64,000 nucleotides of DNA from the IMG/VR virus record IMGVR_UViG_3300025423_000001, positions 23,119 to 87,118 of that record; one strand, 5' to 3'. Under the pieces are notes generated by a model that made no database searches, was not told where the DNA came from, and saw only the letters and a program-made list of their open reading frames with translations. Every line of letters starts with the position of its first letter. The stretch's first letter is position 1. Below are positions 1-64,000 of the stretch, one piece after another. Origin of the DNA: a virus. The position numbers and the translations under genes were made by a program.

Positions 1-2
1 GC

Positions 3-179
3 TTGTGGGGTGCGAATGTACAACAAGGGGCCGTAACCCACCAAATTGCAACCCACTATCTCGAAAACATACCCTTACATACCTGTCAATTTCACTTGCC
101 GTTAACGATTTCGTTAACGAATGTAGGAACCATGCTCCATAGGCTCAAGCTCAAGTTATCCACAGCCCGTGTAGCTTAG
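3..179 (+). CDS. Possible C-terminal end of an upstream gene (partial)
   Basis: The frame entering at base 3 is open for 58 codons and stops with TAG at 177-179, shortly before the holin-like start at 198. It could be the tail of an upstream gene cut by the window edge. Another frame is also open for most of the stretch, so this is only a candidate. No motif is recognisable. Confidence 0.25.
   Translation: MWGANVQQGAVTHQIATHYLENIPLHTCQFHLPLTISLTNVGTMLHRLKLKLSTARVA
100..119. promoter_or_regulatory. Inverted repeat CGTTAACGA-TT-TCGTTAACG
   Basis: Two 9-base arms (100-108 and 111-119) are perfect reverse complements around a TT spacer, and each arm contains the palindrome CGTTAACG. It lies about 80 bases upstream of the lysis-type genes. 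It could be an operator for a dimeric regulator or a short hairpin; no T tract follows, so a terminator is unlikely. Confidence 0.4.
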
Positions 180-197
180 AGGTCTAATACCCCTACT

Positions 198-500
198 ATG
201 TTCAACTTCCTACGTGCATCACTCTCCGATGTAGACGGACAAACGTCTTCCAAGCGTGTAATTGCTTACGCATTGTTGCTTATCCTGGGCACCATGGCCA
301 TCACTGACACATTTACCATAGCACACTTCAAGGCCGACACTTGGGATGATGTGTTCTATGGCCTGCTTTTGTACGGGGGTATGATTACCTCTGAGAAATT
401 CACTAAACGCTCCATCCGTAAAACACCCGATAATGAAACATCTACCAGTAGCACTACTCCTGACAGCGAGTCTGTTGTTCTTCAGCCTAAGCTCCTGTAA
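198..500 (+). CDS. Small two-helix membrane protein, holin-like
   Basis: The product is 100 residues with two hydrophobic segments (about residues 22-42 and 52-68) joined by a short polar loop, and a Ser/Thr-rich charged tail. The size, two helices and position directly before a spanin-like gene fit a class II-type holin that permeabilises the inner membrane at lysis. The role is inferred from architecture and neighbourhood; no family signature was recognised. Its 3' end overlaps the next gene by 68 bases. An endolysin is not visible here and may lie upstream of the window. Confidence 0.6.
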   Translation: MFNFLRASLSDVDGQTSSKRVIAYALLLILGTMAITDTFTIAHFKADTWDDVFYGLLLYGGMITSEKFTKRSIRKTPDNETSTSSTTPDSESVVLQPKLL

Positions 501-984
501 TTATGCCCGGATATGCGCTGAGAGGTTTCCACCTCACAGCGACACGTCTACTACCGTCCATGACACTCTTGTCTATCATGACACGGATGTAACAAGGCTG
601 GTACCCGTGTACATTCCTTCTGACAGTACAGTAGTGTCTCTGCCTACAAGCTTGCATGACACTGTCTTTTCTGAAAACACTAAGTACTTGTTTCAGAAAG
701 TCATAGTTCACGACGGTAAGGCCACAGTAGTATGTGCTACAGATAGCTTACAGGCTGTAATAGCTAAGTTGACAGTGAAGCTTCAGACGCTGGAGAAGAT
801 ACACGACCAATCTACCACTATTAAGACTACTGTACATATCACCACTAATCACATCCCGAAATGGGTATGGTGGCTGATAACTATTAACATAGCCTATTTG
901 GCGTACAAATTCTGGCCATCTTACTCGGGCATACTCGGCACCGGTGTGTCTGCAATCGTAGCTTTATGCAAACGAAAGGTTTAG
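433..984 (+). CDS. Candidate unimolecular spanin (lipoprotein with C-terminal membrane helix)
   Basis: The product is 183 residues. The N-terminus is a lipoprotein signal peptide: two basic-proximal residues, a hydrophobic stretch and a lipobox LSSC with the lipid-bearing Cys at position 22. A mostly beta and polar periplasmic stretch follows. A C-terminal helix at about residues 141-160 (starting WVWWLITINIAYLAY) would sit in the inner membrane. One protein tethered to both membranes is the layout of u-spanins such as T1 gp11, which fuse the envelope at lysis. It is nested in frame shift with the holin-like gene, as lysis genes often are. Function is inferred from topology. Confidence 0.65.
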   Translation: MKHLPVALLLTASLLFFSLSSCNYARICAERFPPHSDTSTTVHDTLVYHDTDVTRLVPVYIPSDSTVVSLPTSLHDTVFSENTKYLFQKVIVHDGKATVVCATDSLQAVIAKLTVKLQTLEKIHDQSTTIKTTVHITTNHIPKWVWWLITINIAYLAYKFWPSYSGILGTGVSAIVALCKRKV

Positions 985-1232
985 TCAGCATAGCTAAAGC
1001 CTGGGCCAAGTTTATAGAAAGCTCAGAGGCTACAAAGACTCTGATGAAGAGCCGCCTATCTACCTGTGACAGTTGCCCGCACAAACGGCAACTTAGCCCT
1101 TTTGGCAAATGGGTTATCCTCGCCATCAACAAAGAAAGCTCAACATACTTTTGCGGCCAGTGCGGTTGCCCTTTGGCAGCCAAAACAGCTACCCCTACAG
1201 AAACCTGCCCACTGAACAAGTGGGAACACTAA
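966..1232 (+). CDS. Small zinc-ribbon-like protein
   Basis: The 88-residue product has a CxxC pair at residues 34 and 37 (STCDSCPHK), a second cysteine cluster at 63, 66 and 68 (CGQCGCPL) and Cys81, enough to hold one zinc ion. The N-terminal 30 residues look helical. It overlaps the spanin-like gene by 19 bases and ends the compact three-gene group. Small cysteine-knuckle proteins of this kind are common in phages of Bacteroidota, usually without known function; DNA, RNA or protein binding are all possible. Confidence 0.65.
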   Translation: MQTKGLVSIAKAWAKFIESSEATKTLMKSRLSTCDSCPHKRQLSPFGKWVILAINKESSTYFCGQCGCPLAAKTATPTETCPLNKWEH

Positions 1233-1283
1233 CCTCACAGACAGCGCTTCACGGCGCTGTTCCTGTTTAAATCCAATCCTCCT

Positions 1284-2342
1284 ATGCCTATTAACACACA
1301 GCACCAAGCCCATCTACCCGCAGCTCAAATTATGTACGACTCCGGCCTCACTGTCTCTGAAATTGTCCGTAGGCTGAGTAAAGAACATGGGATAGATACT
1401 GACTCGTATGCATTCCAGATGCATCTCTACCGACATCTCAATCGGAGTAAGGTAAAATCAACGGCTCAACGGGATGAAAATCAGTATGGCACGGATGCTA
1501 TCAGTACGGATAAGAAGCTGACATCCTTCAGTTACAAAGACATCATCCCATTCATACAAGGGTTGCAGAAAATAAGCAAGCAGGCTTCCTTTAACCAAGA
1601 AAAGGCTGCATGGCGTATCAAGACAGACAAGCCTATTGTGGTGGCCACAGTGGCTGACTTACAGCTCGGCAGTTGGGCTACAGACTATGACCTGTTCATG
1701 CGTGTGACGGATGAGATTATCAACACACCAGACTTGTATGTGTTGCTGTTAGGAGACATCTTGCAGATGGCTATTAAGCTACGGGGCGTGCTCGAAGTCT
1801 CTGACAACATCATACCACCTAAGCTACAGTACTACTTCCTTGAAAGCTGGTTGCAAGACATCCAATACAAGGTGATAGCCTCCACATGGGATAACCATTC
1901 AGTCATGAGGGAAGAAGCCCAGGCCGGCTACTCCACTTATGCAGCCATATTCGGTAGACATACAATCTACGCAAACGGCATCTGCCACCTCGACACAATC
2001 GTCAATGACATTACATACAAGTGGGCCATCACCCACTTCTTCCGGGGAAAGTCTATGTACAACAAGACACACGCACCGGAAAGATATTTACGCATGGAAT
2101 TCCCTGAAGGTGACATAGCCGCACAGGGAGACTTCCATGAGCCAGGCATCTCCAAGTTCTGGGAAAGGCAGAAAGAGTATGTGGCCATTGTCACAGGCTC
2201 CATCCAAACTAACTCCGGTTACGCCAAGCGTTTCTTCAGCCTGACCACCGCCCCCGTCTACCCTTGTGTTGTACTGCAGCCAGACCAGAAGATGGCCACG
2301 CCATACTGGAGTGTGAAAGAGTATTTGGCCAACAAGCGGTAA
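1284..2342 (+). CDS. Calcineurin-like metallophosphoesterase with N-terminal HTH-like region
   Basis: The 352-residue product has a metallophosphoesterase fold from about residue 115. The metal-binding blocks are ADLQLG (124-129), LLGDIL (155-160), TWDNHS (201-206, in place of the usual GNHD), THFFRG and GDFHEP (in place of GHTHxP). Asp, Asn and His ligands are kept although the motifs are divergent. Residues 15-55 resemble a helix-turn-helix with small repeated helices. Similar phage proteins are annotated as phosphoesterases or SbcD-like nucleases. It is the last + gene before a convergent boundary. The substrate is unknown; a nuclease role is a guess. Confidence 0.75.
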   Translation: MPINTQHQAHLPAAQIMYDSGLTVSEIVRRLSKEHGIDTDSYAFQMHLYRHLNRSKVKSTAQRDENQYGTDAISTDKKLTSFSYKDIIPFIQGLQKISKQASFNQEKAAWRIKTDKPIVVATVADLQLGSWATDYDLFMRVTDEIINTPDLYVLLLGDILQMAIKLRGVLEVSDNIIPPKLQYYFLESWLQDIQYKVIASTWDNHSVMREEAQAGYSTYAAIFGRHTIYANGICHLDTIVNDITYKWAITHFFRGKSMYNKTHAPERYLRMEFPEGDIAAQGDFHEPGISKFWERQKEYVAIVTGSIQTNSGYAKRFFSLTTAPVYPCVVLQPDQKMATPYWSVKEYLANKR

Positions 2343-2365
2343 AGGCGTATGTTGAAAATTATCTA

Positions 2366-2392
2366 CCCATTTTAGCCGATGGGTTTAAAAAA
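2366..2392 (+). terminator. Weak hairpin terminator after the phosphoesterase gene
   Basis: Arms ACCCAT (2366-2371) and ATGGGT (2380-2385) enclose an eight-base loop and are followed by TT and an A-rich run. It lies 24 bases past the stop codon. The T tract is short, so it is probably a modest terminator that works with the next hairpin. Confidence 0.45.
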
Positions 2393-2430
2393 GTGAGGGC
2401 TGCAGTACATATAGTACTTCGCAGCCCTTC
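2388..2430. terminator. Convergent (bidirectional) terminator hairpin
   Basis: AGGGCTGC (2397-2404) pairs with GCAGCCCT (2422-2429), and the inner GTAC segments can extend the stem. Read on the minus strand the stem is followed by a run of six T (bases 2388-2393). Read on + it is followed by TCTTTAT. It separates the + phosphoesterase gene from the long minus block ending at 2451. Confidence 0.7.
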
Positions 2431-2450
2431 TTTATAAACTGTAGTCCGGG

Positions 2451-2993
2451 CTATATCTTGCCCGGTTTAAAGTCCAATGTGATAAACCAATCCTGTCTTG
2501 GTGCTTCCATGAGTTCTTCAGGAAGCTCGTGTTCTGGTATCTTTAGCACCTCTGCCCACTTGCGGCGCAGAACTGTGCTCTTTTCGAGTGCCAGAAGCCG
2601 CGCGTCTGTTATATCCGTGTCCGTCCTCTTATCCCTGTGCCTGTATTGAAGCGTGCTACCATCTGTAATCAGCTCCTTGGCTTCCTTGCTCATCATGCTG
2701 TACTGCCCCTTCATAAACCTTTGGATGTCAAGCAGCCACCTGTTGTCTAACCGGTAGACTAAATAGACTCCTTCTTTAGGCTTGGCATGGCCAGCGTATG
2801 CGTTGCATCCAGTCACTTGTGTGTTACAATCAAACAAGGATTTGATATGTGCTACAATGTGGCTGCCATCAGGAAATAAGTAAGTGTTAAGCAGGTTGCT
2901 GGAACCAAAATCCTTGATATTCATGCCCACGAGGGGCAGGACATACCAAGTCGTCAGGTTTTGCTCGTTCAGTACTCTAACAAATTCGTGCAT
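2451..2993 (-). CDS. Hypothetical protein, end of the minus-strand block
   Basis: The product is 180 residues of mixed composition with no motif I recognise. The second half is charged and probably helical. It is the last gene of the minus block and overlaps the end of the FEN nuclease gene by 25 bases, which suggests translational coupling and a link to DNA processing. Function is unknown. Confidence 0.75.
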   Translation of the reverse strand: MHEFVRVLNEQNLTTWYVLPLVGMNIKDFGSSNLLNTYLFPDGSHIVAHIKSLFDCNTQVTGCNAYAGHAKPKEGVYLVYRLDNRWLLDIQRFMKGQYSMMSKEAKELITDGSTLQYRHRDKRTDTDITDARLLALEKSTVLRRKWAEVLKIPEHELPEELMEAPRQDWFITLDFKPGKI

Positions 2994-3883
2994 TCTTTTA
3001 ATTCTTCTGTGTCTTGAAATCCATTCCTGTAAACAGACAGGTCAGCGATACCATACTTCTCCCAAAGCGGGTGCTCAGGAGTCATCATAGTAACGGTTGC
3101 TTCTGTCTCGGCATAGATAATGGGGCCATAGTACGGGCCGAAGTGCTTTTCGTAAGCCCTTTTCACCGTGGTGCCCCACATGATTTCGTCCACAGACTTG
3201 AGCAGTTCTGCCGCCTTCTTTTCTCCCATCCCTGGAATGCCGGCAATATTGTCAGCGCTATCACCCATCAGCATCTGCATACACCAATTGTACTTGGCCT
3301 CAGTGCTGGTCACTTTCTGGATTACCAGGTCAGCACTGGTCAAACCCTGCCCTTCTTCCTCAGCCTTTTTACGTGCTGGTTTGTAGTTCAGATGTAGGCC
3401 GGGTATCTGCCTGAGGTCTTTGTCTGGTGAACAGATGACAGGAATGGTAGCCTCCTCATACATCAATCCCATAGCAACCATTGCTACGACATCGTCTGTT
3501 TCAAGGTGGGCAGGAGCTTGGAGAAATTTCCACTTAGTCATCAAGTGTTCCCGTACCACAGGCTCCCAGAAGCGTATCCACTCCATCTCATTTGTTTCCT
3601 CCTTGCCCGCACGGTTACCCTTGTAAGGTTTAAATTTGTAGATGTGGTAGCGGAAACACTGGCCCGAGTAGCTCGGCCCAAGGATGCCAAGATACGACTT
3701 AGCGCTGGATAGTGTGAGGAATTCCCTCATCCATGTATCCAGGGCCCCGTGCATAAGCTCCACTTCACGGTGTTCCCGGTGGTGCCAGCCTATCATCCAG
3801 GCAATACTGTCCCCGTCAATGATGAGTGTATTGCCTTCAGAGGAGCCGGGCTGCTGTGTTGTTGAATAGTTCAAGTTTTCCAT
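2969..3883 (-). CDS. 5'-3' exonuclease / flap endonuclease (FEN, PIN-like)
   Basis: The 304-residue product carries the metal-binding acid motifs of the family: IIDGDS (21-26), ETDDVVA (128-134) and SPDKDLRQ (152-159). A helix-3-turn-helix DNA-binding block, GDSADNIAGIPGMGEKKA, spans 207-224. Such enzymes cut 5' flaps and remove RNA primers, the task of the PolI 5' nuclease domain, which the phage polymerase at 21311-23485 lacks. The start ATG at 3883 is within the end of the upstream winged-helix gene. All key acidic residues appear intact. Confidence 0.9.
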   Translation of the reverse strand: MENLNYSTTQQPGSSEGNTLIIDGDSIAWMIGWHHREHREVELMHGALDTWMREFLTLSSAKSYLGILGPSYSGQCFRYHIYKFKPYKGNRAGKEETNEMEWIRFWEPVVREHLMTKWKFLQAPAHLETDDVVAMVAMGLMYEEATIPVICSPDKDLRQIPGLHLNYKPARKKAEEEGQGLTSADLVIQKVTSTEAKYNWCMQMLMGDSADNIAGIPGMGEKKAAELLKSVDEIMWGTTVKRAYEKHFGPYYGPIIYAETEATVTMMTPEHPLWEKYGIADLSVYRNGFQDTEELKECTNLLEY

Positions 3884-4154
3884 GGATTAATTTCCAGTTT
3901 GTGTCATTGCCAAGTTTTTCCTGCCTTACCAGCCCGAGATTATGCAACACCTTCAATGAGCTGAGTATAAGCCTGTGTGAGTATGTTGCATTCACCATTT
4001 GAGGGGCGGTGCGTTCTTCTTGCTCTAAGCAGCGAAGAATGTAGGTTGTGACAGGCTTGGACAAATGGTTGTATATGAAAGCGGCTTTTGCGTAGGCTGC
4101 TAACGGAATCTTACTTGCCTGTTGTTTTTCCATGGGCTTTCGTTTGTCGTTCAT
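3837..4154 (-). CDS. Small winged-helix DNA-binding protein
   Basis: The frame is open further upstream, but the stretch above 4154 lies inside the HNH gene and reads like its shadow, so ATG 4154 (105 residues) or ATG 4133 is preferred. Residues from about 30 on resemble an ArsR/MarR-like winged helix: a helix pair, a recognition-type segment YSHRLILSSLKVLHNLGLV and a wing with a Trp. It overlaps genes on both sides. It may be a small transcription regulator; the target is unknown. Confidence 0.6.
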   Translation of the reverse strand: MNDKRKPMEKQQASKIPLAAYAKAAFIYNHLSKPVTTYILRCLEQEERTAPQMVNATYSHRLILSSLKVLHNLGLVRQEKLGNDTNWKLIHGKLELFNNTAARLL

Positions 4155-4515
4155 TGGAGGTTTTGCTTCTATGGCAAGTCTTGCAGAGTACTTGAAAAGC
4201 TGCAGGGTCTTCTGCTGTAAGCCGCTGGATAAAGGGTGCAATGTCAGCCCAATCACGTAACGAGCCACAAGGTATGAGATGGTCAATCTCTACGGCTGCC
4301 CGGGCAAACCATTTCCTGCACTTCGAGCATTGGTATTCCCATTTCAGCCTTCGGTTGGCATTTCGTGATGGACGTTTTGCAGCCTCCAGGGCCTGCTTCA
4401 TGGGTATCCAGAAACGGAAACTCTTTCTTAAGGCACTTCTCAGCTTGCCCCAGTATTCAGCCTCAGTCATGGTACCACCGTTACGGGTTTTAAGTACTCT
4501 TGGTTTCGTTGCCAT
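4111..4515 (-). CDS. HNH endonuclease
   Basis: The 134-residue product has a zinc-knuckle HNH layout: CSKCRKWF at about 63-70, the catalytic-metal block VEIDHLIPCGSL, and LCKTCHRSKTSNER near the end. The N-terminal third is basic and would contact DNA. Proteins of this type are common free-standing nucleases in crAss-like and other phages. It lies directly downstream of rIIB. It is not inside an intron, so it is either an intronless homing nuclease or has a packaging or repair role. Confidence 0.85.
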   Translation of the reverse strand: MATKPRVLKTRNGGTMTEAEYWGKLRSALRKSFRFWIPMKQALEAAKRPSRNANRRLKWEYQCSKCRKWFARAAVEIDHLIPCGSLRDWADIAPFIQRLTAEDPAAFQVLCKTCHRSKTSNERQTKAHGKTTGK

Positions 4516-4586
4516 AGGATAGTAGGATTATAAAGGGCTGGCCGGTACTCGCCTTACGGGCTCCTTCCCGGCCTTCTGCCCTTTGT

Positions 4587-6908
4587 TTAGATATGAGCCA
4601 AATGTTTCTTCTCGGCCAGGTCGTCATGAAGCTGACCAACCTTTTCCTTGTGTGCATCCACAGCCTCTTCAATCAGCTTGGCATACTCAGCATCTGTAAG
4701 CTGAGCATACTGGCTGGAATGATACAGGTTCTGTGTAACACCAGTAAGGGCTGAATGAGGGAAGAACTTCAATACGCGTAGTGCACCGGTACCTTTGTGG
4801 TCAATGCCGCCAATGAACATCGGGTCAACGAACACGTTCAGGGTGATAGTGCCTTCATTCTGGTAGTTCTTGATGTACCTTAAGCCACCAATATGCAGCC
4901 CTTTCACGCAGCTCTGGTCGTCATTGCAGTTAACTTTGTCCCAGCTGTCGAGATAAGTAGGCTGGCCAACACGGATGATGTGTCCTTCATATTCACCAGA
5001 GAAGAACTTGTCCCCGCTTTGGCGCTGCACAGCAGGTTCAAACACACGTTGTTCAAGGAATGTTGGCTTCTGGTAAGTCTTCAGCCCGCTGAATTCATCC
5101 ACCGTAAAGTCAAACCTGTCTACTTTCTTCACGCCACCATCTGCAGTGCCGTCTGGTACAAACTTCCAGTCAATTTCACTTACGACTTTGTAAGTAGCTA
5201 ATACAACTTGTTATCGCTGTGGCTTTTTATCCTCAGCTTCTTATACTTCTTAAGTTTGTATAAGTTCGGCGTACATTTTCAACCAGTTCACTCTGGCTGT
5301 CAAGCACTCTTGGAGATATTATAGTCTGCTATGCAGTTTCAATCTCTACGCTCTACGCAGTTCAGCCTCTTTTAACTTTCTGAATTTGCTCGGTATTAGT
5401 GCCCCTTGAAATATCTTATCGTGCTTACGTTGTAGGTAAAAATGAGCGTCTTTATAAAGGAATTTGTGTAAAAGCTTAAATGCTTCCATTTTTCTGACTA
5501 AAATCTTATAAAGTTTATCCTCTCTGGTTTCCCAAGAAGTTTCTATCTGATTATGATTAAGCACTTGTTCAAGCTGTTTTAGGAACACAATACTGTTTCC
5601 ACAGATACCAGCAACTCTATAACAACTTCCGTCTTTAGCTATACCTACAGAACACCATCCATCTCCATCAAATACTCCACGTATGTAGTGGCGCAAAAGT
5701 TCTGCTGGAATTGGAGGCATATTTATTTCACAATAGGACTTTCGATTACAAAGACCCAATGCTTGTAAAGCTTTTACGATTTCTTTACAGTTACAGCTAA
5801 AGATGAAGGACTTTGCAGTACCTTGAATCAATTCTAATTCTGGGCCAATATTATCTCTAAACAAGTTTAAGATATAGACATCATTACTGGTTACTTGAAT
5901 AGTTTTGTCATCTTTAGCTATTGAGCCGTCTGCTGTAAAAAATCCAAGCAGGTAAGCTTTTAACTCATTATCTATTACATCAAAGAAATCACGATATTTC
6001 AAAGAACTAGTATCTTTTAGCCGCCACGATTTTCTGTGAACTATAACAGGTAAGGAATATGCCTTAAAGTGGTGTATAAAGAACTTACGAGTTTTGCTAT
6101 ATTTTTCAGTCAATTGCTCGAGAGTCATCCCATTTAAGTGCTCTTCATACCACTCTGTTACTTGCTCTTCTATGGGGCTTAATTTGTACCGTGTCTTTAC
6201 TTTCAAGGAGCCTTTCATAGTTATAAGGATTAGAATACTAATGTATGTACCTAGTAGTCCTTGATTTTATACTGCTATGAAGCTTAAATACTTTCACCGA
6301 TTTTGCTTGATGCTTATTACAACATATTACTATGCTGCCGGGCTATACACTAACCCTTCCTGTGTGAAACTTACATCATACATGGTAGCACGCTGGATAG
6401 CCACTTCGGGGGCCAGCCCGTTCTCATTCACCAGCTTGGATGCCAACTCGTGGTTCACCACAGTTGTGTTGATATACTGGGCAAAGCGTTTGGCTTTGTC
6501 ATCAGTGTACCATGGATTACGCAGGAAGCGGGCCCAGCATTTTACCAGCGGCAACACATCAATCTTCTTTTCAACGGAAAGGATGATGCGTTCTACAAGC
6601 GACTTCGGTAACGGTTTGCTACTCACCTTACCGTTGATTGCCAGATACACCTTCCCGGTGTGTTTGTTTACCCACAGGAATTGACCACCCTGGGCATGCT
6701 CTACAATCTCCTTGTAGTTTTCCTTGGTAAACGGCTCAAACTCTTCGAGTATGGCCTTTAACTCTTCCATTGATGTAGCTGTGGATGCCTTCTGCTCCAA
6801 GTCTTTCATCAAGGCGTACTTCTGTTCGTCGTACTGGATGCCGTAGGGTATCCCGTTGTACGAGCCTGAGATGCTGTCGTTACCAACTCGGTTTACGATA
6901 ATCATCAT
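4587..6908 (-). CDS. rIIB: rIIB-like protein, gene interrupted by a group I intron
   Basis: Exon 1 (6908-6353) begins MMIIVNRVGNDSISGSYNG, matching the small N-terminal beta domain of rIIB-like proteins. Exon 2 (5203-4587) holds the C-terminal domain, with SCVKGLHIGG as the conserved Cys/Gly-Leu-His block. Joined after GGGT and at TATTAG, the frame continues through EGLLATYKVVSEIDW and gives about 390 residues. Read without splicing, exon 1 stops at TAG within the intron. The gene lies 110 bases after rIIA. In T4, rIIA and rIIB act at the membrane in lysis control and resistance to exclusion systems. A frame open further upstream to 6929 exists, but the family start fits 6908 or 6905. Confidence 0.8.
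5204..6352 (-). ncRNA. Group I intron in rIIB
   Basis: The 1149-base insert separates the two halves of rIIB. The predicted 5' site follows a U in GGGU, and the intron ends in G (5204), both standard for group I. An internal guide AUAGCCC (6346-6340) pairs with the joined exons GGGU-UAU through a single U.G wobble at the splice site, giving P1 and P10. A segment reading AGACTATAATATCTCC near 5328-5312 resembles a P7-type core strand. P3-P8 were not resolved by eye. It encodes a homing endonuclease. Confidence 0.75.
5346..6218 (-). CDS. LAGLIDADG homing endonuclease (intron-encoded)
   Basis: The 290-residue product has two LAGLIDADG helices: AYLLGFFTADGS at about 89-100 and HYIRGVFDGDGWC at about 177-189, each with the catalytic acidic residue. 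This is the single-chain, pseudo-dimeric form. The N-terminal 70 residues resemble a small HTH that may add DNA contacts. The gene lies wholly inside the rIIB intron. Its lower G+C and runs of A/T differ from neighbouring genes, as expected for a mobile element. It should cut intronless rIIB alleles near the exon junction. Confidence 0.9.
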   Translation of the reverse strand: MKGSLKVKTRYKLSPIEEQVTEWYEEHLNGMTLEQLTEKYSKTRKFFIHHFKAYSLPVIVHRKSWRLKDTSSLKYRDFFDVIDNELKAYLLGFFTADGSIAKDDKTIQVTSNDVYILNLFRDNIGPELELIQGTAKSFIFSCNCKEIVKALQALGLCNRKSYCEINMPPIPAELLRHYIRGVFDGDGWCSVGIAKDGSCYRVAGICGNSIVFLKQLEQVLNHNQIETSWETREDKLYKILVRKMEAFKLLHKFLYKDAHFYLQRKHDKIFQGALIPSKFRKLKEAELRRA

Positions 6909-6933
6909 ATATTGGTTTAATAGTGACAAAATT

Positions 6934-6979
6934 GGGAGGGGCAGATTCCTTTACGCACAAGCCATGTTGTACCCCTCCC
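6934..6979. promoter_or_regulatory. Inverted repeat between rIIA and rIIB
   Basis: Arms GGGAGGGG (6934-6941) and CCCCTCCC (6972-6979) form a strong 8-bp stem around a 30-base loop that can itself fold (ACAA with TTGT). It sits in the intercistronic space, just ahead of the rIIB start on the minus strand. It could be a processing site, attenuator or weak terminator. Only a short T-rich run follows. Confidence 0.45.
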
Positions 6980-7017
6980 GGCCCTCATTGGAAGGGGCTG
7001 ACGGATTCATAGGAGTG

Positions 7018-9750
7018 TTATATGGGACATCCTCTGTATTGGAAGTAATGCCTGATTTCCTGCTCTTGCTCCTGTGTCAGTTTATCTCCGTTTACAAGCG
7101 GGGAGACAATATTCATCAGAGTTTTCACAGGCTGGCACCAATCAACCAGTTCCAGATACATATCATACATTTCTGTGTCAATAGCCTTGCCATTCTCTAT
7201 CTCAACACCTTTCTGCGGATTGAACAGTTCCACGGCAAGCTGGGCTATTGACTCCTTGTCATCGGGGTTACTCCTCACAAATAGTTGGAACTGCCCCACT
7301 TTGTCCAAGTGGGAAATCAGCTGGCCTGTTGTGGTGTCGTCTGCCCCGAGTATCTTGGTGTCAAAGCTCATCGGCCTCCAATAGGCTGTGACATAAGTAG
7401 TTAGCTTGTTGTAGCTGGCGGCCTTGTCCGGGCTTATCTGTTCAAAGCCCCGCAGAAATGCCAGGTCGGCTATCTTCTCTTTTAGCAGCCTTGCCGTGTT
7501 CCACCGTATCAGTACATTGCTCATGGTGATGGTCTTGTTTCGGATTTCCTTGAAGAATTTGGTGATGTGTTTGAAGTCCTTGTAGTACTTCACATTATTC
7601 TGGGCCACCTTGATAAGCCTAACCAAGGAACTTTCATAAAAGTTAGAAAGCCTGGCATAGTCACTGGTATGGATATGCCCGTAACCTTTTTCTGTAAAGC
7701 GTTCAGGTTTATCTTCAGGTTTTAAACCATATGCATAAAGTCTCCTCAAAGACCCAGCATACCGGCTAAGCAAGGCTGCCGTATGTAACAAAGGCTCAAA
7801 GTCCTGATTGCTCCAGAACACTTCTTCATTCTTCCAGGTGTCCGTGAGGTGTACTGGCATCTCTATCTTCTGCATTTCGTAAGCCCGTTCAAGAGATGTT
7901 AGCTTGGAGTAAGTATCCACAACCCGCGGGGTATGCAGCACTGTCATACCTGTAAGCTTCCTACGCTCCTCAGCCGATTGCTGTGCCTCTTCTGTCTGCT
8001 CTTCAACTTCTTCCTCTTCCTCCAGTTCGTTAGCCTTGAAGTCTTCTGGTACAACAATGTTTTCGTACCACACTTTATCCTGCGATGCATGAATGTAATT
8101 ATGCAATGTGGCCACCTTAGCTTTAATCAACCCGTAGGTACCCAAACCAGCTTTTTGTGATTGCTCTGCAAGCTTCTGCGTATTGGCTTCATCAATCCTT
8201 GGGCTTATCCGAATATCTTCAGCAGTTAGTGGGGTGCCGTCTTCCTTAGGGTTATACTCCAGCTGCAGCAGTATGAAACCTTGTTTGTGTACGTGTGTCA
8301 GTATGTACTTGTTACGCCTATTGGAGATAGGCCCAACATGAATAAGCAACGGCAACCCTTCAGACAAGGCTGTAGTAAAGCCCTGGTAGTACTCGACTTT
8401 CTTCTTGATTTTGCTGCCAGTACGTTCAACAGACATCTTCACAACCCTGCACCAAAGCCCATCCAACAGTTTGTTGTTGTACCTGATTCGTGAATCAACT
8501 GGGTAAGACAGCTCTATCTTACTCATATCCACGATACGGGCCAACCTACCTATCACTGTGTTCTCCTCAGCCCTACTCCACAAGGAATTAGCTGTGGCCT
8601 GTGAGCAGACTCTTAACCAGCGCAGAAAGTCTCTTTCCTTCAGCTCTTGATTGATGGTGTTTTGGGCAATGGATACTACTTCTTGGAAGCGTTGTACTAC
8701 CACTTCACGGGTTTTATCGTCCCAGATAAGTGATTCCCGACTGGGGTTGATGCTGATTTTGTCAGGGTCAACTTTAATGCCGATGTTACCCATCTTATCC
8801 TCAAGCTCCAATTCTTGGAAATTGACATAGCCATAGTTTACACCATTAAGCAGTATGTGTGGCTTAGAGTAGCTGCTATTGCTAGCCAGCACAATCATGT
8901 CGTCTTCATACAGAATGTCAGCTTTCACCGGCACCTCACGTTGAATGCCAGCCTCAACAAGGAATAGCTTTACATTCTTGAAGTACATCAGCTGGCTGGT
9001 AACAGCATCAAGGTATTGAGCCTTATGGTGTTTCTTGGTACCTATCTCAATCTCCAACCCATTCTTGTCGCTGGTACGCCAGTAGTAGCATGTGTAGCCG
9101 TTTGAAAATGTGTATGACGCATTCGACTGCAGCGTCGTGGTATCGCCAACTTGTATCAGTTCCGTGGCCGGCACGATGCTTTCAACGCGGTGGGCATACA
9201 CATTAAATTTGAACTCCATCCCATTGTACCGGCTGGTGATGGTGTAATACGGACAACCGGTAGATAATGGGGATTTGGCCCCGATGCCAAACTTGCCTAA
9301 GGCTTTGGATAGCAGCCTTTTGGAGCTATACCCCAAATTAAAATAATTCTCCAACCTTTTCCCTCCTAAGCCTACACCATGGTCACGAATGACTACATTG
9401 TCCTTGCCCATGTCACCGCCATCTGTGTAAATAACTTCCACTGTGTCTGTGGGAGAAAACCAGTCCAAGTTGTAATAGGCTGCATTAAATCTACTGTCTT
9501 TGTAGATGTCTCCTTCACGCTGTACGAAGTAGTCTTCCTCTTTGGCCTCACCGGAAAGGATGGCCCGGGCAATGTTCTTCTCTGTGATGCTGTCCAGACC
9601 GTTGCTTACAAGCTCACGGATGGTGGACTTAATTGGGTAGGCATACTGGTGTTGCTGTAACACATTCATCATCAGCCCGATGGCATTTGAGTCAATTTCC
9701 TTGGAGAATCCTCCTGATATTTCTGCCGTTTCCTGTGTCAGGATTGCCAT
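7018..9750 (-). CDS. rIIA: rIIA-like GHKL ATPase
   Basis: The 910-residue product opens with a GHKL (HSP90/gyrase B-type) ATPase: the N box TIRELVSNGLDS (43-54) with Glu and Asn, the G1 box IRDHGVGLGG (121-130), and the G2 box LGKFGIGAKSP (151-161). The remainder is long, mixed alpha/beta, with an acidic stretch near the middle. T4 rIIA is shorter (about 725 residues). It works with rIIB in lysis timing and in countering exclusion systems. It is followed by rIIB on the same strand, and its start is overlapped by the end of the gene upstream (9692). Confidence 0.85.
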   Translation of the reverse strand: MAILTQETAEISGGFSKEIDSNAIGLMMNVLQQHQYAYPIKSTIRELVSNGLDSITEKNIARAILSGEAKEEDYFVQREGDIYKDSRFNAAYYNLDWFSPTDTVEVIYTDGGDMGKDNVVIRDHGVGLGGKRLENYFNLGYSSKRLLSKALGKFGIGAKSPLSTGCPYYTITSRYNGMEFKFNVYAHRVESIVPATELIQVGDTTTLQSNASYTFSNGYTCYYWRTSDKNGLEIEIGTKKHHKAQYLDAVTSQLMYFKNVKLFLVEAGIQREVPVKADILYEDDMIVLASNSSYSKPHILLNGVNYGYVNFQELELEDKMGNIGIKVDPDKISINPSRESLIWDDKTREVVVQRFQEVVSIAQNTINQELKERDFLRWLRVCSQATANSLWSRAEENTVIGRLARIVDMSKIELSYPVDSRIRYNNKLLDGLWCRVVKMSVERTGSKIKKKVEYYQGFTTALSEGLPLLIHVGPISNRRNKYILTHVHKQGFILLQLEYNPKEDGTPLTAEDIRISPRIDEANTQKLAEQSQKAGLGTYGLIKAKVATLHNYIHASQDKVWYENIVVPEDFKANELEEEEEVEEQTEEAQQSAEERRKLTGMTVLHTPRVVDTYSKLTSLERAYEMQKIEMPVHLTDTWKNEEVFWSNQDFEPLLHTAALLSRYAGSLRRLYAYGLKPEDKPERFTEKGYGHIHTSDYARLSNFYESSLVRLIKVAQNNVKYYKDFKHITKFFKEIRNKTITMSNVLIRWNTARLLKEKIADLAFLRGFEQISPDKAASYNKLTTYVTAYWRPMSFDTKILGADDTTTGQLISHLDKVGQFQLFVRSNPDDKESIAQLAVELFNPQKGVEIENGKAIDTEMYDMYLELVDWCQPVKTLMNIVSPLVNGDKLTQEQEQEIRHYFQYRGCPI

Positions 9751-9982
9751 ACACTACTGTGTTTTCGATAAAATAATTCAGGTCACACTCATAGCGTGTC
9801 TGAGATAAGTGGTTGCCCAGCTGGAATATCACCAACACTTCCCCGCTCGAGTCCTCCACTGCCAAGCTCTGAAGCTTTCCAAACCTGATGGTTGAGTCCG
9901 GGGCCTCCCAGGATATGTTCCTGTTCTTTAACCCTTCCTCCAGCCTCTGCTCGATTTCTTTGCGTGTTAGCAGTAATGTCAT
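9692..9982 (-). CDS. Hypothetical small protein upstream of rIIA
   Basis: ATG 9982 gives 96 residues starting MTLLLTRKEIEQ. The open frame extends upstream but that part is a shadow of the DUF4406 gene. The protein looks like a compact alpha/beta fold (helix, then strands around SLAVEDSSGEVLVIFQLG). It overlaps the rIIA start by 59 bases and lies within the 3' part of the DUF4406-like gene for 194 bases. Function is unknown. Confidence 0.65.
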   Translation of the reverse strand: MTLLLTRKEIEQRLEEGLKNRNISWEAPDSTIRFGKLQSLAVEDSSGEVLVIFQLGNHLSQTRYECDLNYFIENTVVYGNPDTGNGRNIRRILQGN

Positions 9983-10289
9983 TGTGTGGGATTTCAAATA
10001 AATTGGAATATACTGGGCGTCCAAGTTTTTCAAAAAGACATACTTCCAGCCTTGCACCTAAGCTATCTTCCCAATCATATAGCTTGAAAATGGCATCCAC
10101 TTGTTCCACCAGTATGATAATGTCATTAGCCAAATAATTTTCCCACGCCACTGCACCTTCATGTGGCAGCTTCATAGGATTGATTACATCATGGCCTAAA
10201 CCTTTGACCAAGCGTTCTGCAAAATCAAACTTTTTGTAACAGAGCTTTTCATCTAAGCCTGAAATCTTTCCAGATAGGTATATTGTCAT
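9789..10289 (-). CDS. DUF4406-like / nucleoside deoxyribosyltransferase-like protein
   Basis: ATG 10289 gives 166 residues. The first 95 match the DUF4406 pattern: MTIYLSGKISG at the N-terminus, GHDVINP, then DIIILVEQVDAIFKL and GARLEVCLFEKLGRPVY. This fold is related to nucleoside 2-deoxyribosyltransferases, which cleave or exchange nucleobases. The last 65 residues are Gly-rich and lie on top of the next gene in another frame, so they may be a non-functional tail. A small gene ends 11 bases upstream. Confidence 0.7.
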   Translation of the reverse strand: MTIYLSGKISGLDEKLCYKKFDFAERLVKGLGHDVINPMKLPHEGAVAWENYLANDIIILVEQVDAIFKLYDWEDSLGARLEVCLFEKLGRPVYSNLFEIPHNDITANTQRNRAEAGGRVKEQEHILGGPGLNHQVWKASELGSGGLERGSVGDIPAGQPLISDTL

Positions 10290-10299
10290 AAGTGTGGGG

Positions 10300-10452
10300 T
10301 TAACTCCAGTCTTTGATAAAGGCTGCCGCAGATTCTTGTGGGGTGAGGCCCATTTCCTTGTCAAACTCAACGGTTTCACGGTCAAGTTTTATTTCATAAC
10401 CAGTTTCCTTTACCAGCCTTGATACTTCATCATAGTATTCTTCAAGTGTCAT
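10300..10452 (-). CDS. Very small acidic protein (50 residues)
   Basis: The ORF reads MTLEEYYDEVSRLVKETGYE and on to a stop at 10300, with a strongly acidic, helical composition. Its ATG overlaps the stop codon of the primase gene (ATGA at 10452-10449), and it ends 10 bases before the DUF4406 start. That tight packing supports it being real. No function is recognisable; it could be a small regulator or replication accessory. Confidence 0.65.
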   Translation of the reverse strand: MTLEEYYDEVSRLVKETGYEIKLDRETVEFDKEMGLTPQESAAAFIKDWS

Positions 10453-11399
10453 CTTGTTATAGTTTCCAGCAGCTCTTTAGCCTGCTGCGGTGAATAATCC
10501 CGTGTGAAATCTGATATGTCCTTAGCCTTAGTCTCCACGGGAACGTAGATTTTCGGGTAAGGGTACCATTCTCCACGGTGTTTCATGTCATTGTCAAATA
10601 GCACCAGCTTCCGCTTGTAGTGTGCATCAGCCCAATTGAAAAATGCTTCTGGCATCGGTGTGTTCTCACTCCTTGGAGCCACAGCCTCATAGCCAAAACT
10701 TCTCAGGCACATTACATCTTTCATGCTCTTGGTGATGATGAGTGTGTCTGTGTCGTGTTTCAATTGTTCCATGCCCATCACGTAGTTTTCCTTCAAGTCA
10801 TTCCTGAACTTGTTACCTTTCTGGGCAAGTGGAAAATACAGCTGGTAGCGGTCGTAGATGCGGTAGACGTAGGACTGTGGTGGTGCGAACACCGGTGCTT
10901 TTTGACTGGGTGTCATCCAGTAACAGTAGAGAGGGCTTGTTCGGTACATCGAAAGCTCTGTCTGGCTGATGTTAAACTGTCCCCACCACTTCAAATCTGG
11001 CTGTGTAAGTGCACGGGGCCGGATACGTATGTCAGCCGAGTCTTTGTATGTGGGTCTATGCCTCACTATCTTAGGGCTGGCCTCCATTTGCCCGCCTAAG
11101 CCGAAATCACTCTTAATGCGTGCCACAGCCTCCCACTCAGTTAGGTAGCCATACAGTTTCTTTACAAGCTGAATGATTTCTCCACGTTCTCCCCTACCAC
11201 CACTATCCTTCCACAGAAACTCTCGGTCTGGATACTTCAGGGAAGGATAGATGGCAAAAGAGGGTGTTTCATCATCGTCACGCAACGGAGACAAGTAATT
11301 CTGCTTTATGTCAGGCTCAAACTCTAAGTAATGGCAGTACAATGTGTACTCATCCACGAACTCGAGAATGTTGTCTACATCAATTAGAGTAGTCCCCAT
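10449..11399 (-). CDS. DnaG-type DNA primase (TOPRIM), no clear zinc finger
   Basis: ATG 11399 gives 316 residues. Near residue 40 it has the primase segment SPLRDDDETPSFAIYPS, equivalent to SPFxxxxTPSF of DnaG. Later comes a TOPRIM domain: LIITKSMKDVMCLRSFGYEA with the catalytic Glu position altered to Lys/Ser, LVLFDNDMK with Asp pair, and KDISDF. The usual CHC2 zinc-binding cysteines are absent. The reading frame above 11399 overlaps the next gene and is excluded. It lies beside helicase and SSB-like genes. The variant TOPRIM first motif deserves an alignment. Confidence 0.75.
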   Translation of the reverse strand: MGTTLIDVDNILEFVDEYTLYCHYLEFEPDIKQNYLSPLRDDDETPSFAIYPSLKYPDREFLWKDSGGRGERGEIIQLVKKLYGYLTEWEAVARIKSDFGLGGQMEASPKIVRHRPTYKDSADIRIRPRALTQPDLKWWGQFNISQTELSMYRTSPLYCYWMTPSQKAPVFAPPQSYVYRIYDRYQLYFPLAQKGNKFRNDLKENYVMGMEQLKHDTDTLIITKSMKDVMCLRSFGYEAVAPRSENTPMPEAFFNWADAHYKRKLVLFDNDMKHRGEWYPYPKIYVPVETKAKDISDFTRDYSPQQAKELLETITR

Positions 11400-11418
11400 A
11401 GGATAGAAAGTAAACGGA

Positions 11419-12123
11419 TTAAGCAAACGGGTTCGTGGCCTCGGCAGCTGCCGCTGTAGAGCCACTTTTCTTCTCAGCCTTATCAACTGAAGAAGGGGTG
11501 GGGTCATCTAATCCGTTGTCAATTTCCCATTTGCTAAATTTCACCTTGCTCTGTTCGGCAGGTATGTTGGCATGTTCCACAAACGTCTCGGCAAATTTGC
11601 CTGGGTCAGGAATGGTAGCGAAGTGCTTTTCCTTGCTCTGGCGTATCAGCTTGAAACGGAGTGGTGTGGTTTTGTCGTTCTGGAACGGTGCTATCAGTTG
11701 CACGAACCGGCCAGCGAGGTTGTCGTAGATACGGTTCAACACGTCTTGGTCAAGAATGCGTGTTTCGTAGTTTTCTGGGGTAACGCCCGTGCCTGCAAAT
11801 TGAATGTCAAAGTTATTCAAGTCAATGGCGTCAGTGGTAAGGAACTGCTCAAGTATCTGTGTAAGGATATTCTTGAGCTTCTTCAAGTCCCTGTGCAGCA
11901 TTTCTGCCTTTTGGGCCTGTGTCATTTCCTCTTTCTTAGGTAGCAACGGCCCGAATATCTGCAAGGAAAGGTTTGAGCTGTCACCTACCACGCCCGCTGT
12001 CAGGGCCTCGTCAAACAGGCTCTTCTTACTCGCCTCTGCAAGCTCGATTACCAGCCTTTTCTTGTCATTGATTACTGCACTCTTGATTACAACGTTGTTG
12101 TTGATGCCGACTGTGATTGCCAT
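11419..12123 (-). CDS. Replication-cluster protein with C-terminal NPF motif (SSB candidate)
   Basis: The 234-residue product starts MAITVGINNNVVIKSAV, has a central helical stretch, and a Lys/Ala-rich tail ending in ATNPFA. The neighbouring gene ends in SANPFE, so the NPF ends are probably functional. Single-stranded-DNA-binding proteins commonly end with a short motif carrying a Pro-Phe or terminal Phe that recruits partners. With primase downstream and helicases upstream, an SSB-type role is a reasonable inference, but no OB-fold signature was recognised. Confidence 0.7.
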   Translation of the reverse strand: MAITVGINNNVVIKSAVINDKKRLVIELAEASKKSLFDEALTAGVVGDSSNLSLQIFGPLLPKKEEMTQAQKAEMLHRDLKKLKNILTQILEQFLTTDAIDLNNFDIQFAGTGVTPENYETRILDQDVLNRIYDNLAGRFVQLIAPFQNDKTTPLRFKLIRQSKEKHFATIPDPGKFAETFVEHANIPAEQSKVKFSKWEIDNGLDDPTPSSVDKAEKKSGSTAAAAEATNPFA

Positions 12124-12211
12124 ACTGTATGTATTGGATTTGCGAATTACGAATTGTGAATTTGTAAAAGGAATGGACGGCTAAGTTACTGCCGTCCATT
12201 CTGAAAATGCA

Positions 12212-12985
12212 TTACTCAAATGGGTTGGCAGAAACGGCCATAGCTGCCGCTTCCACTTCCACATCTTCTGCTTCTTGCTGGTTATCAGCCAGTTGTGCCG
12301 CGTTTTGAGCGTCGCCGTCAGCTACAGGCTGTATAGAGCTTAATGGTACCAAAGCGTAAAACGCTGTGTTCTCCCTGCGTTGGGTTGTCACTTGGCCGGC
12401 GTTTTTGCCGCGGCTTACTTTCTTGGGTATGTTAGTGATGGACTTAGCCCAAGGCAAGCCAGTGGCAGGGTTAGCCACAAGCACCAGGTCTACATACTCA
12501 GCACCTGCTACCTCAGCCTGGGCCGGGGTACCGTCTTTGGCTTCCATAGCAGGTTTGTAAAACGTTAGGCCATAGATGTCTTCCACTAACGGTATCAATT
12601 CATCCATACCGAAAGTTTTGGCACCCTGGTCAAGCACTGAGGCTTTAGGTTTGCCAGTCTCTTCGTAGGTAGTGCTTGCAAACAAGTCTACTTTGGGCTG
12701 GTTGCGACTCACTGGGTTTACCAACAGGATACGCTTGGGTGTGGCAAAATGCGGATACAAGTTAGTGTCAATCACATCAAAGCCGTAGCCCACAAATGGA
12801 CTGCTCTTATCTGTGTATTCAAGCTGGAACTTTTCTACCAGCTCGGCTGAAGGATACACGCTTCCGTCACGGAATACGCGGATGGCAAGCCCCTCTGGGT
12901 TGCGTTGCTTTTTGGCCGGTGCCTTACGTGTTGATGTCTGCTCTGCTACATCGCTGAGTGTAGCGCTCATTAGGAAATCTAACAT
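12212..12985 (-). CDS. Replication-cluster protein with C-terminal NPF motif
   Basis: Starting at ATG 12985 (or ATG 12970, MSATLSD) it is about 257 residues. The N-terminal 30 are basic and Ala/Lys-rich. The middle has a beta-rich domain with VFRDGSVYPSAELVEKF and YGFDVID. The tail is acidic (EAEDVEVEAAA) and ends SANPFE. An acidic tail before a Phe-containing tip is typical of phage ssDNA-binding proteins such as T7 gp2.5, but sequence similarity was not established. It precedes the other NPF gene by 88 bases. Confidence 0.7.
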   Translation of the reverse strand: MLDFLMSATLSDVAEQTSTRKAPAKKQRNPEGLAIRVFRDGSVYPSAELVEKFQLEYTDKSSPFVGYGFDVIDTNLYPHFATPKRILLVNPVSRNQPKVDLFASTTYEETGKPKASVLDQGAKTFGMDELIPLVEDIYGLTFYKPAMEAKDGTPAQAEVAGAEYVDLVLVANPATGLPWAKSITNIPKKVSRGKNAGQVTTQRRENTAFYALVPLSSIQPVADGDAQNAAQLADNQQEAEDVEVEAAAMAVSANPFE

Positions 12986-13029
12986 ATACTTGAAATTGAA
13001 AACTGAATGATTAATGAATTGGCTGTGGC

Positions 13030-13623
13030 TTAATAAACCTTGCCGTGTTTATGTGGGCGGGATTGGTTGTACCTGAGCTTCCAAGCTACGTGCTGTTCAA
13101 GGTTGATGTTGTACCAAGTACAGAATTTGAAAATAACTGCCAGTACATATCCCCATTGACAGATTGCATTGTGCTTATTCATCATTAACACAACTACATC
13201 TACAATACGAAGAACATCAGCGGCAAAGTTTCCAGAAGATTCTCCTGTAACATTGTGGTCTTCTAAAGGAATTTCAAAACCATGACAGTAGTCCAGGATA
13301 CGGATTACAGTGTCAGCAATTTCATCTTCCACTGTGTCTTTCACTGTACTTAAGAAGCAATCAAGCCACTCAGCATCTGTGTTTACAGAAGACAGAAGAC
13401 TATATTCTGCTGTACTGATTTCGCCACGTAAGAACTTTAATGCTTGATGGTTTTTGTCAGCCAAAGCCCTCCGTCCTTTTCTGTCAGCTTCTACAGCTTC
13501 ACTCAGTTCAGTGATAATCAGCATCACCATTTCGCCTTTGTTACGGTCTTGCCCGGCTTCCCAAAAGCCTTTGGCTACATTGGTGTCGTAAATTTCCTTT
13601 TGGAATTTTAGTATATTTTGCAT
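13030..13623 (-). CDS. MazG-like nucleotide pyrophosphohydrolase
   Basis: The 197-residue product has the all-alpha NTP-PPase metal sites: ELSEAVEADRKGRR at about 39-52 (ExxE-type) and VEDEIADTVIRILDYC at about 98-113 (ExxD-type). The C-terminus LRYNQSRPHKHGKVY matches phage MazG-like proteins. These enzymes hydrolyse NTPs or dNTPs to monophosphates. Phages may use them to lower (p)ppGpp or clear non-canonical nucleotides. It starts one base after the stop of the ThyX remnant. The middle is longer than usual. Confidence 0.8.
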   Translation of the reverse strand: MQNILKFQKEIYDTNVAKGFWEAGQDRNKGEMVMLIITELSEAVEADRKGRRALADKNHQALKFLRGEISTAEYSLLSSVNTDAEWLDCFLSTVKDTVEDEIADTVIRILDYCHGFEIPLEDHNVTGESSGNFAADVLRIVDVVVLMMNKHNAICQWGYVLAVIFKFCTWYNINLEQHVAWKLRYNQSRPHKHGKVY

Positions 13624-13624
13624 A

Positions 13625-13786
13625 CTATGCTTGTTTAATTACACGGCTGCTGGCCGAATTGCGGCTGAACATGCGGTGTGTGTTGAACTCTGCCAGCACA
13701 ATGCGTGGGAACCAGAGCAGGAATGATGTGATACGCTGCCCGAACTCGTTACGGGAGTCAGCGATGACTTTAGCTTCTATGGCCAT
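13625..13786 (-). pseudogene. thyX: N-terminal remnant of flavin-dependent thymidylate synthase ThyX
   Basis: The 53-codon frame reads MAIEAKVIADSRNEFGQR at the start and contains AEFNTHRMFSRNSASSR, which is the N-terminal block of ThyX proteins found in phages and spirochaetes. It then stops at TAG, one base before the MazG start. Full ThyX is 200-300 residues and carries its dUMP and FAD sites later, so this piece cannot be a complete enzyme. The rest of the gene is not in the window. It may be a truncated pseudogene, or a short protein kept for another reason. Confidence 0.7.
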
Positions 13787-13788
13787 GG

Positions 13789-14643
13789 TTAAGCGAATAT
13801 AGCTTTCGAAATTTTTAAGGCTGATTTAACTCCTTCAGGTAGAGCAGAGTTTGCTGGCGCTGCAGACAAAGTAGCTGGGTCAATTCCAAATACCTCCGGG
13901 TAGATGGTAGTCCAACTGAATGGCAAGTCTTTACCAGCCAAATACTTCTGTCTGGCACCCATCACTGCACCATCGTAGGTTTGGAATGACATCCTCAGTT
14001 CGCCTTTGTTGTTGCGGTAGAGGTATGTGATGGCATCTGCCCGCGCACATACAATAGATGAAAGCTTACCGGTGAGGGAAATGTCATTCACTTTCACTTC
14101 AGCTCCATCTTTCGTGGCTATCAGCTTTTCCTTCACATGTACAATCAGGATGAGGTACGGGCAACAGGCTGCGTAAGCATCTATCACATCCATCACTTCC
14201 TGGCGTAAGTAGTAATAGCCGCCCCCATTGGGCAGTTCCAATACAGACCGCCCTTTGAACGATTTGCCGATGGTGGTTTCTTTGTAAGCTTCAGTGGCAG
14301 ATAGCTCGGCCATGTCTTCCACAGCATCTATCGTGTCAATGGCTATGAATGTATACGGAAACTGGGCTAAGCCTGGCTTACCTACCAGCTTGGCTCCGGC
14401 ATCTTTAATCAGCTTTGGTACGTATTTTACCTGGGCCATATTGTCAACCTTCATGGCTGTGGTCTCATAGGTGTCTGTGCCATGAGGCTGCTCAGCGTCC
14501 ACAATAAGGCAGTCAGCCATCTTGGCTAACTCTGTAAGTTGCTCTGTCTTTCCCACCTTGGGAAGGCTGTACATGATAAGGATTTTAGGGCCAATCCTTG
14601 TGGCCTTGACGGGGTTAGCCCGTGTTGGGAGTGTTACGCTCAT
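13789..14643 (-). CDS. RecA-fold ATPase of AAA_24/Sak4 type
   Basis: The 284-residue product has a Walker A SLPKVGKTE (26-34) and a Walker B YTFIAIDTID (about 97-106), then LILIVHVKEK and GKLSSIVCARADAITYLYR, as in phage nucleotide-binding AAA_24 proteins. Members such as Sak4 anneal single strands and help recombination with SSB. It overlaps the DnaB-like helicase gene by four bases (ATGA), placing it in the replication/recombination operon. Confidence 0.8.
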   Translation of the reverse strand: MSVTLPTRANPVKATRIGPKILIMYSLPKVGKTEQLTELAKMADCLIVDAEQPHGTDTYETTAMKVDNMAQVKYVPKLIKDAGAKLVGKPGLAQFPYTFIAIDTIDAVEDMAELSATEAYKETTIGKSFKGRSVLELPNGGGYYYLRQEVMDVIDAYAACCPYLILIVHVKEKLIATKDGAEVKVNDISLTGKLSSIVCARADAITYLYRNNKGELRMSFQTYDGAVMGARQKYLAGKDLPFSWTTIYPEVFGIDPATLSAAPANSALPEGVKSALKISKAIFA

Positions 14644-15824
14644 AATGTGTCTAATCGTTTAGCTTCGTCAATGAAGAATTGTAAGGCTGGGTCTAAAGGA
14701 TGCTCAGGTAAGTCCCAGAACATCCCGGCTATTGGGTTCATAAACAAGGGAAACATCTTGTCTGCAGGGCCGTATCTATTTTTCATGAGATAGGCTGCCA
14801 GTAGATGCGATTGTAAGTCGTCAACTGTATAACCGTGGAAGGTCTTTAGGTTATATTGTATAGGCTTCACTAAGCCTATTACAACATCCCCATCGCGATA
14901 AGTGTATGAGCTGTCGCCAAAATCTAATCTCTGTGGAGCAATAGCTACCTCAGTTCGCTTTTGCTCCCTGTAAGCACTCATCATGCTTGTGGAGAACTGC
15001 TGGATTTGAACAATTGTAGCTTGAAAGATATTACGGAGCTGTACAGAGTACATACTCCACCTATCCATGATTGCTTTGGTGTTGATAGCTCCAGCTTCCA
15101 CGTTGATAAGCGCCAAATGGTCTACTACCACAAGAGTGAAAGCCCGGGGGTCGTTAGGTTTAAAGCTGCGTATCATGCCTTTCTTCTTACCTTCCTTCGG
15201 CACATCACGAATGACAGTGCCTATCTTCTCGTAGTGGTCTTCAATCAGCTTATTCAGCATGCCTGTAGGATGTAGCATGTGGTCAATGATGTCAATGTCT
15301 TGTAACATCTCCTCTACCATAGCATACCCCCTAAGCACCATCCGCAGATGCACGTCGGACAAAGGCTGTCCAGGAATACGACCTAAGATGTAGTCAGAGG
15401 ATAAATCTGCTTTGTACATACGCTTAATCCATTGGCACACCCATCTGGCTTTCTTTTCTGTAGCTGAAATCTCAAAGCTGAAGTACTTCACATACAGCTT
15501 GATACCCAGCCTTTTGCAGGCAATCCAGAGGGAAAACAGGTACATAAAGTCTGCAATAGTGGTCTTACCGACGCCGCTGTCAGCCCCGATAAGGATATAC
15601 CTACCCCTGTGTGTGCCGTGGATGTATTTGTTAATATCCTTCAAACCATTGTCCAACCCTTCATTCAAGCCTTGCCTGCCACGGTTCACAGTGTCAATGA
15701 ACGTGTCCTCCTTCTTAACAGCCCACTGCTTTTCTAACTCAGCCCATTCAACCTCTTCATCAGGAATTTCCCATGTGACCTTTGGCTTAGCCCCGCCTAT
15801 ACCGGTTGAATTCTGTGTTTCCAT
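14640..15824 (-). CDS. DnaB-like replicative helicase (SF4)
   Basis: The 394-residue product has Walker A GADSGVGKTT (80-89), an acidic motif YFSFEIS typical of DnaB H1a, and Walker B TLVVVDHLALI. A GDSSYTYRDGDVVIGL segment matches the late DnaB motifs. It lacks the N-terminal DnaB domain, like other compact phage helicases. It probably unwinds at the fork with the primase encoded at 10449-11399. Its start overlaps the end of the upstream small gene. Confidence 0.8.
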   Translation of the reverse strand: METQNSTGIGGAKPKVTWEIPDEEVEWAELEKQWAVKKEDTFIDTVNRGRQGLNEGLDNGLKDINKYIHGTHRGRYILIGADSGVGKTTIADFMYLFSLWIACKRLGIKLYVKYFSFEISATEKKARWVCQWIKRMYKADLSSDYILGRIPGQPLSDVHLRMVLRGYAMVEEMLQDIDIIDHMLHPTGMLNKLIEDHYEKIGTVIRDVPKEGKKKGMIRSFKPNDPRAFTLVVVDHLALINVEAGAINTKAIMDRWSMYSVQLRNIFQATIVQIQQFSTSMMSAYREQKRTEVAIAPQRLDFGDSSYTYRDGDVVIGLVKPIQYNLKTFHGYTVDDLQSHLLAAYLMKNRYGPADKMFPLFMNPIAGMFWDLPEHPLDPALQFFIDEAKRLDTL

Positions 15825-16323
15825 CTATCTCTTGTTTAATGTGTTCCTCAATTCTCCCGTCTGCGGCTGAAGCCAGCAGGGCCTGATAATCGCTCCTCCA
15901 CAGCCCGTCAACGATGTATCGGCTGATGGTGACAGCATAGCTCTTGTGTGTCTTGTAATACAGCAGTGTGCTTTTAACCAGCACCGGATACTTGACACCC
16001 TCACGTTCCACCATCTTCCTGAAGGCTTTCATGGCAGGCTCGCTGTACTTGTTTAGGTCGTAGCTACCGTCTTTGCCTTCACAGCGCTGTGGCACTTCGG
16101 CTTCGAGGATGAACCTTGTGTACAAGGCTGGCCAATCAGTCGTGGAAGCGATAGCCGGCAAGGGGTGTTCTGCTACCACCGGGCCGCTCGGAAGCATCAC
16201 CAGTCCCGTCTCCAGCCCTGTCATCTCCTTCATGAACTTGGCCGTCACCTTGTACTTCCCCTTGATGCACACCATGTACTGGTTGTCCATCAGGTACTGA
16301 ACTGCTTGTTGTAGGTTGTTCAT
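15787..16323 (-). CDS. Hypothetical protein upstream of the DnaB-like helicase
   Basis: ATG 16323 (MNNLQQAVQYLMDNQYMV) gives 178 residues, mostly helical. It overlaps the helicase start by 38 bases. A gene immediately before and coupled to a replicative helicase could be a loader or fork component, but this is only positional inference. Its 5' third is overlapped by the zinc-ribbon gene in another frame. Confidence 0.7.
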   Translation of the reverse strand: MNNLQQAVQYLMDNQYMVCIKGKYKVTAKFMKEMTGLETGLVMLPSGPVVAEHPLPAIASTTDWPALYTRFILEAEVPQRCEGKDGSYDLNKYSEPAMKAFRKMVEREGVKYPVLVKSTLLYYKTHKSYAVTISRYIVDGLWRSDYQALLASAADGRIEEHIKQEIDGNTEFNRYRRG

Positions 16324-16510
16324 CTTCTTCGTCTGCGAGTTGTATGTCAGTAAGTGTATAACAATCCCACCAACGTTTTCGACACGAGTCACACTGTACA
16401 GGTAATGCCCTAGCATCCCAATCCATGTGCCCTGCTGAAATCTCTGAATTGTGACAGTAAGGGCAGTAAGTTGGGTCGGCTAAGTATGCTGCTTTTTGCT
16501 CTGGTGTCAT
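16136..16510 (-). CDS. Zinc-ribbon protein with long overlapping tail
   Basis: The N-terminal 60 residues form a four-cysteine zinc ribbon: YCPYCHNSEI at 15-24 and VQCDSCRKRWWDCY at about 38-51. The remaining 60 residues are Gly/Asp-rich and lie inside the next gene for 188 bases, so they may be incidental. The start overlaps the SF2 helicase stop (ATGA at 16510-16507). Possibly a small nucleic-acid or protein adaptor of the replisome. Confidence 0.65.
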   Translation of the reverse strand: MTPEQKAAYLADPTYCPYCHNSEISAGHMDWDARALPVQCDSCRKRWWDCYTLTDIQLADEEDEQPTTSSSVPDGQPVHGVHQGEVQGDGQVHEGDDRAGDGTGDASERPGGSRTPLAGYRFHD

Positions 16511-17730
16511 GCTGGTACGCTTTTGTGTGAGTAATATTTTACCTTCTGGGAATCAAACCCCTCTAAACTCTTCTCCAGCCATCTCTCATCGGCTGTGTTC
16601 TGTACAACCAGGATGTAGATGATTGCCTTTCCGTTAAGTCCCAGGCGGAGGTTCCTTCCCACTCTTTGGGTGATGGAACGCTCATTGCTGTCAACCTGAA
16701 TGACAAGGCTCTGGTCTAAGTCTGTAAAATTTATACCCTCATTCGCCGCGTTCACCACACCAAGTATATCCAGTTCCTTCTTGTTAAAGGCTGTGTAAGC
16801 TTGGCTATTACTCTTGCTATGGTACACGGCTTCCCCCAGTAACTCGTTGGCCTGGTCTATGCTTCCGCAGAATACCAGTGTCCTCTTGCCATCCCTGATA
16901 GCCTTAATGCAACGTGCGGCAAGGTTTGTTTTGGTAGCAGAGTTATAGATAAACCGGTTGCGTGCCATCGTGGCAAACATAGCCAGGTTGTCAAGCTTAG
17001 CTTTCTTAGCTGGTACAGGTTCTCTGGCAGCCAACATGCGCCACTTCTTTATCTGCTTCTCGAGGTACTCGTAGTGCTTGGCCTCCGTGGTCATGAAAGG
17101 CTTGTCCTTCGTACCAGCAAGGATGTTCTTCCGGCTGTCGTCCAGCACGGTTTGTATGACACGAATCTCGTAGTCCCGTATCATCCCATCGCTCACACCT
17201 TGGTCAAGGCTGTATGTGAAGACGACAGGGGCAATCTGGGCTATGATACGTGCTTTGTCTGGGTCACGCTTCGGGTCTGGGACGGTAGCAGTGAGGCCCA
17301 TCACGGCTTCTGCAAGATTGGCTGCCAAGAAGGTCACGAGGGTATTGACTCCGGTTTCCTTGAAGGCTTGGGCTGAGAGAGATGTGAGCCTATGTACCTC
17401 ATCGAGTATCACCAGCTTGTACTTCTTGCCCATCTCATTCTTGAGGGAAGCAAAGCAGATAGCTTTGACACCATCCCATAGAGGTTTTACACCCCAAGCT
17501 TCAAACTCAGTCGGCCAGTTTTCATCTCGCAACTTTTCAGTAGGCGTGACAATTAGCACAGGCTGCCCCTTACAAGCACAATCTTCTAACAGCCTTTTTA
17601 CCTCCATCACAGCTACCCTGCTCTTGCCAAACCCCGTCCCAGCCACGATACTCCCGACTCTACCAGCAGCGACCCACGCTGCGTGAGCCTGCTGCTGGAT
17701 TTCGTCCTTAACTTGGTTTACTGGCTTCAT
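16507..17730 (-). CDS. SF2 helicase (DEAD/DEAH-type)
   Basis: ATG 17730 gives 407 residues; the frame above is a shadow of the upstream small gene. It has Walker A AGTGFGKS (30-37), motif Ia LIVTPTEKL, DEVH box LDEVH (109-113), motif III MGLTATV and motif VI QRVGRNLRLG. The layout is that of phage SF2 enzymes such as T4 UvsW. It probably remodels forks or recombination intermediates. It sits between the 2OG-like gene and the DnaB-like group. Confidence 0.85.
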   Translation of the reverse strand: MKPVNQVKDEIQQQAHAAWVAAGRVGSIVAGTGFGKSRVAVMEVKRLLEDCACKGQPVLIVTPTEKLRDENWPTEFEAWGVKPLWDGVKAICFASLKNEMGKKYKLVILDEVHRLTSLSAQAFKETGVNTLVTFLAANLAEAVMGLTATVPDPKRDPDKARIIAQIAPVVFTYSLDQGVSDGMIRDYEIRVIQTVLDDSRKNILAGTKDKPFMTTEAKHYEYLEKQIKKWRMLAAREPVPAKKAKLDNLAMFATMARNRFIYNSATKTNLAARCIKAIRDGKRTLVFCGSIDQANELLGEAVYHSKSNSQAYTAFNKKELDILGVVNAANEGINFTDLDQSLVIQVDSNERSITQRVGRNLRLGLNGKAIIYILVVQNTADERWLEKSLEGFDSQKVKYYSHKSVPA

Positions 17731-17890
17731 TCTTTTGCTGTTTAAGTTCCTGCTTACGTTGTTTGGCTGCAGTGCGGAAATAAGCGTAATTGTACTCGTC
17801 AAAGCCAAATGCCTTACGAGCTTTCCATTCAAGCCAGTGTACGATGAACTGGCTGTCTACCCACCACGGTATGTAACGTTCCATCACCAT
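17708..17890 (-). CDS. Small basic protein (60 residues)
   Basis: It reads MVMERYIPWWVDSQF then an aromatic, helical middle and a Lys/Gln-rich tail. It overlaps the upstream gene by 7 bases and the SF2 start by 23, consistent with a packed operon. No family is recognised. Its codon pattern and composition look like a real protein rather than a shadow. Confidence 0.55.
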   Translation of the reverse strand: MVMERYIPWWVDSQFIVHWLEWKARKAFGFDEYNYAYFRTAAKQRKQELKQQKNEASKPS

Positions 17891-18570
17891 CCCTCCATAG
17901 GAAATTCGAGGTACACTTGTACCTGGTTCCTGATTTCGTTAGTAATCTGGTTCTGTCTGTCAGTGTTACGTGACAATCTGCCAAACCATCTCCAGCCGTT
18001 ACCTGTAGCCTTCACACCGCTGTGAAATGTCTGCCAGTCAAAGTACAGCAGTTTACCACTTGGGGATGAATACTCCTCAAGCTGGCCTTCAGCTATCAGT
18101 TTGTTTACCTCAAGGTGCCACCTGCGGTAGATAAGTTCTCCCTCAGGAATAGCTGGCATGGTACATTGACCAAGGGCAAACTTTGTGGGACAGATGTCTC
18201 CATTCACCAGCCCGAGAATATGTTCAGACTCGTAACGTGGATTATCGTAATCAGGCTGCCCGGCTGTGATGAAATGCTGTCCCGGTGGGATGGCTGGACG
18301 TGGTACGTCGTCATGGTGCCAACCTGGAATGGCTGGGTACCATCCCGGCATCAGCATGTGTACCCGGCTGTCAAACACTGCTGTTTCCCATCCTTCGGGA
18401 AGGGCATCTAAAAAGCAGCGTGTAACAACGCCCCCGTGTTCCTTAGCGTAGGCAACACTAGCGTTGAAAAACATGGGCTCACACTTGATAGTGTCTTGTG
18501 AGAAACCGCTGTAGAAAGTTCCAACCTCCTTCACGGAGGATATGAATACTTTGTCTGTTGTTGCTGCCAT
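17884..18570 (-). CDS. Conserved phage protein, possible Fe(II)/2-oxoglutarate oxygenase
   Basis: The 228-residue product has GWHHDDVPRP at about 83-92, which could supply an HxD metal pair. A later block, TFHSGVKATGNGWRWFGRLS (from about residue 182), could supply the distal His and the 2-oxoglutarate-binding Arg. The order HxD...H...R is that of the oxygenase superfamily, and phage members hydroxylate bases or proteins. I did not recognise a specific family, so this remains a hypothesis. It lies between the Dda-like helicase and SF2 helicase genes. Confidence 0.6.
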   Translation of the reverse strand: MAATTDKVFISSVKEVGTFYSGFSQDTIKCEPMFFNASVAYAKEHGGVVTRCFLDALPEGWETAVFDSRVHMLMPGWYPAIPGWHHDDVPRPAIPPGQHFITAGQPDYDNPRYESEHILGLVNGDICPTKFALGQCTMPAIPEGELIYRRWHLEVNKLIAEGQLEEYSSPSGKLLYFDWQTFHSGVKATGNGWRWFGRLSRNTDRQNQITNEIRNQVQVYLEFPMEGW

Positions 18571-18574
18571 AGCT

Positions 18575-20014
18575 TTAAGGTTCGATGAATAATGTGTTTC
18601 TAGCCCGTGTGCAGGCTACATAAAGTATTCTGTTACGTTCCTCAATGTTGCGGTTGTAGTCGATGTCCCACTTCAGCACAAGGCAGTTGTCGTACGTTGA
18701 GCCTTGGCTCTTGTGGCCAGTCAGGCAGTAGTTGTACTTGACCCATGCAAAGCTTTCAAGTACATTGAAGTACTGTCGCCATCTGGCAGCCTTGAACTGG
18801 TATGGAGCTTCAAGCGACCATGTGCGCATGTTGTTGAGAAGCCCGGTAAGACGGCTCTTGTCAGACTCGTGTATGATGGGTATAGTAGCACTTCTTTCTC
18901 TACCATCTGTATACCAGATGCCCTTGGCATAATAGCAGAGGAAGCTGTCAAGCCTCTTGGCTTGTGTTTCGTCATTGTACTCGACTTTCTTAGAGCCTGT
19001 ACTAAGGTTGACAACTTCTATCTCTTCGTTGCTGGTAATGATGTTCTTGGCGCTCAGTACGAACGGTGCATCCATTATCAGCCTCTCACCTTGCATAATG
19101 TCAGCCACATGGGCTTCATCACGGTAAATGATGTGCCGGATGATTTCATTGTACTTATCCACCGTTGTATTACGCCAAGCCACTACTTTCATGTAGTCTG
19201 GGTCATCTTCGAACTCCTTGCAGGCGAAGTATTCTTGCAGCAATGCTGTTTCTTCATCATCTGCATGGCTGATAAGCCTGATGCCTTCGCCGTTGTTCAG
19301 TAGGTGTTGGCTGGGTGTGAAAGAACCAGATTCATAGTCTGAACGTATGGCTGTGGCAAACTCAAGGATGGGGTTACCATCTTTCTGCCGCATGGTCTGG
19401 CTCAGCTCGGCCACTACAGCTCCCCACTTCTCCGCGTACAGGAAAGGAATGCTATCCTTTTCCTTAACTGGGGGAATTTGGGCTGGGTCACCAATAAACA
19501 CTACTTTCAGCCCTTTCTTCATCCATGGCACCATCCTGTCAAACAACTCCTTGGCCAGCATACTTGTCTCATCAAGAAATAGCACTTCCAAGTCTGCGAT
19601 AGGCTCTTCACCAGCTTTGAGCTTGTCTGGGATGTAGATACGCTTACCAGTGAGGTGGTCTGTGTTTTCTTTCAGTGCCAAAGCACTGTGTAGTGTACGG
19701 TAATCCACCCCCAGAATACCTTGCCGCTTTAGCACTTTCACAGCCTTATGGGTCGGCGCACACACCCCTATCGGGCCAATCCTTAACGTTTTCAAGCTGT
19801 CCACCAGCTTACCGACGGTGACACTCTTACCAGTGCCGGCAAAGCCCTTCAGCACTGCAAACGGGGCCGGTGTACTACCCGTGAGGTAAGAGAGTAGCTT
19901 GGTGTGTGCTTCTTGCTGGTGCGGGGTTAGTGTGATTTCCGGCACGGCGGGGGCTGGAGTTGAGGAACTTAGCTGGATATTCCCTGGCTGGATTAAGTCT
20001 GTTGTAATGCTCAT
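18575..20014 (-). CDS. SF1B helicase, Dda/RecD2-like
   Basis: The 479-residue product has Walker A KGFAGTGKS (56-64), motif Ia CAPTHKAVKVL, Walker B FLDETSM, motif III IGDPAQIPPV, and the C-terminal motifs LTGHKSQGSTYDN and YVACTRARN. This is the Dda/RecD-like 5'-3' helicase layout, used in T4 for origin opening and clearing proteins from DNA. An N-terminal extension of about 30 residues is Pro/Ser-rich. The preceding small gene overlaps it by 140 bases. Confidence 0.9.
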   Translation of the reverse strand: MSITTDLIQPGNIQLSSSTPAPAVPEITLTPHQQEAHTKLLSYLTGSTPAPFAVLKGFAGTGKSVTVGKLVDSLKTLRIGPIGVCAPTHKAVKVLKRQGILGVDYRTLHSALALKENTDHLTGKRIYIPDKLKAGEEPIADLEVLFLDETSMLAKELFDRMVPWMKKGLKVVFIGDPAQIPPVKEKDSIPFLYAEKWGAVVAELSQTMRQKDGNPILEFATAIRSDYESGSFTPSQHLLNNGEGIRLISHADDEETALLQEYFACKEFEDDPDYMKVVAWRNTTVDKYNEIIRHIIYRDEAHVADIMQGERLIMDAPFVLSAKNIITSNEEIEVVNLSTGSKKVEYNDETQAKRLDSFLCYYAKGIWYTDGRERSATIPIIHESDKSRLTGLLNNMRTWSLEAPYQFKAARWRQYFNVLESFAWVKYNYCLTGHKSQGSTYDNCLVLKWDIDYNRNIEERNRILYVACTRARNTLFIEP

Positions 20015-20318
20015 GTAGGAATGCTTTTAAGTCGGATTTACGAATGAAATAAATGCCGGGCTCCATTGGGTGTTCAGCCTCTTTGTTCTCAAAGTAGCCT
20101 TTGGCCCTCACCATCACAGCAAATCCTGTGAGTCTTTTGGCTCTGGCCACGCTACTGTCTGTGCATTCAAGCAAGAATGCATAACCTTCTTCAAGTTTGT
20201 CTTGACATGCATCACAGGTGTGTTCTTTACCCCTGCCACAGCAACGGCACGACGGGTCTAAGGTTTCTACTTTAATGAACTTCTGTGTCTTGGGCAGAGT
20301 GTGTGTTGAGGTTTCCAT
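19875..20318 (-). CDS. Cysteine-rich zinc-binding small protein
   Basis: The 147-residue product has CRCCGRGKEHTCDAC at about 24-38, a likely zinc knuckle, followed by a helix and a beta segment YAFLLECTDSS, and RKSDLKAFLHEHY near 93-105. The last 40 residues lie over the helicase gene in another frame and look non-specific. It sits between dNMP kinase and helicase. Function is unknown. Confidence 0.65.
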   Translation of the reverse strand: METSTHTLPKTQKFIKVETLDPSCRCCGRGKEHTCDACQDKLEEGYAFLLECTDSSVARAKRLTGFAVMVRAKGYFENKEAEHPMEPGIYFIRKSDLKAFLHEHYNRLNPAREYPAKFLNSSPRRAGNHTNPAPARSTHQATLLPHG

Positions 20319-20322
20319 TTCG

Positions 20323-21132
20323 TTAAATGTTTAGAGATTTAAGTATAGATGCAACTTGTTCTGAGAGCTCTTCAATAGTACCATTATTGTCAATGGTGTA
20401 GTCGAACTGGACGTTATCAAGGGCTGTTTCAGATGGATGTTGATTAGCTGGCTGGCCACGGTTAACCCTGATTGTCACACCCCCAGCATCTTTCACTGCA
20501 GTTAATTCATTCAGGAAACGTGTGTCTGTGATAACCCAATTAGGGAAAATCATAAAACCAACTGCTTTATACTGACTCATCAACGCATTCACCCAAGTGT
20601 TCACATGTAAGCCATTCCTGACAGCATCAGTGCCAAGGCGTTGAAGGAATTCACGGCCTGTCATTGGGCGGTGTACTACTTCAAACTTGTCAGGCTCAAA
20701 CACGGATAAACGATACTTTTCAGCGTCTTCTCGTGTGTCAAATGGCTTATAGGTTGAGAGATATTTTCCTTCAAACTTTCCAGACACAACCTTAAGCCCC
20801 CAAGCAAACCATTTAACAGGTAGTTCCATCTTCTTGAACTCGTCTGTATACAAGAACTGCTCGTCCATACCCAGCAGGATAGCTGCCACCTTGCGCAAAG
20901 CTGTGGCCCACTTACGGATTTGCCAATCCGATAACGTCCAGCTACTTGCTGTATCAAAGTCAATTCTTCCCCAACCCTCAATATGGTTGGCCATAACCCA
21001 AACTTTCACAGACTGGTGTTTATTTAGTTCCTCAAGCTTGATGTTATGCTTGTGCATCCAAGTATGGTACTGGATAATCTTGCCCACTGTATCCTTGCCT
21101 GAGCCGGCATAGCCCGATAGTGATATTATCAT
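20323..21132 (-). CDS. Deoxynucleoside monophosphate kinase
   Basis: The 269-residue product starts with a P-loop, ISLSGYAGSGKDTVGK, and contains TGREFLQRLGTDAVRNGL and VITDTRFLNE, features shared with T4 gp1-type dNMP kinases. These phosphorylate dNMPs to dNDPs using ATP and feed phage DNA synthesis. The C-terminus QFDYTIDNNGTIEEL is typical of the family end. The nearby ThyX stub and MazG suggest a wider nucleotide-supply module. Confidence 0.85.
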   Translation of the reverse strand: MIISLSGYAGSGKDTVGKIIQYHTWMHKHNIKLEELNKHQSVKVWVMANHIEGWGRIDFDTASSWTLSDWQIRKWATALRKVAAILLGMDEQFLYTDEFKKMELPVKWFAWGLKVVSGKFEGKYLSTYKPFDTREDAEKYRLSVFEPDKFEVVHRPMTGREFLQRLGTDAVRNGLHVNTWVNALMSQYKAVGFMIFPNWVITDTRFLNELTAVKDAGGVTIRVNRGQPANQHPSETALDNVQFDYTIDNNGTIEELSEQVASILKSLNI

Positions 21133-21164
21133 CTTACATTAGTTTGTGAAGCTTTAGGCTCTGT

Positions 21165-21299
21165 TCAAGCTTTAGGCTTCTGTGATTGTAATTTCTTAAT
21201 AAGCAGCTGCTCCATTTGTAGCTGCCTAAGGCTTTTGCGGTTGTGCATGTTGAACAAAGCAATTACATGCCCGTTCAAGCTTGAAAGATTGCTTGCCAT
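21165..21299 (-). CDS. Possible very small protein (44 residues)
   Basis: A short frame begins MASNLSSLNGHVIALFNMHN and continues with a Lys/Gln-rich helix to a stop at 21165. It starts 11 bases after the DNA polymerase gene end and fills the 178-base gap before the kinase gene. Its helical, amphipathic composition is reasonable, but length and lack of homology leave it uncertain. Confidence 0.4.
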   Translation of the reverse strand: MASNLSSLNGHVIALFNMHNRKSLRQLQMEQLLIKKLQSQKPKA

Positions 21300-21310
21300 G
21301 GTAATTAAGT

Positions 21311-23485
21311 TTAAGACCAACGGTCTGTAATTGTTGTATCTGTTTTAAGTATGCTTGAAGTGATTATCTCAGCTGCAGCTTCTTCCATTAGCCTTGATTG
21401 GATGGGTGCCCAGGTTTCTGCGTAGTCTTCCCTGGCTGCGGTATCAAGTGAGTCGTGGACTTCCATCTTTAACTGTACAAGATTGGACAATTTGTTGTCA
21501 TGGATATAGTTGTACACTTTAGTCATAGACAGCTTGAGAATATCTCCTGCACTGCCTTGGACTGGGGTGTTTTTACTTGCGCGTTCAATCTCCCCCAATC
21601 CGCCATGGAATTGAGCTCCTTGCAGGTGCGCATCAATAAATCGTATGTAGAATTTATGGTTAGGGAACCAACGTCTACGGTAGTACGGCTTGATAGTTTG
21701 GATGTAGCCTTTCTCGCAGCCAAACCTTCCAAAATAATCCAGCACAGCTTTCAGCTTGGGTAAGGCTGTGAAGTAGTCGTTGATTATCTGCATAGCCTCT
21801 GGTACCGGTATACGGAGAGTAGATGCCAGCTTAAAATGGCCACCGCCGTAGATAAGCATGAAGTTCACAGTCTTAGTGGCCGTTCTCATATACTTATGGC
21901 GTTTACAGGAGCATTTGTGCTTGGAAATCTTACCATCCTTGTCTGTCTTGTAATAGGCACAATCACGTTCAGCAGCATCCTTCCATTTCTTTTGAAACAC
22001 TACCTCGGCTACAGAGCTGTGCAAGTCCTGGCCCTTCTCCAATGCCTCAAGCCAAATAGGCTCTTTGGACAGGAAGGCTACAATTACCAATTCTTCACTC
22101 ACAAAGTCTGTGCTTACCCATTTCCATCCTGCTGGCAGAATGAAAGCATTCTTGTACTTGGTACCCACGGCTTCCTTCTTTGGCAGTTGTTGAAGATTGG
22201 GAGAACTACTACTTGTCCGCCCGGTACTCAGCACTTGCCTGAAGCGTGTGCGCACCTTACCATCCGGCTCCACATATTTGGCCAACCAAGCTTCACCAAA
22301 GGCTGTGATAAGTTTATCTGTATCCTTGTACTCTTCATAGTCAGCCACTATTGGATGGCTCGTCCTGCCAAGGCTTTCAGCTGACAAGTCTGTCACCTTT
22401 TCCACACACTGGATGATGGGGAGCACCTGAGCCACACTGCCCCAGTTGATGGTGGGAGTACCAGCCGGCACAAGCTGTTGGTTGGCTATTAGGTATTCCC
22501 GGTGGTTATCCATCAAGTCTTTTGTCACCTCTGACGTGTCCCCATCCAGGTAATACGGCAGCCAATGCGGCACCGGCTCCTGGGCTTTAAGCTTGTTACT
22601 CTGCCAGCGTTGAAGCACGGCTTTGGACGTACCGGGCAAGTCTGGGTAGATGTCAGCAAACATTTGTGACTTCTGCTTGGGGGATGCCCAATTGAGCAAC
22701 AGCCTGTCCTTGGTATGGATGTACCCCAGCTCTAAGGCTTTAGTGTAGAATGGCTCCTGATTGAGCCAATCATTTAGCTTAGTTTGTGCCGCGGCCACTA
22801 AGGGTTCAACCTCAGCTTGCAGGCTCTTCCACCACGGCTGGTCAATTTCCATTCCATGGTACACCATCTCGGCAAAGGCTGGCACACAGTTGTTCTCCAG
22901 CTCTACTACCTTGTCAAAAGTGCCGTATTCCAATCTCACAGCCTGCTCACGGATGGCTTTACGTATGTTGGCCAAGTGTTTCACGTCTTGTGCAGCATAC
23001 ACCACCTTCTCAGGCGTGAGTATGTTGTCACCGAACGCTGTCTGCTGGCTCTTGTCAAGTACAATTTGCAGGTAGCGAAAACATACATCGTCAAGGCCAT
23101 AGCCTACTTCATGCTCGCCTCCCTGCAACACCATCTCTGCCAACATAGTGTCATACACATTCTGAATACGTATACCGTGAAATAGCATTACCACACATTC
23201 AAACTGGGCATTGTGGATGAGCTTGGTCAAGCGTTTGGCTTCGAGAGCCTGTTTGATAAGCACCTTCTGGCTGTCATTTAGCCCACTCCATTGAAGTACC
23301 CATTCCGTCCCTTGCCAACCAAACTGTACAGTAATGACTTGCTTGTCACACCACCAGTCGGATGGATTGGTTTCGATGTCGAATTCTACCTCCAGCAGCT
23401 TCACTACCCAATCCACAAAGTCTTTCCAGTTGCCAGGATTATAGCCCGGCTTCCATTCTGTGGGGTTGCCTATCACGTACGTCAT
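21311..23485 (-). CDS. Family A DNA polymerase with 3'-5' exonuclease domain
   Basis: ATG 23485 (MTYVIGNPTEW) gives 724 residues, close to T7 gp5. The N-terminal DEDD exonuclease has FDIETN (35-40), NAQFE and YAAQDVKHL. The polymerase domain has STGRTSSSSPNLQQLP, motif A STDFVSEEL, motif B RTATKTVNFMLIYGGG, and motif C EVHDSLD at about 675-681. The motif C residue after HD is Ser where most enzymes have Glu. A Cys/His-rich insertion (HKCSCKRHKY) precedes motif B. It lacks a 5' nuclease domain, which the FEN gene supplies. This should be the replicative polymerase. Confidence 0.92.
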   Translation of the reverse strand: MTYVIGNPTEWKPGYNPGNWKDFVDWVVKLLEVEFDIETNPSDWWCDKQVITVQFGWQGTEWVLQWSGLNDSQKVLIKQALEAKRLTKLIHNAQFECVVMLFHGIRIQNVYDTMLAEMVLQGGEHEVGYGLDDVCFRYLQIVLDKSQQTAFGDNILTPEKVVYAAQDVKHLANIRKAIREQAVRLEYGTFDKVVELENNCVPAFAEMVYHGMEIDQPWWKSLQAEVEPLVAAAQTKLNDWLNQEPFYTKALELGYIHTKDRLLLNWASPKQKSQMFADIYPDLPGTSKAVLQRWQSNKLKAQEPVPHWLPYYLDGDTSEVTKDLMDNHREYLIANQQLVPAGTPTINWGSVAQVLPIIQCVEKVTDLSAESLGRTSHPIVADYEEYKDTDKLITAFGEAWLAKYVEPDGKVRTRFRQVLSTGRTSSSSPNLQQLPKKEAVGTKYKNAFILPAGWKWVSTDFVSEELVIVAFLSKEPIWLEALEKGQDLHSSVAEVVFQKKWKDAAERDCAYYKTDKDGKISKHKCSCKRHKYMRTATKTVNFMLIYGGGHFKLASTLRIPVPEAMQIINDYFTALPKLKAVLDYFGRFGCEKGYIQTIKPYYRRRWFPNHKFYIRFIDAHLQGAQFHGGLGEIERASKNTPVQGSAGDILKLSMTKVYNYIHDNKLSNLVQLKMEVHDSLDTAAREDYAETWAPIQSRLMEEAAAEIITSSILKTDTTITDRWS

Positions 23486-23924
23486 ACTCTTCGTGTTCAA
23501 TCATGAATAATTCAGGCTCAGGTACACTGTCGTACCGCCTGTCCTCGTCTTCTTGGTAGCCCAGCCTGGCCACGACATACACATAGAACCCAAACTCGTC
23601 TATGTACCCCTCATCGTCAATCCTCACACGCTGCCTATCTTCAAGCTGTGAGCGCCTCTGCCCTGCGGCTATGGCCCGCTCGTCTGTCTCTGACAGTATA
23701 GGGCTGTGGGATACAATGGTGTAGATGTGTATGTCAGGGTCGGCTGCAAGCTGTTGCTTTAGTTTCTCCGGGTCTGGTACGGCCTTACGTGTGTAGGCTG
23801 CATACCGTACGTTGGACAGCTTACCGTGCATCGGCGTGTACCAGTTCGGCCCTACCAGCGGTGGGGGATTTCTTACCTCCCGGAGGATTACCTTTTCCCT
23901 GTCGGCTGTCATCACTGTTACCAT
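23439..23924 (-). CDS. Hypothetical acidic protein upstream of DNA polymerase
   Basis: The 161-residue product is rich in Arg, Glu and Asp, especially in its second half (YQEDEDRRYDS). No domain is recognised. It overlaps the polymerase start by 47 bases and is itself overlapped by the gene upstream by 104 bases, suggesting coupled translation. A polymerase accessory role is possible but unsupported. Confidence 0.65.
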   Translation of the reverse strand: MVTVMTADREKVILREVRNPPPLVGPNWYTPMHGKLSNVRYAAYTRKAVPDPEKLKQQLAADPDIHIYTIVSHSPILSETDERAIAAGQRRSQLEDRQRVRIDDEGYIDEFGFYVYVVARLGYQEDEDRRYDSVPEPELFMIEHEEYDVRDRQPHRMEAGL

Positions 23925-24135
23925 ACAACCTCCCTTTTAAGTAGTTAAGCAATGTCATGGCCACCTTGTAAGGCATGACTTCCACCAGCCTGTATAGCAG
24001 TGTGGCCTTAGCCCTGTCAGTTAGCCCTTCAAATTGGCCTACTACCAGCTCAAAGTCCATGTAGCTTGTATGTACTGCATGTTCCGTCCCCAGCTGGTCT
24101 TGGGGCTCTTTCTTACGTTTCAAAAATCCAAACAT
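23821..24135 (-). CDS. Hypothetical small protein
   Basis: The 104-residue product starts MFGFLKRKKEPQDQ and contains a helical region RAKATLLYRLVEVMPYKVAM. The C-terminal 30 residues, Gly/Lys-rich, overlap the next gene. No family is recognised. It follows the 24161-24505 gene by 25 bases in the same operon. Confidence 0.65.
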   Translation of the reverse strand: MFGFLKRKKEPQDQLGTEHAVHTSYMDFELVVGQFEGLTDRAKATLLYRLVEVMPYKVAMTLLNYLKGRLYGNSDDSRQGKGNPPGGKKSPTAGRAELVHADAR

Positions 24136-24160
24136 CTGTGTCGTTTAATCTGTCAATCAA

Positions 24161-24505
24161 TTACCCCAAGTCTATGTCCTTAGGCTCGCGGGCAGCGTAT
24201 ATCCTGTCTTGCATTTTGCTTACAGCCCTGTCCTTCTTGGCCTCTGCAACCCGGTGCAGTATGCGCCTTATAAAGCCTGTAGGCACCAATACCTTTTCCC
24301 CAAACTTCATTTCAGGGGCCATGATGTCTGCTACTTGGCGTTTGCGACCCTTAGTAGTCTTACGGTTGTTGGATGGCAAAGTCTGCTTGATAAGTCTACG
24401 CTGTGCGCGGTTGGGGTGCTCATGTGTGTAAGCCAATCCTACAGATGGCTTTAACTCTTTAATCTCCTTGTGGCTCAGTGGCCTGTTGGTTTGTGTCTTT
24501 TCCAT
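24161..24505 (-). CDS. Hypothetical basic protein
   Basis: The 114-residue product is strongly basic, with NRAQRRLIKQ, NNRKTTKGRKRQ and HRVAEAKKDRAV. The NRAQRR segment recalls short basic motifs seen in many phage nucleic-acid-associated proteins. It probably binds DNA or RNA, or sits on an acidic partner. Its start overlaps the upstream gene by 47 bases. Confidence 0.65.
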   Translation of the reverse strand: MEKTQTNRPLSHKEIKELKPSVGLAYTHEHPNRAQRRLIKQTLPSNNRKTTKGRKRQVADIMAPEMKFGEKVLVPTGFIRRILHRVAEAKKDRAVSKMQDRIYAAREPKDIDLG

Positions 24506-24878
24506 TTTGCGATTTTAATATCTGGTCTGTCATCAGCCTGTTAGCGTTTTCTTGGGCCCAGTCAATCATCTCCATACTCTCCATCACCCAGATGATTGCC
24601 TTATGCACAGGACTTAAGTCTGGATACTCGTTGTCAAGCATGTCAGTGATTTCTTTGTAATAGCTTACCGGCAGCCATGGAAATCCCCCTGGGCTGAAGT
24701 AATCAATCTGCATAAGATGGGCCAGCAATACAGGCTCAAACTCCAAGCGCAAGGCTATTATCTTGTCAGCACAGCTGAGTACCACTTCCCTGGGCACCCC
24801 GGCTGCCTCAGCTAAGGAGACAGCAGTGTCTCCCACCTCAAGTTTATCCAGCCTGAGGAAATCTTTAAGTTTCTCCAT
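24459..24878 (-). CDS. Hypothetical protein
   Basis: The 139-residue product has an N-terminal helix pair, an aromatic middle (YFSPGGFPWLPVSYYKEI) and a Gln/Thr-rich tail that overlaps the next gene. It has no motif I recognise. It is flanked by small unknown genes, four bases after the gene ending at 24883. Confidence 0.65.
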   Translation of the reverse strand: MEKLKDFLRLDKLEVGDTAVSLAEAAGVPREVVLSCADKIIALRLEFEPVLLAHLMQIDYFSPGGFPWLPVSYYKEITDMLDNEYPDLSPVHKAIIWVMESMEMIDWAQENANRLMTDQILKSQNGKDTNQQATEPQGD

Positions 24879-24882
24879 ACAA

Positions 24883-25290
24883 CTATGGTTTGATTATTCG
24901 GCTGGAATTAGCCAGTTCTTGCGCCCTCTTGGCAAATGATTTCTGGACAATGTGTACGGCTGCTTCGTAGAAAGAGAACAGGAAATGGGTGTAGCACCAT
25001 GCTTTTTGTACGTCCGTAAGCGTGTCACACGCATCAATTTGGCTGGCAAGTGCTTCCCGCACGCTGGTCGGCATGAAATCCACCTCGACCTTATCGAGTT
25101 GTTCCATAGTAGTAACCTGTGCAAGCTTCTCTTGCAGATTAAGGTCTTCAATGTTCTTGCGGACAAGAGGCTCTACCTCTTTAGCCATCTGGCTCTTTGT
25201 AGCTTCAAAGAGTGAGAGGGCACTAAACACTATCTCAACTTGGCTCTGGCCGTGGATGTTGATAAGTGCAGATACTGGTGTTGTACTCAT
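24883..25290 (-). CDS. Hypothetical helical protein
   Basis: The 135-residue product is mostly alpha-helical, with VEPLVRKNIEDLNLQEKL and a conserved-looking C-terminal helix AAVHIVQKSFAKRAQELA. It is the first gene after the tmRNA gene in transcription order and may share its transcript. Function is unknown. Confidence 0.7.
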   Translation of the reverse strand: MSTTPVSALINIHGQSQVEIVFSALSLFEATKSQMAKEVEPLVRKNIEDLNLQEKLAQVTTMEQLDKVEVDFMPTSVREALASQIDACDTLTDVQKAWCYTHFLFSFYEAAVHIVQKSFAKRAQELANSSRIIKP

Positions 25291-25369
25291 GGTACGTGTT
25301 TAAAGTGTGAATAAAGAGCCCGGTGTAGAAACACCAGGCGAGAAAAACCAAATCAACTGCTTGTGAGAG

Positions 25370-25712
25370 TGGAGGTGGGGGGAGTCGAACCCCCGTCTTT
25401 CCTGCAAAGCCTAATACCGTTCTTACATGCTTAGTACTGCATCACTGCTGCACCGTAATTGGGGCCACACGATTGTGACCGCTCCACCACCAGCTTTTGA
25501 GTGAAACTGGAAACACTGGTTTGTGCCCTGTTGAAGTGCCGGGCTGGCAAGTGATTAGGCTGCGATAGCCTTGTCAGCAGCGAATGCCATACGGATGATG
25601 GCAGCGCCTTCTTGTTGACGTTTGTCGGTTGTTGTTTAGGAGTGGTTTGGCTCTCCCAAGCCTTGCATGTGATACTATTCTGTTACCTGAAATCAAATCC
25701 AAATACACCCCC
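25370..25712 (-). ncRNA. ssrA: Transfer-messenger RNA (tmRNA)
   Basis: The 343-base RNA has a tRNA-like end. The 5' GGGGGTG (25712-25706) pairs with 3' CACCTCC (25377-25371). The T arm is GGGGG-TTCGACT-CCCCC, the tmRNA-type D region reads GGATTTGATT, and ACATGC pairs with GCATGT in the P2 helix. An internal frame ends MAFAADKAIAA followed by TAA at 25557-25555, a plausible proteolysis tag ending in Ala-Ala. Exact resume codon is uncertain. tmRNA with host SmpB rescues stalled ribosomes and tags the product for ClpXP. CCA is not encoded. Confidence 0.85.
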
Positions 25713-25915
25713 GTAAGCAGGACAGCTCCCTGGTTCACTACTAACGTTTAAGTTATCCCGAAGAATAGCAAGCCACCACGCCCGTTTGTAATGTCCGAGC
25801 CAGGAAATCTTGCTCTCGGCCTCCTGCTGCCCTGCCTTGTCCTCGGATAAAGCTCACGCCTACACCGGGGTATCAGACTATCCCCTAAGGAAACGGTGTT
25901 ACCCTGTCATCTGGA
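25713..25915 (-). other. Non-coding, possibly structured leader ahead of tmRNA
   Basis: No credible gene fills these 203 bases. On the minus strand several stems can form: TCCGAG with CTCGGA (25794-25799 and 25842-25847), GGGG with CCCC around 25870-25890, and CAGG with CCTG around 25720-25735. It may contain the tmRNA promoter, a 5' precursor, or a separate small RNA. No tRNA T-loop is present. Confidence 0.4.
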
Positions 25916-26275
25916 TTATCGTGCCATCGTGGCTTGCGTTATTGCTCCTTTGGCTCTGTAGCCTGCACGTTGCGTCATCAGTATCTGGCTGGCATACCTG
26001 TCATCTTTGATGATGAAGTTTTCATCTCCAAGCTCAGCTATCTGTGCTTTGTTGGCATTACGGACGGCTATCTTGAAAGGATGGGCTGAAGACTTAGGGC
26101 AGATGCGTGCTTGGTTATGCACATACTGTGATACTTTTTTACTTCCTTTCATTCCCATCTTGCTGCCATAAATGAACACTCCGGCCATAACCCTGCTGGG
26201 AAACACTACAATCAAGCAAGCCTCATCAGCATTGTAAACAGCCGTAGGCTCTCCTTCTGATTTAAACTTTTGCAT
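25916..26275 (-). CDS. Hypothetical small protein
   Basis: The 119-residue product has an N-terminal beta part (ACLIVVFPSRVMAGVFIYG), a basic middle (GSKMGMKGSKKVSQYVHNQ) and a polar C-terminus. It is the last gene before the tmRNA leader. No family is recognised. Confidence 0.65.
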   Translation of the reverse strand: MQKFKSEGEPTAVYNADEACLIVVFPSRVMAGVFIYGSKMGMKGSKKVSQYVHNQARICPKSSAHPFKIAVRNANKAQIAELGDENFIIKDDRYASQILMTQRAGYRAKGAITQATMAR

Positions 26276-26305
26276 GGTTCAAAGATTGGTTGAGAACAGT
26301 GAGGA

Positions 26306-26560
26306 TTAGTCTGTTTCTATAGAGCCTGGAGGGTCTGGCAAAGTGATAGGGAATATTACCACTTCCCTGTTACGTAGGAGCTTAACCTTTTCCAATGGAA
26401 TAAATACGAACTGTTTTCCATCTACCCTGTATTCCTGTACACGCAAGTTGCCGTAATCAGTTATGCTTACTACTTTGCCTATACGTACAACCCTGGAAGG
26501 CGCCCATACTACTACAGAGCCTACTACAATTTCCTCTCCTTGACTGTCAAGTAACATCAT
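26306..26560 (-). CDS. Small beta-barrel (SH3/KOW-like) protein
   Basis: The 84-residue product has alternating strands: VGSVVVWAPSRVVRIGKVVS, then DYGNLRVQEYRV, then FVFIPLEKVKLL. This spacing resembles a KOW/SH3-like small barrel. The product at 27442-27672 has a similar pattern. Its stop overlaps the next gene start by four bases. Function is unknown. Confidence 0.65.
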   Translation of the reverse strand: MMLLDSQGEEIVVGSVVVWAPSRVVRIGKVVSITDYGNLRVQEYRVDGKQFVFIPLEKVKLLRNREVVIFPITLPDPPGSIETD

Positions 26561-26817
26561 TGTGTAAGAAATTTAGCGCGGTGGATAACTTGGTACCGCT
26601 GTTTGTTGATGATGAATGTTTTCTTTCTTGCGTTGCCCAGCACCTCATTCAGCAACGGGATGTGAGGCTCTGTGTTTTTAATGGCCTGCTCTGATGTTGT
26701 AACAAAGTCCTTGGCCCCGAATGGTAGACTGTGTGGGCCGATGGCAATGGGCCATTCACCGTTGAACACGTAATGTTCGAGGTCGAGTTCCCTGAAGAAT
26801 ATCATGTACTGCTTCAT
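26557..26817 (-). CDS. Hypothetical small protein
   Basis: The 86-residue product begins MKQYMIFFRELDLEHYVFNG and ends with a basic strand KKTFIINKQRYQVIHRAKF. It is joined to both neighbours by four-base ATGA-type overlaps, which strongly suggests it is expressed. No domain is recognised. Confidence 0.65.
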   Translation of the reverse strand: MKQYMIFFRELDLEHYVFNGEWPIAIGPHSLPFGAKDFVTTSEQAIKNTEPHIPLLNEVLGNARKKTFIINKQRYQVIHRAKFLTQ

Positions 26818-27302
26818 AGCTTCGGCTGCTTGAAGTTCTCAATCAGCATCTGCAACATTTGTAGCCGTTCTGGCCCAAGAGCCTGCACCTGCTCAACCAC
26901 AGACATCATGTCTTTGATACGCCAAGCACTTACCCCCTCAAGGATAACATTTAGCTCTTTTACGGCTGTGGTGATAGGCTGCAGTTCATGCACAGCCTGC
27001 TTCACCTTGTCCTTTAGCTTTGGCAGCCTATCAAAGAACTCCTCCCAGAACTCATCGAGTTTAGTAGTGTGTTCTTCCTGTGCAGCTGTAAACTCCTGTC
27101 GGGCTGTGAGAAGCAAGGCTCTGTACTTCAATACTTCCTCGCTAAGTAGCTGATACTCCTGCTTCATCCAATCCTTTTCCCGTGTGAAGATTTTCTTTAC
27201 CACTTCCAGTTGCATGGCATAATTGTCACGCATAGCCTCAACTTTGGCCTTGTCCTCTTTAGTGAGGTAGAGTGAGAGATACTCTGTTTTGTTGTCGTTC
27301 AT
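26814..27302 (-). CDS. Coiled-coil protein
   Basis: The 162-residue product is almost wholly helical and charged, with heptad-like runs (KLDEFWEEFFDRLPKLKDKV). It likely forms a coiled-coil oligomer. The next gene start overlaps its stop. Such proteins in early phage operons often bind host factors, but no function can be assigned. Confidence 0.65.
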   Translation of the reverse strand: MNDNKTEYLSLYLTKEDKAKVEAMRDNYAMQLEVVKKIFTREKDWMKQEYQLLSEEVLKYRALLLTARQEFTAAQEEHTTKLDEFWEEFFDRLPKLKDKVKQAVHELQPITTAVKELNVILEGVSAWRIKDMMSVVEQVQALGPERLQMLQMLIENFKQPKL

Positions 27303-27304
27303 AG

Positions 27305-27445
27305 TTATTTCTTTAAACTCCCCGGACGGGTAAATTCAGACCTGTTGACTTGCTTCTTCTTGGCAGAGCCCCCTGTGGCCTTGATGTTGTTAAAGTCTTC
27401 GATGCGGGCTCGTAAGCGTTCTGCTTGTTTCTTGGATTTCTTCAT
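27305..27445 (-). CDS. Very small basic protein (46 residues)
   Basis: The frame reads MKKSKKQAERLRARIEDFNN then a Lys-rich tail ending at TAA 27305. Its ATG overlaps the TGA of the preceding gene (27445-27442), and it ends two bases before the next start. Placement and composition support a real gene. Its strongly basic, helical nature suggests nucleic-acid binding. Confidence 0.6.
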   Translation of the reverse strand: MKKSKKQAERLRARIEDFNNIKATGGSAKKKQVNRSEFTRPGSLKK

Positions 27446-27672
27446 ACCTTGATGATTTGGTGTGTTTTGATTGGTTGTTGAATGTGGCTGTAAACGATGT
27501 CAATGCTGGGGACGCATCTATCATCCACCTTTCTTGATTTCACAGCCTGTACCCTTACCGTCCCTTTGGCACTGATGCTGGATACCCTTCCCAGCTGTAG
27601 TCTTCCTTTACTGTAAAAACAGATGGTATCCCCAGGGGCAAGTCTGTTGTCGTAGATGTCGTATCTATCCAT
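27442..27672 (-). CDS. Small beta-barrel (SH3/KOW-like) protein
   Basis: The 76-residue product has LAPGDTICFYSKGRLQLGRV, SISAKGTVRVQAV and a C-terminal strand. The order G..I....S.....GRV..I...G.VRVQ parallels the product at 26306-26560, so the two may be diverged duplicates. Its first half is overlapped by the upstream gene in another frame for 118 bases. Confidence 0.65.
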   Translation of the reverse strand: MDRYDIYDNRLAPGDTICFYSKGRLQLGRVSSISAKGTVRVQAVKSRKVDDRCVPSIDIVYSHIQQPIKTHQIIKV

Positions 27673-28166
27673 GGTTCTGTGTTTATTGGTTCATTATCGT
27701 CTTCGTCTATATCATCAGGCTCTCCTTCATCGGCATGGGCTGCATAATAGCTATCGGGCATTGGTACTTGGCCCATCTTGGCAAAGCATATTGGCCCCAG
27801 CCCACGTTTGATACTTTCGGCATCTGTAAGTGGGCGTGTGCACCGGCCACACTTGTTGTGATGCATTACTTCCATCTCTATGGGTATAGTCTTAGCTACT
27901 ACATGCTTCCATATCCATCGGAACTTACGCTGATTTTCACGCCTATCACCCTCTGGGATGAACACGTCACCGCGTATATAGCCAATTTTGTTGAAGCCTG
28001 CGTCACGTACATACCAGCGTGTAAAAGACCGTGTGTCTTTGACAGAAGTGTGCTTTGGCCAGCCATAGATGAAGACTTTGAACTGGTTACCTGTAGATAG
28101 GTTGTTGAATGTGACTTCACACCGGCCTGCCAGCATGAAGTCATAAACGTACTCGTGTGCTATCAT
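27555..28166 (-). CDS. DUF6011-like zinc-knuckle protein
   Basis: The 203-residue product contains NKCGRCTRPLTDAESIKRG followed by LGPICFAKMG at about 104-134. This is a compact three-cysteine block typical of DUF6011-type proteins found widely in phages. The N-terminal 95 residues are beta-rich with aromatic residues. The C-terminal acidic region overlaps the next gene. The function of the family is not established. Confidence 0.7.
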   Translation of the reverse strand: MIAHEYVYDFMLAGRCEVTFNNLSTGNQFKVFIYGWPKHTSVKDTRSFTRWYVRDAGFNKIGYIRGDVFIPEGDRRENQRKFRWIWKHVVAKTIPIEMEVMHHNKCGRCTRPLTDAESIKRGLGPICFAKMGQVPMPDSYYAAHADEGEPDDIDEDDNEPINTEPWIDTTSTTTDLPLGIPSVFTVKEDYSWEGYPASVPKGR

Positions 28167-28456
28167 TTTAGAGCCTCCTTACATAGTTGAATTGCAGCTT
28201 GTAAAGCCTCAATGCGTGAGTCTTTGTCATTGACTGGCCACCAACTAAACTCTGCATCAAAGGGCTTTTGAGCATAGAACTCTGGAAAGTCTTTATCTGT
28301 GTCCATTGTAAGCTTAGGTTTGTACCCTAGCTTTTCATCAGCTACGTCATCCAGCAATAAGCATACATAATGAGGATACATAGAGTCTTCAAGAACTTCT
28401 AATGTTATTTCATAAACCCTTAACCTTTCTTCAGTTGTCAGTTTACTCCTTCTCAT
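28163..28456 (-). CDS. Hypothetical protein, paralogue of the adjacent gene
   Basis: The 97-residue product has LTTEERLRVYEITLEVLED at the N-terminus, FPEFYAQKPFD, and DSRIEALQAAIQLCKEA at the end. The upstream neighbour shows the same three blocks in the same order, so this is a tandem duplicate. It is joined to both neighbours by four-base overlaps. Function is unknown. Confidence 0.7.
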   Translation of the reverse strand: MRRSKLTTEERLRVYEITLEVLEDSMYPHYVCLLLDDVADEKLGYKPKLTMDTDKDFPEFYAQKPFDAEFSWWPVNDKDSRIEALQAAIQLCKEALK

Positions 28457-28773
28457 GGGTACACTCCTTCTTCAGTCAACTTAATGGCTGCCCTGAGAGC
28501 GTTAATACGTGATTGCTTATCATACTCTTCCCACCACCTACTTGTCTCATAATGAGTATGTGGAGGTTTTTGTGCAAACAGTTCTGGGTAGTCAGCTGAT
28601 ATTTGTTTACTTTGCCAGTAAGGGAGAATATCCAAATTACCAGCTACCTGTTTCACAAGTATGCACAGCCAAAAGTCTTTGGTTTTCAAATGAAGACTTT
28701 CTAAAGCTGCCTTGTACACTTCCAGCCTTTGCTCTACTGTAAGCTGGCTACTGGTTATGATTTCTGGTTTCAT
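28453..28773 (-). CDS. Hypothetical protein, paralogue of the adjacent gene
   Basis: The 106-residue product has LTVEQRLEVYKAALESLH, YPELFAQKPPH and QSRINALRAAIKLTEEG, aligning with its downstream neighbour. The stretch WLCILVKQVAG parallels YVCLLLDDVAD there. It starts a tight run of overlapping genes. Function is unknown. Confidence 0.7.
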   Translation of the reverse strand: MKPEIITSSQLTVEQRLEVYKAALESLHLKTKDFWLCILVKQVAGNLDILPYWQSKQISADYPELFAQKPPHTHYETSRWWEEYDKQSRINALRAAIKLTEEGVYP

Positions 28774-28829
28774 GTCAATAGTTTAAAACCAGCCAAGGGG
28801 AGACTGGGGTGGCTCCCCAATTCTATCTC

Positions 28830-28867
28830 ACAGACGTTCATGCACACATATCTTGCTCACCGTCTGT
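28830..28867. repeat. Inverted repeat in a small gene-free gap
   Basis: ACAGACG (28830-28836) and CGTCTGT (28861-28867) are exact complements around a 24-base loop. Nearby, GGGGAG and CTCCCC (about 28799-28818) form another stem. No T tract follows either. They lie in the 124-base gap between two minus genes and may be regulatory. Confidence 0.35.
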
Positions 28868-28897
28868 TCTCGCCTAAAGACCCTTGCTGGTAATTAG

Positions 28898-29215
28898 TTA
28901 ATCTGTTTTTGTATCAAAATCTGCCCACCCGTTTGTTACTTTATCCAGCCAACAACTGTCATCAGTTGGTTCAGGCTGTGTAAGGAGGGTTTGCTGTTGG
29001 TGTGTGTACCATGTCAGCTTTTCAAACCTTGATAGCTGTATGGCCCCGAGGATAAGCATCATGTCATCGCTGTAACAAGGCTCATCACCATCATACAGTG
29101 GGGGCATAACATAGTGTAGGCTGTGCAACACCACGGTCTTACTGTCAGTGTCTGCCGGGATGATGGAATATTCCACTTTCCAATTGCCTGGGCCGGCTGC
29201 AATAGTCAATACCAT
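28898..29215 (-). CDS. Hypothetical small protein
   Basis: The 105-residue product starts MVLTIAAGPGNWKVEYSIIP and has a strand-rich first half and an acidic C-terminus. It overlaps the membrane-protein gene upstream by 10 bases. No motif is recognised. Confidence 0.65.
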   Translation of the reverse strand: MVLTIAAGPGNWKVEYSIIPADTDSKTVVLHSLHYVMPPLYDGDEPCYSDDMMLILGAIQLSRFEKLTWYTHQQQTLLTQPEPTDDSCWLDKVTNGWADFDTKTD

Positions 29216-29406
29216 GGCTCCTCCGCGATTGTGCTTAAATAATCAGGATGTACCGAGCCTTCAACAGCATATCCTTCCTCAAGGTCGCTGTCATCAATAA
29301 ATTCGTCATCTGGTTCCTGTCTCTTGGCATACTTTAGCCACAGGATTGTAACCACTCCCAGAGCAAAGCCGCTCAGGAAGCCGAATAGCAACGCTAGCTT
29401 GTCCAT
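29206..29406 (-). CDS. Small single-helix membrane protein
   Basis: The 66-residue product has one N-terminal transmembrane helix (LLFGFLSGFALGVVTILWL, residues about 6-24), then KYAKR as a positive stop and an acidic cytoplasmic tail. It might modify the host membrane or anchor a partner. Coupled with the following gene by overlap. Confidence 0.65.
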   Translation of the reverse strand: MDKLALLFGFLSGFALGVVTILWLKYAKRQEPDDEFIDDSDLEEGYAVEGSVHPDYLSTIAEEPWY

Positions 29407-29416
29407 AGTTGGATGT

Positions 29417-29539
29417 TTAAATGTGAATTAAGATTGTTTGATGGGCCACCTTGCCCACGAAGAAATTAGGTGCCACACTGTATGCACAAGGCTGCTCACG
29501 GGCTAACTTAGAAAGGGTGAGTTGTTCCCGGCTATCCAT
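29417..29539 (-). CDS. Possible very small protein (40 residues)
   Basis: A frame from ATG 29539 to TAA 29417 reads MDSREQLTLSKLAREQPCAY and ends ILIHI. It fills most of the 190-base gap between the methyltransferase and the membrane-protein gene. Nothing beyond position supports it. Confidence 0.35.
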   Translation of the reverse strand: MDSREQLTLSKLAREQPCAYSVAPNFFVGKVAHQTILIHI

Positions 29540-29598
29540 CACTGGGACGCCAGGTCAGGGAATTACACGGATTGGCTACCGCTCTGACCCTGAAATCG

Positions 29599-30168
29599 TT
29601 ATATACGTTTGAACACCATCAATGTGTCTTTGAACCACGGCAATGTCGAGGCTGCCCTCATCTTGTCTGTCTCAGCCAGATGAATCTCAAAGCCTCGTTG
29701 TTCCATAGCCCCGGTTATGTACCCGTTAGGCTTGCAGTTCACATGCCCGTCTCCTCCCTGCCCAGGTACAGCCCAACTCAGGATAATCCAGTCTTTGGCA
29801 TACTTGACTACGTTGTCAAGGAATGTGTCCTCGAATTGGGCTGGAATGTGTTCTCCCACTTCAAGGCTGAGGATGAAGTCAGGGTATTGCCCTTCCATTG
29901 GCTGGGCATTGTAGTAAAAGGGCTGTGATAGGTCAGCGACTTGGCACATGGGGTAATTGGTGTGTGGATTGCCGTCATAGCCTATAGCCATCATACCTGG
30001 GAATGCGTTGATGCGGGCCACATACTTTCCTTCTCCACAGCCTAAGTCCAGCATTGTCCACAGGTTGTTCTCCCACATGAAATCCTCTATAGCGTCAGCC
30101 AACGCTTCGTCAAAGCAGTGCCCTTCATTTGTCTCGTTGAGCCAGGCTCCGTTTTCAGTTATCTTCAT
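29599..30168 (-). CDS. Class I SAM-dependent methyltransferase
   Basis: ATG 30168 gives 189 residues and an ATGA overlap with the upstream glycosyltransferase-like gene. Motif I is MLDLGCGEGKYV at about 38-49, followed by AIGYDGNPH, and FILSLEVGEHIP as the motif IV region. The catalytic residues for a DNA methylase (DPPY or PCQ) are not visible, so the substrate is more likely a small molecule, sugar or protein. Pairing with a GT25-like gene suggests glycan work. Confidence 0.8.
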   Translation of the reverse strand: MKITENGAWLNETNEGHCFDEALADAIEDFMWENNLWTMLDLGCGEGKYVARINAFPGMMAIGYDGNPHTNYPMCQVADLSQPFYYNAQPMEGQYPDFILSLEVGEHIPAQFEDTFLDNVVKYAKDWIILSWAVPGQGGDGHVNCKPNGYITGAMEQRGFEIHLAETDKMRAASTLPWFKDTLMVFKRI

Positions 30169-30812
30169 ACGTCCTCCCCTTTCCACAACTCATACTGCCA
30201 CAAGTACCTGTCGTTGTTATAGTCTGTGTCCTTCTTCAAGATGTCGCTGTAGCCCGGCATCTGGAGTGCTATCATCTTGGCTGGCATAGTGAGATGAAAT
30301 TTGTTAGAATCTGGAGCAGATGCTGTCCCCTGTGGTATTAAAGCATTAAGCTTTTCTGTCTCTTTGCTAATGGCCACATCTAAGTGCTCATTCTCATCCA
30401 TGTTTAAGAAGGTGTCATAGAAATTCTGGTACACGATATAACAATGTGTGCCAGACATAGAATGGAGTAACCACCAGCAGCTGCCTTTGAAATAAACCTT
30501 ATGTGTTCCATACACGCCCCCTGTATGTACAGAAGTTCTTGCACAGGGGTAAGGTTTTTCATTTACAAACCAATCAGCGGCTCCTGGGGCCGTGAACACA
30601 CAATCGTCTTCCATAAGCCAGACATAAGGCAAACCCTCGTCTTTAGCCATCTGGACTATCTTCCTGTGTGACAAGTGGCAGCCACGGACAGGATTGTCCT
30701 CGTCTATCGTGGCTGCGTGTATCTCAAACTCGAAGCCCTGTTCGTCAGCCTGCTTAGTGATATTGGCTAAGCGGTCGGCACGGGCAATGTTGTGGATGAT
30801 GTGTGCTGTCAT
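30165..30812 (-). CDS. Glycosyltransferase family 25-like protein
   Basis: The 215-residue product matches GT25 layout: an N-terminal strand AHIIHNIARADRLANI, GCHLSHRKIVQMAKDEGLPY at about 44-63 and the acidic block WLMEDDCVF that would bind metal and nucleotide sugar. GT25 enzymes act in lipopolysaccharide synthesis or collagen glycosylation. In a phage it may alter the host surface, phage DNA or virion glycans. It overlaps both neighbours by four bases. Confidence 0.75.
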   Translation of the reverse strand: MTAHIIHNIARADRLANITKQADEQGFEFEIHAATIDEDNPVRGCHLSHRKIVQMAKDEGLPYVWLMEDDCVFTAPGAADWFVNEKPYPCARTSVHTGGVYGTHKVYFKGSCWWLLHSMSGTHCYIVYQNFYDTFLNMDENEHLDVAISKETEKLNALIPQGTASAPDSNKFHLTMPAKMIALQMPGYSDILKKDTDYNNDRYLWQYELWKGEDV

Positions 30813-31510
30813 AGCTGTTTGTTGTTGGGGTTTTCAACCATGAAGTAATCGTACCAGAGTTGAGAGAAATGGGTGATGGTGTGCTGGGCCAGCTTCTCAG
30901 AAGCAAAGTACAATACGCTAAATTGCACGTAACAGTTATACCATGGTTCTAAGCATTTCTTATCATGGTTTAATACTATGTGCCATTTTGATTGGTTATA
31001 CTGTCTCCAATTAGGGCTCCATCCTTCATTCAATGCTTCAGCTATCACAGCCAGCTTACAATAGGCCAGCACTGATTTGGCTCGGGCTTCAGATGGTACA
31101 GTTAAATGATTACTAGAGCCATGCACAAAGAGGGTATAATTATCTATCATGCCGCGATGTGTTGCCCAGTACAAAGGCTGCACCAACTCAACCGCATCTT
31201 CCCAGCTTTTCACCATGTCTGTGATGGATTCGGGAACAAGCTCAAAAGTATTTGCACTACAAGCTGTTGGCCCAATAAACCTATCAAATTGCACTTTATA
31301 AGAACGATGTGGGAATGCAGGTACTTCTATTATGGTGCCTAACATACCTTTGCACTGTATACCATTGGTAAACACATTAGTTGTACATATCACCCGGGTA
31401 CCTACCTTAAACTTTTTCAACAGCTCCTTTTGAGCCTCTTGCTGCTGCTCTATTTTTTCGATTTGTTCAGGTGTGAGGGTGATTGTCACTCCGTGGATTG
31501 TTGTTGTCAT
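30809..31510 (-). CDS. Conserved phage hypothetical protein
   Basis: The 233-residue product has an N-terminal coiled helix, a small beta domain (VGTRVICTTN, GMLGTIIEVP) and a C-terminal half with SPNWRQYNQSKWHIVLNH, CYVQFSVLYFASEKLAQHTI and a WYDYF end. This C-terminal pattern recurs in many phages of Bacteroidota and others, always without known role. Four-base overlaps link it to both neighbours. Confidence 0.7.
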   Translation of the reverse strand: MTTTIHGVTITLTPEQIEKIEQQQEAQKELLKKFKVGTRVICTTNVFTNGIQCKGMLGTIIEVPAFPHRSYKVQFDRFIGPTACSANTFELVPESITDMVKSWEDAVELVQPLYWATHRGMIDNYTLFVHGSSNHLTVPSEARAKSVLAYCKLAVIAEALNEGWSPNWRQYNQSKWHIVLNHDKKCLEPWYNCYVQFSVLYFASEKLAQHTITHFSQLWYDYFMVENPNNKQL

Positions 31511-31773
31511 GTTGAATGTTTTGATTGTAAGTATTTGTCTACTACTATACCATAAGTTTCTCTTGCTAGCTCTTGTGGATAATCTGGAGCCATACTACAT
31601 TGCAGCCATGCAATGAAGTCTATCAGCTCATCTCTCAAGCTTTTAGCTGGAAATTGAACGTGTATGCTTGGCCGTAGTTCTGCTGGGATTTCCAGTTTAG
31701 GTGTTGTCTCTATGTTTAAATAGTTTGTATACCCCGTAACCAAGCCATAGCACAAGTGACTCCCCCACTCCAT
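31507..31773 (-). CDS. Hypothetical small protein
   Basis: ATG 31773 (MEWGSHLCYGLVTGY) gives 88 residues; the longer frame uses TTG. The product is mixed with a helical C-terminus. It overlaps the next gene by four bases and shares its 5' part with a small membrane-protein frame. No domain is recognised. Confidence 0.6.
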   Translation of the reverse strand: MEWGSHLCYGLVTGYTNYLNIETTPKLEIPAELRPSIHVQFPAKSLRDELIDFIAWLQCSMAPDYPQELARETYGIVVDKYLQSKHST

Positions 31774-31837
31774 GATTGTATATGGTATCAAGGATAGTAA
31801 TGGCTGTGAGACACAGGATTGTGATTGATTGTTTCAT
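31697..31837 (-). CDS. Possible small membrane protein (46 residues)
   Basis: The frame from ATG 31837 reads MKQSITILCLTAITILDTIY, a hydrophobic helix, then a second hydrophobic part LVLWLGYGVYKLF. It overlaps the next gene by 77 bases in another frame. It follows directly after another tiny membrane protein, so it may be part of the same group. Confidence 0.4.
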   Translation of the reverse strand: MKQSITILCLTAITILDTIYNHGVGESLVLWLGYGVYKLFKHRDNT

Positions 31838-31838
31838 A

Positions 31839-31958
31839 TCATTTGAATTTGCGTTTCCACCAATCTCTGGCCATCAGCGTGAGCATGGCTACGCCTACCA
31901 CCACCGGCAGCGAACAGAGGTAGGCTTGTGTGATGTAATTGATTGCTGTGAAGTCCAT
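31839..31958 (-). CDS. Small membrane protein (39 residues)
   Basis: From ATG 31958 it reads MDFTAINYITQAYLCSLPVV, then VGVAMLTLMARDWWKRKFK: one transmembrane helix followed by a positively charged end. It starts eight bases after the 31967-32194 membrane-protein gene ends. Short single-helix proteins like this are common in phage early regions. Confidence 0.5.
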   Translation of the reverse strand: MDFTAINYITQAYLCSLPVVVGVAMLTLMARDWWKRKFK

Positions 31959-31966
31959 AGGTTAGT

Positions 31967-32194
31967 TTATAGCCATTTGGGTGGCTTGTACTTGGGAAAG
32001 ATTTTTGAAATGAAATATGCCAAGGCTAGGGCGGCTGCCATAAATATGGTGCCAGGCCAAACGATTCCAAAGAATGCGCGTGTAATGACGTTAAGCCAGT
32101 TTTGCTGGTACTTTTCTTCGTAAAAAACCAGCTTGAGTAGGAAGAATACGATGATTGCTGCTAACCAGTAGCAGACTATGCCAATTATGTGCAT
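31967..32194 (-). CDS. Two-helix membrane protein
   Basis: The 75-residue product has helices at about 3-24 (IIGIVCYWLAAIIVFFLLKL) and 44-64 (FGIVWPGTIFMAAALALAYF), with a basic Lys/Pro tail. It might act on the host envelope, for example in superinfection exclusion, but evidence is only topological. A 169-base non-coding gap lies upstream. Confidence 0.65.
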   Translation of the reverse strand: MHIIGIVCYWLAAIIVFFLLKLVFYEEKYQQNWLNVITRAFFGIVWPGTIFMAAALALAYFISKIFPKYKPPKWL

Positions 32195-32363
32195 GGCAAT
32201 GGGTTTGTGCCTGAGTAGGCTGTGAATGAATGTGTTTGTAGATTGCCCCCAGCTTGGGGCGACGTGTACAGAGCTTATAGGCTTATACGGATTGTTAACA
32301 GGCTGCTAAAGTAGGAGCATTAGTTGGAATTGCCAAATCTTTTAGCAGAAATTTTTAAGGAAT

Positions 32364-32606
32364 TTAGTCAAAGTTTTCTTCAAGCACCATCTCTCTGTAC
32401 ACCCTCTCTGTAGCTATAGACGAGGATGCGATGGTGCTGTAGTGCCAGCTAAGGCGTGGGGTGTCTTTGGTTATGAGCTTCCATCTGGCTACTGTGTCAG
32501 CCCACTCGTCTTCAGTGAGAGACTGCTGCCACTTTCGTGCTAAGATATGTTGGCCAAGGTCAAGTAGAGTCTCGGTCATGGCTCCTGCCATAGTGCGCTC
32601 TTTCAT
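32364..32606 (-). CDS. Hypothetical small protein
   Basis: The 80-residue product is helical with a Trp-rich middle (WQQSLTEDEWADTVARWK). It is linked to the macro-like gene by an ATGA overlap, so the two may act together. No domain is recognised. Confidence 0.65.
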   Translation of the reverse strand: MKERTMAGAMTETLLDLGQHILARKWQQSLTEDEWADTVARWKLITKDTPRLSWHYSTIASSSIATERVYREMVLEENFD

Positions 32607-32959
32607 GCCAAATGGTTTAAGAACAGGGCCGGCAACTCAACGTTGGGTGTCCTGTTGGTGAACATTGGTGCTATCTCTGAGGGTAAGTATCCAGCTAATC
32701 CACAGCCTATTGCCGCTACCTTGAAAGTATGCTCCGGGTGTAGGCTGGCGAAGTAGAGGAATTCTCTCACTTCGGCTGCTATGGCATCAAGCGGGATGCT
32801 GCGTTGCCCACGGGACAGGTCTTTGGTGACGATGGCGTAGGACTGGCCTTGCAAGCCACGAGCCTGCCCGTAGATAGCGCCCCAGTGCCTACGGGCTTCG
32901 AGCGCTGCACCCTTGCCATGGCGGCCCTCAGTGTTGGAGCCGAATACGAAGATGGTCAT
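32603..32959 (-). CDS. A1S_2505-family phage protein, macro-domain-like
   Basis: The 118-residue product starts MTIFVFGSNTEGRHGKGAAL and has ARGLQGQSYAIVTKDL, then FKVAAIGCGLAGY. These match a phage non-structural family whose glycine-rich loops resemble macro domains that bind ADP-ribose. If so, it may bind or hydrolyse ADP-ribose-type molecules made by defence systems. That function is inference. The next gene overlaps by four bases. Confidence 0.7.
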   Translation of the reverse strand: MTIFVFGSNTEGRHGKGAALEARRHWGAIYGQARGLQGQSYAIVTKDLSRGQRSIPLDAIAAEVREFLYFASLHPEHTFKVAAIGCGLAGYLPSEIAPMFTNRTPNVELPALFLNHLA

Positions 32960-33003
32960 GTCAGTGTTGTTAGGCTGTGTAAGGAATGTTGTTTATCACC
33001 AGC

Positions 33004-33333
33004 CTATTGCTGAGTTGTGTAAGGCTTGTCTAAAGCCGGAGATGGTGCTACTTTGATGGGAGAGACATGGCTGACTACCAGGTCGCTTTCTGGCTCCCGG
33101 TGTACCCGTTTACGTGGTGAGCTGCCATTGAAGGTTGAAAACTCCAAGGAACGGACTCTGTCAGACAGCTGCTGTGAGAGCGTGGTCAACTGGTTACGGG
33201 ATTCTCTGAGTGTGTTGATGTCTTTCTCAGCCTGGGACAGTCGGTAGCGACACTCGGTAAGCTCAGCTCCCCGGTGAATGTTTTCTTTGATGAGCCTGTC
33301 AAAACCCAGCCAGCGTTGTATGATGGATTTCAT
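33004..33333 (-). CDS. Coiled-coil protein
   Basis: ATG 33333 (MKSIIQRWLGF) gives 109 residues. Residues about 20-65 form a heptad-like coiled coil (CRYRLSQAEKDINTLRES), followed by a basic, Ser/Pro-rich tail. It resembles small DNA- or membrane-associated coiled-coil proteins. Function is unknown. Confidence 0.6.
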   Translation of the reverse strand: MKSIIQRWLGFDRLIKENIHRGAELTECRYRLSQAEKDINTLRESRNQLTTLSQQLSDRVRSLEFSTFNGSSPRKRVHREPESDLVVSHVSPIKVAPSPALDKPYTTQQ

Positions 33334-33360
33334 GTGAAAGAGTTGTGAGTTTGTGGTCAA

Positions 33361-33566
33361 TGTTGTGAATCCTCAGCCTGTTGACGAGGCAGGGCTGTGG
33401 CAAATGTAAGGGTAAATCCTGGTAGGATGAGGGTGAGATTGAGGGAAGGATGGGGAGGAGAGAGGGATAGATAGGATAGTCCCAGAATGGGAATGGTGTC
33501 CAGGAATGGGAAAGCAGTGTTTGTGTGAGGCGATGGTGCAGGCTGCTCGAGAGGTCGATAGAAAGA
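33361..33566. other. Gene-free stretch with a purine-rich tract
   Basis: Bases 33421-33478 are almost all A and G on the + strand, and GAATGGGA occurs twice just after (33485-33492 and 33504-33511). A low-complexity minus ORF crosses it but is not credible. Strand asymmetry of this kind may mark an origin-proximal or regulatory element, or simply be a relic. Confidence 0.4.
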
Positions 33567-33944
33567 TTACAACTCACTACAGAATTTAGCCAACTCTACA
33601 TGCTCAAGCTTAGCCAGTATGCACGGCAATAGCTCTGTTAAGTGTATGTACGTTGAAATTTCCATGCCTTCGTGTTGCACTGTGAACCAGGCTGGCTCGG
33701 ATATGCCGGTAACTTCCGTCCGGTTTAAGGCAGTAGACATAGCCCGGATTAGCTGCTGGGCTGTTGCTTGTTGCAACCAGTTGATGGTAGCTAACTTCTT
33801 TAATTCTTTAGTTCTTTCAAAATTAGCCTCAACCAAGCGCTGCTGTTCCCTGAGGTCAGCCCGGTAACGTTTAATGTGTTCCTTGTTTGCTGGGTCGAGG
33901 CCAAGCTTGGCCATTTCCCGTTGGTGTCCTTTAGTTAGGCTCAT
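33567..33944 (-). CDS. Hypothetical helical protein, first gene of the minus block
   Basis: ATG 33944 (MSLTKGHQREMAKLGL) gives 125 residues, helical and charged in the first half, with STYIHLTELLPCILAKLEHV near the end. It is the first gene transcribed leftwards from the strand switch, so it should be among the earliest expressed. No family is recognised. Confidence 0.65.
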   Translation of the reverse strand: MSLTKGHQREMAKLGLDPANKEHIKRYRADLREQQRLVEANFERTKELKKLATINWLQQATAQQLIRAMSTALNRTEVTGISEPAWFTVQHEGMEISTYIHLTELLPCILAKLEHVELAKFCSEL

Positions 33945-33974
33945 GATGTTATGTATTTGATGTGCAAGATAATG

Positions 33975-34011
33975 AAAAATGTACTCTATATAAAATACAG
34001 TGTACATTTTT
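33975..34011. promoter_or_regulatory. Perfect 10-bp inverted repeat at the divergent switch
   Basis: AAAAATGTAC (33975-33984) and GTACATTTTT (34002-34011) are exact reverse complements, and the A/T-rich 17-base spacer contains TATATAAAATA. It lies between the first minus gene and RepL, where divergent promoters must be. It may be an operator, an iteron-like origin element, or overlapping promoters. Confidence 0.55.
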
Positions 34012-34113
34012 GTCTAACCTTTTGTGATTTATCTACGGGTTTTTCCACTGATACCCCTACCTTTGTCCAAGGAATTATACCATACCCCACAAAATCAAAA
34101 AAACCTTAGACAA

Positions 34114-34644
34114 ATGGCTAAGAAAACTCCTGAAGAGAACCCTTTTGTCCAAATAGCTCTGGATTTCACCATTTATGCTATCTGGAAGTCTGCTGAGTTA
34201 CGCCCTGCAGGCGCTCCTGCTGATATGTCCCTGAGTAATTCCCGGACATTTGCCTACACCAAGTTCGAGGTTAACTCCAAAGCCTCAGTGTACAGCGACA
34301 ATGGGCTGTTGAACATCTTTCCCACTTTGCCCTCCGCAGCCAAGGATATGTTCATGTACATTGTTGCCAAGATTCAGTATGAGTCTGACGTCATCGAGCT
34401 TGAGGAGGAGAAGTACATGGAGACCATGGGCGTGTCCCGCGCCACCTTCTATAGTGCGAGGAAGGCCCTGACCAACCGTATCATCATGGAGCGGAAAGAG
34501 CGCAAGAATACCTACTGGGTGAACCCTGCCTACATCTTCCGAGGAAGCCGTATCAGCAAGTACCCCAAGAATGTCAAGATGGTTGACAAGTCCGGCAACC
34601 CTGTTGGCGAGCCGAAGCTTGAACCACCCACAGATGAAGACTGA
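34114..34644 (+). CDS. repL: RepL-like replication initiation protein
   Basis: ATG 34114 (MAKKTPEENPFVQ) gives 176 residues; the upstream extension uses GTG and looks non-coding. The core has a winged-helix block, YMETMGVSRATFYSARKAL, and the family end NTYWVNPAYIFRGSR. RepL proteins of plasmids and crAss-like phages bind the origin through this domain. It is the first + gene at the strand switch, with an inverted repeat just upstream, which fits an initiator beside its origin. Confidence 0.8.
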   Translation: MAKKTPEENPFVQIALDFTIYAIWKSAELRPAGAPADMSLSNSRTFAYTKFEVNSKASVYSDNGLLNIFPTLPSAAKDMFMYIVAKIQYESDVIELEEEKYMETMGVSRATFYSARKALTNRIIMERKERKNTYWVNPAYIFRGSRISKYPKNVKMVDKSGNPVGEPKLEPPTDED

Positions 34645-34706
34645 CGAGTCAGGCCCACGGCAGCCAACCTTAACCAGCCAGCTGACGAGTCCAGACCGGG
34701 CCCGTG

Positions 34707-34746
34707 AAAAAAGCCCAGGCCTGCAGATACACTCTGCAGCCCAGGC
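34707..34746 (-). terminator. Minus-strand terminator between antisense island and RepL
   Basis: On the minus strand CTGCAGA and TCTGCAG (34739-34733 and 34727-34721) form a 7-bp stem around five bases. After further G/C pairing a run of six T follows (34712-34707). It ends the small minus gene at 34768 and stops transcription from entering repL antisense. Confidence 0.65.
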
Positions 34747-34767
34747 TATCATCAAACACCTATCCTC

Positions 34768-34899
34768 CTATGCCCTGTGTACGCGGTGTTCTACCCCGTT
34801 CACAAAGATGCTCTCCCCGGCCTGTAGGCTCAAGGTCGTGCCCAGCATACGGTAGACAATCCGCCCCTGCTGCCAGCACTCAATCCAGATACGTTTCAT
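34768..34899 (-). CDS. Very small protein (43 residues) on the antisense island
   Basis: The frame from ATG 34899 starts MKRIWIECWQQGRIVYRMLG and ends HRVHRA, with a beta-rich, basic composition. The sequence before the ATG (AGTTTAAATCG) resembles other start leaders here, and a strong terminator follows. Function is unknown. Confidence 0.5.
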   Translation of the reverse strand: MKRIWIECWQQGRIVYRMLGTTLSLQAGESIFVNGVEHRVHRA

Positions 34900-34923
34900 A
34901 CATTACGATTTAAACTGTGAATT

Positions 34924-34950
34924 AAAAAGCCCCCACCATCAGGCAGGGGC
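34924..34950 (-). terminator. Strong Rho-independent-type terminator (minus)
   Basis: On the minus strand GCCCCTGCC (34950-34942) pairs with GGTGGGGGC (34937-34929) through nine pairs with two wobbles and a four-base loop, followed by TTTTT (34928-34924). It lies 109 bases past the stop of the 35059-35730 gene. Confidence 0.8.
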
Positions 34951-35058
34951 CATACATCCTCGTTTCACTCTTCACGTCTCTCGCTCGTCACTCTCACATT
35001 CCCAGGCTGTGTAAGGGAAGAGCTGCCTTGGCACACTCCTCCCTCTCCAGCCAACACA

Positions 35059-35730
35059 CTAAGCGGTTGCTGCCTCGCTTTCAGGTAACACAATCGCATG
35101 GCGCACCACGTTCTCGCCATCACCGCCTGTCTTTGCCTTCTTGGACAGCATTGCAAACGGATTGGTAGCCAACCCTGCAACACTCGCACCAGCACTTGCC
35201 TCCTTCACCACAATGCTGCCACCATCCAGCGTAAGCAACGTGCCATTCTCGGTCTTCACCAAGTCCACGTAAGCCACAATCTCCTCGCCACGCAAGTTCC
35301 TGTTGAACAGGCTGTTGGTACTCAGGATGCTGAAGCTCACCTGTGTCCTGTTCAGGAAATACGTGTACAAATCGCTGGCCAACGCCTTGTCACCAGCGTC
35401 TTCTGCGTCTTTAGCTGCAGCTAATACAGGTGTAAGCCGTGCTACAGCTTCCATGTCAACGGCCTCAACGTTGTAAATCTTCTTGCTCAACGTGCCACCA
35501 TTGTAAGCCTCTACCAACGTACCATCACGCCTTGTGGCATTAACCACGTTGGTGTTCTCGTCGCCGCCTTTGGACACCAAGAATTTCATTTTGCTGCGTG
35601 TTTCCAAATCAGCGTCAGCACGGTTGATAGCTTTACGCTTGTTAAAGATGGCCATTGCGCCTTTAAAATCCATGCGGCCTTTGCTGTCTTTAAGCTCAAT
35701 TTCCAGATTACCAATTACAAACTTTGACAT
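35059..35730 (-). CDS. Antisense-island protein with internal NPF motif
   Basis: ATG 35730 (MSKFVIGNLEIELKD) gives 223 residues; the frame continues upstream to 35967 but that part is Trp/Arg-rich and doubtful. The protein is alpha/beta with VSFSILSTNSLFNRNLRGEE, then VAGLATNPFAMLSKK near the end. ATNPFA is identical to the C-terminus of the replication-cluster protein at 11419. It is an isolated minus gene between + genes, with its own terminator, so it is probably separately regulated. An ssDNA-binding role is a guess. Confidence 0.65.
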   Translation of the reverse strand: MSKFVIGNLEIELKDSKGRMDFKGAMAIFNKRKAINRADADLETRSKMKFLVSKGGDENTNVVNATRRDGTLVEAYNGGTLSKKIYNVEAVDMEAVARLTPVLAAAKDAEDAGDKALASDLYTYFLNRTQVSFSILSTNSLFNRNLRGEEIVAYVDLVKTENGTLLTLDGGSIVVKEASAGASVAGLATNPFAMLSKKAKTGGDGENVVRHAIVLPESEAATA

Positions 35731-36273
35731 AACATACGCGTGTTGTCCAGCCGCCGCTGGTTGTTTGATGTGAATTAAGAATGCTTTCCGGCACTGAAAT
35801 TTCCGGCCAGCCCTGAAATCTTGAAGATTCCAAGGCCACCGGTACCTTTCCCGCCAAAACTTAGCCGGGGCGTTCATCGGGAGGTGGTACCCCCATCGAA
35901 CAACACGCATCCTGTTTACTATGAGGCTAGGCATCTTCCCCATCTTGATACCCGCCCCTACCAACACGCATCACTTACCAGTGGGTCATCCCTCTAACCT
36001 GATTGCTGCCCCACCAGACGACACACACACCCCTTCACTGCAGCCTACCCAGGTTACCCACACCCACTCGGCTCTCCATCAGCCTACATCCCTTACCCAG
36101 CTTACCATCTAGGCTCTGAGCTGTCGCATATTCGTATTACATTTGCGACAAAGCGCCCACGACTTTGACTCACACTTAGTAACCTTGCTCCATACACAGC
36201 CCACTCCATCCATCTTCAGTTTGCCTACATTAGCGGGCTGAAGCAGGGACTGGCTAAGCAGTCTATCTACCCC
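35731..36273. other. Divergent non-coding region
   Basis: These 543 bases separate the minus gene starting at 35730 and the + gene starting at 36274. A 63-codon Pro/His/Thr-rich frame (35921-36112) is not credible. The right part holds the inverted repeat TGTCGCA/TGCGACA and a TACATTTG element matching the Bacteroidota -7 consensus TAnnTTTG. It likely carries divergent promoters. Confidence 0.5.
36122..36150. promoter_or_regulatory. Inverted repeat with -7-like element
   Basis: TGTCGCA (36122-36128) and TGCGACA (36144-36150) are complementary around 15 bases. The sequence TACATTTG (36138-36145) within fits TAnnTTTG, the -7 box of Bacteroidota promoters, but no clear TTG -33 box lies at the right spacing. 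It could be a promoter with an overlapping operator. Confidence 0.4.
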
Positions 36274-36744
36274 ATGTCAACTTTCACCGTAGTCAGCTAC
36301 AATAGCGACTTCACACCGCACTCCATCGAACGCTTAAGCGACAACCAAACATTCACCATCGGAGAGATGATTACTAACTCTGTGGGTATGCGTGGCAACA
36401 TCAAGTCTTTCTCTCTCAGCAAGGACAGCTCTAAGGTATTTGTCACTACTACATGGTCAGGCGTAGGCTTTGACCTCGAGAGCGCCCAAAAGGTGCAGTT
36501 ACTGCCCTCACGTTTCCAGATGCACGACCAGGTTAGGCTGCGTATCGAGCAGAAGGATTACCAAGTTGATGGCAAGGGTATCGGGCAACCTCGCACCTCA
36601 CTTATCGCAGCCCATGTCCGTGGCATACACTTCTGCGGCAAAGTTGTAAAATACGACCTCGACGTAGACATCAACTGGCCGGCAGAGGCTACAGTACGCA
36701 TGTACAATGTAGGACAATCACTTCTCAGCGCACCAACCACTTAA
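36274..36744 (+). CDS. Hypothetical protein
   Basis: The 156-residue product is beta-rich with strands such as KVFVTTTWSGVGFDLES and GKVVKYDLDVDINWPAEA. It opens the + run that leads to the packaging genes. No domain is recognised; a small barrel or jelly-roll is possible. Confidence 0.65.
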   Translation: MSTFTVVSYNSDFTPHSIERLSDNQTFTIGEMITNSVGMRGNIKSFSLSKDSSKVFVTTTWSGVGFDLESAQKVQLLPSRFQMHDQVRLRIEQKDYQVDGKGIGQPRTSLIAAHVRGIHFCGKVVKYDLDVDINWPAEATVRMYNVGQSLLSAPTT

Positions 36745-36779
36745 TCACCAGCCCTCAGCTAACAACTGGGGGCTTACCT

Positions 36780-36986
36780 ATGGTACACGTCATCCCCATA
36801 CACGATTCCATATCCCACAGCCTTGACACATCGTGTACGTGCAACCCTGCCGTGGAATACGGCAAAGGAGACTTCATCGTGGTGCATGATGCCCTGGATG
36901 GCAGGCTTGGAGTGGAATGGGCCAACCAACTTCTTAACCAGCCTACTCAAAGATACGGATGGGAAATTGTGTTAAAGGAAAGTTAA
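36780..36986 (+). CDS. Hypothetical small protein
   Basis: The 68-residue product contains SCTCNPAVEYGKGDFIVVHD and GRLGVEWANQLLNQPTQR. The two closely spaced cysteines could bind metal, but two are too few for a zinc finger alone. It is 36 bases after the preceding gene. Function is unknown. Confidence 0.6.
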   Translation: MVHVIPIHDSISHSLDTSCTCNPAVEYGKGDFIVVHDALDGRLGVEWANQLLNQPTQRYGWEIVLKES

Positions 36987-37085
36987 ACCTGCCCCTAATT
37001 ATCGACTCGTGGGGTATATTAGGGATGCTACGACGAAAACGATGTAGTGGCCGTTGCTAATCAATAATCCAATATCCTATACAGT

Positions 37086-37475
37086 ATGAAACTCTACACA
37101 GAACAAGACCTTTTAGCTTTTGGGGAATACATACTCTCCAAAACTACTAATCCTGAGGAATCATTAGAAACCCTGGCAGATAACTTCAGGCTGATTAAAA
37201 ACAGTATCAACAAACCAGATTACACCCGTGGGCAAGAAGTGATGTCTGTTTCCTTTAACCCCGGACAACGTGCTGATGTGGCCGCCATTAAGCAAGTATT
37301 TGCCGATGCTTTTGACGAAATTGACATACACGTCACAGCTAAAGTCAAAGAAATAGATAGTTACTTCACCTTAGTCCAAAGCTCGCAAAAGGGTGACGTA
37401 CTTAGGCTCGCCGCAATAGCCAAAACTAACCTTGAGACAGCCCAGATGTATGCTGTCAAAGTCGTTACACGATAA
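37086..37475 (+). CDS. Acb2/Tad1-like cyclic-nucleotide sponge candidate
   Basis: The 129-residue product has VSFNPGQRADVAAIKQVFAD at about 54-73 and a C-terminal helix RLAAIAKTNLETAQMYAVKV. These two blocks follow the pattern of phage proteins with the Acb2/Tad1 hairpin domain (FNPSG..V..IK and TxLExAxMWAVK). Those oligomers bind cyclic di- and trinucleotides or cyclic ADP-ribose signals and block CBASS or Thoeris immunity. Trp is replaced by Tyr in the last motif. It lies among small early-type genes, where anti-defence genes gather. Recognition is by eye, so moderate confidence. Confidence 0.6.
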   Translation: MKLYTEQDLLAFGEYILSKTTNPEESLETLADNFRLIKNSINKPDYTRGQEVMSVSFNPGQRADVAAIKQVFADAFDEIDIHVTAKVKEIDSYFTLVQSSQKGDVLRLAAIAKTNLETAQMYAVKVVTR

Positions 37476-37493
37476 TCCAGTAAACCATACAGT

Positions 37494-37748
37494 ATGAAAT
37501 ACCTAAAGCTCACAGCAGTACTATCACTGCTATTACTATCCTTCAAGACAGGTGACAACAAACCGACACCACCAACGTCCTACACCATCACACTTTCTGT
37601 GCAGCAGTTACAGGCCTTGTCCTACAGCCTGGACAAAAGCAATGCTGAACACACGGTAGTTACCGAGTTGGTAAAGACCATCAATGAACAGGTGGAAAAA
37701 CAGTACAAGGCTGCCATGGACACAACACAGGCTAAACCTAAGCATTAA
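37494..37748 (+). CDS. Small secreted or membrane-anchored protein
   Basis: The 84-residue product begins with a signal-type hydrophobic helix (LKLTAVLSLLLLSF), followed by a Lys/Pro spacer and a helical domain. No Cys follows for lipidation. It may be exported to the periplasm during infection. It sits 18 bases after the Acb2/Tad1-like gene and three before the nuclease gene. Confidence 0.6.
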   Translation: MKYLKLTAVLSLLLLSFKTGDNKPTPPTSYTITLSVQQLQALSYSLDKSNAEHTVVTELVKTINEQVEKQYKAAMDTTQAKPKH

Positions 37749-37751
37749 ATC

Positions 37752-38594
37752 ATGACAGAACCGGCTAAGCACATACCCGTAGACTACGACGATGGCAAGC
37801 ACCTGTACTCACTGCAGGGCATGCGTTACACTTCAGCTTCACAGCTCGTGGAGAAGTTCGGTAACCATTTCGATGCTGACACTGTGGCTATTGGGTATGC
37901 TGCTAAGCATGGAATGACACCTGAGTACTGGAAAGACAAATGGGCCACCAAAAACGAGAAGTCTAAGATACGCGGCAACAACATACACGACCAGCAAGAG
38001 CTGATACTGAAAACACGTATGCTGGACATCTACGACGACAGACAGGTGCCGGTACATGATGGGCTGATACAAGAAACAGACCCATGGTACAATAGGCCAG
38101 ACGGTGTGTACACTGAGGCTAAGCTCTGGCACCACGGTTATAGGCTGGCAGGTAGGAGTGACAAGGTGATACTGCTTACCCACTATCCAGTGGAATTTGC
38201 CAATCCGTCCGAGACCATCCAGCGCTATGCCCACGTCGAAGACTACAAGACCAACGAGTCTTTAAACTTTGAAAGCTATCAATATCCCAACGGCTCACGC
38301 AAGATGATGAAGCCGCCGATAGCACACATACAGGATTGCAATTGGCAGCACTACTGCCTCCAGCTTTCCATTTACATGCTCATGCTTGAGTACCAGGGGT
38401 TCCTGCCCGGCAAGATGAGCATCACACATTTCCCGCATCCAACATCTGATAATCCAATACCCAAGCTGGTCAAGTACCCAGTACCTTACCTCAAGAAGGA
38501 AGTGGTTACCATGGCCAGCTTCAATCTACGTTCCTATGCCACAGCCAACAACAATCGAATGCAACAAACGCTTAGCACGGGAGGTGGCCGATGA
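37752..38594 (+). CDS. PD-(D/E)XK nuclease (Cas4/RecB-like)
   Basis: The 280-residue product has HxxG-type GNNIHD at 75-80, GRSDKVILL (134-142) with the first catalytic Asp, VEDYKTNE (162-169) as the D/ExK core, and QHYCLQLSIY (199-208) as the QxxxY motif. These are the RecB-family nuclease signatures. crAss-like phages regularly carry such a nuclease; it probably works in recombination or host DNA breakdown. It overlaps the HU-like gene by 59 bases. Confidence 0.85.
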   Translation: MTEPAKHIPVDYDDGKHLYSLQGMRYTSASQLVEKFGNHFDADTVAIGYAAKHGMTPEYWKDKWATKNEKSKIRGNNIHDQQELILKTRMLDIYDDRQVPVHDGLIQETDPWYNRPDGVYTEAKLWHHGYRLAGRSDKVILLTHYPVEFANPSETIQRYAHVEDYKTNESLNFESYQYPNGSRKMMKPPIAHIQDCNWQHYCLQLSIYMLMLEYQGFLPGKMSITHFPHPTSDNPIPKLVKYPVPYLKKEVVTMASFNLRSYATANNNRMQQTLSTGGGR

Positions 38595-38847
38595 ACAGGC
38601 CGTAGCTCTCTCGGTTGTAGAACACGCCATCCACCATTACGGGGAATTCATTGCTACCACCATCCGCTCAGGCGGGATGGAGGGTGTGTTCATTCCGTAC
38701 CTTGGAAAGATAAGCGTGAAACACCGGGAGCAGCAATTCAAAGACTACATCCACACACTCAGCCCGATAGAACAGACTGTGCTGAGAAACATGAAACAAG
38801 ACGAACTTGACATAGTGTTTGCTTACAAAGAGGAGGCTGCCGTATGA
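38536..38847 (+). CDS. HU/IHF-like small protein
   Basis: The 103-residue product has an N-terminal helix pair (VVEHAIHHYGEFIATTIR) followed by VFIPYLGKISVKHREQ. That matches the two-helix plus GxFxVK arm pattern of short HU/IHF-related proteins in crAss-like phages. It may bend DNA for packaging or replication. Its ATG lies in the end of the nuclease gene and its stop overlaps the next start by four bases. Confidence 0.6.
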   Translation: MPQPTTIECNKRLAREVADEQAVALSVVEHAIHHYGEFIATTIRSGGMEGVFIPYLGKISVKHREQQFKDYIHTLSPIEQTVLRNMKQDELDIVFAYKEEAAV

Positions 38848-39530
38848 GACTATTCTTACTTGACTCTAACTACCAGGTAGAGCTGAACAAGGAATGGATA
38901 ATGCTCATTCCTGAATTCGCAGCCTTACTCAAGAGGGACAAAGGCAGCAAGGGAGACTACCGTGGTGACCTTAAACTCAAAACGCGCAAAGAGCTAACAT
39001 TCATATACTTTGACTTAGACTTCACCTCCCCCATACGTGAGTGGCCGGACTTCGAGCGTAGGGAAGAGGCTATGCGGTTTGCCGGACTCTCCGAAGCTGA
39101 CCTTGACGGGCCTGTGATGGAAGCCCACGTCATGTACAACAAGCTACTCCTCCAATCATCCCGAAGCCTAAAGACGTTACGCTCGATAGAGAAATCCCTG
39201 GACGCCATGGACACTTACTTCGAGGACATAGACTTCTCAAAAGAAGACAAGAAAGGCGAACTGGTACATGACCCAGCCAAGTACATACTCAATCTTCAAC
39301 GTATAGGTGCCGCCTATGATAGCGTAGACAAGTTCCGCAAGCGTGTACAAGAAGAACTGAAAGGGGAAGCCAGCATTCGTGGTACAGCCACCCTTGGCCG
39401 GAAAGAGACTGCTGGTATGGGTGAATGGAAAGAACAGACTGAAGCTCCAGTTGCTACAGCCATCAACTTCAGTAAGATAGGCAGCCTGCTCAGAGGGGCT
39501 GTAGAGGAGGAAGAAGATGGGATGGCATAA
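38844..39530 (+). CDS. Conserved protein upstream of TerL, possible small terminase
   Basis: The 228-residue product starts MRLFLLDSNYQVELNKEWIM, has a helical middle (NKLLLQSSRSLKTLRSIEKS) and an acidic end EEEEDGMA. It overlaps the TerL start by 14 bases. The place directly before TerL is where a small terminase subunit often sits, but no HTH is evident and similar genes in crAss-like phages are unassigned. Confidence 0.65.
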   Translation: MRLFLLDSNYQVELNKEWIMLIPEFAALLKRDKGSKGDYRGDLKLKTRKELTFIYFDLDFTSPIREWPDFERREEAMRFAGLSEADLDGPVMEAHVMYNKLLLQSSRSLKTLRSIEKSLDAMDTYFEDIDFSKEDKKGELVHDPAKYILNLQRIGAAYDSVDKFRKRVQEELKGEASIRGTATLGRKETAGMGEWKEQTEAPVATAINFSKIGSLLRGAVEEEEDGMA

Positions 39531-41631
39531 CCTCAGTAACACAGCACAATTCTCCTACACAGCCAGAGACTTTATCAAGAATGGTGGCCGGTATTGCCTT
39601 GCCCCAATTGGCAGCCGTGAATGGAACGAGTTTTGGGACATAGAGGCTAAACGCTGTCGTGAAGGCTACAAGATAGGTGACACATGGATAACAGGCAGGC
39701 ACTACCACTACCTGAACTTCACACCCATCTGGAAAGTGCCGGACGATGTGGGCATCAAAGCATTCAACGAGGCCAAGAATGGCAAGGCTAAGATAGGCAA
39801 GCTGACCGCTGAAAAGGTGTTCAGCTTTCCGCGTTTCTACGAGACAGGCTACGAATGGTACAGGTTTAAGCACATAGCCTGGTATGGGGGTGAGTTCATG
39901 GGTATCAACTCGCCCGGGGCCAAGCACATAGGCTGCGCCAAAGCAAGAGGTGCTGGCTGGAGCTACATGGAAGCCCAAGATGGTGTGTACAACTACACAT
40001 TCGTAGACGGTAGTAAGAACTACTACTACGCTGGCATCGAACAATATCTTACTGTGGATGGTATCCTCAACAAGGTACAGCCCATGCTTGACTGGATAAA
40101 TGACCACTGCCCTGATTGGAAGAAGAACAGGCAGAAGAAGAACACACTCATGCACATGCGGGCTAGCTATATTGACGCATTCGGGACTGAGCGTGGAAGC
40201 ATGAGCGAGATAATCGGCGTGGTAGTAGACGACCCAGAGAAGACAAGGGGTAAGCGCGGGCGCAAGATAACCTTTGAGGAAGGAGGCTCATTTCGCAACA
40301 TCAAGAAGGCTTACAACGTGGCACAAGGCTCTATGAAAGATGGTGACATCTACGTCGGGCAGATGACTGTGCTCGGTACCGGTGGCGAGGAAGGCCCTGA
40401 CATCGAAGGGTTGGAGGATATGTTTTATGACCCAGAAAGCTTTGACATGCTGGCATTCCCCAACGTGTGGGAACCTGGCTTTGAGAATACAACCTGCGGC
40501 TACTTCTGCCCTGTGTGGCGTACCAAGTCCACCTTCATGGATGAAAACGGAAACGTTGACATAGCCATGGCCATTGAGAGTGAGAAAAAGATTAGGCTGC
40601 AGAAGAAGAAGGCCAAAGACCCGAATGTGTTGGATGGACATAAGGCTGAGTACCCAATCGTACCATCTGAAGCTTTCAAGCGTCTCAAGCGCAACTCTTT
40701 CAACGTGGCAGAAGTGGAAGCCCAAATACGGCGCATAGAAACCCAACAGGCCATACAAGGTATGCTCCGGCACGGGCAACTCACCCGGGATGAAAAGCTG
40801 GGCGTAGTGTTTATTCCTCAGCCTAAAGACGTGGCCAAGCCAGTGGAAGAATACCCACATAACCAGAAAGGAGACCTTGAAGGCTGCGTGACAATAGTAG
40901 CCTCCCCGTTCCGTGACCAGCGTGGTAGCGTACCGGATGGTATGTACCAAATTGTAGTTGACCCATACTATAAGGAAGAGAGCGAAGACCTCACGTCCTT
41001 GTTCGTGGTACAGGTATGGAAGCAATTCAACCAGCTAAGCCCTGTGGATGAAGAGCTACCAGTAGCATGGTACGTTGGCCGGCCACAAAGTTTAGATACA
41101 GCCTACGCCAATCTATTCATGCTGTCTGACTTGTACAATTGCTCCATCCAATCGGAGATAGCCGGTGGTGGGCAGGGGATAGTAGACTATGCCAAGACTA
41201 ACAAGCTACTGCACAAGCTGGAACGTGAACCAGAGATGATGGGCAACAATAAGGAGTACACCACTACATCGGCACAGAGAAACCGTGCCATTTTCATGAA
41301 CATGAGTACGGAGAAAGCAAGGTTGGGTATCACCTATCTCGTCAACTGGCACACTAAGGTGAGAGGGTACACAGAAGACGGCAAACCCATACTCAACATA
41401 CACCGGTGCTATGACATAGGTATGCTTCGGGAAATGAAGAAGTACAATCCTGAGAAGAACGCTGACAGATTATCAGCTGCCAGGATAGCTATGTTCATGC
41501 TTAAAGAAAACGCCTACCGCGAAGAAAGCCGTGTACAGCAAGACGATGAAGGCTTTTACAGCAGGCCATTATTCACCAGTGAGGGTAGGTATGCTCCACA
41601 GGCACAAGGTATGACGTCTCCATACGGTTAG
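39517..41631 (+). CDS. terL: Terminase large subunit
   Basis: The 704-residue product has an ATPase domain with a degenerate Walker A AKARGAGWSY (141-150) and Walker B KITFEEGG (250-257), then a C-terminal RNase H-like nuclease with YQIVVDPYYKEE. Length and layout fit TerL of crAss-like phages, which cut concatemers and pump DNA through the portal. The portal gene follows after 14 bases. The Lys/Thr of a standard P-loop is replaced, so an Arg nearby may substitute. Confidence 0.85.
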   Translation: MGWHNLSNTAQFSYTARDFIKNGGRYCLAPIGSREWNEFWDIEAKRCREGYKIGDTWITGRHYHYLNFTPIWKVPDDVGIKAFNEAKNGKAKIGKLTAEKVFSFPRFYETGYEWYRFKHIAWYGGEFMGINSPGAKHIGCAKARGAGWSYMEAQDGVYNYTFVDGSKNYYYAGIEQYLTVDGILNKVQPMLDWINDHCPDWKKNRQKKNTLMHMRASYIDAFGTERGSMSEIIGVVVDDPEKTRGKRGRKITFEEGGSFRNIKKAYNVAQGSMKDGDIYVGQMTVLGTGGEEGPDIEGLEDMFYDPESFDMLAFPNVWEPGFENTTCGYFCPVWRTKSTFMDENGNVDIAMAIESEKKIRLQKKKAKDPNVLDGHKAEYPIVPSEAFKRLKRNSFNVAEVEAQIRRIETQQAIQGMLRHGQLTRDEKLGVVFIPQPKDVAKPVEEYPHNQKGDLEGCVTIVASPFRDQRGSVPDGMYQIVVDPYYKEESEDLTSLFVVQVWKQFNQLSPVDEELPVAWYVGRPQSLDTAYANLFMLSDLYNCSIQSEIAGGGQGIVDYAKTNKLLHKLEREPEMMGNNKEYTTTSAQRNRAIFMNMSTEKARLGITYLVNWHTKVRGYTEDGKPILNIHRCYDIGMLREMKKYNPEKNADRLSAARIAMFMLKENAYREESRVQQDDEGFYSRPLFTSEGRYAPQAQGMTSPYG

Positions 41632-41645
41632 TAATTTACCAGCCA

Positions 41646-44111
41646 ATGGCAAATACTATCAACGCACCGGACAAGTCTGACTTGACCAAGCGGGAAGTGC
41701 CGACCGGCAGACCGCTACAGAGATTGTCATGGCAGGCCAAGATTGCTGACAACTACGATTGGTTCAAGAAGAACATAGACTATTACATCCACCTGTCGAA
41801 CTTTAACTTCGGCACGGCTCCGGCTGCAAGGAAAGATTTGCGCATGTTGTACCAGATTTACAACAACAACTTCCCCCTGACATGGTTCTCCCATTTCACT
41901 GACCCACTTAACGCAGCCAACCCACAGCATAAGCAGTACCCAGCCAAGATACGGCCCACTTCCATGATACGCACAAACATTGACCTCTTGCTGGGTGAAT
42001 ACCCGAAGAGGCCATTTTCATTTCAGGTGGTAAACATGGGAGAAGATGGGTTAAACAGCTATGTAGAAAGTTTGAATAAGGCTGTAGAACAGAACTTACA
42101 GGAGCATTTCATGGCCATAGCCCAGCAACAGATGCAGGCAGCCGGCCACCAGCAACCACAAAATGCTATACCACAGGAACAGGAAATCGAACTGCCTGAA
42201 AGTCTGAAAAAACGTTTTACAGCCAACTACAAAGATAACTTAGCCATACAAGGGCAGCGCTGGCTCAAGCGTGCATTAAGGGAGTATTACATACGGCCCA
42301 AGATGCTCAAGATGTTCAAAGACTGGCTTATCACAGGCCGGTCTTACAGTTACAAAAATGTAGAGCTGGGCAACTTTGTATACGAGCGTGTCTCCCCATT
42401 AGAAATGGACTTCGACAAGAGTCCTAACACTGACTACATCGAAGATGGGGAATGGGCCATACGCCGTCTCCTGATGACTATCTCTGATGTGGTAGATAGG
42501 TTCTATGACGAGCTGAAAGATGAAGACCACCAGGAGCTTGAAAAGCGCTCCCACTGGGTGACACCTTTTAGCATGTATAACTACTTGCAAGAGGAATTCT
42601 CCAAATACGACACATACTCTGGCAAGATACCGGTGTATCACGTTACCTGGAAGAGCCGTAAGGAAATTTTGCATGTGGAGTACACAGACCCATTGACAGG
42701 GCAGATACAAGAAATGGTGGTAGATGAGTCTGTACCATCCATGCCAAACATCAAAGTTATCAAGCATGAATGGGTGAACGAAGTGTTGGAAGGCTGGAGG
42801 ATAGGAGACAACATCTTCACACGTATGCGGGCCCTGCCAGTGCAGCGTAACGAGATGAACAATTACTCTTCCTGTAAGCTGCCATACAACGGACGCCACT
42901 ACAGTGACACACACAGCGACAACATAAGCGTGATGGAGATGGGTGTACCCTATGCCATCATGTACATGATAACCAACTTCACCCTTGAGAAAACCATAGC
43001 CAAGAACAAAGGCAAGATAGCGTTGATTGACCAGAATGCCATACCTAAAGGCAACGGCTGGAACGAAGAAAAGTTCTTCTACTACGCGGATGCCCTGGGC
43101 TACATGCTTGTCAACCGCAGCCAGCAAGGGGTAGATAAGAGTTTTAACCAGTACAGTACCCTTGACCTCAATCTATTCGACCAGATTGAAAAGCTCATCA
43201 TGCTACGCGACAGCTTCAAAAAAGACTGGGATGATGTGTTGGGTATCAATGCACCACGTAAGGGCCAGACAGCCTCGGGCGGTGATGGGTTGGGTGTGCA
43301 GCAGAACTTGTTGTTTCAATCCAGTGTTATCACTGATATGATATTCACGTTATTTGAGGAATTCACAGAACGTGAGCTGCAGGGTATACTGGATTTCTCC
43401 CGTTTTGTGAACGCCGATGGCATCCGGGCTATCTATAACCAAGACGATTTTGACAAGGAACTCTTAGACATAGACCCGAACAGCTACTGCAATGCAGAGC
43501 TTGGCTTGTTTGTAAACGGCTCGGCTTCAGAGTTACAGACGCTACAGGAATACAAGCAAGGTACACAGACTATGCTGCAAAGGCCGGACATCAAACTATC
43601 CACTGTACTGGAAGTGCAGCATAGCAATAACGTGGCAGAGCTTAAGGCCAAACTAAAGGAGATAGAAAGCATTGAAGCCCAACAAGCTCAGGCAAACGAA
43701 GAAGCCCAGCAGGAACATGAAAAGGCAGTGGAAGCTATGAAGGAACAATTCCTCAAGATAGCCTCTGACCTGAAAATCAGTGAAATCAACGCTGAGTGGG
43801 ATAGGAAAGACCAGAACCAGATGATACTCGGGGAATACACACTTGAAGCTGCCGGTATCACAGGTGGGGACGCTAACAACAACGGCATACCTGATGCATC
43901 AGAAATCTCCAAGCGTGTAGTGGCTGCCAGCAAAATAGCATCAGAAGAACGCAAAGCTTACGCTGAAATCAGTAGCCGTGAGCATGTAGCCAAATTACAA
44001 CACAGCCAGGCACAGCAGAAACTTGCCCTTGAACGTGAGAAGATGAAGAGCAAGGAGAGGATTGAGAACAAGAAGGTACAAGTGGCCCGGTACAAGAAAG
44101 CATCTAAGTAA
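41646..44111 (+). CDS. Portal protein
   Basis: The 821-residue product follows TerL and precedes a scaffold-like gene and the capsid gene. N-terminal DNYDWFKKNIDYYIHLSNFN, a clip-to-stem region rich in Trp and Tyr, and long C-terminal helices with Gln/Ala (ESIEAQQAQANEEAQQ) fit the long portals of this group. Twelve copies would form the DNA channel. The identification rests on order, size and pattern. Confidence 0.75.
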   Translation: MANTINAPDKSDLTKREVPTGRPLQRLSWQAKIADNYDWFKKNIDYYIHLSNFNFGTAPAARKDLRMLYQIYNNNFPLTWFSHFTDPLNAANPQHKQYPAKIRPTSMIRTNIDLLLGEYPKRPFSFQVVNMGEDGLNSYVESLNKAVEQNLQEHFMAIAQQQMQAAGHQQPQNAIPQEQEIELPESLKKRFTANYKDNLAIQGQRWLKRALREYYIRPKMLKMFKDWLITGRSYSYKNVELGNFVYERVSPLEMDFDKSPNTDYIEDGEWAIRRLLMTISDVVDRFYDELKDEDHQELEKRSHWVTPFSMYNYLQEEFSKYDTYSGKIPVYHVTWKSRKEILHVEYTDPLTGQIQEMVVDESVPSMPNIKVIKHEWVNEVLEGWRIGDNIFTRMRALPVQRNEMNNYSSCKLPYNGRHYSDTHSDNISVMEMGVPYAIMYMITNFTLEKTIAKNKGKIALIDQNAIPKGNGWNEEKFFYYADALGYMLVNRSQQGVDKSFNQYSTLDLNLFDQIEKLIMLRDSFKKDWDDVLGINAPRKGQTASGGDGLGVQQNLLFQSSVITDMIFTLFEEFTERELQGILDFSRFVNADGIRAIYNQDDFDKELLDIDPNSYCNAELGLFVNGSASELQTLQEYKQGTQTMLQRPDIKLSTVLEVQHSNNVAELKAKLKEIESIEAQQAQANEEAQQEHEKAVEAMKEQFLKIASDLKISEINAEWDRKDQNQMILGEYTLEAAGITGGDANNNGIPDASEISKRVVAASKIASEERKAYAEISSREHVAKLQHSQAQQKLALEREKMKSKERIENKKVQVARYKKASK

Positions 44112-44128
44112 CCAATATCTAATACAGT

Positions 44129-45271
44129 ATGAACAACTTTATCCGTAAATTCTATGAAGCCGCCGCAGGAGGTGGCTCAGGCACTGGGGGTGCATTCACC
44201 CTTGCCGATTTAAACGCAGGAGATGGTGCGCCCTCTCCGGCAGACCTTGATGCAGCCCGTCAAAAGGCTGATACAACACCAGCACCTATAGAAGGCGTAA
44301 ACCCTGATGGCACCTTACAAGAGGGCTACACAAAAGATGCCGATGGTAAGGTGGTAAAGACTGCTGCACCAGCTCCTTCTAAAGAAGGAGAAGAGCCTGG
44401 AGAAGAAAGCACAGAAGACGGAGGCATAGACCCTACAGAGTTCTGGGCTGACGTAGACAAGCGCCATGGCTGGGAACTGAAGGTGGAGTATCCTGAGGGC
44501 ATAGACCCACTCAGCCCTGAGGGTGTGTACCACAGGGAGAAGGCTGTAGCAGCCAAAGCAGCGGAAGACTTTGAGGGTTACCTTAAGAAAGCTGACCCAC
44601 GGGGGTACGCATACATGCTCCACAGACAAGCAGGAGGGAATGACGAAGATTTCTTTGCCAATAAAACTTTTAGCTTGCCTGAGTATGACGCATTCAAGGC
44701 TGACGTTGATATACAGAAGGCTGTTTACCGGGAATCACTACTGGCCAAGGGGCTCGATACAGAAACGGTGCAGATGATTATCGACAAAGACTTGAAGGAC
44801 AACAAGCTTTTTGACAAGGCTAACAACGCCTACAAAGATGTAAAGAAAACACAGGAACAGCAACTGCAGCAAATTGAGGTCAAGCGCCAACAGGCTGAAC
44901 AGCAGTACCAGCGTTCTGTAAGCAAACTTACAGCCGACCTGAACGACACAATTGTTGAAGGAAAAGGCATCAATCTTGTCATTCCTGACACAGACAAGCA
45001 GCCGTTTCTGGATTTCGTGAAAGGCCGCATACAGATTGAAGATGGCAAGTTTGTTATAGTACAGCCTGTAAGCGATGCAGAGTTTGCTCGCCAACTGGAG
45101 AGTATGTACTTCCTGTTCAAGAAAGGCAACTTGAAAGACTTGATAGCCCGTGAAGCCAAGACACAGAATGTGAAAAGGCTTGGGCAGACAATGCAGAAGG
45201 CCAGAGGCACAACAGCCAAGAGTGGTGAAGATACCAGCAGGAAAGGCTTCCTTGCCCTCGGAGACCTGTAA
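44129..45271 (+). CDS. Acidic scaffold-like protein
   Basis: The 380-residue product has a low-complexity Gly/Ala/Pro/Glu first third, then a long coiled coil around 225-265 (QQLQQIEVKRQQAEQQYQRS), and a basic helical end. Placed between portal and major capsid protein and rich in disordered, acidic and helical sequence, it has the usual properties of a capsid scaffold. No protease gene is apparent nearby. Confidence 0.65.
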   Translation: MNNFIRKFYEAAAGGGSGTGGAFTLADLNAGDGAPSPADLDAARQKADTTPAPIEGVNPDGTLQEGYTKDADGKVVKTAAPAPSKEGEEPGEESTEDGGIDPTEFWADVDKRHGWELKVEYPEGIDPLSPEGVYHREKAVAAKAAEDFEGYLKKADPRGYAYMLHRQAGGNDEDFFANKTFSLPEYDAFKADVDIQKAVYRESLLAKGLDTETVQMIIDKDLKDNKLFDKANNAYKDVKKTQEQQLQQIEVKRQQAEQQYQRSVSKLTADLNDTIVEGKGINLVIPDTDKQPFLDFVKGRIQIEDGKFVIVQPVSDAEFARQLESMYFLFKKGNLKDLIAREAKTQNVKRLGQTMQKARGTTAKSGEDTSRKGFLALGDL

Positions 45272-45327
45272 CATATACAGCTTAACAACATAATCCAATA
45301 TCCGTACACTAAAAACCACTAATACCT

Positions 45328-46875
45328 ATGGCTAACCCAATGCCGGCCCTTAAATACCAGGTGACCGAAGCCATTTTCGACAGCAAATCAATGCTGGACG
45401 AAACCAACTTCTACCACCAGCGTCAGGGCCACCCCTCAGAATTGACCAAGAAGCTCACCTACATCATGGGTGACTACACAAAGAACTATCCCATTTCTCT
45501 GATGACCTTAGGTGGCATCGGCTATGAAGGCAACGCAATGAAACGCAGTGCCGTAGAATTGGACGACGTTCAGTTCACCTATCCTGTAATGGGCCGCATT
45601 ACAAAAGCTTCCATCGTGAGCTCTACACCGTATAGCTCAGGTGACAAGCCCGGTATCGGCAACACGCCTTTCAAAATCCGTTTCCAGGATAACTGGATTA
45701 AGCGTTTCTACATCATCCAGTCTGCTCGTGGCATCCAAGCTTACGTACACAGCGATGGTGAGATTAACGGCTCGGGTGAGTACGAATACCAAGTTACCTT
45801 GAACGCAGCCCTTCCCACAGACTACTGTCCTTTGACAGAGTTGCAAGGTGGTAGCGCATGGGCTGACATCACTACAGCTGTAGCTGAAAGTGAGTCTCGT
45901 ACCACTGAAGGTAAAATGGCAATGCCCGGTTTGTACAAAAACCAAATGAGCTTCCTACGCCACGGCTTTAGCTGGGCTGGTAATGCTGCTAACAAGGTTA
46001 TGAAAATCCAGGTGAAAACCGACAAAGGTGAAACCGATGTGTGGATGGACTGGGCCATGTGGCAGTATGAACTTGAATGGTTGAGCATGTGCGAACACAG
46101 CTACTGGTACAGCCGCTACAACAGGGCTACCAACGGTGAGATTGCCTTGAGAGACATCCTGACAGGCAAAGCCATCCCAACCGGTTCAGGCTTGCTTGAA
46201 CAGATTGGTAACAAGAGCACTTACAGCGCTTTGACCTATGACTACTTGAGCAATCAGATTGGTGACGCATTGTTCGGCCTGTCTGACACAGCCGGTGCAA
46301 GCATCACATTGCATACAGGCCGCGGCGGTATGAGGGCTTTTGACAGGGCTATCAAGAAAGCAGGCGGCACATTCTTCCAAAGCTTTGGCAGCGTGAGCGA
46401 TGTGGGCAGCAAGTTTGTATCAGGTACAGGCTACAACCTGGCACTGGGCGGTTACTTTGATGCCTTCTACCACATTGATGGCTACTACATCAAACTGAAA
46501 CACAATCCGATATTCGACATGGGTAAAGTAGCATTGGCCCAACAAGCCGGTGGTTACGTACACCCAGAAACAGGCTGGCCATTAGAAAGCTACCGCATGG
46601 TATTCATTGATGACAATGACTACGATGGGCAGCCTAACATCCAGCACGTTGCACAGAAAGGCCGCGCCTTCCAGCACGGTGTTATCGCCGGTCTTACCAA
46701 CATGCCTAAGAGCTTACAGGTGATGACCAACAGCTTTAACATTGACAGTGAAACAAGGGCAACATTGCTTAGCACCGACCAAGACAAGAGTGCCTACACT
46801 CGTATGTCTTCTAAAGGCATACAAATCCTGAGGGCTAATCGTTGCTTTGACTTCCAATGTACAGCCGGTAACTAA
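45328..46875 (+). CDS. Major capsid protein
   Basis: The 515-residue product lies in the standard place after portal and scaffold-like genes and is followed by a strong terminator. It has a long helix-rich N-arm, SAVELDDVQFTYPVMGRI, MWQYELEWLSMCEHSYWYSR in the middle and TLHTGRGGMRAFDRAIKKAG later, patterns seen in HK97-fold capsid proteins of crAss-like phages. Codon choice is regular, as for a highly expressed gene. Confidence 0.8.
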   Translation: MANPMPALKYQVTEAIFDSKSMLDETNFYHQRQGHPSELTKKLTYIMGDYTKNYPISLMTLGGIGYEGNAMKRSAVELDDVQFTYPVMGRITKASIVSSTPYSSGDKPGIGNTPFKIRFQDNWIKRFYIIQSARGIQAYVHSDGEINGSGEYEYQVTLNAALPTDYCPLTELQGGSAWADITTAVAESESRTTEGKMAMPGLYKNQMSFLRHGFSWAGNAANKVMKIQVKTDKGETDVWMDWAMWQYELEWLSMCEHSYWYSRYNRATNGEIALRDILTGKAIPTGSGLLEQIGNKSTYSALTYDYLSNQIGDALFGLSDTAGASITLHTGRGGMRAFDRAIKKAGGTFFQSFGSVSDVGSKFVSGTGYNLALGGYFDAFYHIDGYYIKLKHNPIFDMGKVALAQQAGGYVHPETGWPLESYRMVFIDDNDYDGQPNIQHVAQKGRAFQHGVIAGLTNMPKSLQVMTNSFNIDSETRATLLSTDQDKSAYTRMSSKGIQILRANRCFDFQCTAGN

Positions 46876-46919
46876 CCCTAACCATATCAAAGAAACTACT
46901 GTATAGAGGTTTCTTAAAC

Positions 46920-46951
46920 GGAGGCCCTTTTCTAGGGGCTTCCTGTTTTTT
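46920..46951 (+). terminator. Terminator after the major capsid gene
   Basis: GGAGGCCCT (46920-46928) pairs with GGGGCTTCC (46935-46943) with two G.U pairs and a six-base loop, followed by TGTTTTTT. It lies 45 bases past the MCP stop and may tune expression of the downstream virion genes. Confidence 0.85.
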
Positions 46952-47004
46952 AACCAGTCTATACACCTTATAACAGTACAACAAACCAGAAACACTCACA
47001 CAGT

Positions 47005-47937
47005 ATGGCAACAATTAAGAAACATCCTAACAGCAGGATTATTACACTTTACAGGAAAGACAGTTTCCTGATGAACGCACAAAAGGGCAGTGCCCCAGAG
47101 TTCTTGGAAATGGCAAAACAGAGCTTAGGCTCGTATTGGGACAACAGTTTCTCGTCTGTAGTAGGCTCCGGCCTGAACTTCACAGAGCAGAAGCTCCTGA
47201 TGCCAACACTTGTAGACTGCGAGCCTTCAGACAGAAACTTTAGGACAAAATGCTCGGAGTATTTTGCATCCATAGCCACTAAAGTACCATACGGCAAAGG
47301 CCGTGATTTGGAAATAGGCTTGGAAACCAGCAACAATGAGGACTTGTCAGAGACAAACATGCCCCTTAATCTACCAGACTACGTGGCCTACAGACATGCG
47401 TTAAACCACCCGCTGGTAGCTACAAGCAAAGCTGAAGGTGAGGGAAATATGATTAAGCAGTTTTACCTGTTTGACCCTGCAGCCGTAGAAGAAGCTGACT
47501 TGAAAATCAACAAAGCCCGCAATGAAGCGCTTGAACAGTTCTTGGCCATCATCAAGACGCCGCAGAAAGTGGATATGCTGCTGACTATGTTAGACGTAGA
47601 CCCACGCCTGTACACCGGTAAGAATGCAGTAGCATTGAAAGAAGCCAAGCTTAAGGAACTGGCTGAAGCCAAACCTGACAAGTTTGTGGAGATATTCAAG
47701 GGCAAGCACTTTGAAGAGCTGTACTTAATCCGGTCTATGATTAACACCGGCGTACTGAGTAAAGTAGGTGAGCGTATCATAGACTTGGAAACAGGGGATA
47801 CACTCGGCCACAAACTTGAAGAAGCCGTAGCCTGGGTGAAAGACAAGAGCAACAGCGAACGTTTGTTGCTGCTGAAAGCCCGTATGCAGGAAGGCTTAAG
47901 CAAAACCCTGCCGCAGGTAAACTTGAAGAAACGATAA
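47005..47937 (+). CDS. Virion-block protein, unknown role
   Basis: The 310-residue product sits right after the capsid gene. It has a mixed N-terminal half and helical C-terminal half (KVDMLLTMLDVDPRLY, EEAVAWVKDKSNSERLLLLK). It may be a capsid auxiliary or head-tail protein, but no family was recognised. The A/C-rich leader before ATG is typical of this genome. Confidence 0.65.
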   Translation: MATIKKHPNSRIITLYRKDSFLMNAQKGSAPEFLEMAKQSLGSYWDNSFSSVVGSGLNFTEQKLLMPTLVDCEPSDRNFRTKCSEYFASIATKVPYGKGRDLEIGLETSNNEDLSETNMPLNLPDYVAYRHALNHPLVATSKAEGEGNMIKQFYLFDPAAVEEADLKINKARNEALEQFLAIIKTPQKVDMLLTMLDVDPRLYTGKNAVALKEAKLKELAEAKPDKFVEIFKGKHFEELYLIRSMINTGVLSKVGERIIDLETGDTLGHKLEEAVAWVKDKSNSERLLLLKARMQEGLSKTLPQVNLKKR

Positions 47938-47953
47938 CCATTAAACCAATTGT

Positions 47954-49003
47954 ATGAACATACTTGAGATGCAGCTGGAGTTCCGGCAGGCAACACAGAA
48001 CATATCGGCCTCTACACGGCGTAAGGCGTTGCCACAGGAAATCGACTGGCTGCTGAACAAGAACCAGCAGAGGTTCATACAATCGAAGATACGCACGAAG
48101 AAGGACGGTAGCGGAGGCTTTCAGCTTGACCAGTTAAACGCAGACGCTATCCGCCCACTTCTTACTACAGCCGATTTACAGGCAGTATACAACCCTGACG
48201 AAAACACATACGAATGTGAGTTGCCGGGAGACTACAGCTACTTAGTAAGTGACGACAGCCGTGTGACCAACCTGTGCGGTACATCCTACAGCCCTGCCAC
48301 AGTAACGGAGAACATCCTGGCTATTAGCTTGCCAGACTCAAGTGCAAGTTCATCTCCGTATTATTCCTCTATCTCAATTACCATAGGCTCTAATACGTAC
48401 ACGCTTGCAAGCTGGGTATCCGGCCAAGTAGCTAGCTATACAGGGTTAGCCTCAAAGCAAGAGAAGTACACCATACGTGATTTCATATTCTGGCACCTGA
48501 CTAAAGCTGGATATAAAGTGTATTGGGAAAAGTACAGGAATGCATACAAACCATCCTCATTCCTAATCCCGGGTTACACCAGCGGTAGCATTACAATTGA
48601 CTCTACGGTAACAGCTGGTACTACCTTCTCTATCAGCACAAACCAGTTTACCAACACAGGAGACACATGGCGGGCCAACAGGCTTTCTCCCGGGGACCAA
48701 GTAAGCACTATGATGGACACAGCATTCGTCACAACTTCTTACCAAAGCCCTATTTCAGAGCTTTGGGGAAACAAATTAATAGTGCACGGGGATGAGAGCT
48801 TCATAATAAGTAAGGCACGGATTGACTACGTGCGTAAGCCCCGAAAAATGTGCTTAGTTTTGGGAGAAGATTGTGAGCTGCCTGAAGAATTCCACGAGAC
48901 AATCTGTGATTTAGCTGTAGAATACTTCAAGGCTCTTACTTCAGACCCCAGCTGGGAAATAAAGCTGAAGGATAACATGCTCCGTTCCATAGCCACCATT
49001 TAA
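47954..49003 (+). CDS. Head-tail connector (ring) protein candidate
   Basis: The 349-residue product starts with two helices (LEMQLEFRQATQNI, LLNKNQQRFIQSKIR), then a beta-rich insert with Ser/Thr, and ends with LGEDCELPEEFHETICDLAV followed by a helix. An N-terminal helical part with a late ELPE...ICDLAV element is usual for crAss-like ring proteins that sit under the portal. The call is moderate. Confidence 0.55.
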   Translation: MNILEMQLEFRQATQNISASTRRKALPQEIDWLLNKNQQRFIQSKIRTKKDGSGGFQLDQLNADAIRPLLTTADLQAVYNPDENTYECELPGDYSYLVSDDSRVTNLCGTSYSPATVTENILAISLPDSSASSSPYYSSISITIGSNTYTLASWVSGQVASYTGLASKQEKYTIRDFIFWHLTKAGYKVYWEKYRNAYKPSSFLIPGYTSGSITIDSTVTAGTTFSISTNQFTNTGDTWRANRLSPGDQVSTMMDTAFVTTSYQSPISELWGNKLIVHGDESFIISKARIDYVRKPRKMCLVLGEDCELPEEFHETICDLAVEYFKALTSDPSWEIKLKDNMLRSIATI

Positions 49004-49030
49004 TCCAATATCCTATAAACCAACTATCTT

Positions 49031-50023
49031 ATGTTAGACCGCACCAAATTCGGCCAATCTACCCTCGGTAAAAATGCCGACGTGTTAGTGGCTAAGCAAG
49101 TAGACTACTCCAACACTGGGGCCAGCTCTATATCCGATTTCCCAACCTTTGTATCCTCAGCCGCAGAAGGTGAATTTGCCTTCTTCAACGCTGATACTTT
49201 GGCCCTGATTTCAGGCGCTACCAGCGGTTCTCCTGCTGCCGTAACCGCCGTAGGTGCTACAGTAAACATCTTCGGCGCATTGAAGCGTGACGGAGCTATA
49301 GAGAAAACACCTGTGTTCAACCTTACTGGCTACACGGCTAAACGTCTGCCTTACGCAGCTGCTGTTGCCCAAGCAAGCAAAGTTGTGCTTACCGGTACAC
49401 CTGTAGTAGGCAACAGCTACACCATAAAGATACTTGAAACCACCCCAGGTTACCAGCAGTTTCCTGAGTGGAGCTACACCTACGTACCAGTATCAGGTGA
49501 CACAGCCTCCACTGTAGCTACAGCTTTGGCAGCCCTTATTAATGACCAGACAAACGTCATCAACAAGAACACTGACCCTGTATTAGCCAGCGCCAGCGTA
49601 AGCACTTCAACCCTCACCTTGACAGCAGCCAATGCCGGGGCCACTTTCCGCATTGCATTCAGCACTGACATCATCAATGACCTTGCTGCCAGCGCAGTGT
49701 ACTCAGGCTCAGGTACAGCCAATGCTTTCTACGGTAACGGTACCTACAACCAAGTTAAATGGTTGGAATTCTACAGTGACACATTCAAAGGTGTTACCAC
49801 ACAATTCCCAATGCAGGGTGCAAGGCCAGAAGATTATGGCCAACCGACTGCTTTTGCAGCCTCTGGTGTGCAGTACAGCATTTACTTCATCAGTGGTTAT
49901 GCTGACGAAAAAAGCCCTACGCCTTCTAACCGCACTTTTCACAAACGCAACATCATCCTTGCAATACCCTCCAATGGCTCGGCCAACGCTGAAGCTGAAG
50001 TGAAAGGTATCCTGGGGTTATAA
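49031..50023 (+). CDS. Structural protein, tube- or decoration-like
   Basis: The 330-residue product is rich in Ala, Ser and Thr and strongly beta (GNSYTIKILETTPGYQQF, GDTASTVATALAALIN). The STVATALAALIN-type segment is common in tail tube and sheath proteins and in Ig-like decoration domains. It ends near a strong terminator and has a well-conserved leader, suggesting high expression. Precise role is unresolved. Confidence 0.6.
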   Translation: MLDRTKFGQSTLGKNADVLVAKQVDYSNTGASSISDFPTFVSSAAEGEFAFFNADTLALISGATSGSPAAVTAVGATVNIFGALKRDGAIEKTPVFNLTGYTAKRLPYAAAVAQASKVVLTGTPVVGNSYTIKILETTPGYQQFPEWSYTYVPVSGDTASTVATALAALINDQTNVINKNTDPVLASASVSTSTLTLTAANAGATFRIAFSTDIINDLAASAVYSGSGTANAFYGNGTYNQVKWLEFYSDTFKGVTTQFPMQGARPEDYGQPTAFAASGVQYSIYFISGYADEKSPTPSNRTFHKRNIILAIPSNGSANAEAEVKGILGL

Positions 50024-50046
50024 TAACTTTTGCTCATTTTTGTGAT

Positions 50047-50077
50047 AATCCCCGGCATTTCTATGTTGGGGATTTTT
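50047..50077 (+). terminator. Strong hairpin terminator
   Basis: AATCCCC (50047-50053) pairs with GGGGATT (50068-50074), and the inner GGCAT/ATGTT extend the stem with two wobbles. TTT follows directly. It separates the abundant beta-rich structural gene from the connector genes. Confidence 0.85.
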
Positions 50078-50104
50078 CATACATTGTAATCCTACTACCA
50101 TCCT

Positions 50105-50764
50105 ATGACAGCCAACGAAATCACCACCCTCATAGCCATGAACCTCGACAAAGAACTGGACGTACCATTCAGGCTCCAGCTATTCGAGCGTGTCAAGTAC
50201 TGGCGTAGCAGGCTCATAGCTAACAGCCTACAGAAGAGCCCACAACAAAGAAAGTTCTTCATACAGGCTCTGTTTGTCAAGATGACACAGGTAAACAATG
50301 TACCGATGGCTCCACTTATCTCTACAACCATAGCCTCCACAGCAGAAATACCACTGCCTATTAGGGCCGGCAATGTGCTGTTTGACTATGTAGGAGGCCC
50401 CGATGGTAAGAGCCCATTCAGGTATGTACCAACAGGCATGGCTAACTACCTCTCACAAGGCAGGTTTACAGACCGGTTTCCCGGCTATGAATACGTAATG
50501 ATAGGCTCCAAAAACGTAATTAGGCTGGATAAAGATGACCAGCCGTTGCTTAGGATTGATGGCATCTTTGATGACCCGTTTGCTGTGATGGAGCTAAGTT
50601 GTTCCTGCACCGGCACTCCGTGTGATACGTGGAACACAGAATTCCCTATCAGCGGTGACATCATGCAATTGATAGTACAGAGCATACTAACCATAGACTA
50701 TAACAGGCCAGATAGAGAAGATACCCCTGGCATACCAGTAAGCACTGAAACAGAGAAACAGTAG
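50105..50764 (+). CDS. Head-tail connector (ring) protein candidate
   Basis: The 219-residue product has an N-terminal helical region (KELDVPFRLQLFERVKYWRS) and a beta-rich core with FDDPFAVMELSCSCTG. The TIDYNRPDRED end is polar. Its position and size fit one of the ring or adaptor proteins between portal and muzzle in crAss-like phages. Two bases separate it from the next gene. Confidence 0.55.
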   Translation: MTANEITTLIAMNLDKELDVPFRLQLFERVKYWRSRLIANSLQKSPQQRKFFIQALFVKMTQVNNVPMAPLISTTIASTAEIPLPIRAGNVLFDYVGGPDGKSPFRYVPTGMANYLSQGRFTDRFPGYEYVMIGSKNVIRLDKDDQPLLRIDGIFDDPFAVMELSCSCTGTPCDTWNTEFPISGDIMQLIVQSILTIDYNRPDREDTPGIPVSTETEKQ

Positions 50765-50766
50765 AT

Positions 50767-51378
50767 ATGAAACCTATACAGAAACCGCAGACATTTTACA
50801 TGAAGCACATCTACAACGCTTACGTAGATAAGCTTCTGGCAGCCAACCCCCAGTGGTGGGTGAAAGCTAACAAGAGTCTTAAGATGACAAAAGGCTACGT
50901 GTACGGGCTGGAGAAAGGTAAGCCAGTGCTGAAGATGAGCTGGCAGCTTTGGAAAGAGATTGTCACCAGTTACTACCACAAAGCCAAAGATGCTATCATC
51001 CAAGGGGAGACGCTTAAGTTGGGTTCGGGACTGGGTAACATCTTGGCCATCAGGGTAGAAAGAACTTTCAGTAACAAGGTAGTTGACTGGGGAGCTACCT
51101 ACAAGCTTAATCTCAGAGATGAAAAAGGAATGCTGAAACGGGTATTTTACACGGACGATGACTACTGCCGCATCAAATGGCAGAAGTTCGGGATGGTGCC
51201 TAATGAGAAGAACTACAAGTTCAACCCGGCATCCAAACATACAGACACAGGCAAAGGGTTCAAGCAAGAGTTCGTACAGGCACTATTGGCCAACCCGATG
51301 TTGAAGTATAAGTACAAGTTCACTAACGCCAAACCACCGATATGCAATACTCATACTGCAGCCTCAGAGACGTCATAG
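50767..51378 (+). CDS. Head-tail connector protein candidate
   Basis: The 203-residue product has TLKLGSGLGNILAIRVERTF and a beta region with YCRIKWQKFG, typical of the small connector protein in this gene order, where a glycine-rich strand precedes a basic core. It overlaps the next gene by 37 bases. Confidence 0.55.
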   Translation: MKPIQKPQTFYMKHIYNAYVDKLLAANPQWWVKANKSLKMTKGYVYGLEKGKPVLKMSWQLWKEIVTSYYHKAKDAIIQGETLKLGSGLGNILAIRVERTFSNKVVDWGATYKLNLRDEKGMLKRVFYTDDDYCRIKWQKFGMVPNEKNYKFNPASKHTDTGKGFKQEFVQALLANPMLKYKYKFTNAKPPICNTHTAASETS

Positions 51379-52145
51379 GGCGAGTGGTGCGAAACACCAG
51401 ACTTAATGACAGCACCTACATAGCAGACATCCATGAATGGCTGTATGAAGCCATGGACATGCTGCAGACAGAGCACACGCTTGTAAAGAAATGTGCCACA
51501 TTAGACATGCACTTTCACAAGGCCAAGCTTCCCTGTGGGCTGGTAAACATTGCAGGGGTGGAGCATAGAGGCAAAAGGCTGAGAGAAAATCCATCTTCCC
51601 GGCCAGCAGGTACACCGGTACACAGCCAGTATGGCTACCTACAACCGTCTGTGTTTGGCACGGACATACAAAAGATTGAACCACTTCCTAATGACCCATC
51701 AGTAGAGTTGTATTTCACACAGCTGACCCAGCTGAATAACCAGACCTACCACGAGAACGAGTACTACTATACAGAGATGGGATACATGAACACCAGCTTT
51801 GAACGTGGACAGATTAAGCTGTATTATGAAGCTGTGCCGACAGATGAAGATGGCTTCCCGCAGATACCTGACAACCAAAATTACAAACAAGCCCTCTACT
51901 GGTACTGCAGGGCCATGATGATAGGCTCGGGATGGGAAGATAAGCAGTTTACATATAAGGAATGCTTCGAGCAGTGGGAAAACATTTATGCCCCCCGGGC
52001 CAGCGCCGAGATACGCCTGCCCAGCCCTGAACAGATGGAACACAGGATATTCACGTTTGTACGTTTCATTCCCAGTGATAGCTATTACGATAACTTCTTC
52101 CGCTCTGACAGAAGAGAAGATTTCATGGACACTAAAGTTTGGTAA
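51342..52145 (+). CDS. Head-tail connector / adaptor protein candidate
   Basis: The 267-residue product starts SYCSLRDVIGRVVRNTRLND then DIHEWLYEAMDMLQTEHTL, an adaptor-like helical start. It later has KQALYWYCRAMMIGSGWEDK and a helical C-terminus. The YWYCRAM element is typical of crAss-like adaptor proteins before the muzzle gene. It ends three bases before that gene. Confidence 0.6.
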   Translation: MQYSYCSLRDVIGRVVRNTRLNDSTYIADIHEWLYEAMDMLQTEHTLVKKCATLDMHFHKAKLPCGLVNIAGVEHRGKRLRENPSSRPAGTPVHSQYGYLQPSVFGTDIQKIEPLPNDPSVELYFTQLTQLNNQTYHENEYYYTEMGYMNTSFERGQIKLYYEAVPTDEDGFPQIPDNQNYKQALYWYCRAMMIGSGWEDKQFTYKECFEQWENIYAPRASAEIRLPSPEQMEHRIFTFVRFIPSDSYYDNFFRSDRREDFMDTKVW

Positions 52146-52148
52146 ACA

Positions 52149-55100
52149 ATGAAAAGATTCCTCAAACTGGTACGGGACGTGCGGCCACAGGAACAGCCAC
52201 CTGAAAGCTATCAATTCGCTAAGAATGGTATACAAAGCTGGCTAAAAGGTTCATCTATCAATGAGCCTGGCTTTGCTTTGTCCAGTGCCGTACCGCCATA
52301 TCGCATCAACGGGGTAATTGAAACAGACAAATGGCCCGTCATATTCTCCACAGACAATACCAATTCAGCTTTTGGCTATTACAACACAGACCAAGACACG
52401 TATGTACCAATATTCGATGACGCAGACTTGGGCTTTAAAGTGGGCTTCAACACTAACCACTGGATTACCGGAGTGGTACAGCGTAATTATAAAGGAGAGC
52501 TGGTGGGGGCATTCACGGATAAGGTACTGAAGCCTTTCTACGTGAATTTTGACAATCCTAACATTAGTGTGTTATCAGACATGCTGCTGTTCCCCAACGC
52601 ACTCAGCCCTAAGATTTCTGTAAGCACACTGGCTGGTGGATTGCTACTGCCAGGGGCTTATTATGCTGCAATAAAGTATGTTAAACAAGACGGCACAGAG
52701 ACAGCCTTTCTTGCTATTAGCAGCCCACAGATTGTAACAGGCACCACAGGACAGGCAACTGGTCAAGCCATACAAATACAACTTGACAACCTTGACCCGA
52801 ATTACGAAGAGGTGCAGGTGGCCATCATTACCAAAGTAAACGGTGTCATATCTTGCGTGCAATTCCTCGAGCCACTGCCTGTAAGCGGTAATGCTACAAT
52901 ACTTTACACAGGTAATGAGCTTACAGAAGCCATTACACTTGAGGAAATACTGATTGCCCCGGCCATTTATGACACAGTAGGTACGATGGGGCAACTGAAC
53001 GATGCTATGTACATTGGCAACCTTGTAAGCGAACCGGCCATGAAAATGCAGCCGTTTGCCAACATGGTAAAGCTGCAATGGAAAAGTGAACTGATTACGG
53101 TTGACCCTGTAGACCCGACCATGAAAACTGGTACAGAGAAGACTTTTTTGCACGACGAGACTTATGGGTTCTACATACGGTATTCCAAAACTGTGGGTGG
53201 CTTTACACCAGCCTATCATATTCCCGGCCCGGCCCCCATAAGTGGGGACACAGACACGTCTACAATAGCCAGCGGAGAAGGTATTACAGCTAAAAAGTTC
53301 CAAGTTGAAGATAAGATTTCTGTGTTTGACCCTATCAGTATGATAGGTAATTGCGGGCCATGGCTGAATGGAAACGAGAACTACCCCAACACGGATGACT
53401 ACAATAGCAGCCTATACGGGGGTGAAGATTTGCGTGGGCAGCCGGTAAGGCACCACAAGTTCCCTTCTATCAAATGGTGTAGGACTAATCTATACCCTGG
53501 GGAGCCTGACTATGGCCGTGGCAGTCTTGACAAGCTTGGCATCATAGCCCAGAACATCATCATACCTCAGGCATACGCTGACCAGATTAACGGCTATGAA
53601 ATCTTGTACGCGAAACGTAACACCGGCAATAGCACTGTGCTCGGCCAAAGCCTGCTCCTATTTGGCTCTAAGGCAAAGCTTGAACCTGAATACGTGGCTA
53701 CAAGCTACTTCACTACAGGTGGTAACTTTGACAGCTACATCAACTTCAGGACAACAGACCACAAAGACTTATTGCTTGACCAATCCATATTTCGCTTTCA
53801 CGCCTTTGACATACTGTTTAACCAGCCTGCCCTATCACCAACACACCTGTCACTCGAGCTTAAGCTAAACAGGGCCCAACTGACGGATGATACGCACCAT
53901 CAAGGCAACGACTTCATATCTGACAGTGGGTCTATGAACAAACCTCTGACGTATCTGTTTGATTATCTAAAAAAAGGTACACCTACAAAAATACCATCAA
54001 CCTGGTTTAAAGCTGTAGACAGTACACAGTATGTACCCAACAACTCCCTTGTAGGTAAATGGCAGAATAGAGGTGGGGAAACCTGCTTCGGCGGTAAGAT
54101 TACAAATCCCGAACACTTGCTTAGTGACACCGAAATTGATACCTCTATTGTGTGGGACGCTGACAACCGGCGTAAGGGGGTCAACTTTGAAACAACCTTT
54201 TTGGCCAATCTCAAGGCTGTACTCACAGATTTGTTTGTACCCTTTGTCGGGCAATCATTAGCAAGGGCAGGTTCAAGCCAAGATGTCAATGCCCACCCTA
54301 CTATGTGGGGAGGGGACACATACATTTGTGATTACACTTTCCACACGTACGGTTGGTGGGTAAGTGACCAGCCTCAGAATGAAGGGGAATTCAGTAAAGG
54401 CACCCACACTGTGAGGCGCATTCTTTGTGAATGTGCAGCCAATCTTTATGGCAGGACAGAGACACCGGGCAACTTGTACAGTTCCTACTATCCCAAGAGT
54501 ACATTATCAGCTGGGGATGCCAATAACTACGACATCACCTGGACAAGAAGTAAAGACCCTAACCAGTTTGGGTACAGTAAAGACAGCAATGCATTAGATG
54601 ACCTTATCAGCACAGCCATCTTCGACACACACGCCAGCCAGCTAACAAGCCATCCTTACCGTATACACCGTTCAGGCAAACTAAGTAAGCAGACCAAGAA
54701 CAGGAGCTGGAGGACATTCCTTCCGTTGGATTACTACGAGATGCAGAAAAACATGGGAGGCATCACCAAACTTGAAGGCATGGATGACAGACTGCTGATA
54801 CACATGCAGAATGCCTTATTCCTGACACAAGACAAGGCCCAGCTAAACAGTGACGTGTTAAGCATCACACTGGGAGCCGGAGACATTTTCCAGTTCGAGC
54901 CACAAGAGGGTATGTCTTCTAAACTTGGCTATGCCGGTAACCAACACGAACTGGCCACGATACGCACGCCATACGGCTACGTGTTCATAGACAACAACCT
55001 TAAGCAAGTGTTTAAGTTTAAAGGACAGCTGGAACTGATTACCAACGCTATGGTGACATTCTTCAACCGCTACTTGAGAGTGCAAGACAAAAACGTGTTT

Positions 55101-57494
55101 CAGGGTAACGGGTACACACTTGGCTACGACCCTACATATAAGCGCTTACTGCTCACCATCAAGAACAAGTCTTTGGCCAACACCAGCATACCAGTATTTG
55201 ATTTTGACCCAACCTTGTTTCCGACACTAGCTGTAAATAGTTATATTAGCTACAACGGCAGGCTTGTGAAGTTCCTAGGGGTAAATGATTCCGGCTCTAC
55301 AGGGTTTAGCTGCCCGGCCCTCCTCACTCCTTCAGCCAATAACCTCGAAGTCACCATACCAGAGACGACAGCTATCGGTACACTTATAGGCACTGTAACA
55401 GGTACATACGTAGAAAATTTCTTCCTTGTCACAGGCACATACCCGTTCACGCTCGGCACTGATGGTAAACTCTATGTAACAGGGCCGCTGGACTACTATA
55501 TTCAGCACCTGTATGTAATGACAGGTACGGCCATTAGTAAGGATGGTCTTACAGCATCATTCACCGTAACAGTGCATGTTACCTTTGTCAATAGACCTCC
55601 AAAAGTGTTGCATGGGGAAATAACTATTCCTGATGATACCGCAGTGAACACAGACATCTTCACTGTATTGGCTTCAGATAGGGAAGGGGATACACTCACT
55701 TACTCTATTACCGGTGGCAATACGAATTCCACATTCGCTATCAATTCGTCTACAGGGCATATAAAAGTAGCCGATACAACAGATCTAAATGGATTGCTCT
55801 ACCCTAAGTACATACTTACAATCTCAGTGAGTGATGGCACACATACGACTACAGGCACGGTGATAGTGTATGTAACGCATGTCAACAGGGCACCCGTACC
55901 GGTAAGCGATACCATCACAATCTTAGATACCACGCCAGACGGAGCCCTTGTTTACCAGATGGATACCACAGGCTGGGATGAAGAAAACGACCCACTCACA
56001 CTCACCTTTATCAGGCAAAGCGTAGGTGGGGTATTCAACTTTAATCCCAGCACCGGGCAGGTAACACTGAATACAAACGCGGCCCTCAATGTAGAGACTA
56101 CCCCAAGCTACACACTGTACTTTTCAGTGAAAGATGCATTCCATGCCCCTGTAAACTTTACGCTAACAATTAACGTGATATATGACAGGAGCAGCATTTC
56201 CTTCTCACCGGAGTCCCCTACATGCTCTGGTGGTAGCCCTACATGCCCCAGCGGTTACACATTATCAGCAGATGGCACAGCCTGTACAAAGGTGACAACA
56301 GTGGGAGCTGACAGTTCCGGTGGCAGTGGTGTAGCCTTACAACATTATGGCTACTCACAGTATGGCGAATGGGGTACTATCATATACCCGTATGGCAGCT
56401 ATGGCACTGATGGGGCCCCTACGACTAAACCTAACACAAGCCTGATATTATCTGGTTCACCGCTTTGGGGATATAAGCCTTCAGGCGAAATGACGTACAG
56501 TGGTAACCTATGGGGCAACCCATCATTAGGCACAGCCCAAGATGGTACCTGCGGAAGGCTGAACCAAACCGGTGTGTGGAAACAGGGAGACCAATATTAT
56601 ACCAGCGCACCATTAGGGTTTAGCAGGCAGTTCAACATCAGTGCCACAGGACGGTATTACATTGCTGTAGGTGTGGATGATTTTGCTACCATCAGCATAA
56701 ATGGCACAGCCATCATCACACAAAACCCGACCAATATCAACTCAGCCTTTAACAGCCTATACGGGGCCGGTGTAGCTACTACGGCTGACCTATTCCGTTA
56801 CTGGCATGTGTATGAAGTACAGTTGTCTGCAGGTGTGAATGTAATCAGCATTACAGGTACAAACTCAAGCAGCATAGGTGTAGTGGGCTGTGAAATATAT
56901 TCAGCAACACTGGCGCAGCTTAAAGCTTGTACTACAACGTCTGGCTTAGCACCATACATAGTGTTCTCATCAGCTGCCCCCAGTTTTGGCTCTATCACCA
57001 ACGGGGATATGTCTGACGTAGGTTTGTACAATTGTTCCTCACACGCAGGTTATGTACTTGTGTATGACCCTGGCACATCGAGCTATTATTGTAAACTGGT
57101 ACAAACTGCAGCCCCAAGCACTCCAACCAACGTGTGTACATGGGGGCAAGTAAGGATATTTGATACGCGAAAATCTACCACGATTGAACTCGTGGCTAAT
57201 GCAAGTACCAGCCCGGTGGCCATGTTCCAAGACATACCTATCCCGTACTACCCGCCTGTAAGCAATAGTGACCAATGCGGGGGCACTGTACACCTGTATA
57301 CATCGTATGGCAATAGCATCAGCGCACAGAAAAACAACTGTGACATAGGCTATACAGGCTCGGTAGTGGTGTACCGGATACCACCAGGACAATATTCTTC
57401 TACAGCCAGTCAAGATGCAGCTGATGCACAAGCAACTGCTGACGTGCTGGCTAATGGACAAACTTATGCTAACTCTAAAGGAATTTGCACATGA
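52149..57494 (+). CDS. Giant muzzle/tail-hub-like protein with cadherin, PA14-like and DUF5977 modules
   Basis: The product is 1781 residues. Residues 1 to about 1035 resemble the crAss-like muzzle/stabilisation protein, ending around YDPTYKRLLLTIKNKSLANT. Then come about three cadherin-like Ig repeats (roughly 1060-1345) with repeated INSSTGHIKVAD- and VTHVNRAP-type blocks, a PA14-like region (about 1440-1595), and a C-terminal DUF5977-like end with YSSTASQDAADAQATADV. These modules are typical of secreted Bacteroidota adhesins. The muzzle's usual C-terminal part is in the next gene. It probably forms the tail knob and contacts the host surface. Confidence 0.75.
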   Translation: MKRFLKLVRDVRPQEQPPESYQFAKNGIQSWLKGSSINEPGFALSSAVPPYRINGVIETDKWPVIFSTDNTNSAFGYYNTDQDTYVPIFDDADLGFKVGFNTNHWITGVVQRNYKGELVGAFTDKVLKPFYVNFDNPNISVLSDMLLFPNALSPKISVSTLAGGLLLPGAYYAAIKYVKQDGTETAFLAISSPQIVTGTTGQATGQAIQIQLDNLDPNYEEVQVAIITKVNGVISCVQFLEPLPVSGNATILYTGNELTEAITLEEILIAPAIYDTVGTMGQLNDAMYIGNLVSEPAMKMQPFANMVKLQWKSELITVDPVDPTMKTGTEKTFLHDETYGFYIRYSKTVGGFTPAYHIPGPAPISGDTDTSTIASGEGITAKKFQVEDKISVFDPISMIGNCGPWLNGNENYPNTDDYNSSLYGGEDLRGQPVRHHKFPSIKWCRTNLYPGEPDYGRGSLDKLGIIAQNIIIPQAYADQINGYEILYAKRNTGNSTVLGQSLLLFGSKAKLEPEYVATSYFTTGGNFDSYINFRTTDHKDLLLDQSIFRFHAFDILFNQPALSPTHLSLELKLNRAQLTDDTHHQGNDFISDSGSMNKPLTYLFDYLKKGTPTKIPSTWFKAVDSTQYVPNNSLVGKWQNRGGETCFGGKITNPEHLLSDTEIDTSIVWDADNRRKGVNFETTFLANLKAVLTDLFVPFVGQSLARAGSSQDVNAHPTMWGGDTYICDYTFHTYGWWVSDQPQNEGEFSKGTHTVRRILCECAANLYGRTETPGNLYSSYYPKSTLSAGDANNYDITWTRSKDPNQFGYSKDSNALDDLISTAIFDTHASQLTSHPYRIHRSGKLSKQTKNRSWRTFLPLDYYEMQKNMGGITKLEGMDDRLLIHMQNALFLTQDKAQLNSDVLSITLGAGDIFQFEPQEGMSSKLGYAGNQHELATIRTPYGYVFIDNNLKQVFKFKGQLELITNAMVTFFNRYLRVQDKNVFQGNGYTLGYDPTYKRLLLTIKNKSLANTSIPVFDFDPTLFPTLAVNSYISYNGRLVKFLGVNDSGSTGFSCPALLTPSANNLEVTIPETTAIGTLIGTVTGTYVENFFLVTGTYPFTLGTDGKLYVTGPLDYYIQHLYVMTGTAISKDGLTASFTVTVHVTFVNRPPKVLHGEITIPDDTAVNTDIFTVLASDREGDTLTYSITGGNTNSTFAINSSTGHIKVADTTDLNGLLYPKYILTISVSDGTHTTTGTVIVYVTHVNRAPVPVSDTITILDTTPDGALVYQMDTTGWDEENDPLTLTFIRQSVGGVFNFNPSTGQVTLNTNAALNVETTPSYTLYFSVKDAFHAPVNFTLTINVIYDRSSISFSPESPTCSGGSPTCPSGYTLSADGTACTKVTTVGADSSGGSGVALQHYGYSQYGEWGTIIYPYGSYGTDGAPTTKPNTSLILSGSPLWGYKPSGEMTYSGNLWGNPSLGTAQDGTCGRLNQTGVWKQGDQYYTSAPLGFSRQFNISATGRYYIAVGVDDFATISINGTAIITQNPTNINSAFNSLYGAGVATTADLFRYWHVYEVQLSAGVNVISITGTNSSSIGVVGCEIYSATLAQLKACTTTSGLAPYIVFSSAAPSFGSITNGDMSDVGLYNCSSHAGYVLVYDPGTSSYYCKLVQTAAPSTPTNVCTWGQVRIFDTRKSTTIELVANASTSPVAMFQDIPIPYYPPVSNSDQCGGTVHLYTSYGNSISAQKNNCDIGYTGSVVVYRIPPGQYSSTASQDAADAQATADVLANGQTYANSKGICT

Positions 57495-58249
57495 TAACAG
57501 GATGCCGCAACCCCGCCGCTATTAACTACAATTCGGCAGCAGACACCGAAGACTATAGCTGTATCTATCTCGTAAAATACAATGGAGTATGCTATGCCCT
57601 AAGGGACGTGCCACCTGAAGCTATTACAGACCAAAGCCTAACATTGAGCTACAGCCTGGAAAGTAAAGAGTGGGTATTCTTTCATGATTATATACCAGAC
57701 TTCTACTTTTCAACACGCAGCCAGTTGTACAGTATTAAGGATAACAGAGTATACATACACCATAAGGGTAACCCCGGGGTGTACTACGGTGGCTCACCAA
57801 ATAGCTTCTTTATAGACTGTATATTCCCAATAGACGGGGAAGCTGTCTTAAATGCTGTAAACTGGCTAAGTGAGGTATTCAATGTTTCGATGGAGGTAGA
57901 ATTCTCGACCATTACACACATCACTATCTGGAACAATCAGCAATGTACTGGCCGGATTGCCATAGCTGATGTGTTTGCTGGATTAGAATATCAAGCAAGA
58001 AAGACTGAGGCTCTATGGAGCTTTGATACGTTCAGAGACATGGTGGCCAACACCGGAACCCAATTCCTGCTGGACATATTCAATAACTTTGCGGTGGACA
58101 CCTCAAACATCAATATGGATAAGCCTTGGTTTGACCAAGACCTTATACATGACAATTGGTACACGGTAAGGTTAGAGTTTGATAACACAAGCGGCAAGGA
58201 CTTCATCTTACACGGAGCTGACCTTGACGTAACCAAATCCCCAAGATAG
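57491..58249 (+). CDS. C-terminal muzzle domain encoded as a separate gene
   Basis: ATG 57491 gives 252 residues and overlaps the previous stop (ATGA). The start GCRNPAAINYNSAADTEDYS is a cysteine-asparagine motif of the C..P.A.NYN..A...D.S type. From about residue 50, TLSYSLESKEWVFFHDYIPD, then LYSIKDNRVYIHHKGN match the end of crAss-like muzzle proteins, normally fused to the N-terminal part. It is thus the second half of a split gene. Confidence 0.7.
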   Translation: MITGCRNPAAINYNSAADTEDYSCIYLVKYNGVCYALRDVPPEAITDQSLTLSYSLESKEWVFFHDYIPDFYFSTRSQLYSIKDNRVYIHHKGNPGVYYGGSPNSFFIDCIFPIDGEAVLNAVNWLSEVFNVSMEVEFSTITHITIWNNQQCTGRIAIADVFAGLEYQARKTEALWSFDTFRDMVANTGTQFLLDIFNNFAVDTSNINMDKPWFDQDLIHDNWYTVRLEFDNTSGKDFILHGADLDVTKSPR

Positions 58250-58250
58250 T

Positions 58251-59036
58251 ATGACCCTTGCATCACGATACAGAAAGAAATTCTGGCCTGGTGGGCAGAT
58301 GACCCCAGAGCAACAAAACATAGCCACAGGTGTGGGACAGGGGGCTGCTATTGTAGGCTCACTTGCTGATAGCTTGGGGCCGGCTGACACATACGGCAAG
58401 AAGTCACTATCCAGCAACATACTTGGTAATGCAGGAAAATACGCCTCAGCTGGGGCCACATTTGGGCCATGGGGAGCAGCTGCTGGTGCTGCCGTAGGTA
58501 TTGCCAAAGGCATTTTTGACAACGGACAACAACAAAAGGCAGCTGATGCTGCCCGTTACCAAGAGCAAGTACAACAGTCTCGTACCAACCAAGCACAGCT
58601 TGCAGCACGATATAATGCTAACCCTAATCTGCTACGCGGTAACACCAATAGCACTTACTACGCTAATGGCGGCCCGTTAGCTACAAAGTACCTTGGCCAG
58701 CAAAATGTCGCTAATCAAGAGACACAAGGCGGGGACGCCAACCCTATTTCATCCACAGCCAGCGAGTTCGACGGCCCATCACACGAAGACGGGGGCATAC
58801 AGATACCGGGGCAACAGGCTGAAGTGGAAGGAAATGAAAGCAGTGAAAACGGTTACGTCTTCTCTGACAGGCTTGGCTTTGCAGCCCCACATAAGAAGCT
58901 GGCCAGAGCCATAGGCAAAATAGAGCAGAAGACGATGAGCCCTGAAAGGATTACATCTTTAAAGCTGTTACGTGGGGAAATCAACAATCTCCGCCAGCAG
59001 CAAGAACAAGTTAAACAACAGCTAAACCTACAATAA
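58251..59036 (+). CDS. Minor virion protein of a conserved crAss-like type
   Basis: The 261-residue product has a small-residue-rich first half with a hydrophobic stretch (GPWGAAAGAAVGIAKGIF), then GPSHEDGGIQIPGQQAEVEG and GYVFSDRLGFAAPHK. The last two blocks recur in crAss-like virion proteins. A Gln-rich coiled C-terminus ends the protein. It may be an internal cargo or tail-associated protein delivered with DNA. Confidence 0.65.
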   Translation: MTLASRYRKKFWPGGQMTPEQQNIATGVGQGAAIVGSLADSLGPADTYGKKSLSSNILGNAGKYASAGATFGPWGAAAGAAVGIAKGIFDNGQQQKAADAARYQEQVQQSRTNQAQLAARYNANPNLLRGNTNSTYYANGGPLATKYLGQQNVANQETQGGDANPISSTASEFDGPSHEDGGIQIPGQQAEVEGNESSENGYVFSDRLGFAAPHKKLARAIGKIEQKTMSPERITSLKLLRGEINNLRQQQEQVKQQLNLQ

Positions 59037-60001
59037 TGGTACGCAAAAACAGATTGGCAGTATACAAGAAATATGATGGGGGTGGCGCAATCGGGCCGGA
59101 TAACTGGTCTAACTCCCATCCTAACATCTCCCCGCTTGACCCACAACGCCCTGGGTTGATAGGCCCTTCCGACTGGATGCCAGGCACCCCCCTACGCAAA
59201 CGGTTTGTAGATAACAGCCCTGTACGCGTACAAGCTCCAATAGGCGAGATACCAGCCATGGCTGAGCCATCACGCCCGCTGCCAGCAATGCAAACGTTAC
59301 CAGAACCCCAGCAACCCCAGCCAAGGCAAAACGTGTTTAGCAATGCTATGAGCCATGCCTCAGACATCATGCCTTACGTTTCCAACTTCATCAACTCCAC
59401 CAGACGTGTACCGCTTCCACAACAGCCTGACACTGTAAGCCCCATCTCCCCTGCGCATGTGTACTACACAGCCGAGAATGCAGAGGCTGACAGGCAAACA
59501 AGAGGAGCTAACAGAAGCGCTGACAGGATGTTGGACGAAAACACTGCCGGAGCCGTAAGGGCTGGCAACCTTGCGCAGCAGATACGTGCCAAGAACTCCA
59601 TCAATGAGAATGAGGCCAACACCAACTCGCAGTTGAAGATGGAGGCCGACCGTACCAACGCTGGTATAGATGCACAGAACGTAGCTATCAGGAATGGTTA
59701 CAAGAATGCACAAACTGAAGCACAGATTGCACAACAAAGAGCTGAAAGCCAAAACATAGCTAATGCCGCTGACAAATACATCGGGCAGCAGAATGTGAAG
59801 AGTGCCCAGCAGTTGGATATGGCTAAATGGGATACTATGAAAACATTGTACAGCCGTAGCGGTGTAGCGGATAGGACATTCGGGCCTGATACTGTCTACG
59901 CGCAAAACCTTAAGCGTGACAACCCAGAGCTATACAACACGCTCTTTAACCAGAAGGCTTACGGTGGTAAGATGAAATCACGCAAACCTGTGTTTGCTTA
60001 A
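59036..60001 (+). CDS. Cargo-like virion protein
   Basis: The 321-residue product has a Pro-rich N-terminal half, then a long helical middle rich in Asn, Ala and Gln (about residues 155-250), and a short basic end YGGKMKSRKPVFA. Its start overlaps the previous stop by one base. Helical, low-complexity proteins here are likely capsid-internal cargo ejected with DNA. Confidence 0.6.
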   Translation: MVRKNRLAVYKKYDGGGAIGPDNWSNSHPNISPLDPQRPGLIGPSDWMPGTPLRKRFVDNSPVRVQAPIGEIPAMAEPSRPLPAMQTLPEPQQPQPRQNVFSNAMSHASDIMPYVSNFINSTRRVPLPQQPDTVSPISPAHVYYTAENAEADRQTRGANRSADRMLDENTAGAVRAGNLAQQIRAKNSINENEANTNSQLKMEADRTNAGIDAQNVAIRNGYKNAQTEAQIAQQRAESQNIANAADKYIGQQNVKSAQQLDMAKWDTMKTLYSRSGVADRTFGPDTVYAQNLKRDNPELYNTLFNQKAYGGKMKSRKPVFA

Positions 60002-60013
60002 ACTACTATACAG

Positions 60014-62245
60014 ATGGGACTATATGACGGATACCAGTTAGCTAACAGCCAAGGGATAAAGACTTACCAAGGCTCCACTGTGCCAGAGATGGTACAGGTG
60101 AGCCAGCAGTTGCAGGATAGATATGATAAGACGCTAGATACAATGGATGCCATGGGCAGGTTTATGAACACGCTGCAAGCACTACCACAAGATAAACCTG
60201 AGTTACGGGCAATGGCTCAAGAATACAGAAACAAGCTTTCTGGGCTGGCTCAGAAAAAAGACCTTGAGAATAGTCTAAGGGAGACGACATTGTTAGCCAA
60301 TAATCTTTCACAAGACTATGCACCATTTGCAGAAAGGATGCAACAGAGAGCAGCCCTATCCACAGACCTTAGCAAGCGGGTAGAAGATGGTAAAATTACC
60401 AATGACACTTATAAGCAGGCGATGGATATGCACGACAAGCTAAACGGGCCTATCCAAACAGATGTGGACACTGGCAGACGTATCGGCAAGTATGCTGCAC
60501 AGCCTATTTCTAATGACATAGATTTTAGCAAAAAAGTGGACGACTGGTATAGGAGGTCTAAGCCTGTAGTGAATGGTGAGTCTGTGGACTTTGTAAACGG
60601 TCAGTGGATAGGTTCCCAAAGCCATAAAGTGGTTGACATGGCTCCTGAAAAATTACGACAAATCGTTAACGAAGGGATAGCTAATGACCCGGAAGCTCGT
60701 GGCTGGATAAAGCAACAGCAACAACTTGGAACCTATAACCTTAACTATACTCCTAAAGACCTTGAAGGATTAGACCTCGGTCAAACCGTAGAGCAAAGGC
60801 TGCAAAGAAACCCAGATGGTAGTATAGCTGTGGGAAAAGACAAGCAACCTCTTACCACTAACATCAGTCTTGGACAGGCCATCCACGAGCGTACAGCTAA
60901 AGGAGAGGATTTGAATGATATAATGCGTTCTTACGCCAGCCAAAACATACTTGACAACATTATCCTACATGCCCACAATTATGCAATAGGAAAGTATGCA
61001 CAGCATGATGTGGAAATTGGTAAAGGGCTTAGGGAAAATTCTTATGAAAAAGACCAGATACCTGTGTTCCCTGTTAATATGTTACAGCCTGTGCCTGGAA
61101 GCCAATACAGCCATCCAACAGAGATTGAAGATGCTATCAAGAACTATGACAACGCTAATAGCGATGCATATCAAAAAATGCTTGCTTGGATGCAACTCAA
61201 CAATGTAAGTCCTGTGGATGCTAGTGGCAAACCGGCTAATCCATTGGATGCTTCTACCAAATTTGTAGATGCCAAGGGTAACGAAAAGACTTCAGAGGGA
61301 AGAAAGTTCGTAGACATGATGCACCAGGCCAATGATGCTGCACAGCAACTACGGGATAAACAAGCAAGCCTGATGAAAAAAGCAGGATTTCAGAATGGTA
61401 AGGCTGATGGTGAAATAGCTAAGCAAGCCAAAGAAGCTTATGACTTTATACTACAAAATGGTTTAAAATCATACCCGAATGGCACAACACCAGAAGTTGA
61501 AGCTGACCTTAAAAGGCAAGCCAGAGATGCCTACGACCTGACAATGGCCCAAGACCCACGATACAATAAGTTTAAACAGTACATGGCAGAAGATGCTCAG
61601 AATAATTCAGTGCCAGTTGGTTTCAAAAAGTTTGACAACGAAAAAGTCAACAAGGCAATTGAAGGGCATTTTAAAGATACAAACCTGAATCTTGGCTTTA
61701 ACAATGCAGTCCAAGGTATGGAATGGGCAAGTGGTGAGTCTGCTGGTAAACCGTTAGATGCAGACAGCTATAAAAAGATTGTTGGTAATGCTTCCTTTGC
61801 CGGCGCCGGTATAGATGCTGATGGTAAGTACAAGATGCTGTTTAAAGCCGGGCCGGATACAACAGACAAGAATGGTAAGCCGCTTGGAGACAATGTGCTT
61901 GTAAAAATACCAGCATACCCAGGCATTGCAGAAGAAATGGTTAAGCAAAACCTTATTGGCCCTGCAGAGCAATACATTGCACAAGCAATGGGAGCTGCAC
62001 ACACATCCACCAACAAATCTACAAGGATACAACTTGGTACAGGCATGTTTGTAGATTTCAGGCAAATACAGCCTTCAGACAAAAGTTCATATTACAACAA
62101 CCCAGATGCTAATTACATCATCACATACTATGGCAAAGACGGAAAGTCAAAAGAAGTTGCTGCCAGTTCAATAGATGAAGCTGCTCAGGGTATTATTCAA
62201 ACACTACAAAACCATAAAGAAGATGCCCCCAGGATTCGACCTTAG
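60014..62245 (+). CDS. Large cargo-like virion protein
   Basis: The 743-residue product is almost entirely helical and polar, starting MGLYDGYQLANSQGIKTYQG, with many Lys/Glu/Gln helices and no enzyme motif. It lies between the smaller cargo-like genes and the giant gene, where crAss-like phages keep internal proteins. It overlaps the next start by 23 bases. Confidence 0.65.
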   Translation: MGLYDGYQLANSQGIKTYQGSTVPEMVQVSQQLQDRYDKTLDTMDAMGRFMNTLQALPQDKPELRAMAQEYRNKLSGLAQKKDLENSLRETTLLANNLSQDYAPFAERMQQRAALSTDLSKRVEDGKITNDTYKQAMDMHDKLNGPIQTDVDTGRRIGKYAAQPISNDIDFSKKVDDWYRRSKPVVNGESVDFVNGQWIGSQSHKVVDMAPEKLRQIVNEGIANDPEARGWIKQQQQLGTYNLNYTPKDLEGLDLGQTVEQRLQRNPDGSIAVGKDKQPLTTNISLGQAIHERTAKGEDLNDIMRSYASQNILDNIILHAHNYAIGKYAQHDVEIGKGLRENSYEKDQIPVFPVNMLQPVPGSQYSHPTEIEDAIKNYDNANSDAYQKMLAWMQLNNVSPVDASGKPANPLDASTKFVDAKGNEKTSEGRKFVDMMHQANDAAQQLRDKQASLMKKAGFQNGKADGEIAKQAKEAYDFILQNGLKSYPNGTTPEVEADLKRQARDAYDLTMAQDPRYNKFKQYMAEDAQNNSVPVGFKKFDNEKVNKAIEGHFKDTNLNLGFNNAVQGMEWASGESAGKPLDADSYKKIVGNASFAGAGIDADGKYKMLFKAGPDTTDKNGKPLGDNVLVKIPAYPGIAEEMVKQNLIGPAEQYIAQAMGAAHTSTNKSTRIQLGTGMFVDFRQIQPSDKSSYYNNPDANYIITYYGKDGKSKEVAASSIDEAAQGIIQTLQNHKEDAPRIRP

Positions 62246-64000
62246 TAAAGTAGTAGACCCGTCACAATCCTCAGCTAAGCCTTCCAAATCGGGAGGCTTT
62301 GACTTAGATAAAGTAAATGACGGTAGAAATGGCACAGGTAGTGGCTCACTTCCCGGCAGTTTGTCTGGTTTAGACTTTAATAACTACAGTTTCCAACCTA
62401 AACTGGATGTAGATAACAATCTTCTACGCGCACAGAATCAATCTTGGTATAGCCAACTGGGTAAAAGCTTAGGCAATGCTGTGGCCAACACAGCCACCGG
62501 AGCCGTGCAGGGCTTAGGCTATCTCGGCACCATATTCCAAGGAGACAACAGCTACACCAACGACTGGGTACAGTTCTTCGATAAGCCCGGCATACACAAC
62601 CCATTCGGCGACATCTACACAGAGCATCCTGACAAGGAATTCGACCCAGGGGACTTTGGTAGCTACGCCAAATGGCTCCAGTCCACGGCTGAAGGTGCTG
62701 GCGCACTAGGGCTGATGATGTGGGGGATGGGCGAAGGCACACTTGGATTAGCCAATGCCCTCAATGACGGCCTCAAGCTTGGTACTACAGCAGCCAAGAT
62801 TACCCGTGGTGTGGCCCAATTTGGTACCGCAGCCTTGAACAGTTACGTGATGGGAGCCATGTCCGGCAAACAAGTGTACGAAGACAGTTACCAGAAGCAG
62901 TACCTCAAGAACCTTGCCTCAGGCATGGCTATGGAAGATGCAGACAAAGCTGCCAAGAGCAAGGCTGGTGAAGCTGCAGCTGCAACTGTCCACATGACCG
63001 TGGCACTTAACACACTCCTGAACCTTGGTACAGTGGCTTCCATGTTTAAGGAACCATCGGCTGAGATACAACAGTTCATGGAAGGAGCCGGCAAAAGGCT
63101 GGAAGGAGAAAGCAGGGCTGCATGGCAAGAACGTATCAAGGGTATGCAGATGTCTGACCCAGAAGTATCCAAGATATTCAACCCCCGTCATGGTATCAAC
63201 TCTATGATAGCTGAAGGAGCCAAGGGAGGCTTGGAGATGGTGAACATGGGTGTGGCCACCAAGCAGGGTGAGCGTATTGGCAGCGACAAAGAAACTGATG
63301 ACGGTGTGGGTGGGTTGGTGAGAGGCTACTTTGACCACTATGGGGAAGACGCACTGACAGGCAAGGGCTTGTATGACTTCGTGTTCGGTGCAGCCCTTGG
63401 CCCGGCCCAGGCATTCTTACTCGATAGCATCCCTGCCAAGTTCACAGCCTACGACAAAGACAACAATGTAGTACACAAACAGGATGCAGATGGCAACTTG
63501 CAGTACAAGGATGGCAAACCTGTATATGAGCAGCACTTTGTAAGCTCCAAGGCTTACAACGGCAGGGCTGCACGGGCCTATTTTGACAACGTGAAAGATG
63601 CCGTACTTGACCACATAGACACTGTGAACAAACTCAATACCCAACTTGCAGAGGCTACCACCAAAGGAGACCATCTGAAGGCTGAGCAGATACGCGGGCA
63701 ACTTTTTGGCACCAATGCCATTGATGCTGTCATCAATCGTGCCACTGATAGCTGGAAGGAAGAGTACCGCCAAATAGCCAAGATGGACAACACCAAGGAC
63801 TTAGGGGAGCAGATGCAACCTAAGATTGATGCTTTGGGACAGCAGATTGAAGAGGCTAGGCAGAAAGGCGAGGACACTGGTGACCTGGAGAAACAGCTCA
63901 AAAGCCTGACTGATTCACAGAAGACCCAAGCCGGCCACACTGAGGCTACGATAGCAGGCTATGCCAAAGATAACACTGACCACGAGTACAAGGCTAAGGC
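62223..64000 (+). CDS. N-terminal part of a giant virion protein (cut by the window end)
   Basis: From ATG 62223 (MPPGFDLSKVVDPSQSS) the frame is open for 592 codons to the end of the window. The visible part has a Ser/Gly-rich start, two or three hydrophobic helices (AGALGLMMWGMGEGTLGLAN; VALNTLLNLGTVASMF) and a charged coiled region. In crAss-like phages the gene at this place encodes a very long virion protein that can include the virion RNA polymerase. The polymerase motifs would lie beyond the window. Confidence 0.7.
   Translation, partial: MPPGFDLSKVVDPSQSSAKPSKSGGFDLDKVNDGRNGTGSGSLPGSLSGLDFNNYSFQPKLDVDNNLLRAQNQSWYSQLGKSLGNAVANTATGAVQGLGYLGTIFQGDNSYTNDWVQFFDKPGIHNPFGDIYTEHPDKEFDPGDFGSYAKWLQSTAEGAGALGLMMWGMGEGTLGLANALNDGLKLGTTAAKITRGVAQFGTAALNSYVMGAMSGKQVYEDSYQKQYLKNLASGMAMEDADKAAKSKAGEAAAATVHMTVALNTLLNLGTVASMFKEPSAEIQQFMEGAGKRLEGESRAAWQERIKGMQMSDPEVSKIFNPRHGINSMIAEGAKGGLEMVNMGVATKQGERIGSDKETDDGVGGLVRGYFDHYGEDALTGKGLYDFVFGAALGPAQAFLLDSIPAKFTAYDKDNNVVHKQDADGNLQYKDGKPVYEQHFVSSKAYNGRAARAYFDNVKDAVLDHIDTVNKLNTQLAEATTKGDHLKAEQIRGQLFGTNAIDAVINRATDSWKEEYRQIAKMDNTKDLGEQMQPKIDALGQQIEEARQKGEDTGDLEKQLKSLTDSQKTQAGHTEATIAGYAKDNTDHEYKAK

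Follow-up and report, generated by a model that had tools for sequence, protein, structure and literature searches.

A crAss-like phage of lake type carries a one-piece tmRNA gene whose tag peptide belongs to a family that is selected, common to distant phages and absent from the sampled hosts, which suggests that phages choose the fate of unfinished proteins during infection. The gene lies in the window, the whole 64,000-nucleotide stretch of DNA that was analysed, which comes from an IMG/VR record of 87,118 bases. A phage-only tag family of this kind, under selection and common to several crAss-like phages, appears to be new: no report of one was found in the open-access literature searched, and the papers found there pay little attention to the tags of phage tmRNAs.

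ARAGORN called a single tmRNA in the window, at 25369-25712 on the minus strand, and Rfam model RF00023 matched 25367-25712 of that strand with a score of 72.3 bits (E = 3.7e-26), above the gathering score of 47 bits and with the full model covered (positions 1-374). The first-pass annotation had proposed a phage-encoded tmRNA on this strand at 25370-25712, with a tag ending in MAFAADKAIAA before TAA. Both programs bear out the gene, and the ARAGORN call agrees with its extent and with the end of the tag. A tmRNA with the tag DTRQTEGAAIIRMAFASEKAVAA stands in the equivalent position in a related phage (G001, IMG/VR 3300002307_000002), and the match in the window is therefore not due to chance. 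The G001 gene (L003:4484-4945) is about 117 bases longer than that of the window, most of the extra sequence falling before the 3' strand of P2. In another relative (G004, capsid 65%) a tmRNA was looked for and not found. The features of the window gene and two landmark genes are as follows.

25369 to 25712, minus strand: one-piece tmRNA gene (ssrA), found by ARAGORN and Rfam RF00023
25706 to 25712, minus strand: acceptor stem, 5' strand GGGGGTG, pairing with CACCTCC at 25371-25377 (seven of seven pairs in 14 relatives)
25371 to 25377, minus strand: acceptor stem, 3' strand CACCTCC, with A73 at 25370
25378 to 25394, minus strand: T arm, GGGGG TTCGACT CCCCC, paired in all 14 relatives
25665 to 25675, minus strand: P2, 5' strand GTATCACATGC, a sequence that marks the phage tmRNA clade, with its 3' strand at about 25414-25430
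25637 to 25662, minus strand: pseudoknot PK1, upstream of the tag, with stems that re-form in relatives
25630, minus strand: A four bases ahead of the resume codon (-4), the frame-setting equivalent of E. coli A86
25555 to 25626, minus strand: tag reading frame from GAC to TAA (ARAGORN), encoding DKRQQEGAAIIRMAFAADKAIAA and a stop, with synonymous changes across relatives
21311 to 23500, minus strand: family A DNA polymerase (phrog_17, E = 1.8e-86), downstream of the tmRNA on the same strand
39517 to 41631, plus strand: crAss-like large terminase (phrog_6681, E = 1.3e-100)

The acceptor pair G3-U70, the alanine identity determinant, is invariant in the window and in 14 relatives. Across the same relatives acceptor pairs 5 and 6 covary, and three of the five T-stem pairs are altered on both sides with pairing kept; both stems of PK1 are restored with other letters in relatives. 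In E. coli the tag frame begins four bases after A86, and the change U85C is tolerated (PMC2481249). The resume codon of the window tag was placed at GAC (25626-25624) because the conserved A stands at -4, which fits this rule (PMC2481249), and the same A is conserved in the clade before GAC, GCA, GTA and GGC resume codons. The terminal CCA is not encoded in its entirety, so that its completion would fall to the host. It is very unlikely that this RNA is a decoy or a relic that titrates SmpB or host tmRNA while its tag goes untranslated. The phage tmRNAs are divergent from host ones, scoring 58-89 bits against the Rfam model versus 126-162 bits in Flavobacteriaceae, and a phage form reduced to the TLD is known in DS6A (PMC4131195), but the full structure, the covarying stems and an open frame under peptide-level selection all speak against such a role.

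The tag of the window has 23 codons. The Bacteroidota tags among the matches listed are short, at about nine amino acids (for instance GENNYALAA, GNTSYAMAA and GNTQYAMAA), and 28 of 30 further Flavobacteriaceae tags end in NYALAA or NYAMAA. The tag had initially been described as unlike those of Bacteroidota, with emphasis on its end; this stands, with the refinement that -AIAA is not itself the odd part, given that GNTSYAIAA occurs as a chromosomal tag of Bacteroidota (L033). Judged by its letters, -AIAA is only a mild departure from host ends and is degron-like, and the unusual features of the tag are its length and its long inner segment. The end is a hydrophobic-Ala-Ala variant of the ssrA degron, from which the exact LAA is absent. 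Nearly all tags of the clade finish in this manner, mostly in AVAA or ALAA, also in AIAA, and in YALAA in two cases (L253, L259). Retention of such an end argues for continued degradation of tagged proteins, and points to proteolysis as the probable outcome for rescued products.

A universal tmRNA pattern retrieved at least 116 bacterial loci and at least 117 new viral loci. Many of the viral tags among the matches listed are 20-31 amino acids long. The median length of distinct tags called by ARAGORN, again among the matches listed, is 17 in viral contigs versus 10 in bacteria (p = 4e-7), a rough statistic because the program overlooks a number of phage tmRNAs, and its tags for some bacterial tmRNAs are doubtful.

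The crAss-like large terminase, the portal (phrog_6547) and the major head protein (phrog_11589) place the window phage among the Crassvirales-like phages; it also encodes an RIIA-like protein. Its terminase is about 30% identical to those of Crassvirales and Flavobacterium phages, and in the terminase tree it falls near the Flavobacterium phage FpV4 (support 92/92, long branches). As in the window, the tmRNA stands upstream of the polymerase in a contig that is nearly identical (L002, L006) and also in G001, the polymerase and capsid of which are 71% and 93% identical to those of the window. A group I intron (Rfam, 84.7 bits) occurs near the G001 polymerase (L003:12336-12615), and a LAGLIDADG-type endonuclease domain (Pfam PF14528) is found among the early genes of the window (5346-6218, minus strand). 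Shine-Dalgarno motifs occur at 0.18 in the window phage against a background of 0.17, and at 0.00 in FpV4. The terminase kinship and the missing Shine-Dalgarno excess fit a host among the Bacteroidota, which we infer to be the case.

The P2 signature GTATCACATGC is common to 36 loci, all of them viral among the matches listed, many of these loci having come from a search with a pattern derived from the signature itself. It occurs in none of the 116 bacterial tmRNA loci among the matches listed. A longer pattern built on it had one match in 396 Bacteroidota genomes, in letters that are not a tmRNA, and the exact PK1 pattern had no match across 84,980 species genomes. These two absences imply that the gene is not a recent copy from a host. 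The idea of a captured host tmRNA with a drifted tag is thus largely contradicted and exceedingly improbable, notwithstanding the one-piece type that the gene has in common with the tmRNAs of Bacteroidota: neither the P2 nor the PK1 sequence could be traced to a tmRNA in the collections just named. A BLAST search of annotated phages with the tmRNAs of the window and two relatives returned no full-length relative.

The inner segment of the tag has a recognisable core, G-A-x-I-I-x-M-A-F, which is present in 13 distinct tags within the phage-only clade and also in other tmRNA bodies. Besides the tag of the window, the family includes AKSKSERVAEGASIIAMAFASEVALAA (L263), VKSQSERVEEGASIIAMAFASELALAA (L252), DNRQSEGAAIINMAFANVRVAVAA (L245) and ATRQEVGASIINGAFAAVRMAEAA (L157). 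The window tag aligns with the tags of L245, L139, L157, L263 and L249 at a shuffle p of 0.0005 or less. Related tags added for the selection test were AKTTSERVAEGEAILASLFADVAIAA (L219), DKTQSSRVAEGDAILASIFGEVAIAA (L163) and ANKTANFDFANNVINMAFANAPVALAA (L208). Across 15 tags pN/pS is 0.39 in the tag frame, compared with 1.10 and 1.31 in the other two frames. Third-position entropy is 1.20 versus 0.62 and 0.50, with a permutation p of 0.0002 that is too optimistic because related sequences were pooled. As judged from these substitution patterns, the GAxIIxMAF family is under selection at the protein level. The initial suggestion of a phage-specific tag is supported, and the tag is conserved as well. 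In the pair L219 and L150 the tag DNA is 82% identical and the flanks are 54-56% identical, the L219 tag being carried by a different RNA body from that of L150. The window and G001 do not differ in the DNA letters of the central part of the tag, so that part of the conservation may reflect recent descent or constraint on the RNA. A tblastn search of annotated phages with the tag, a weak query of 27 amino acids, gave no match.

Phages with the tag family have crAss-like terminases that fall into three separate lineages, comprising the window and G001, G009 and G010, and G011 to G021. Since G014 carries a tag of another family (VELSTMDFEGLMAFVGGELEIAA) beside its close relative G011, the inner segment must be replaceable, and phages seem to trade tmRNAs, or the tags of these, with one another. 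Other viral tags form families of their own: VELSxYTxxSLLAELxGxELELA (L140, L165, L182, L207, L231), GETFAKLQAVGLLRTEEVTVA (L142, L204, L240), AKAITNAVKSVKSFVTNMAESLFACEDELCLMAA (L191, L196, L210) and EADAILAKYGYADSELLAA (L184, L194, L202). An Omnitrophota MAG contig (L117) has a tmRNA whose long tag, ANNSYDVVAEAEAILAGAEAPALV, is phage-like in appearance. Among named phages, Leptolyngbya phage Lbo-JY46 has the terminase closest to those of the G011 group; it is not closely related to the window, and no tmRNA matched there over the full length (score only 14.5 bits). Lbo-JY46 (L274) is crAss-like by its terminase, which is 40% identical to that of G011, and has 14 sites of the Bacteroidota promoter type TTTG-N17-23-TAnnTTTG, against 2.9 in simple shuffles; the cyanobacterial host given for it may be worth checking.

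The same observations bear on whether the inner segment does anything. It may be that the gene is a plain rescue tmRNA with an ordinary degron, the inner segment being functionless and kept by common descent and by transfer from phage to phage. The degron-like end and the replacement of tag families between close phages agree with this account, and we regard it as a serious possibility, if not a probable one; the low pN/pS over the core, and the recurrence of one inner peptide in unlike RNA bodies whose flanks have diverged, count against it.

We consider it likely instead that the window tmRNA rescues stalled ribosomes during infection, with -AIAA serving as a degron and the inner segment as an additional point of contact with a protease or adaptor. 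The gene, its structure, its frame, the phage-specific clade and the selection on the peptide stand on the observations above, whereas we infer that the RNA is expressed and charged, that it works with host SmpB, that its products are degraded, and what the inner segment does. The phage tmRNA would use the alanyl-tRNA synthetase, EF-Tu and SmpB of the host; no SmpB gene was found in 15 phage records, so the phage would have to rely on that of its host. The RNA would enter ribosomes stalled on broken messages, and translation would resume at GAC, adding alanine and DKRQQEGAAIIRMAFAADKAIAA before the stop. The C-terminal -AIAA is most likely still a protease degron, and GAxIIxMAF most likely a second site of contact with protease or adaptor, which would tune the speed of removal of rescued proteins or the choice of protease. 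The phage would in this way keep ribosome rescue running on its own terms.

A stronger version takes up the suggestion of the first-pass annotation that the tag could retarget rescued proteins or evade host control: the tag would direct them to a protease, adaptor or cell site chosen by the phage, bypassing the usual ssrA-tag route of the host. A conserved, phage-specific inner segment and phage tags that exceed bacterial ones in length, among the matches listed, are in keeping with such retargeting. We nevertheless judge it unlikely: the C-terminal degron is retained, some members end in YALAA like host tags, and a Pfam scan of 20 window proteins turned up no adaptor or protease gene. Somewhat less unlikely is that crAss-like phages share a mobile, phage-specific tag whose conserved inner peptide would be an address in its own right, sending the proteins rescued in infected cells to a chosen protease or partner, the address families differing by phage group.

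The question of the tag can now be tested, for cultured flavobacterial phages have tmRNAs with long tags, and phage tags are candidate degrons for use in Bacteroidota. Flavobacterium psychrophilum phage FpV4 has a tmRNA that is unannotated in its GenBank record (L287:1048-1462; KT876724.1:81947-82361). The FpV4 group comprises 29 records with a tmRNA, 28 sister records matching that of FpV4 over its full length. The FpV4 tag, GNTNNSVVSLEDNAQVEANMNMAFSLIREDVAVAA, has 35 amino acids and ends in VAVAA (core match, p = 0.005). In Cellulophaga phage Calle_1 the tmRNA is annotated (PMC8776804), and its long tag has the inner segment GNNTNAVNAQIEANMEAVNAILNLEVAVGV. The tags of Calle_1 (p = 0.36) and phi14:2 (p = 0.42) were considered as members of the GAxIIxMAF family and rejected, the core being unmatched; in phi14:2, a member of the Crassvirales, ARAGORN called a tmRNA where Rfam gave no match above the cut-off.

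A tmRNA has been recorded in 402 of 18,146 phage genomes (PMC9004378), and the window gene resembles several known systems in part. It shares with the one-piece tmRNAs of Bacteroidota the G3-U70 acceptor, T arm, P2, PK1, the upstream-A resume signal and a hydrophobic-Ala-Ala tag end, but differs from them in its P2 and PK1 sequences, in a Rfam score about half of theirs, and in a tag of 23 rather than about nine amino acids, the inner segment of which hosts lack. Calle_1, phi38:1 and the FpV4 group, all cultured phages of Bacteroidota, likewise carry a one-piece tmRNA whose tag is long. The FpV4 tag has MAF and the VAVAA end in common with the window family, whereas the RNA bodies and inner segments of Calle_1 and FpV4 are other than those of the window. 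The mycobacteriophage tmRNAs (Bxz1 group and Wildcat; PMC4131195, PMC7474061) are also phage-encoded, in phages of actinobacterial hosts, and that of Wildcat is highly expressed in lytic growth (PMC4131195, PMC7474061). The methylophage Melnitz (PMC9004378) similarly is an aquatic lytic phage with a tmRNA unlike that of its host, but its tmRNA is two-piece, circularly permuted and of the alphaproteobacterial type, whereas ours is one-piece. A precedent for a longer tag that is read by another protease comes from Mesoplasma florum (PMC9382460): its ssrA tag is longer than usual, like that of the window, but is cellular, ends in NYAFA and, since the organism has no ClpXP, is recognised by Lon.
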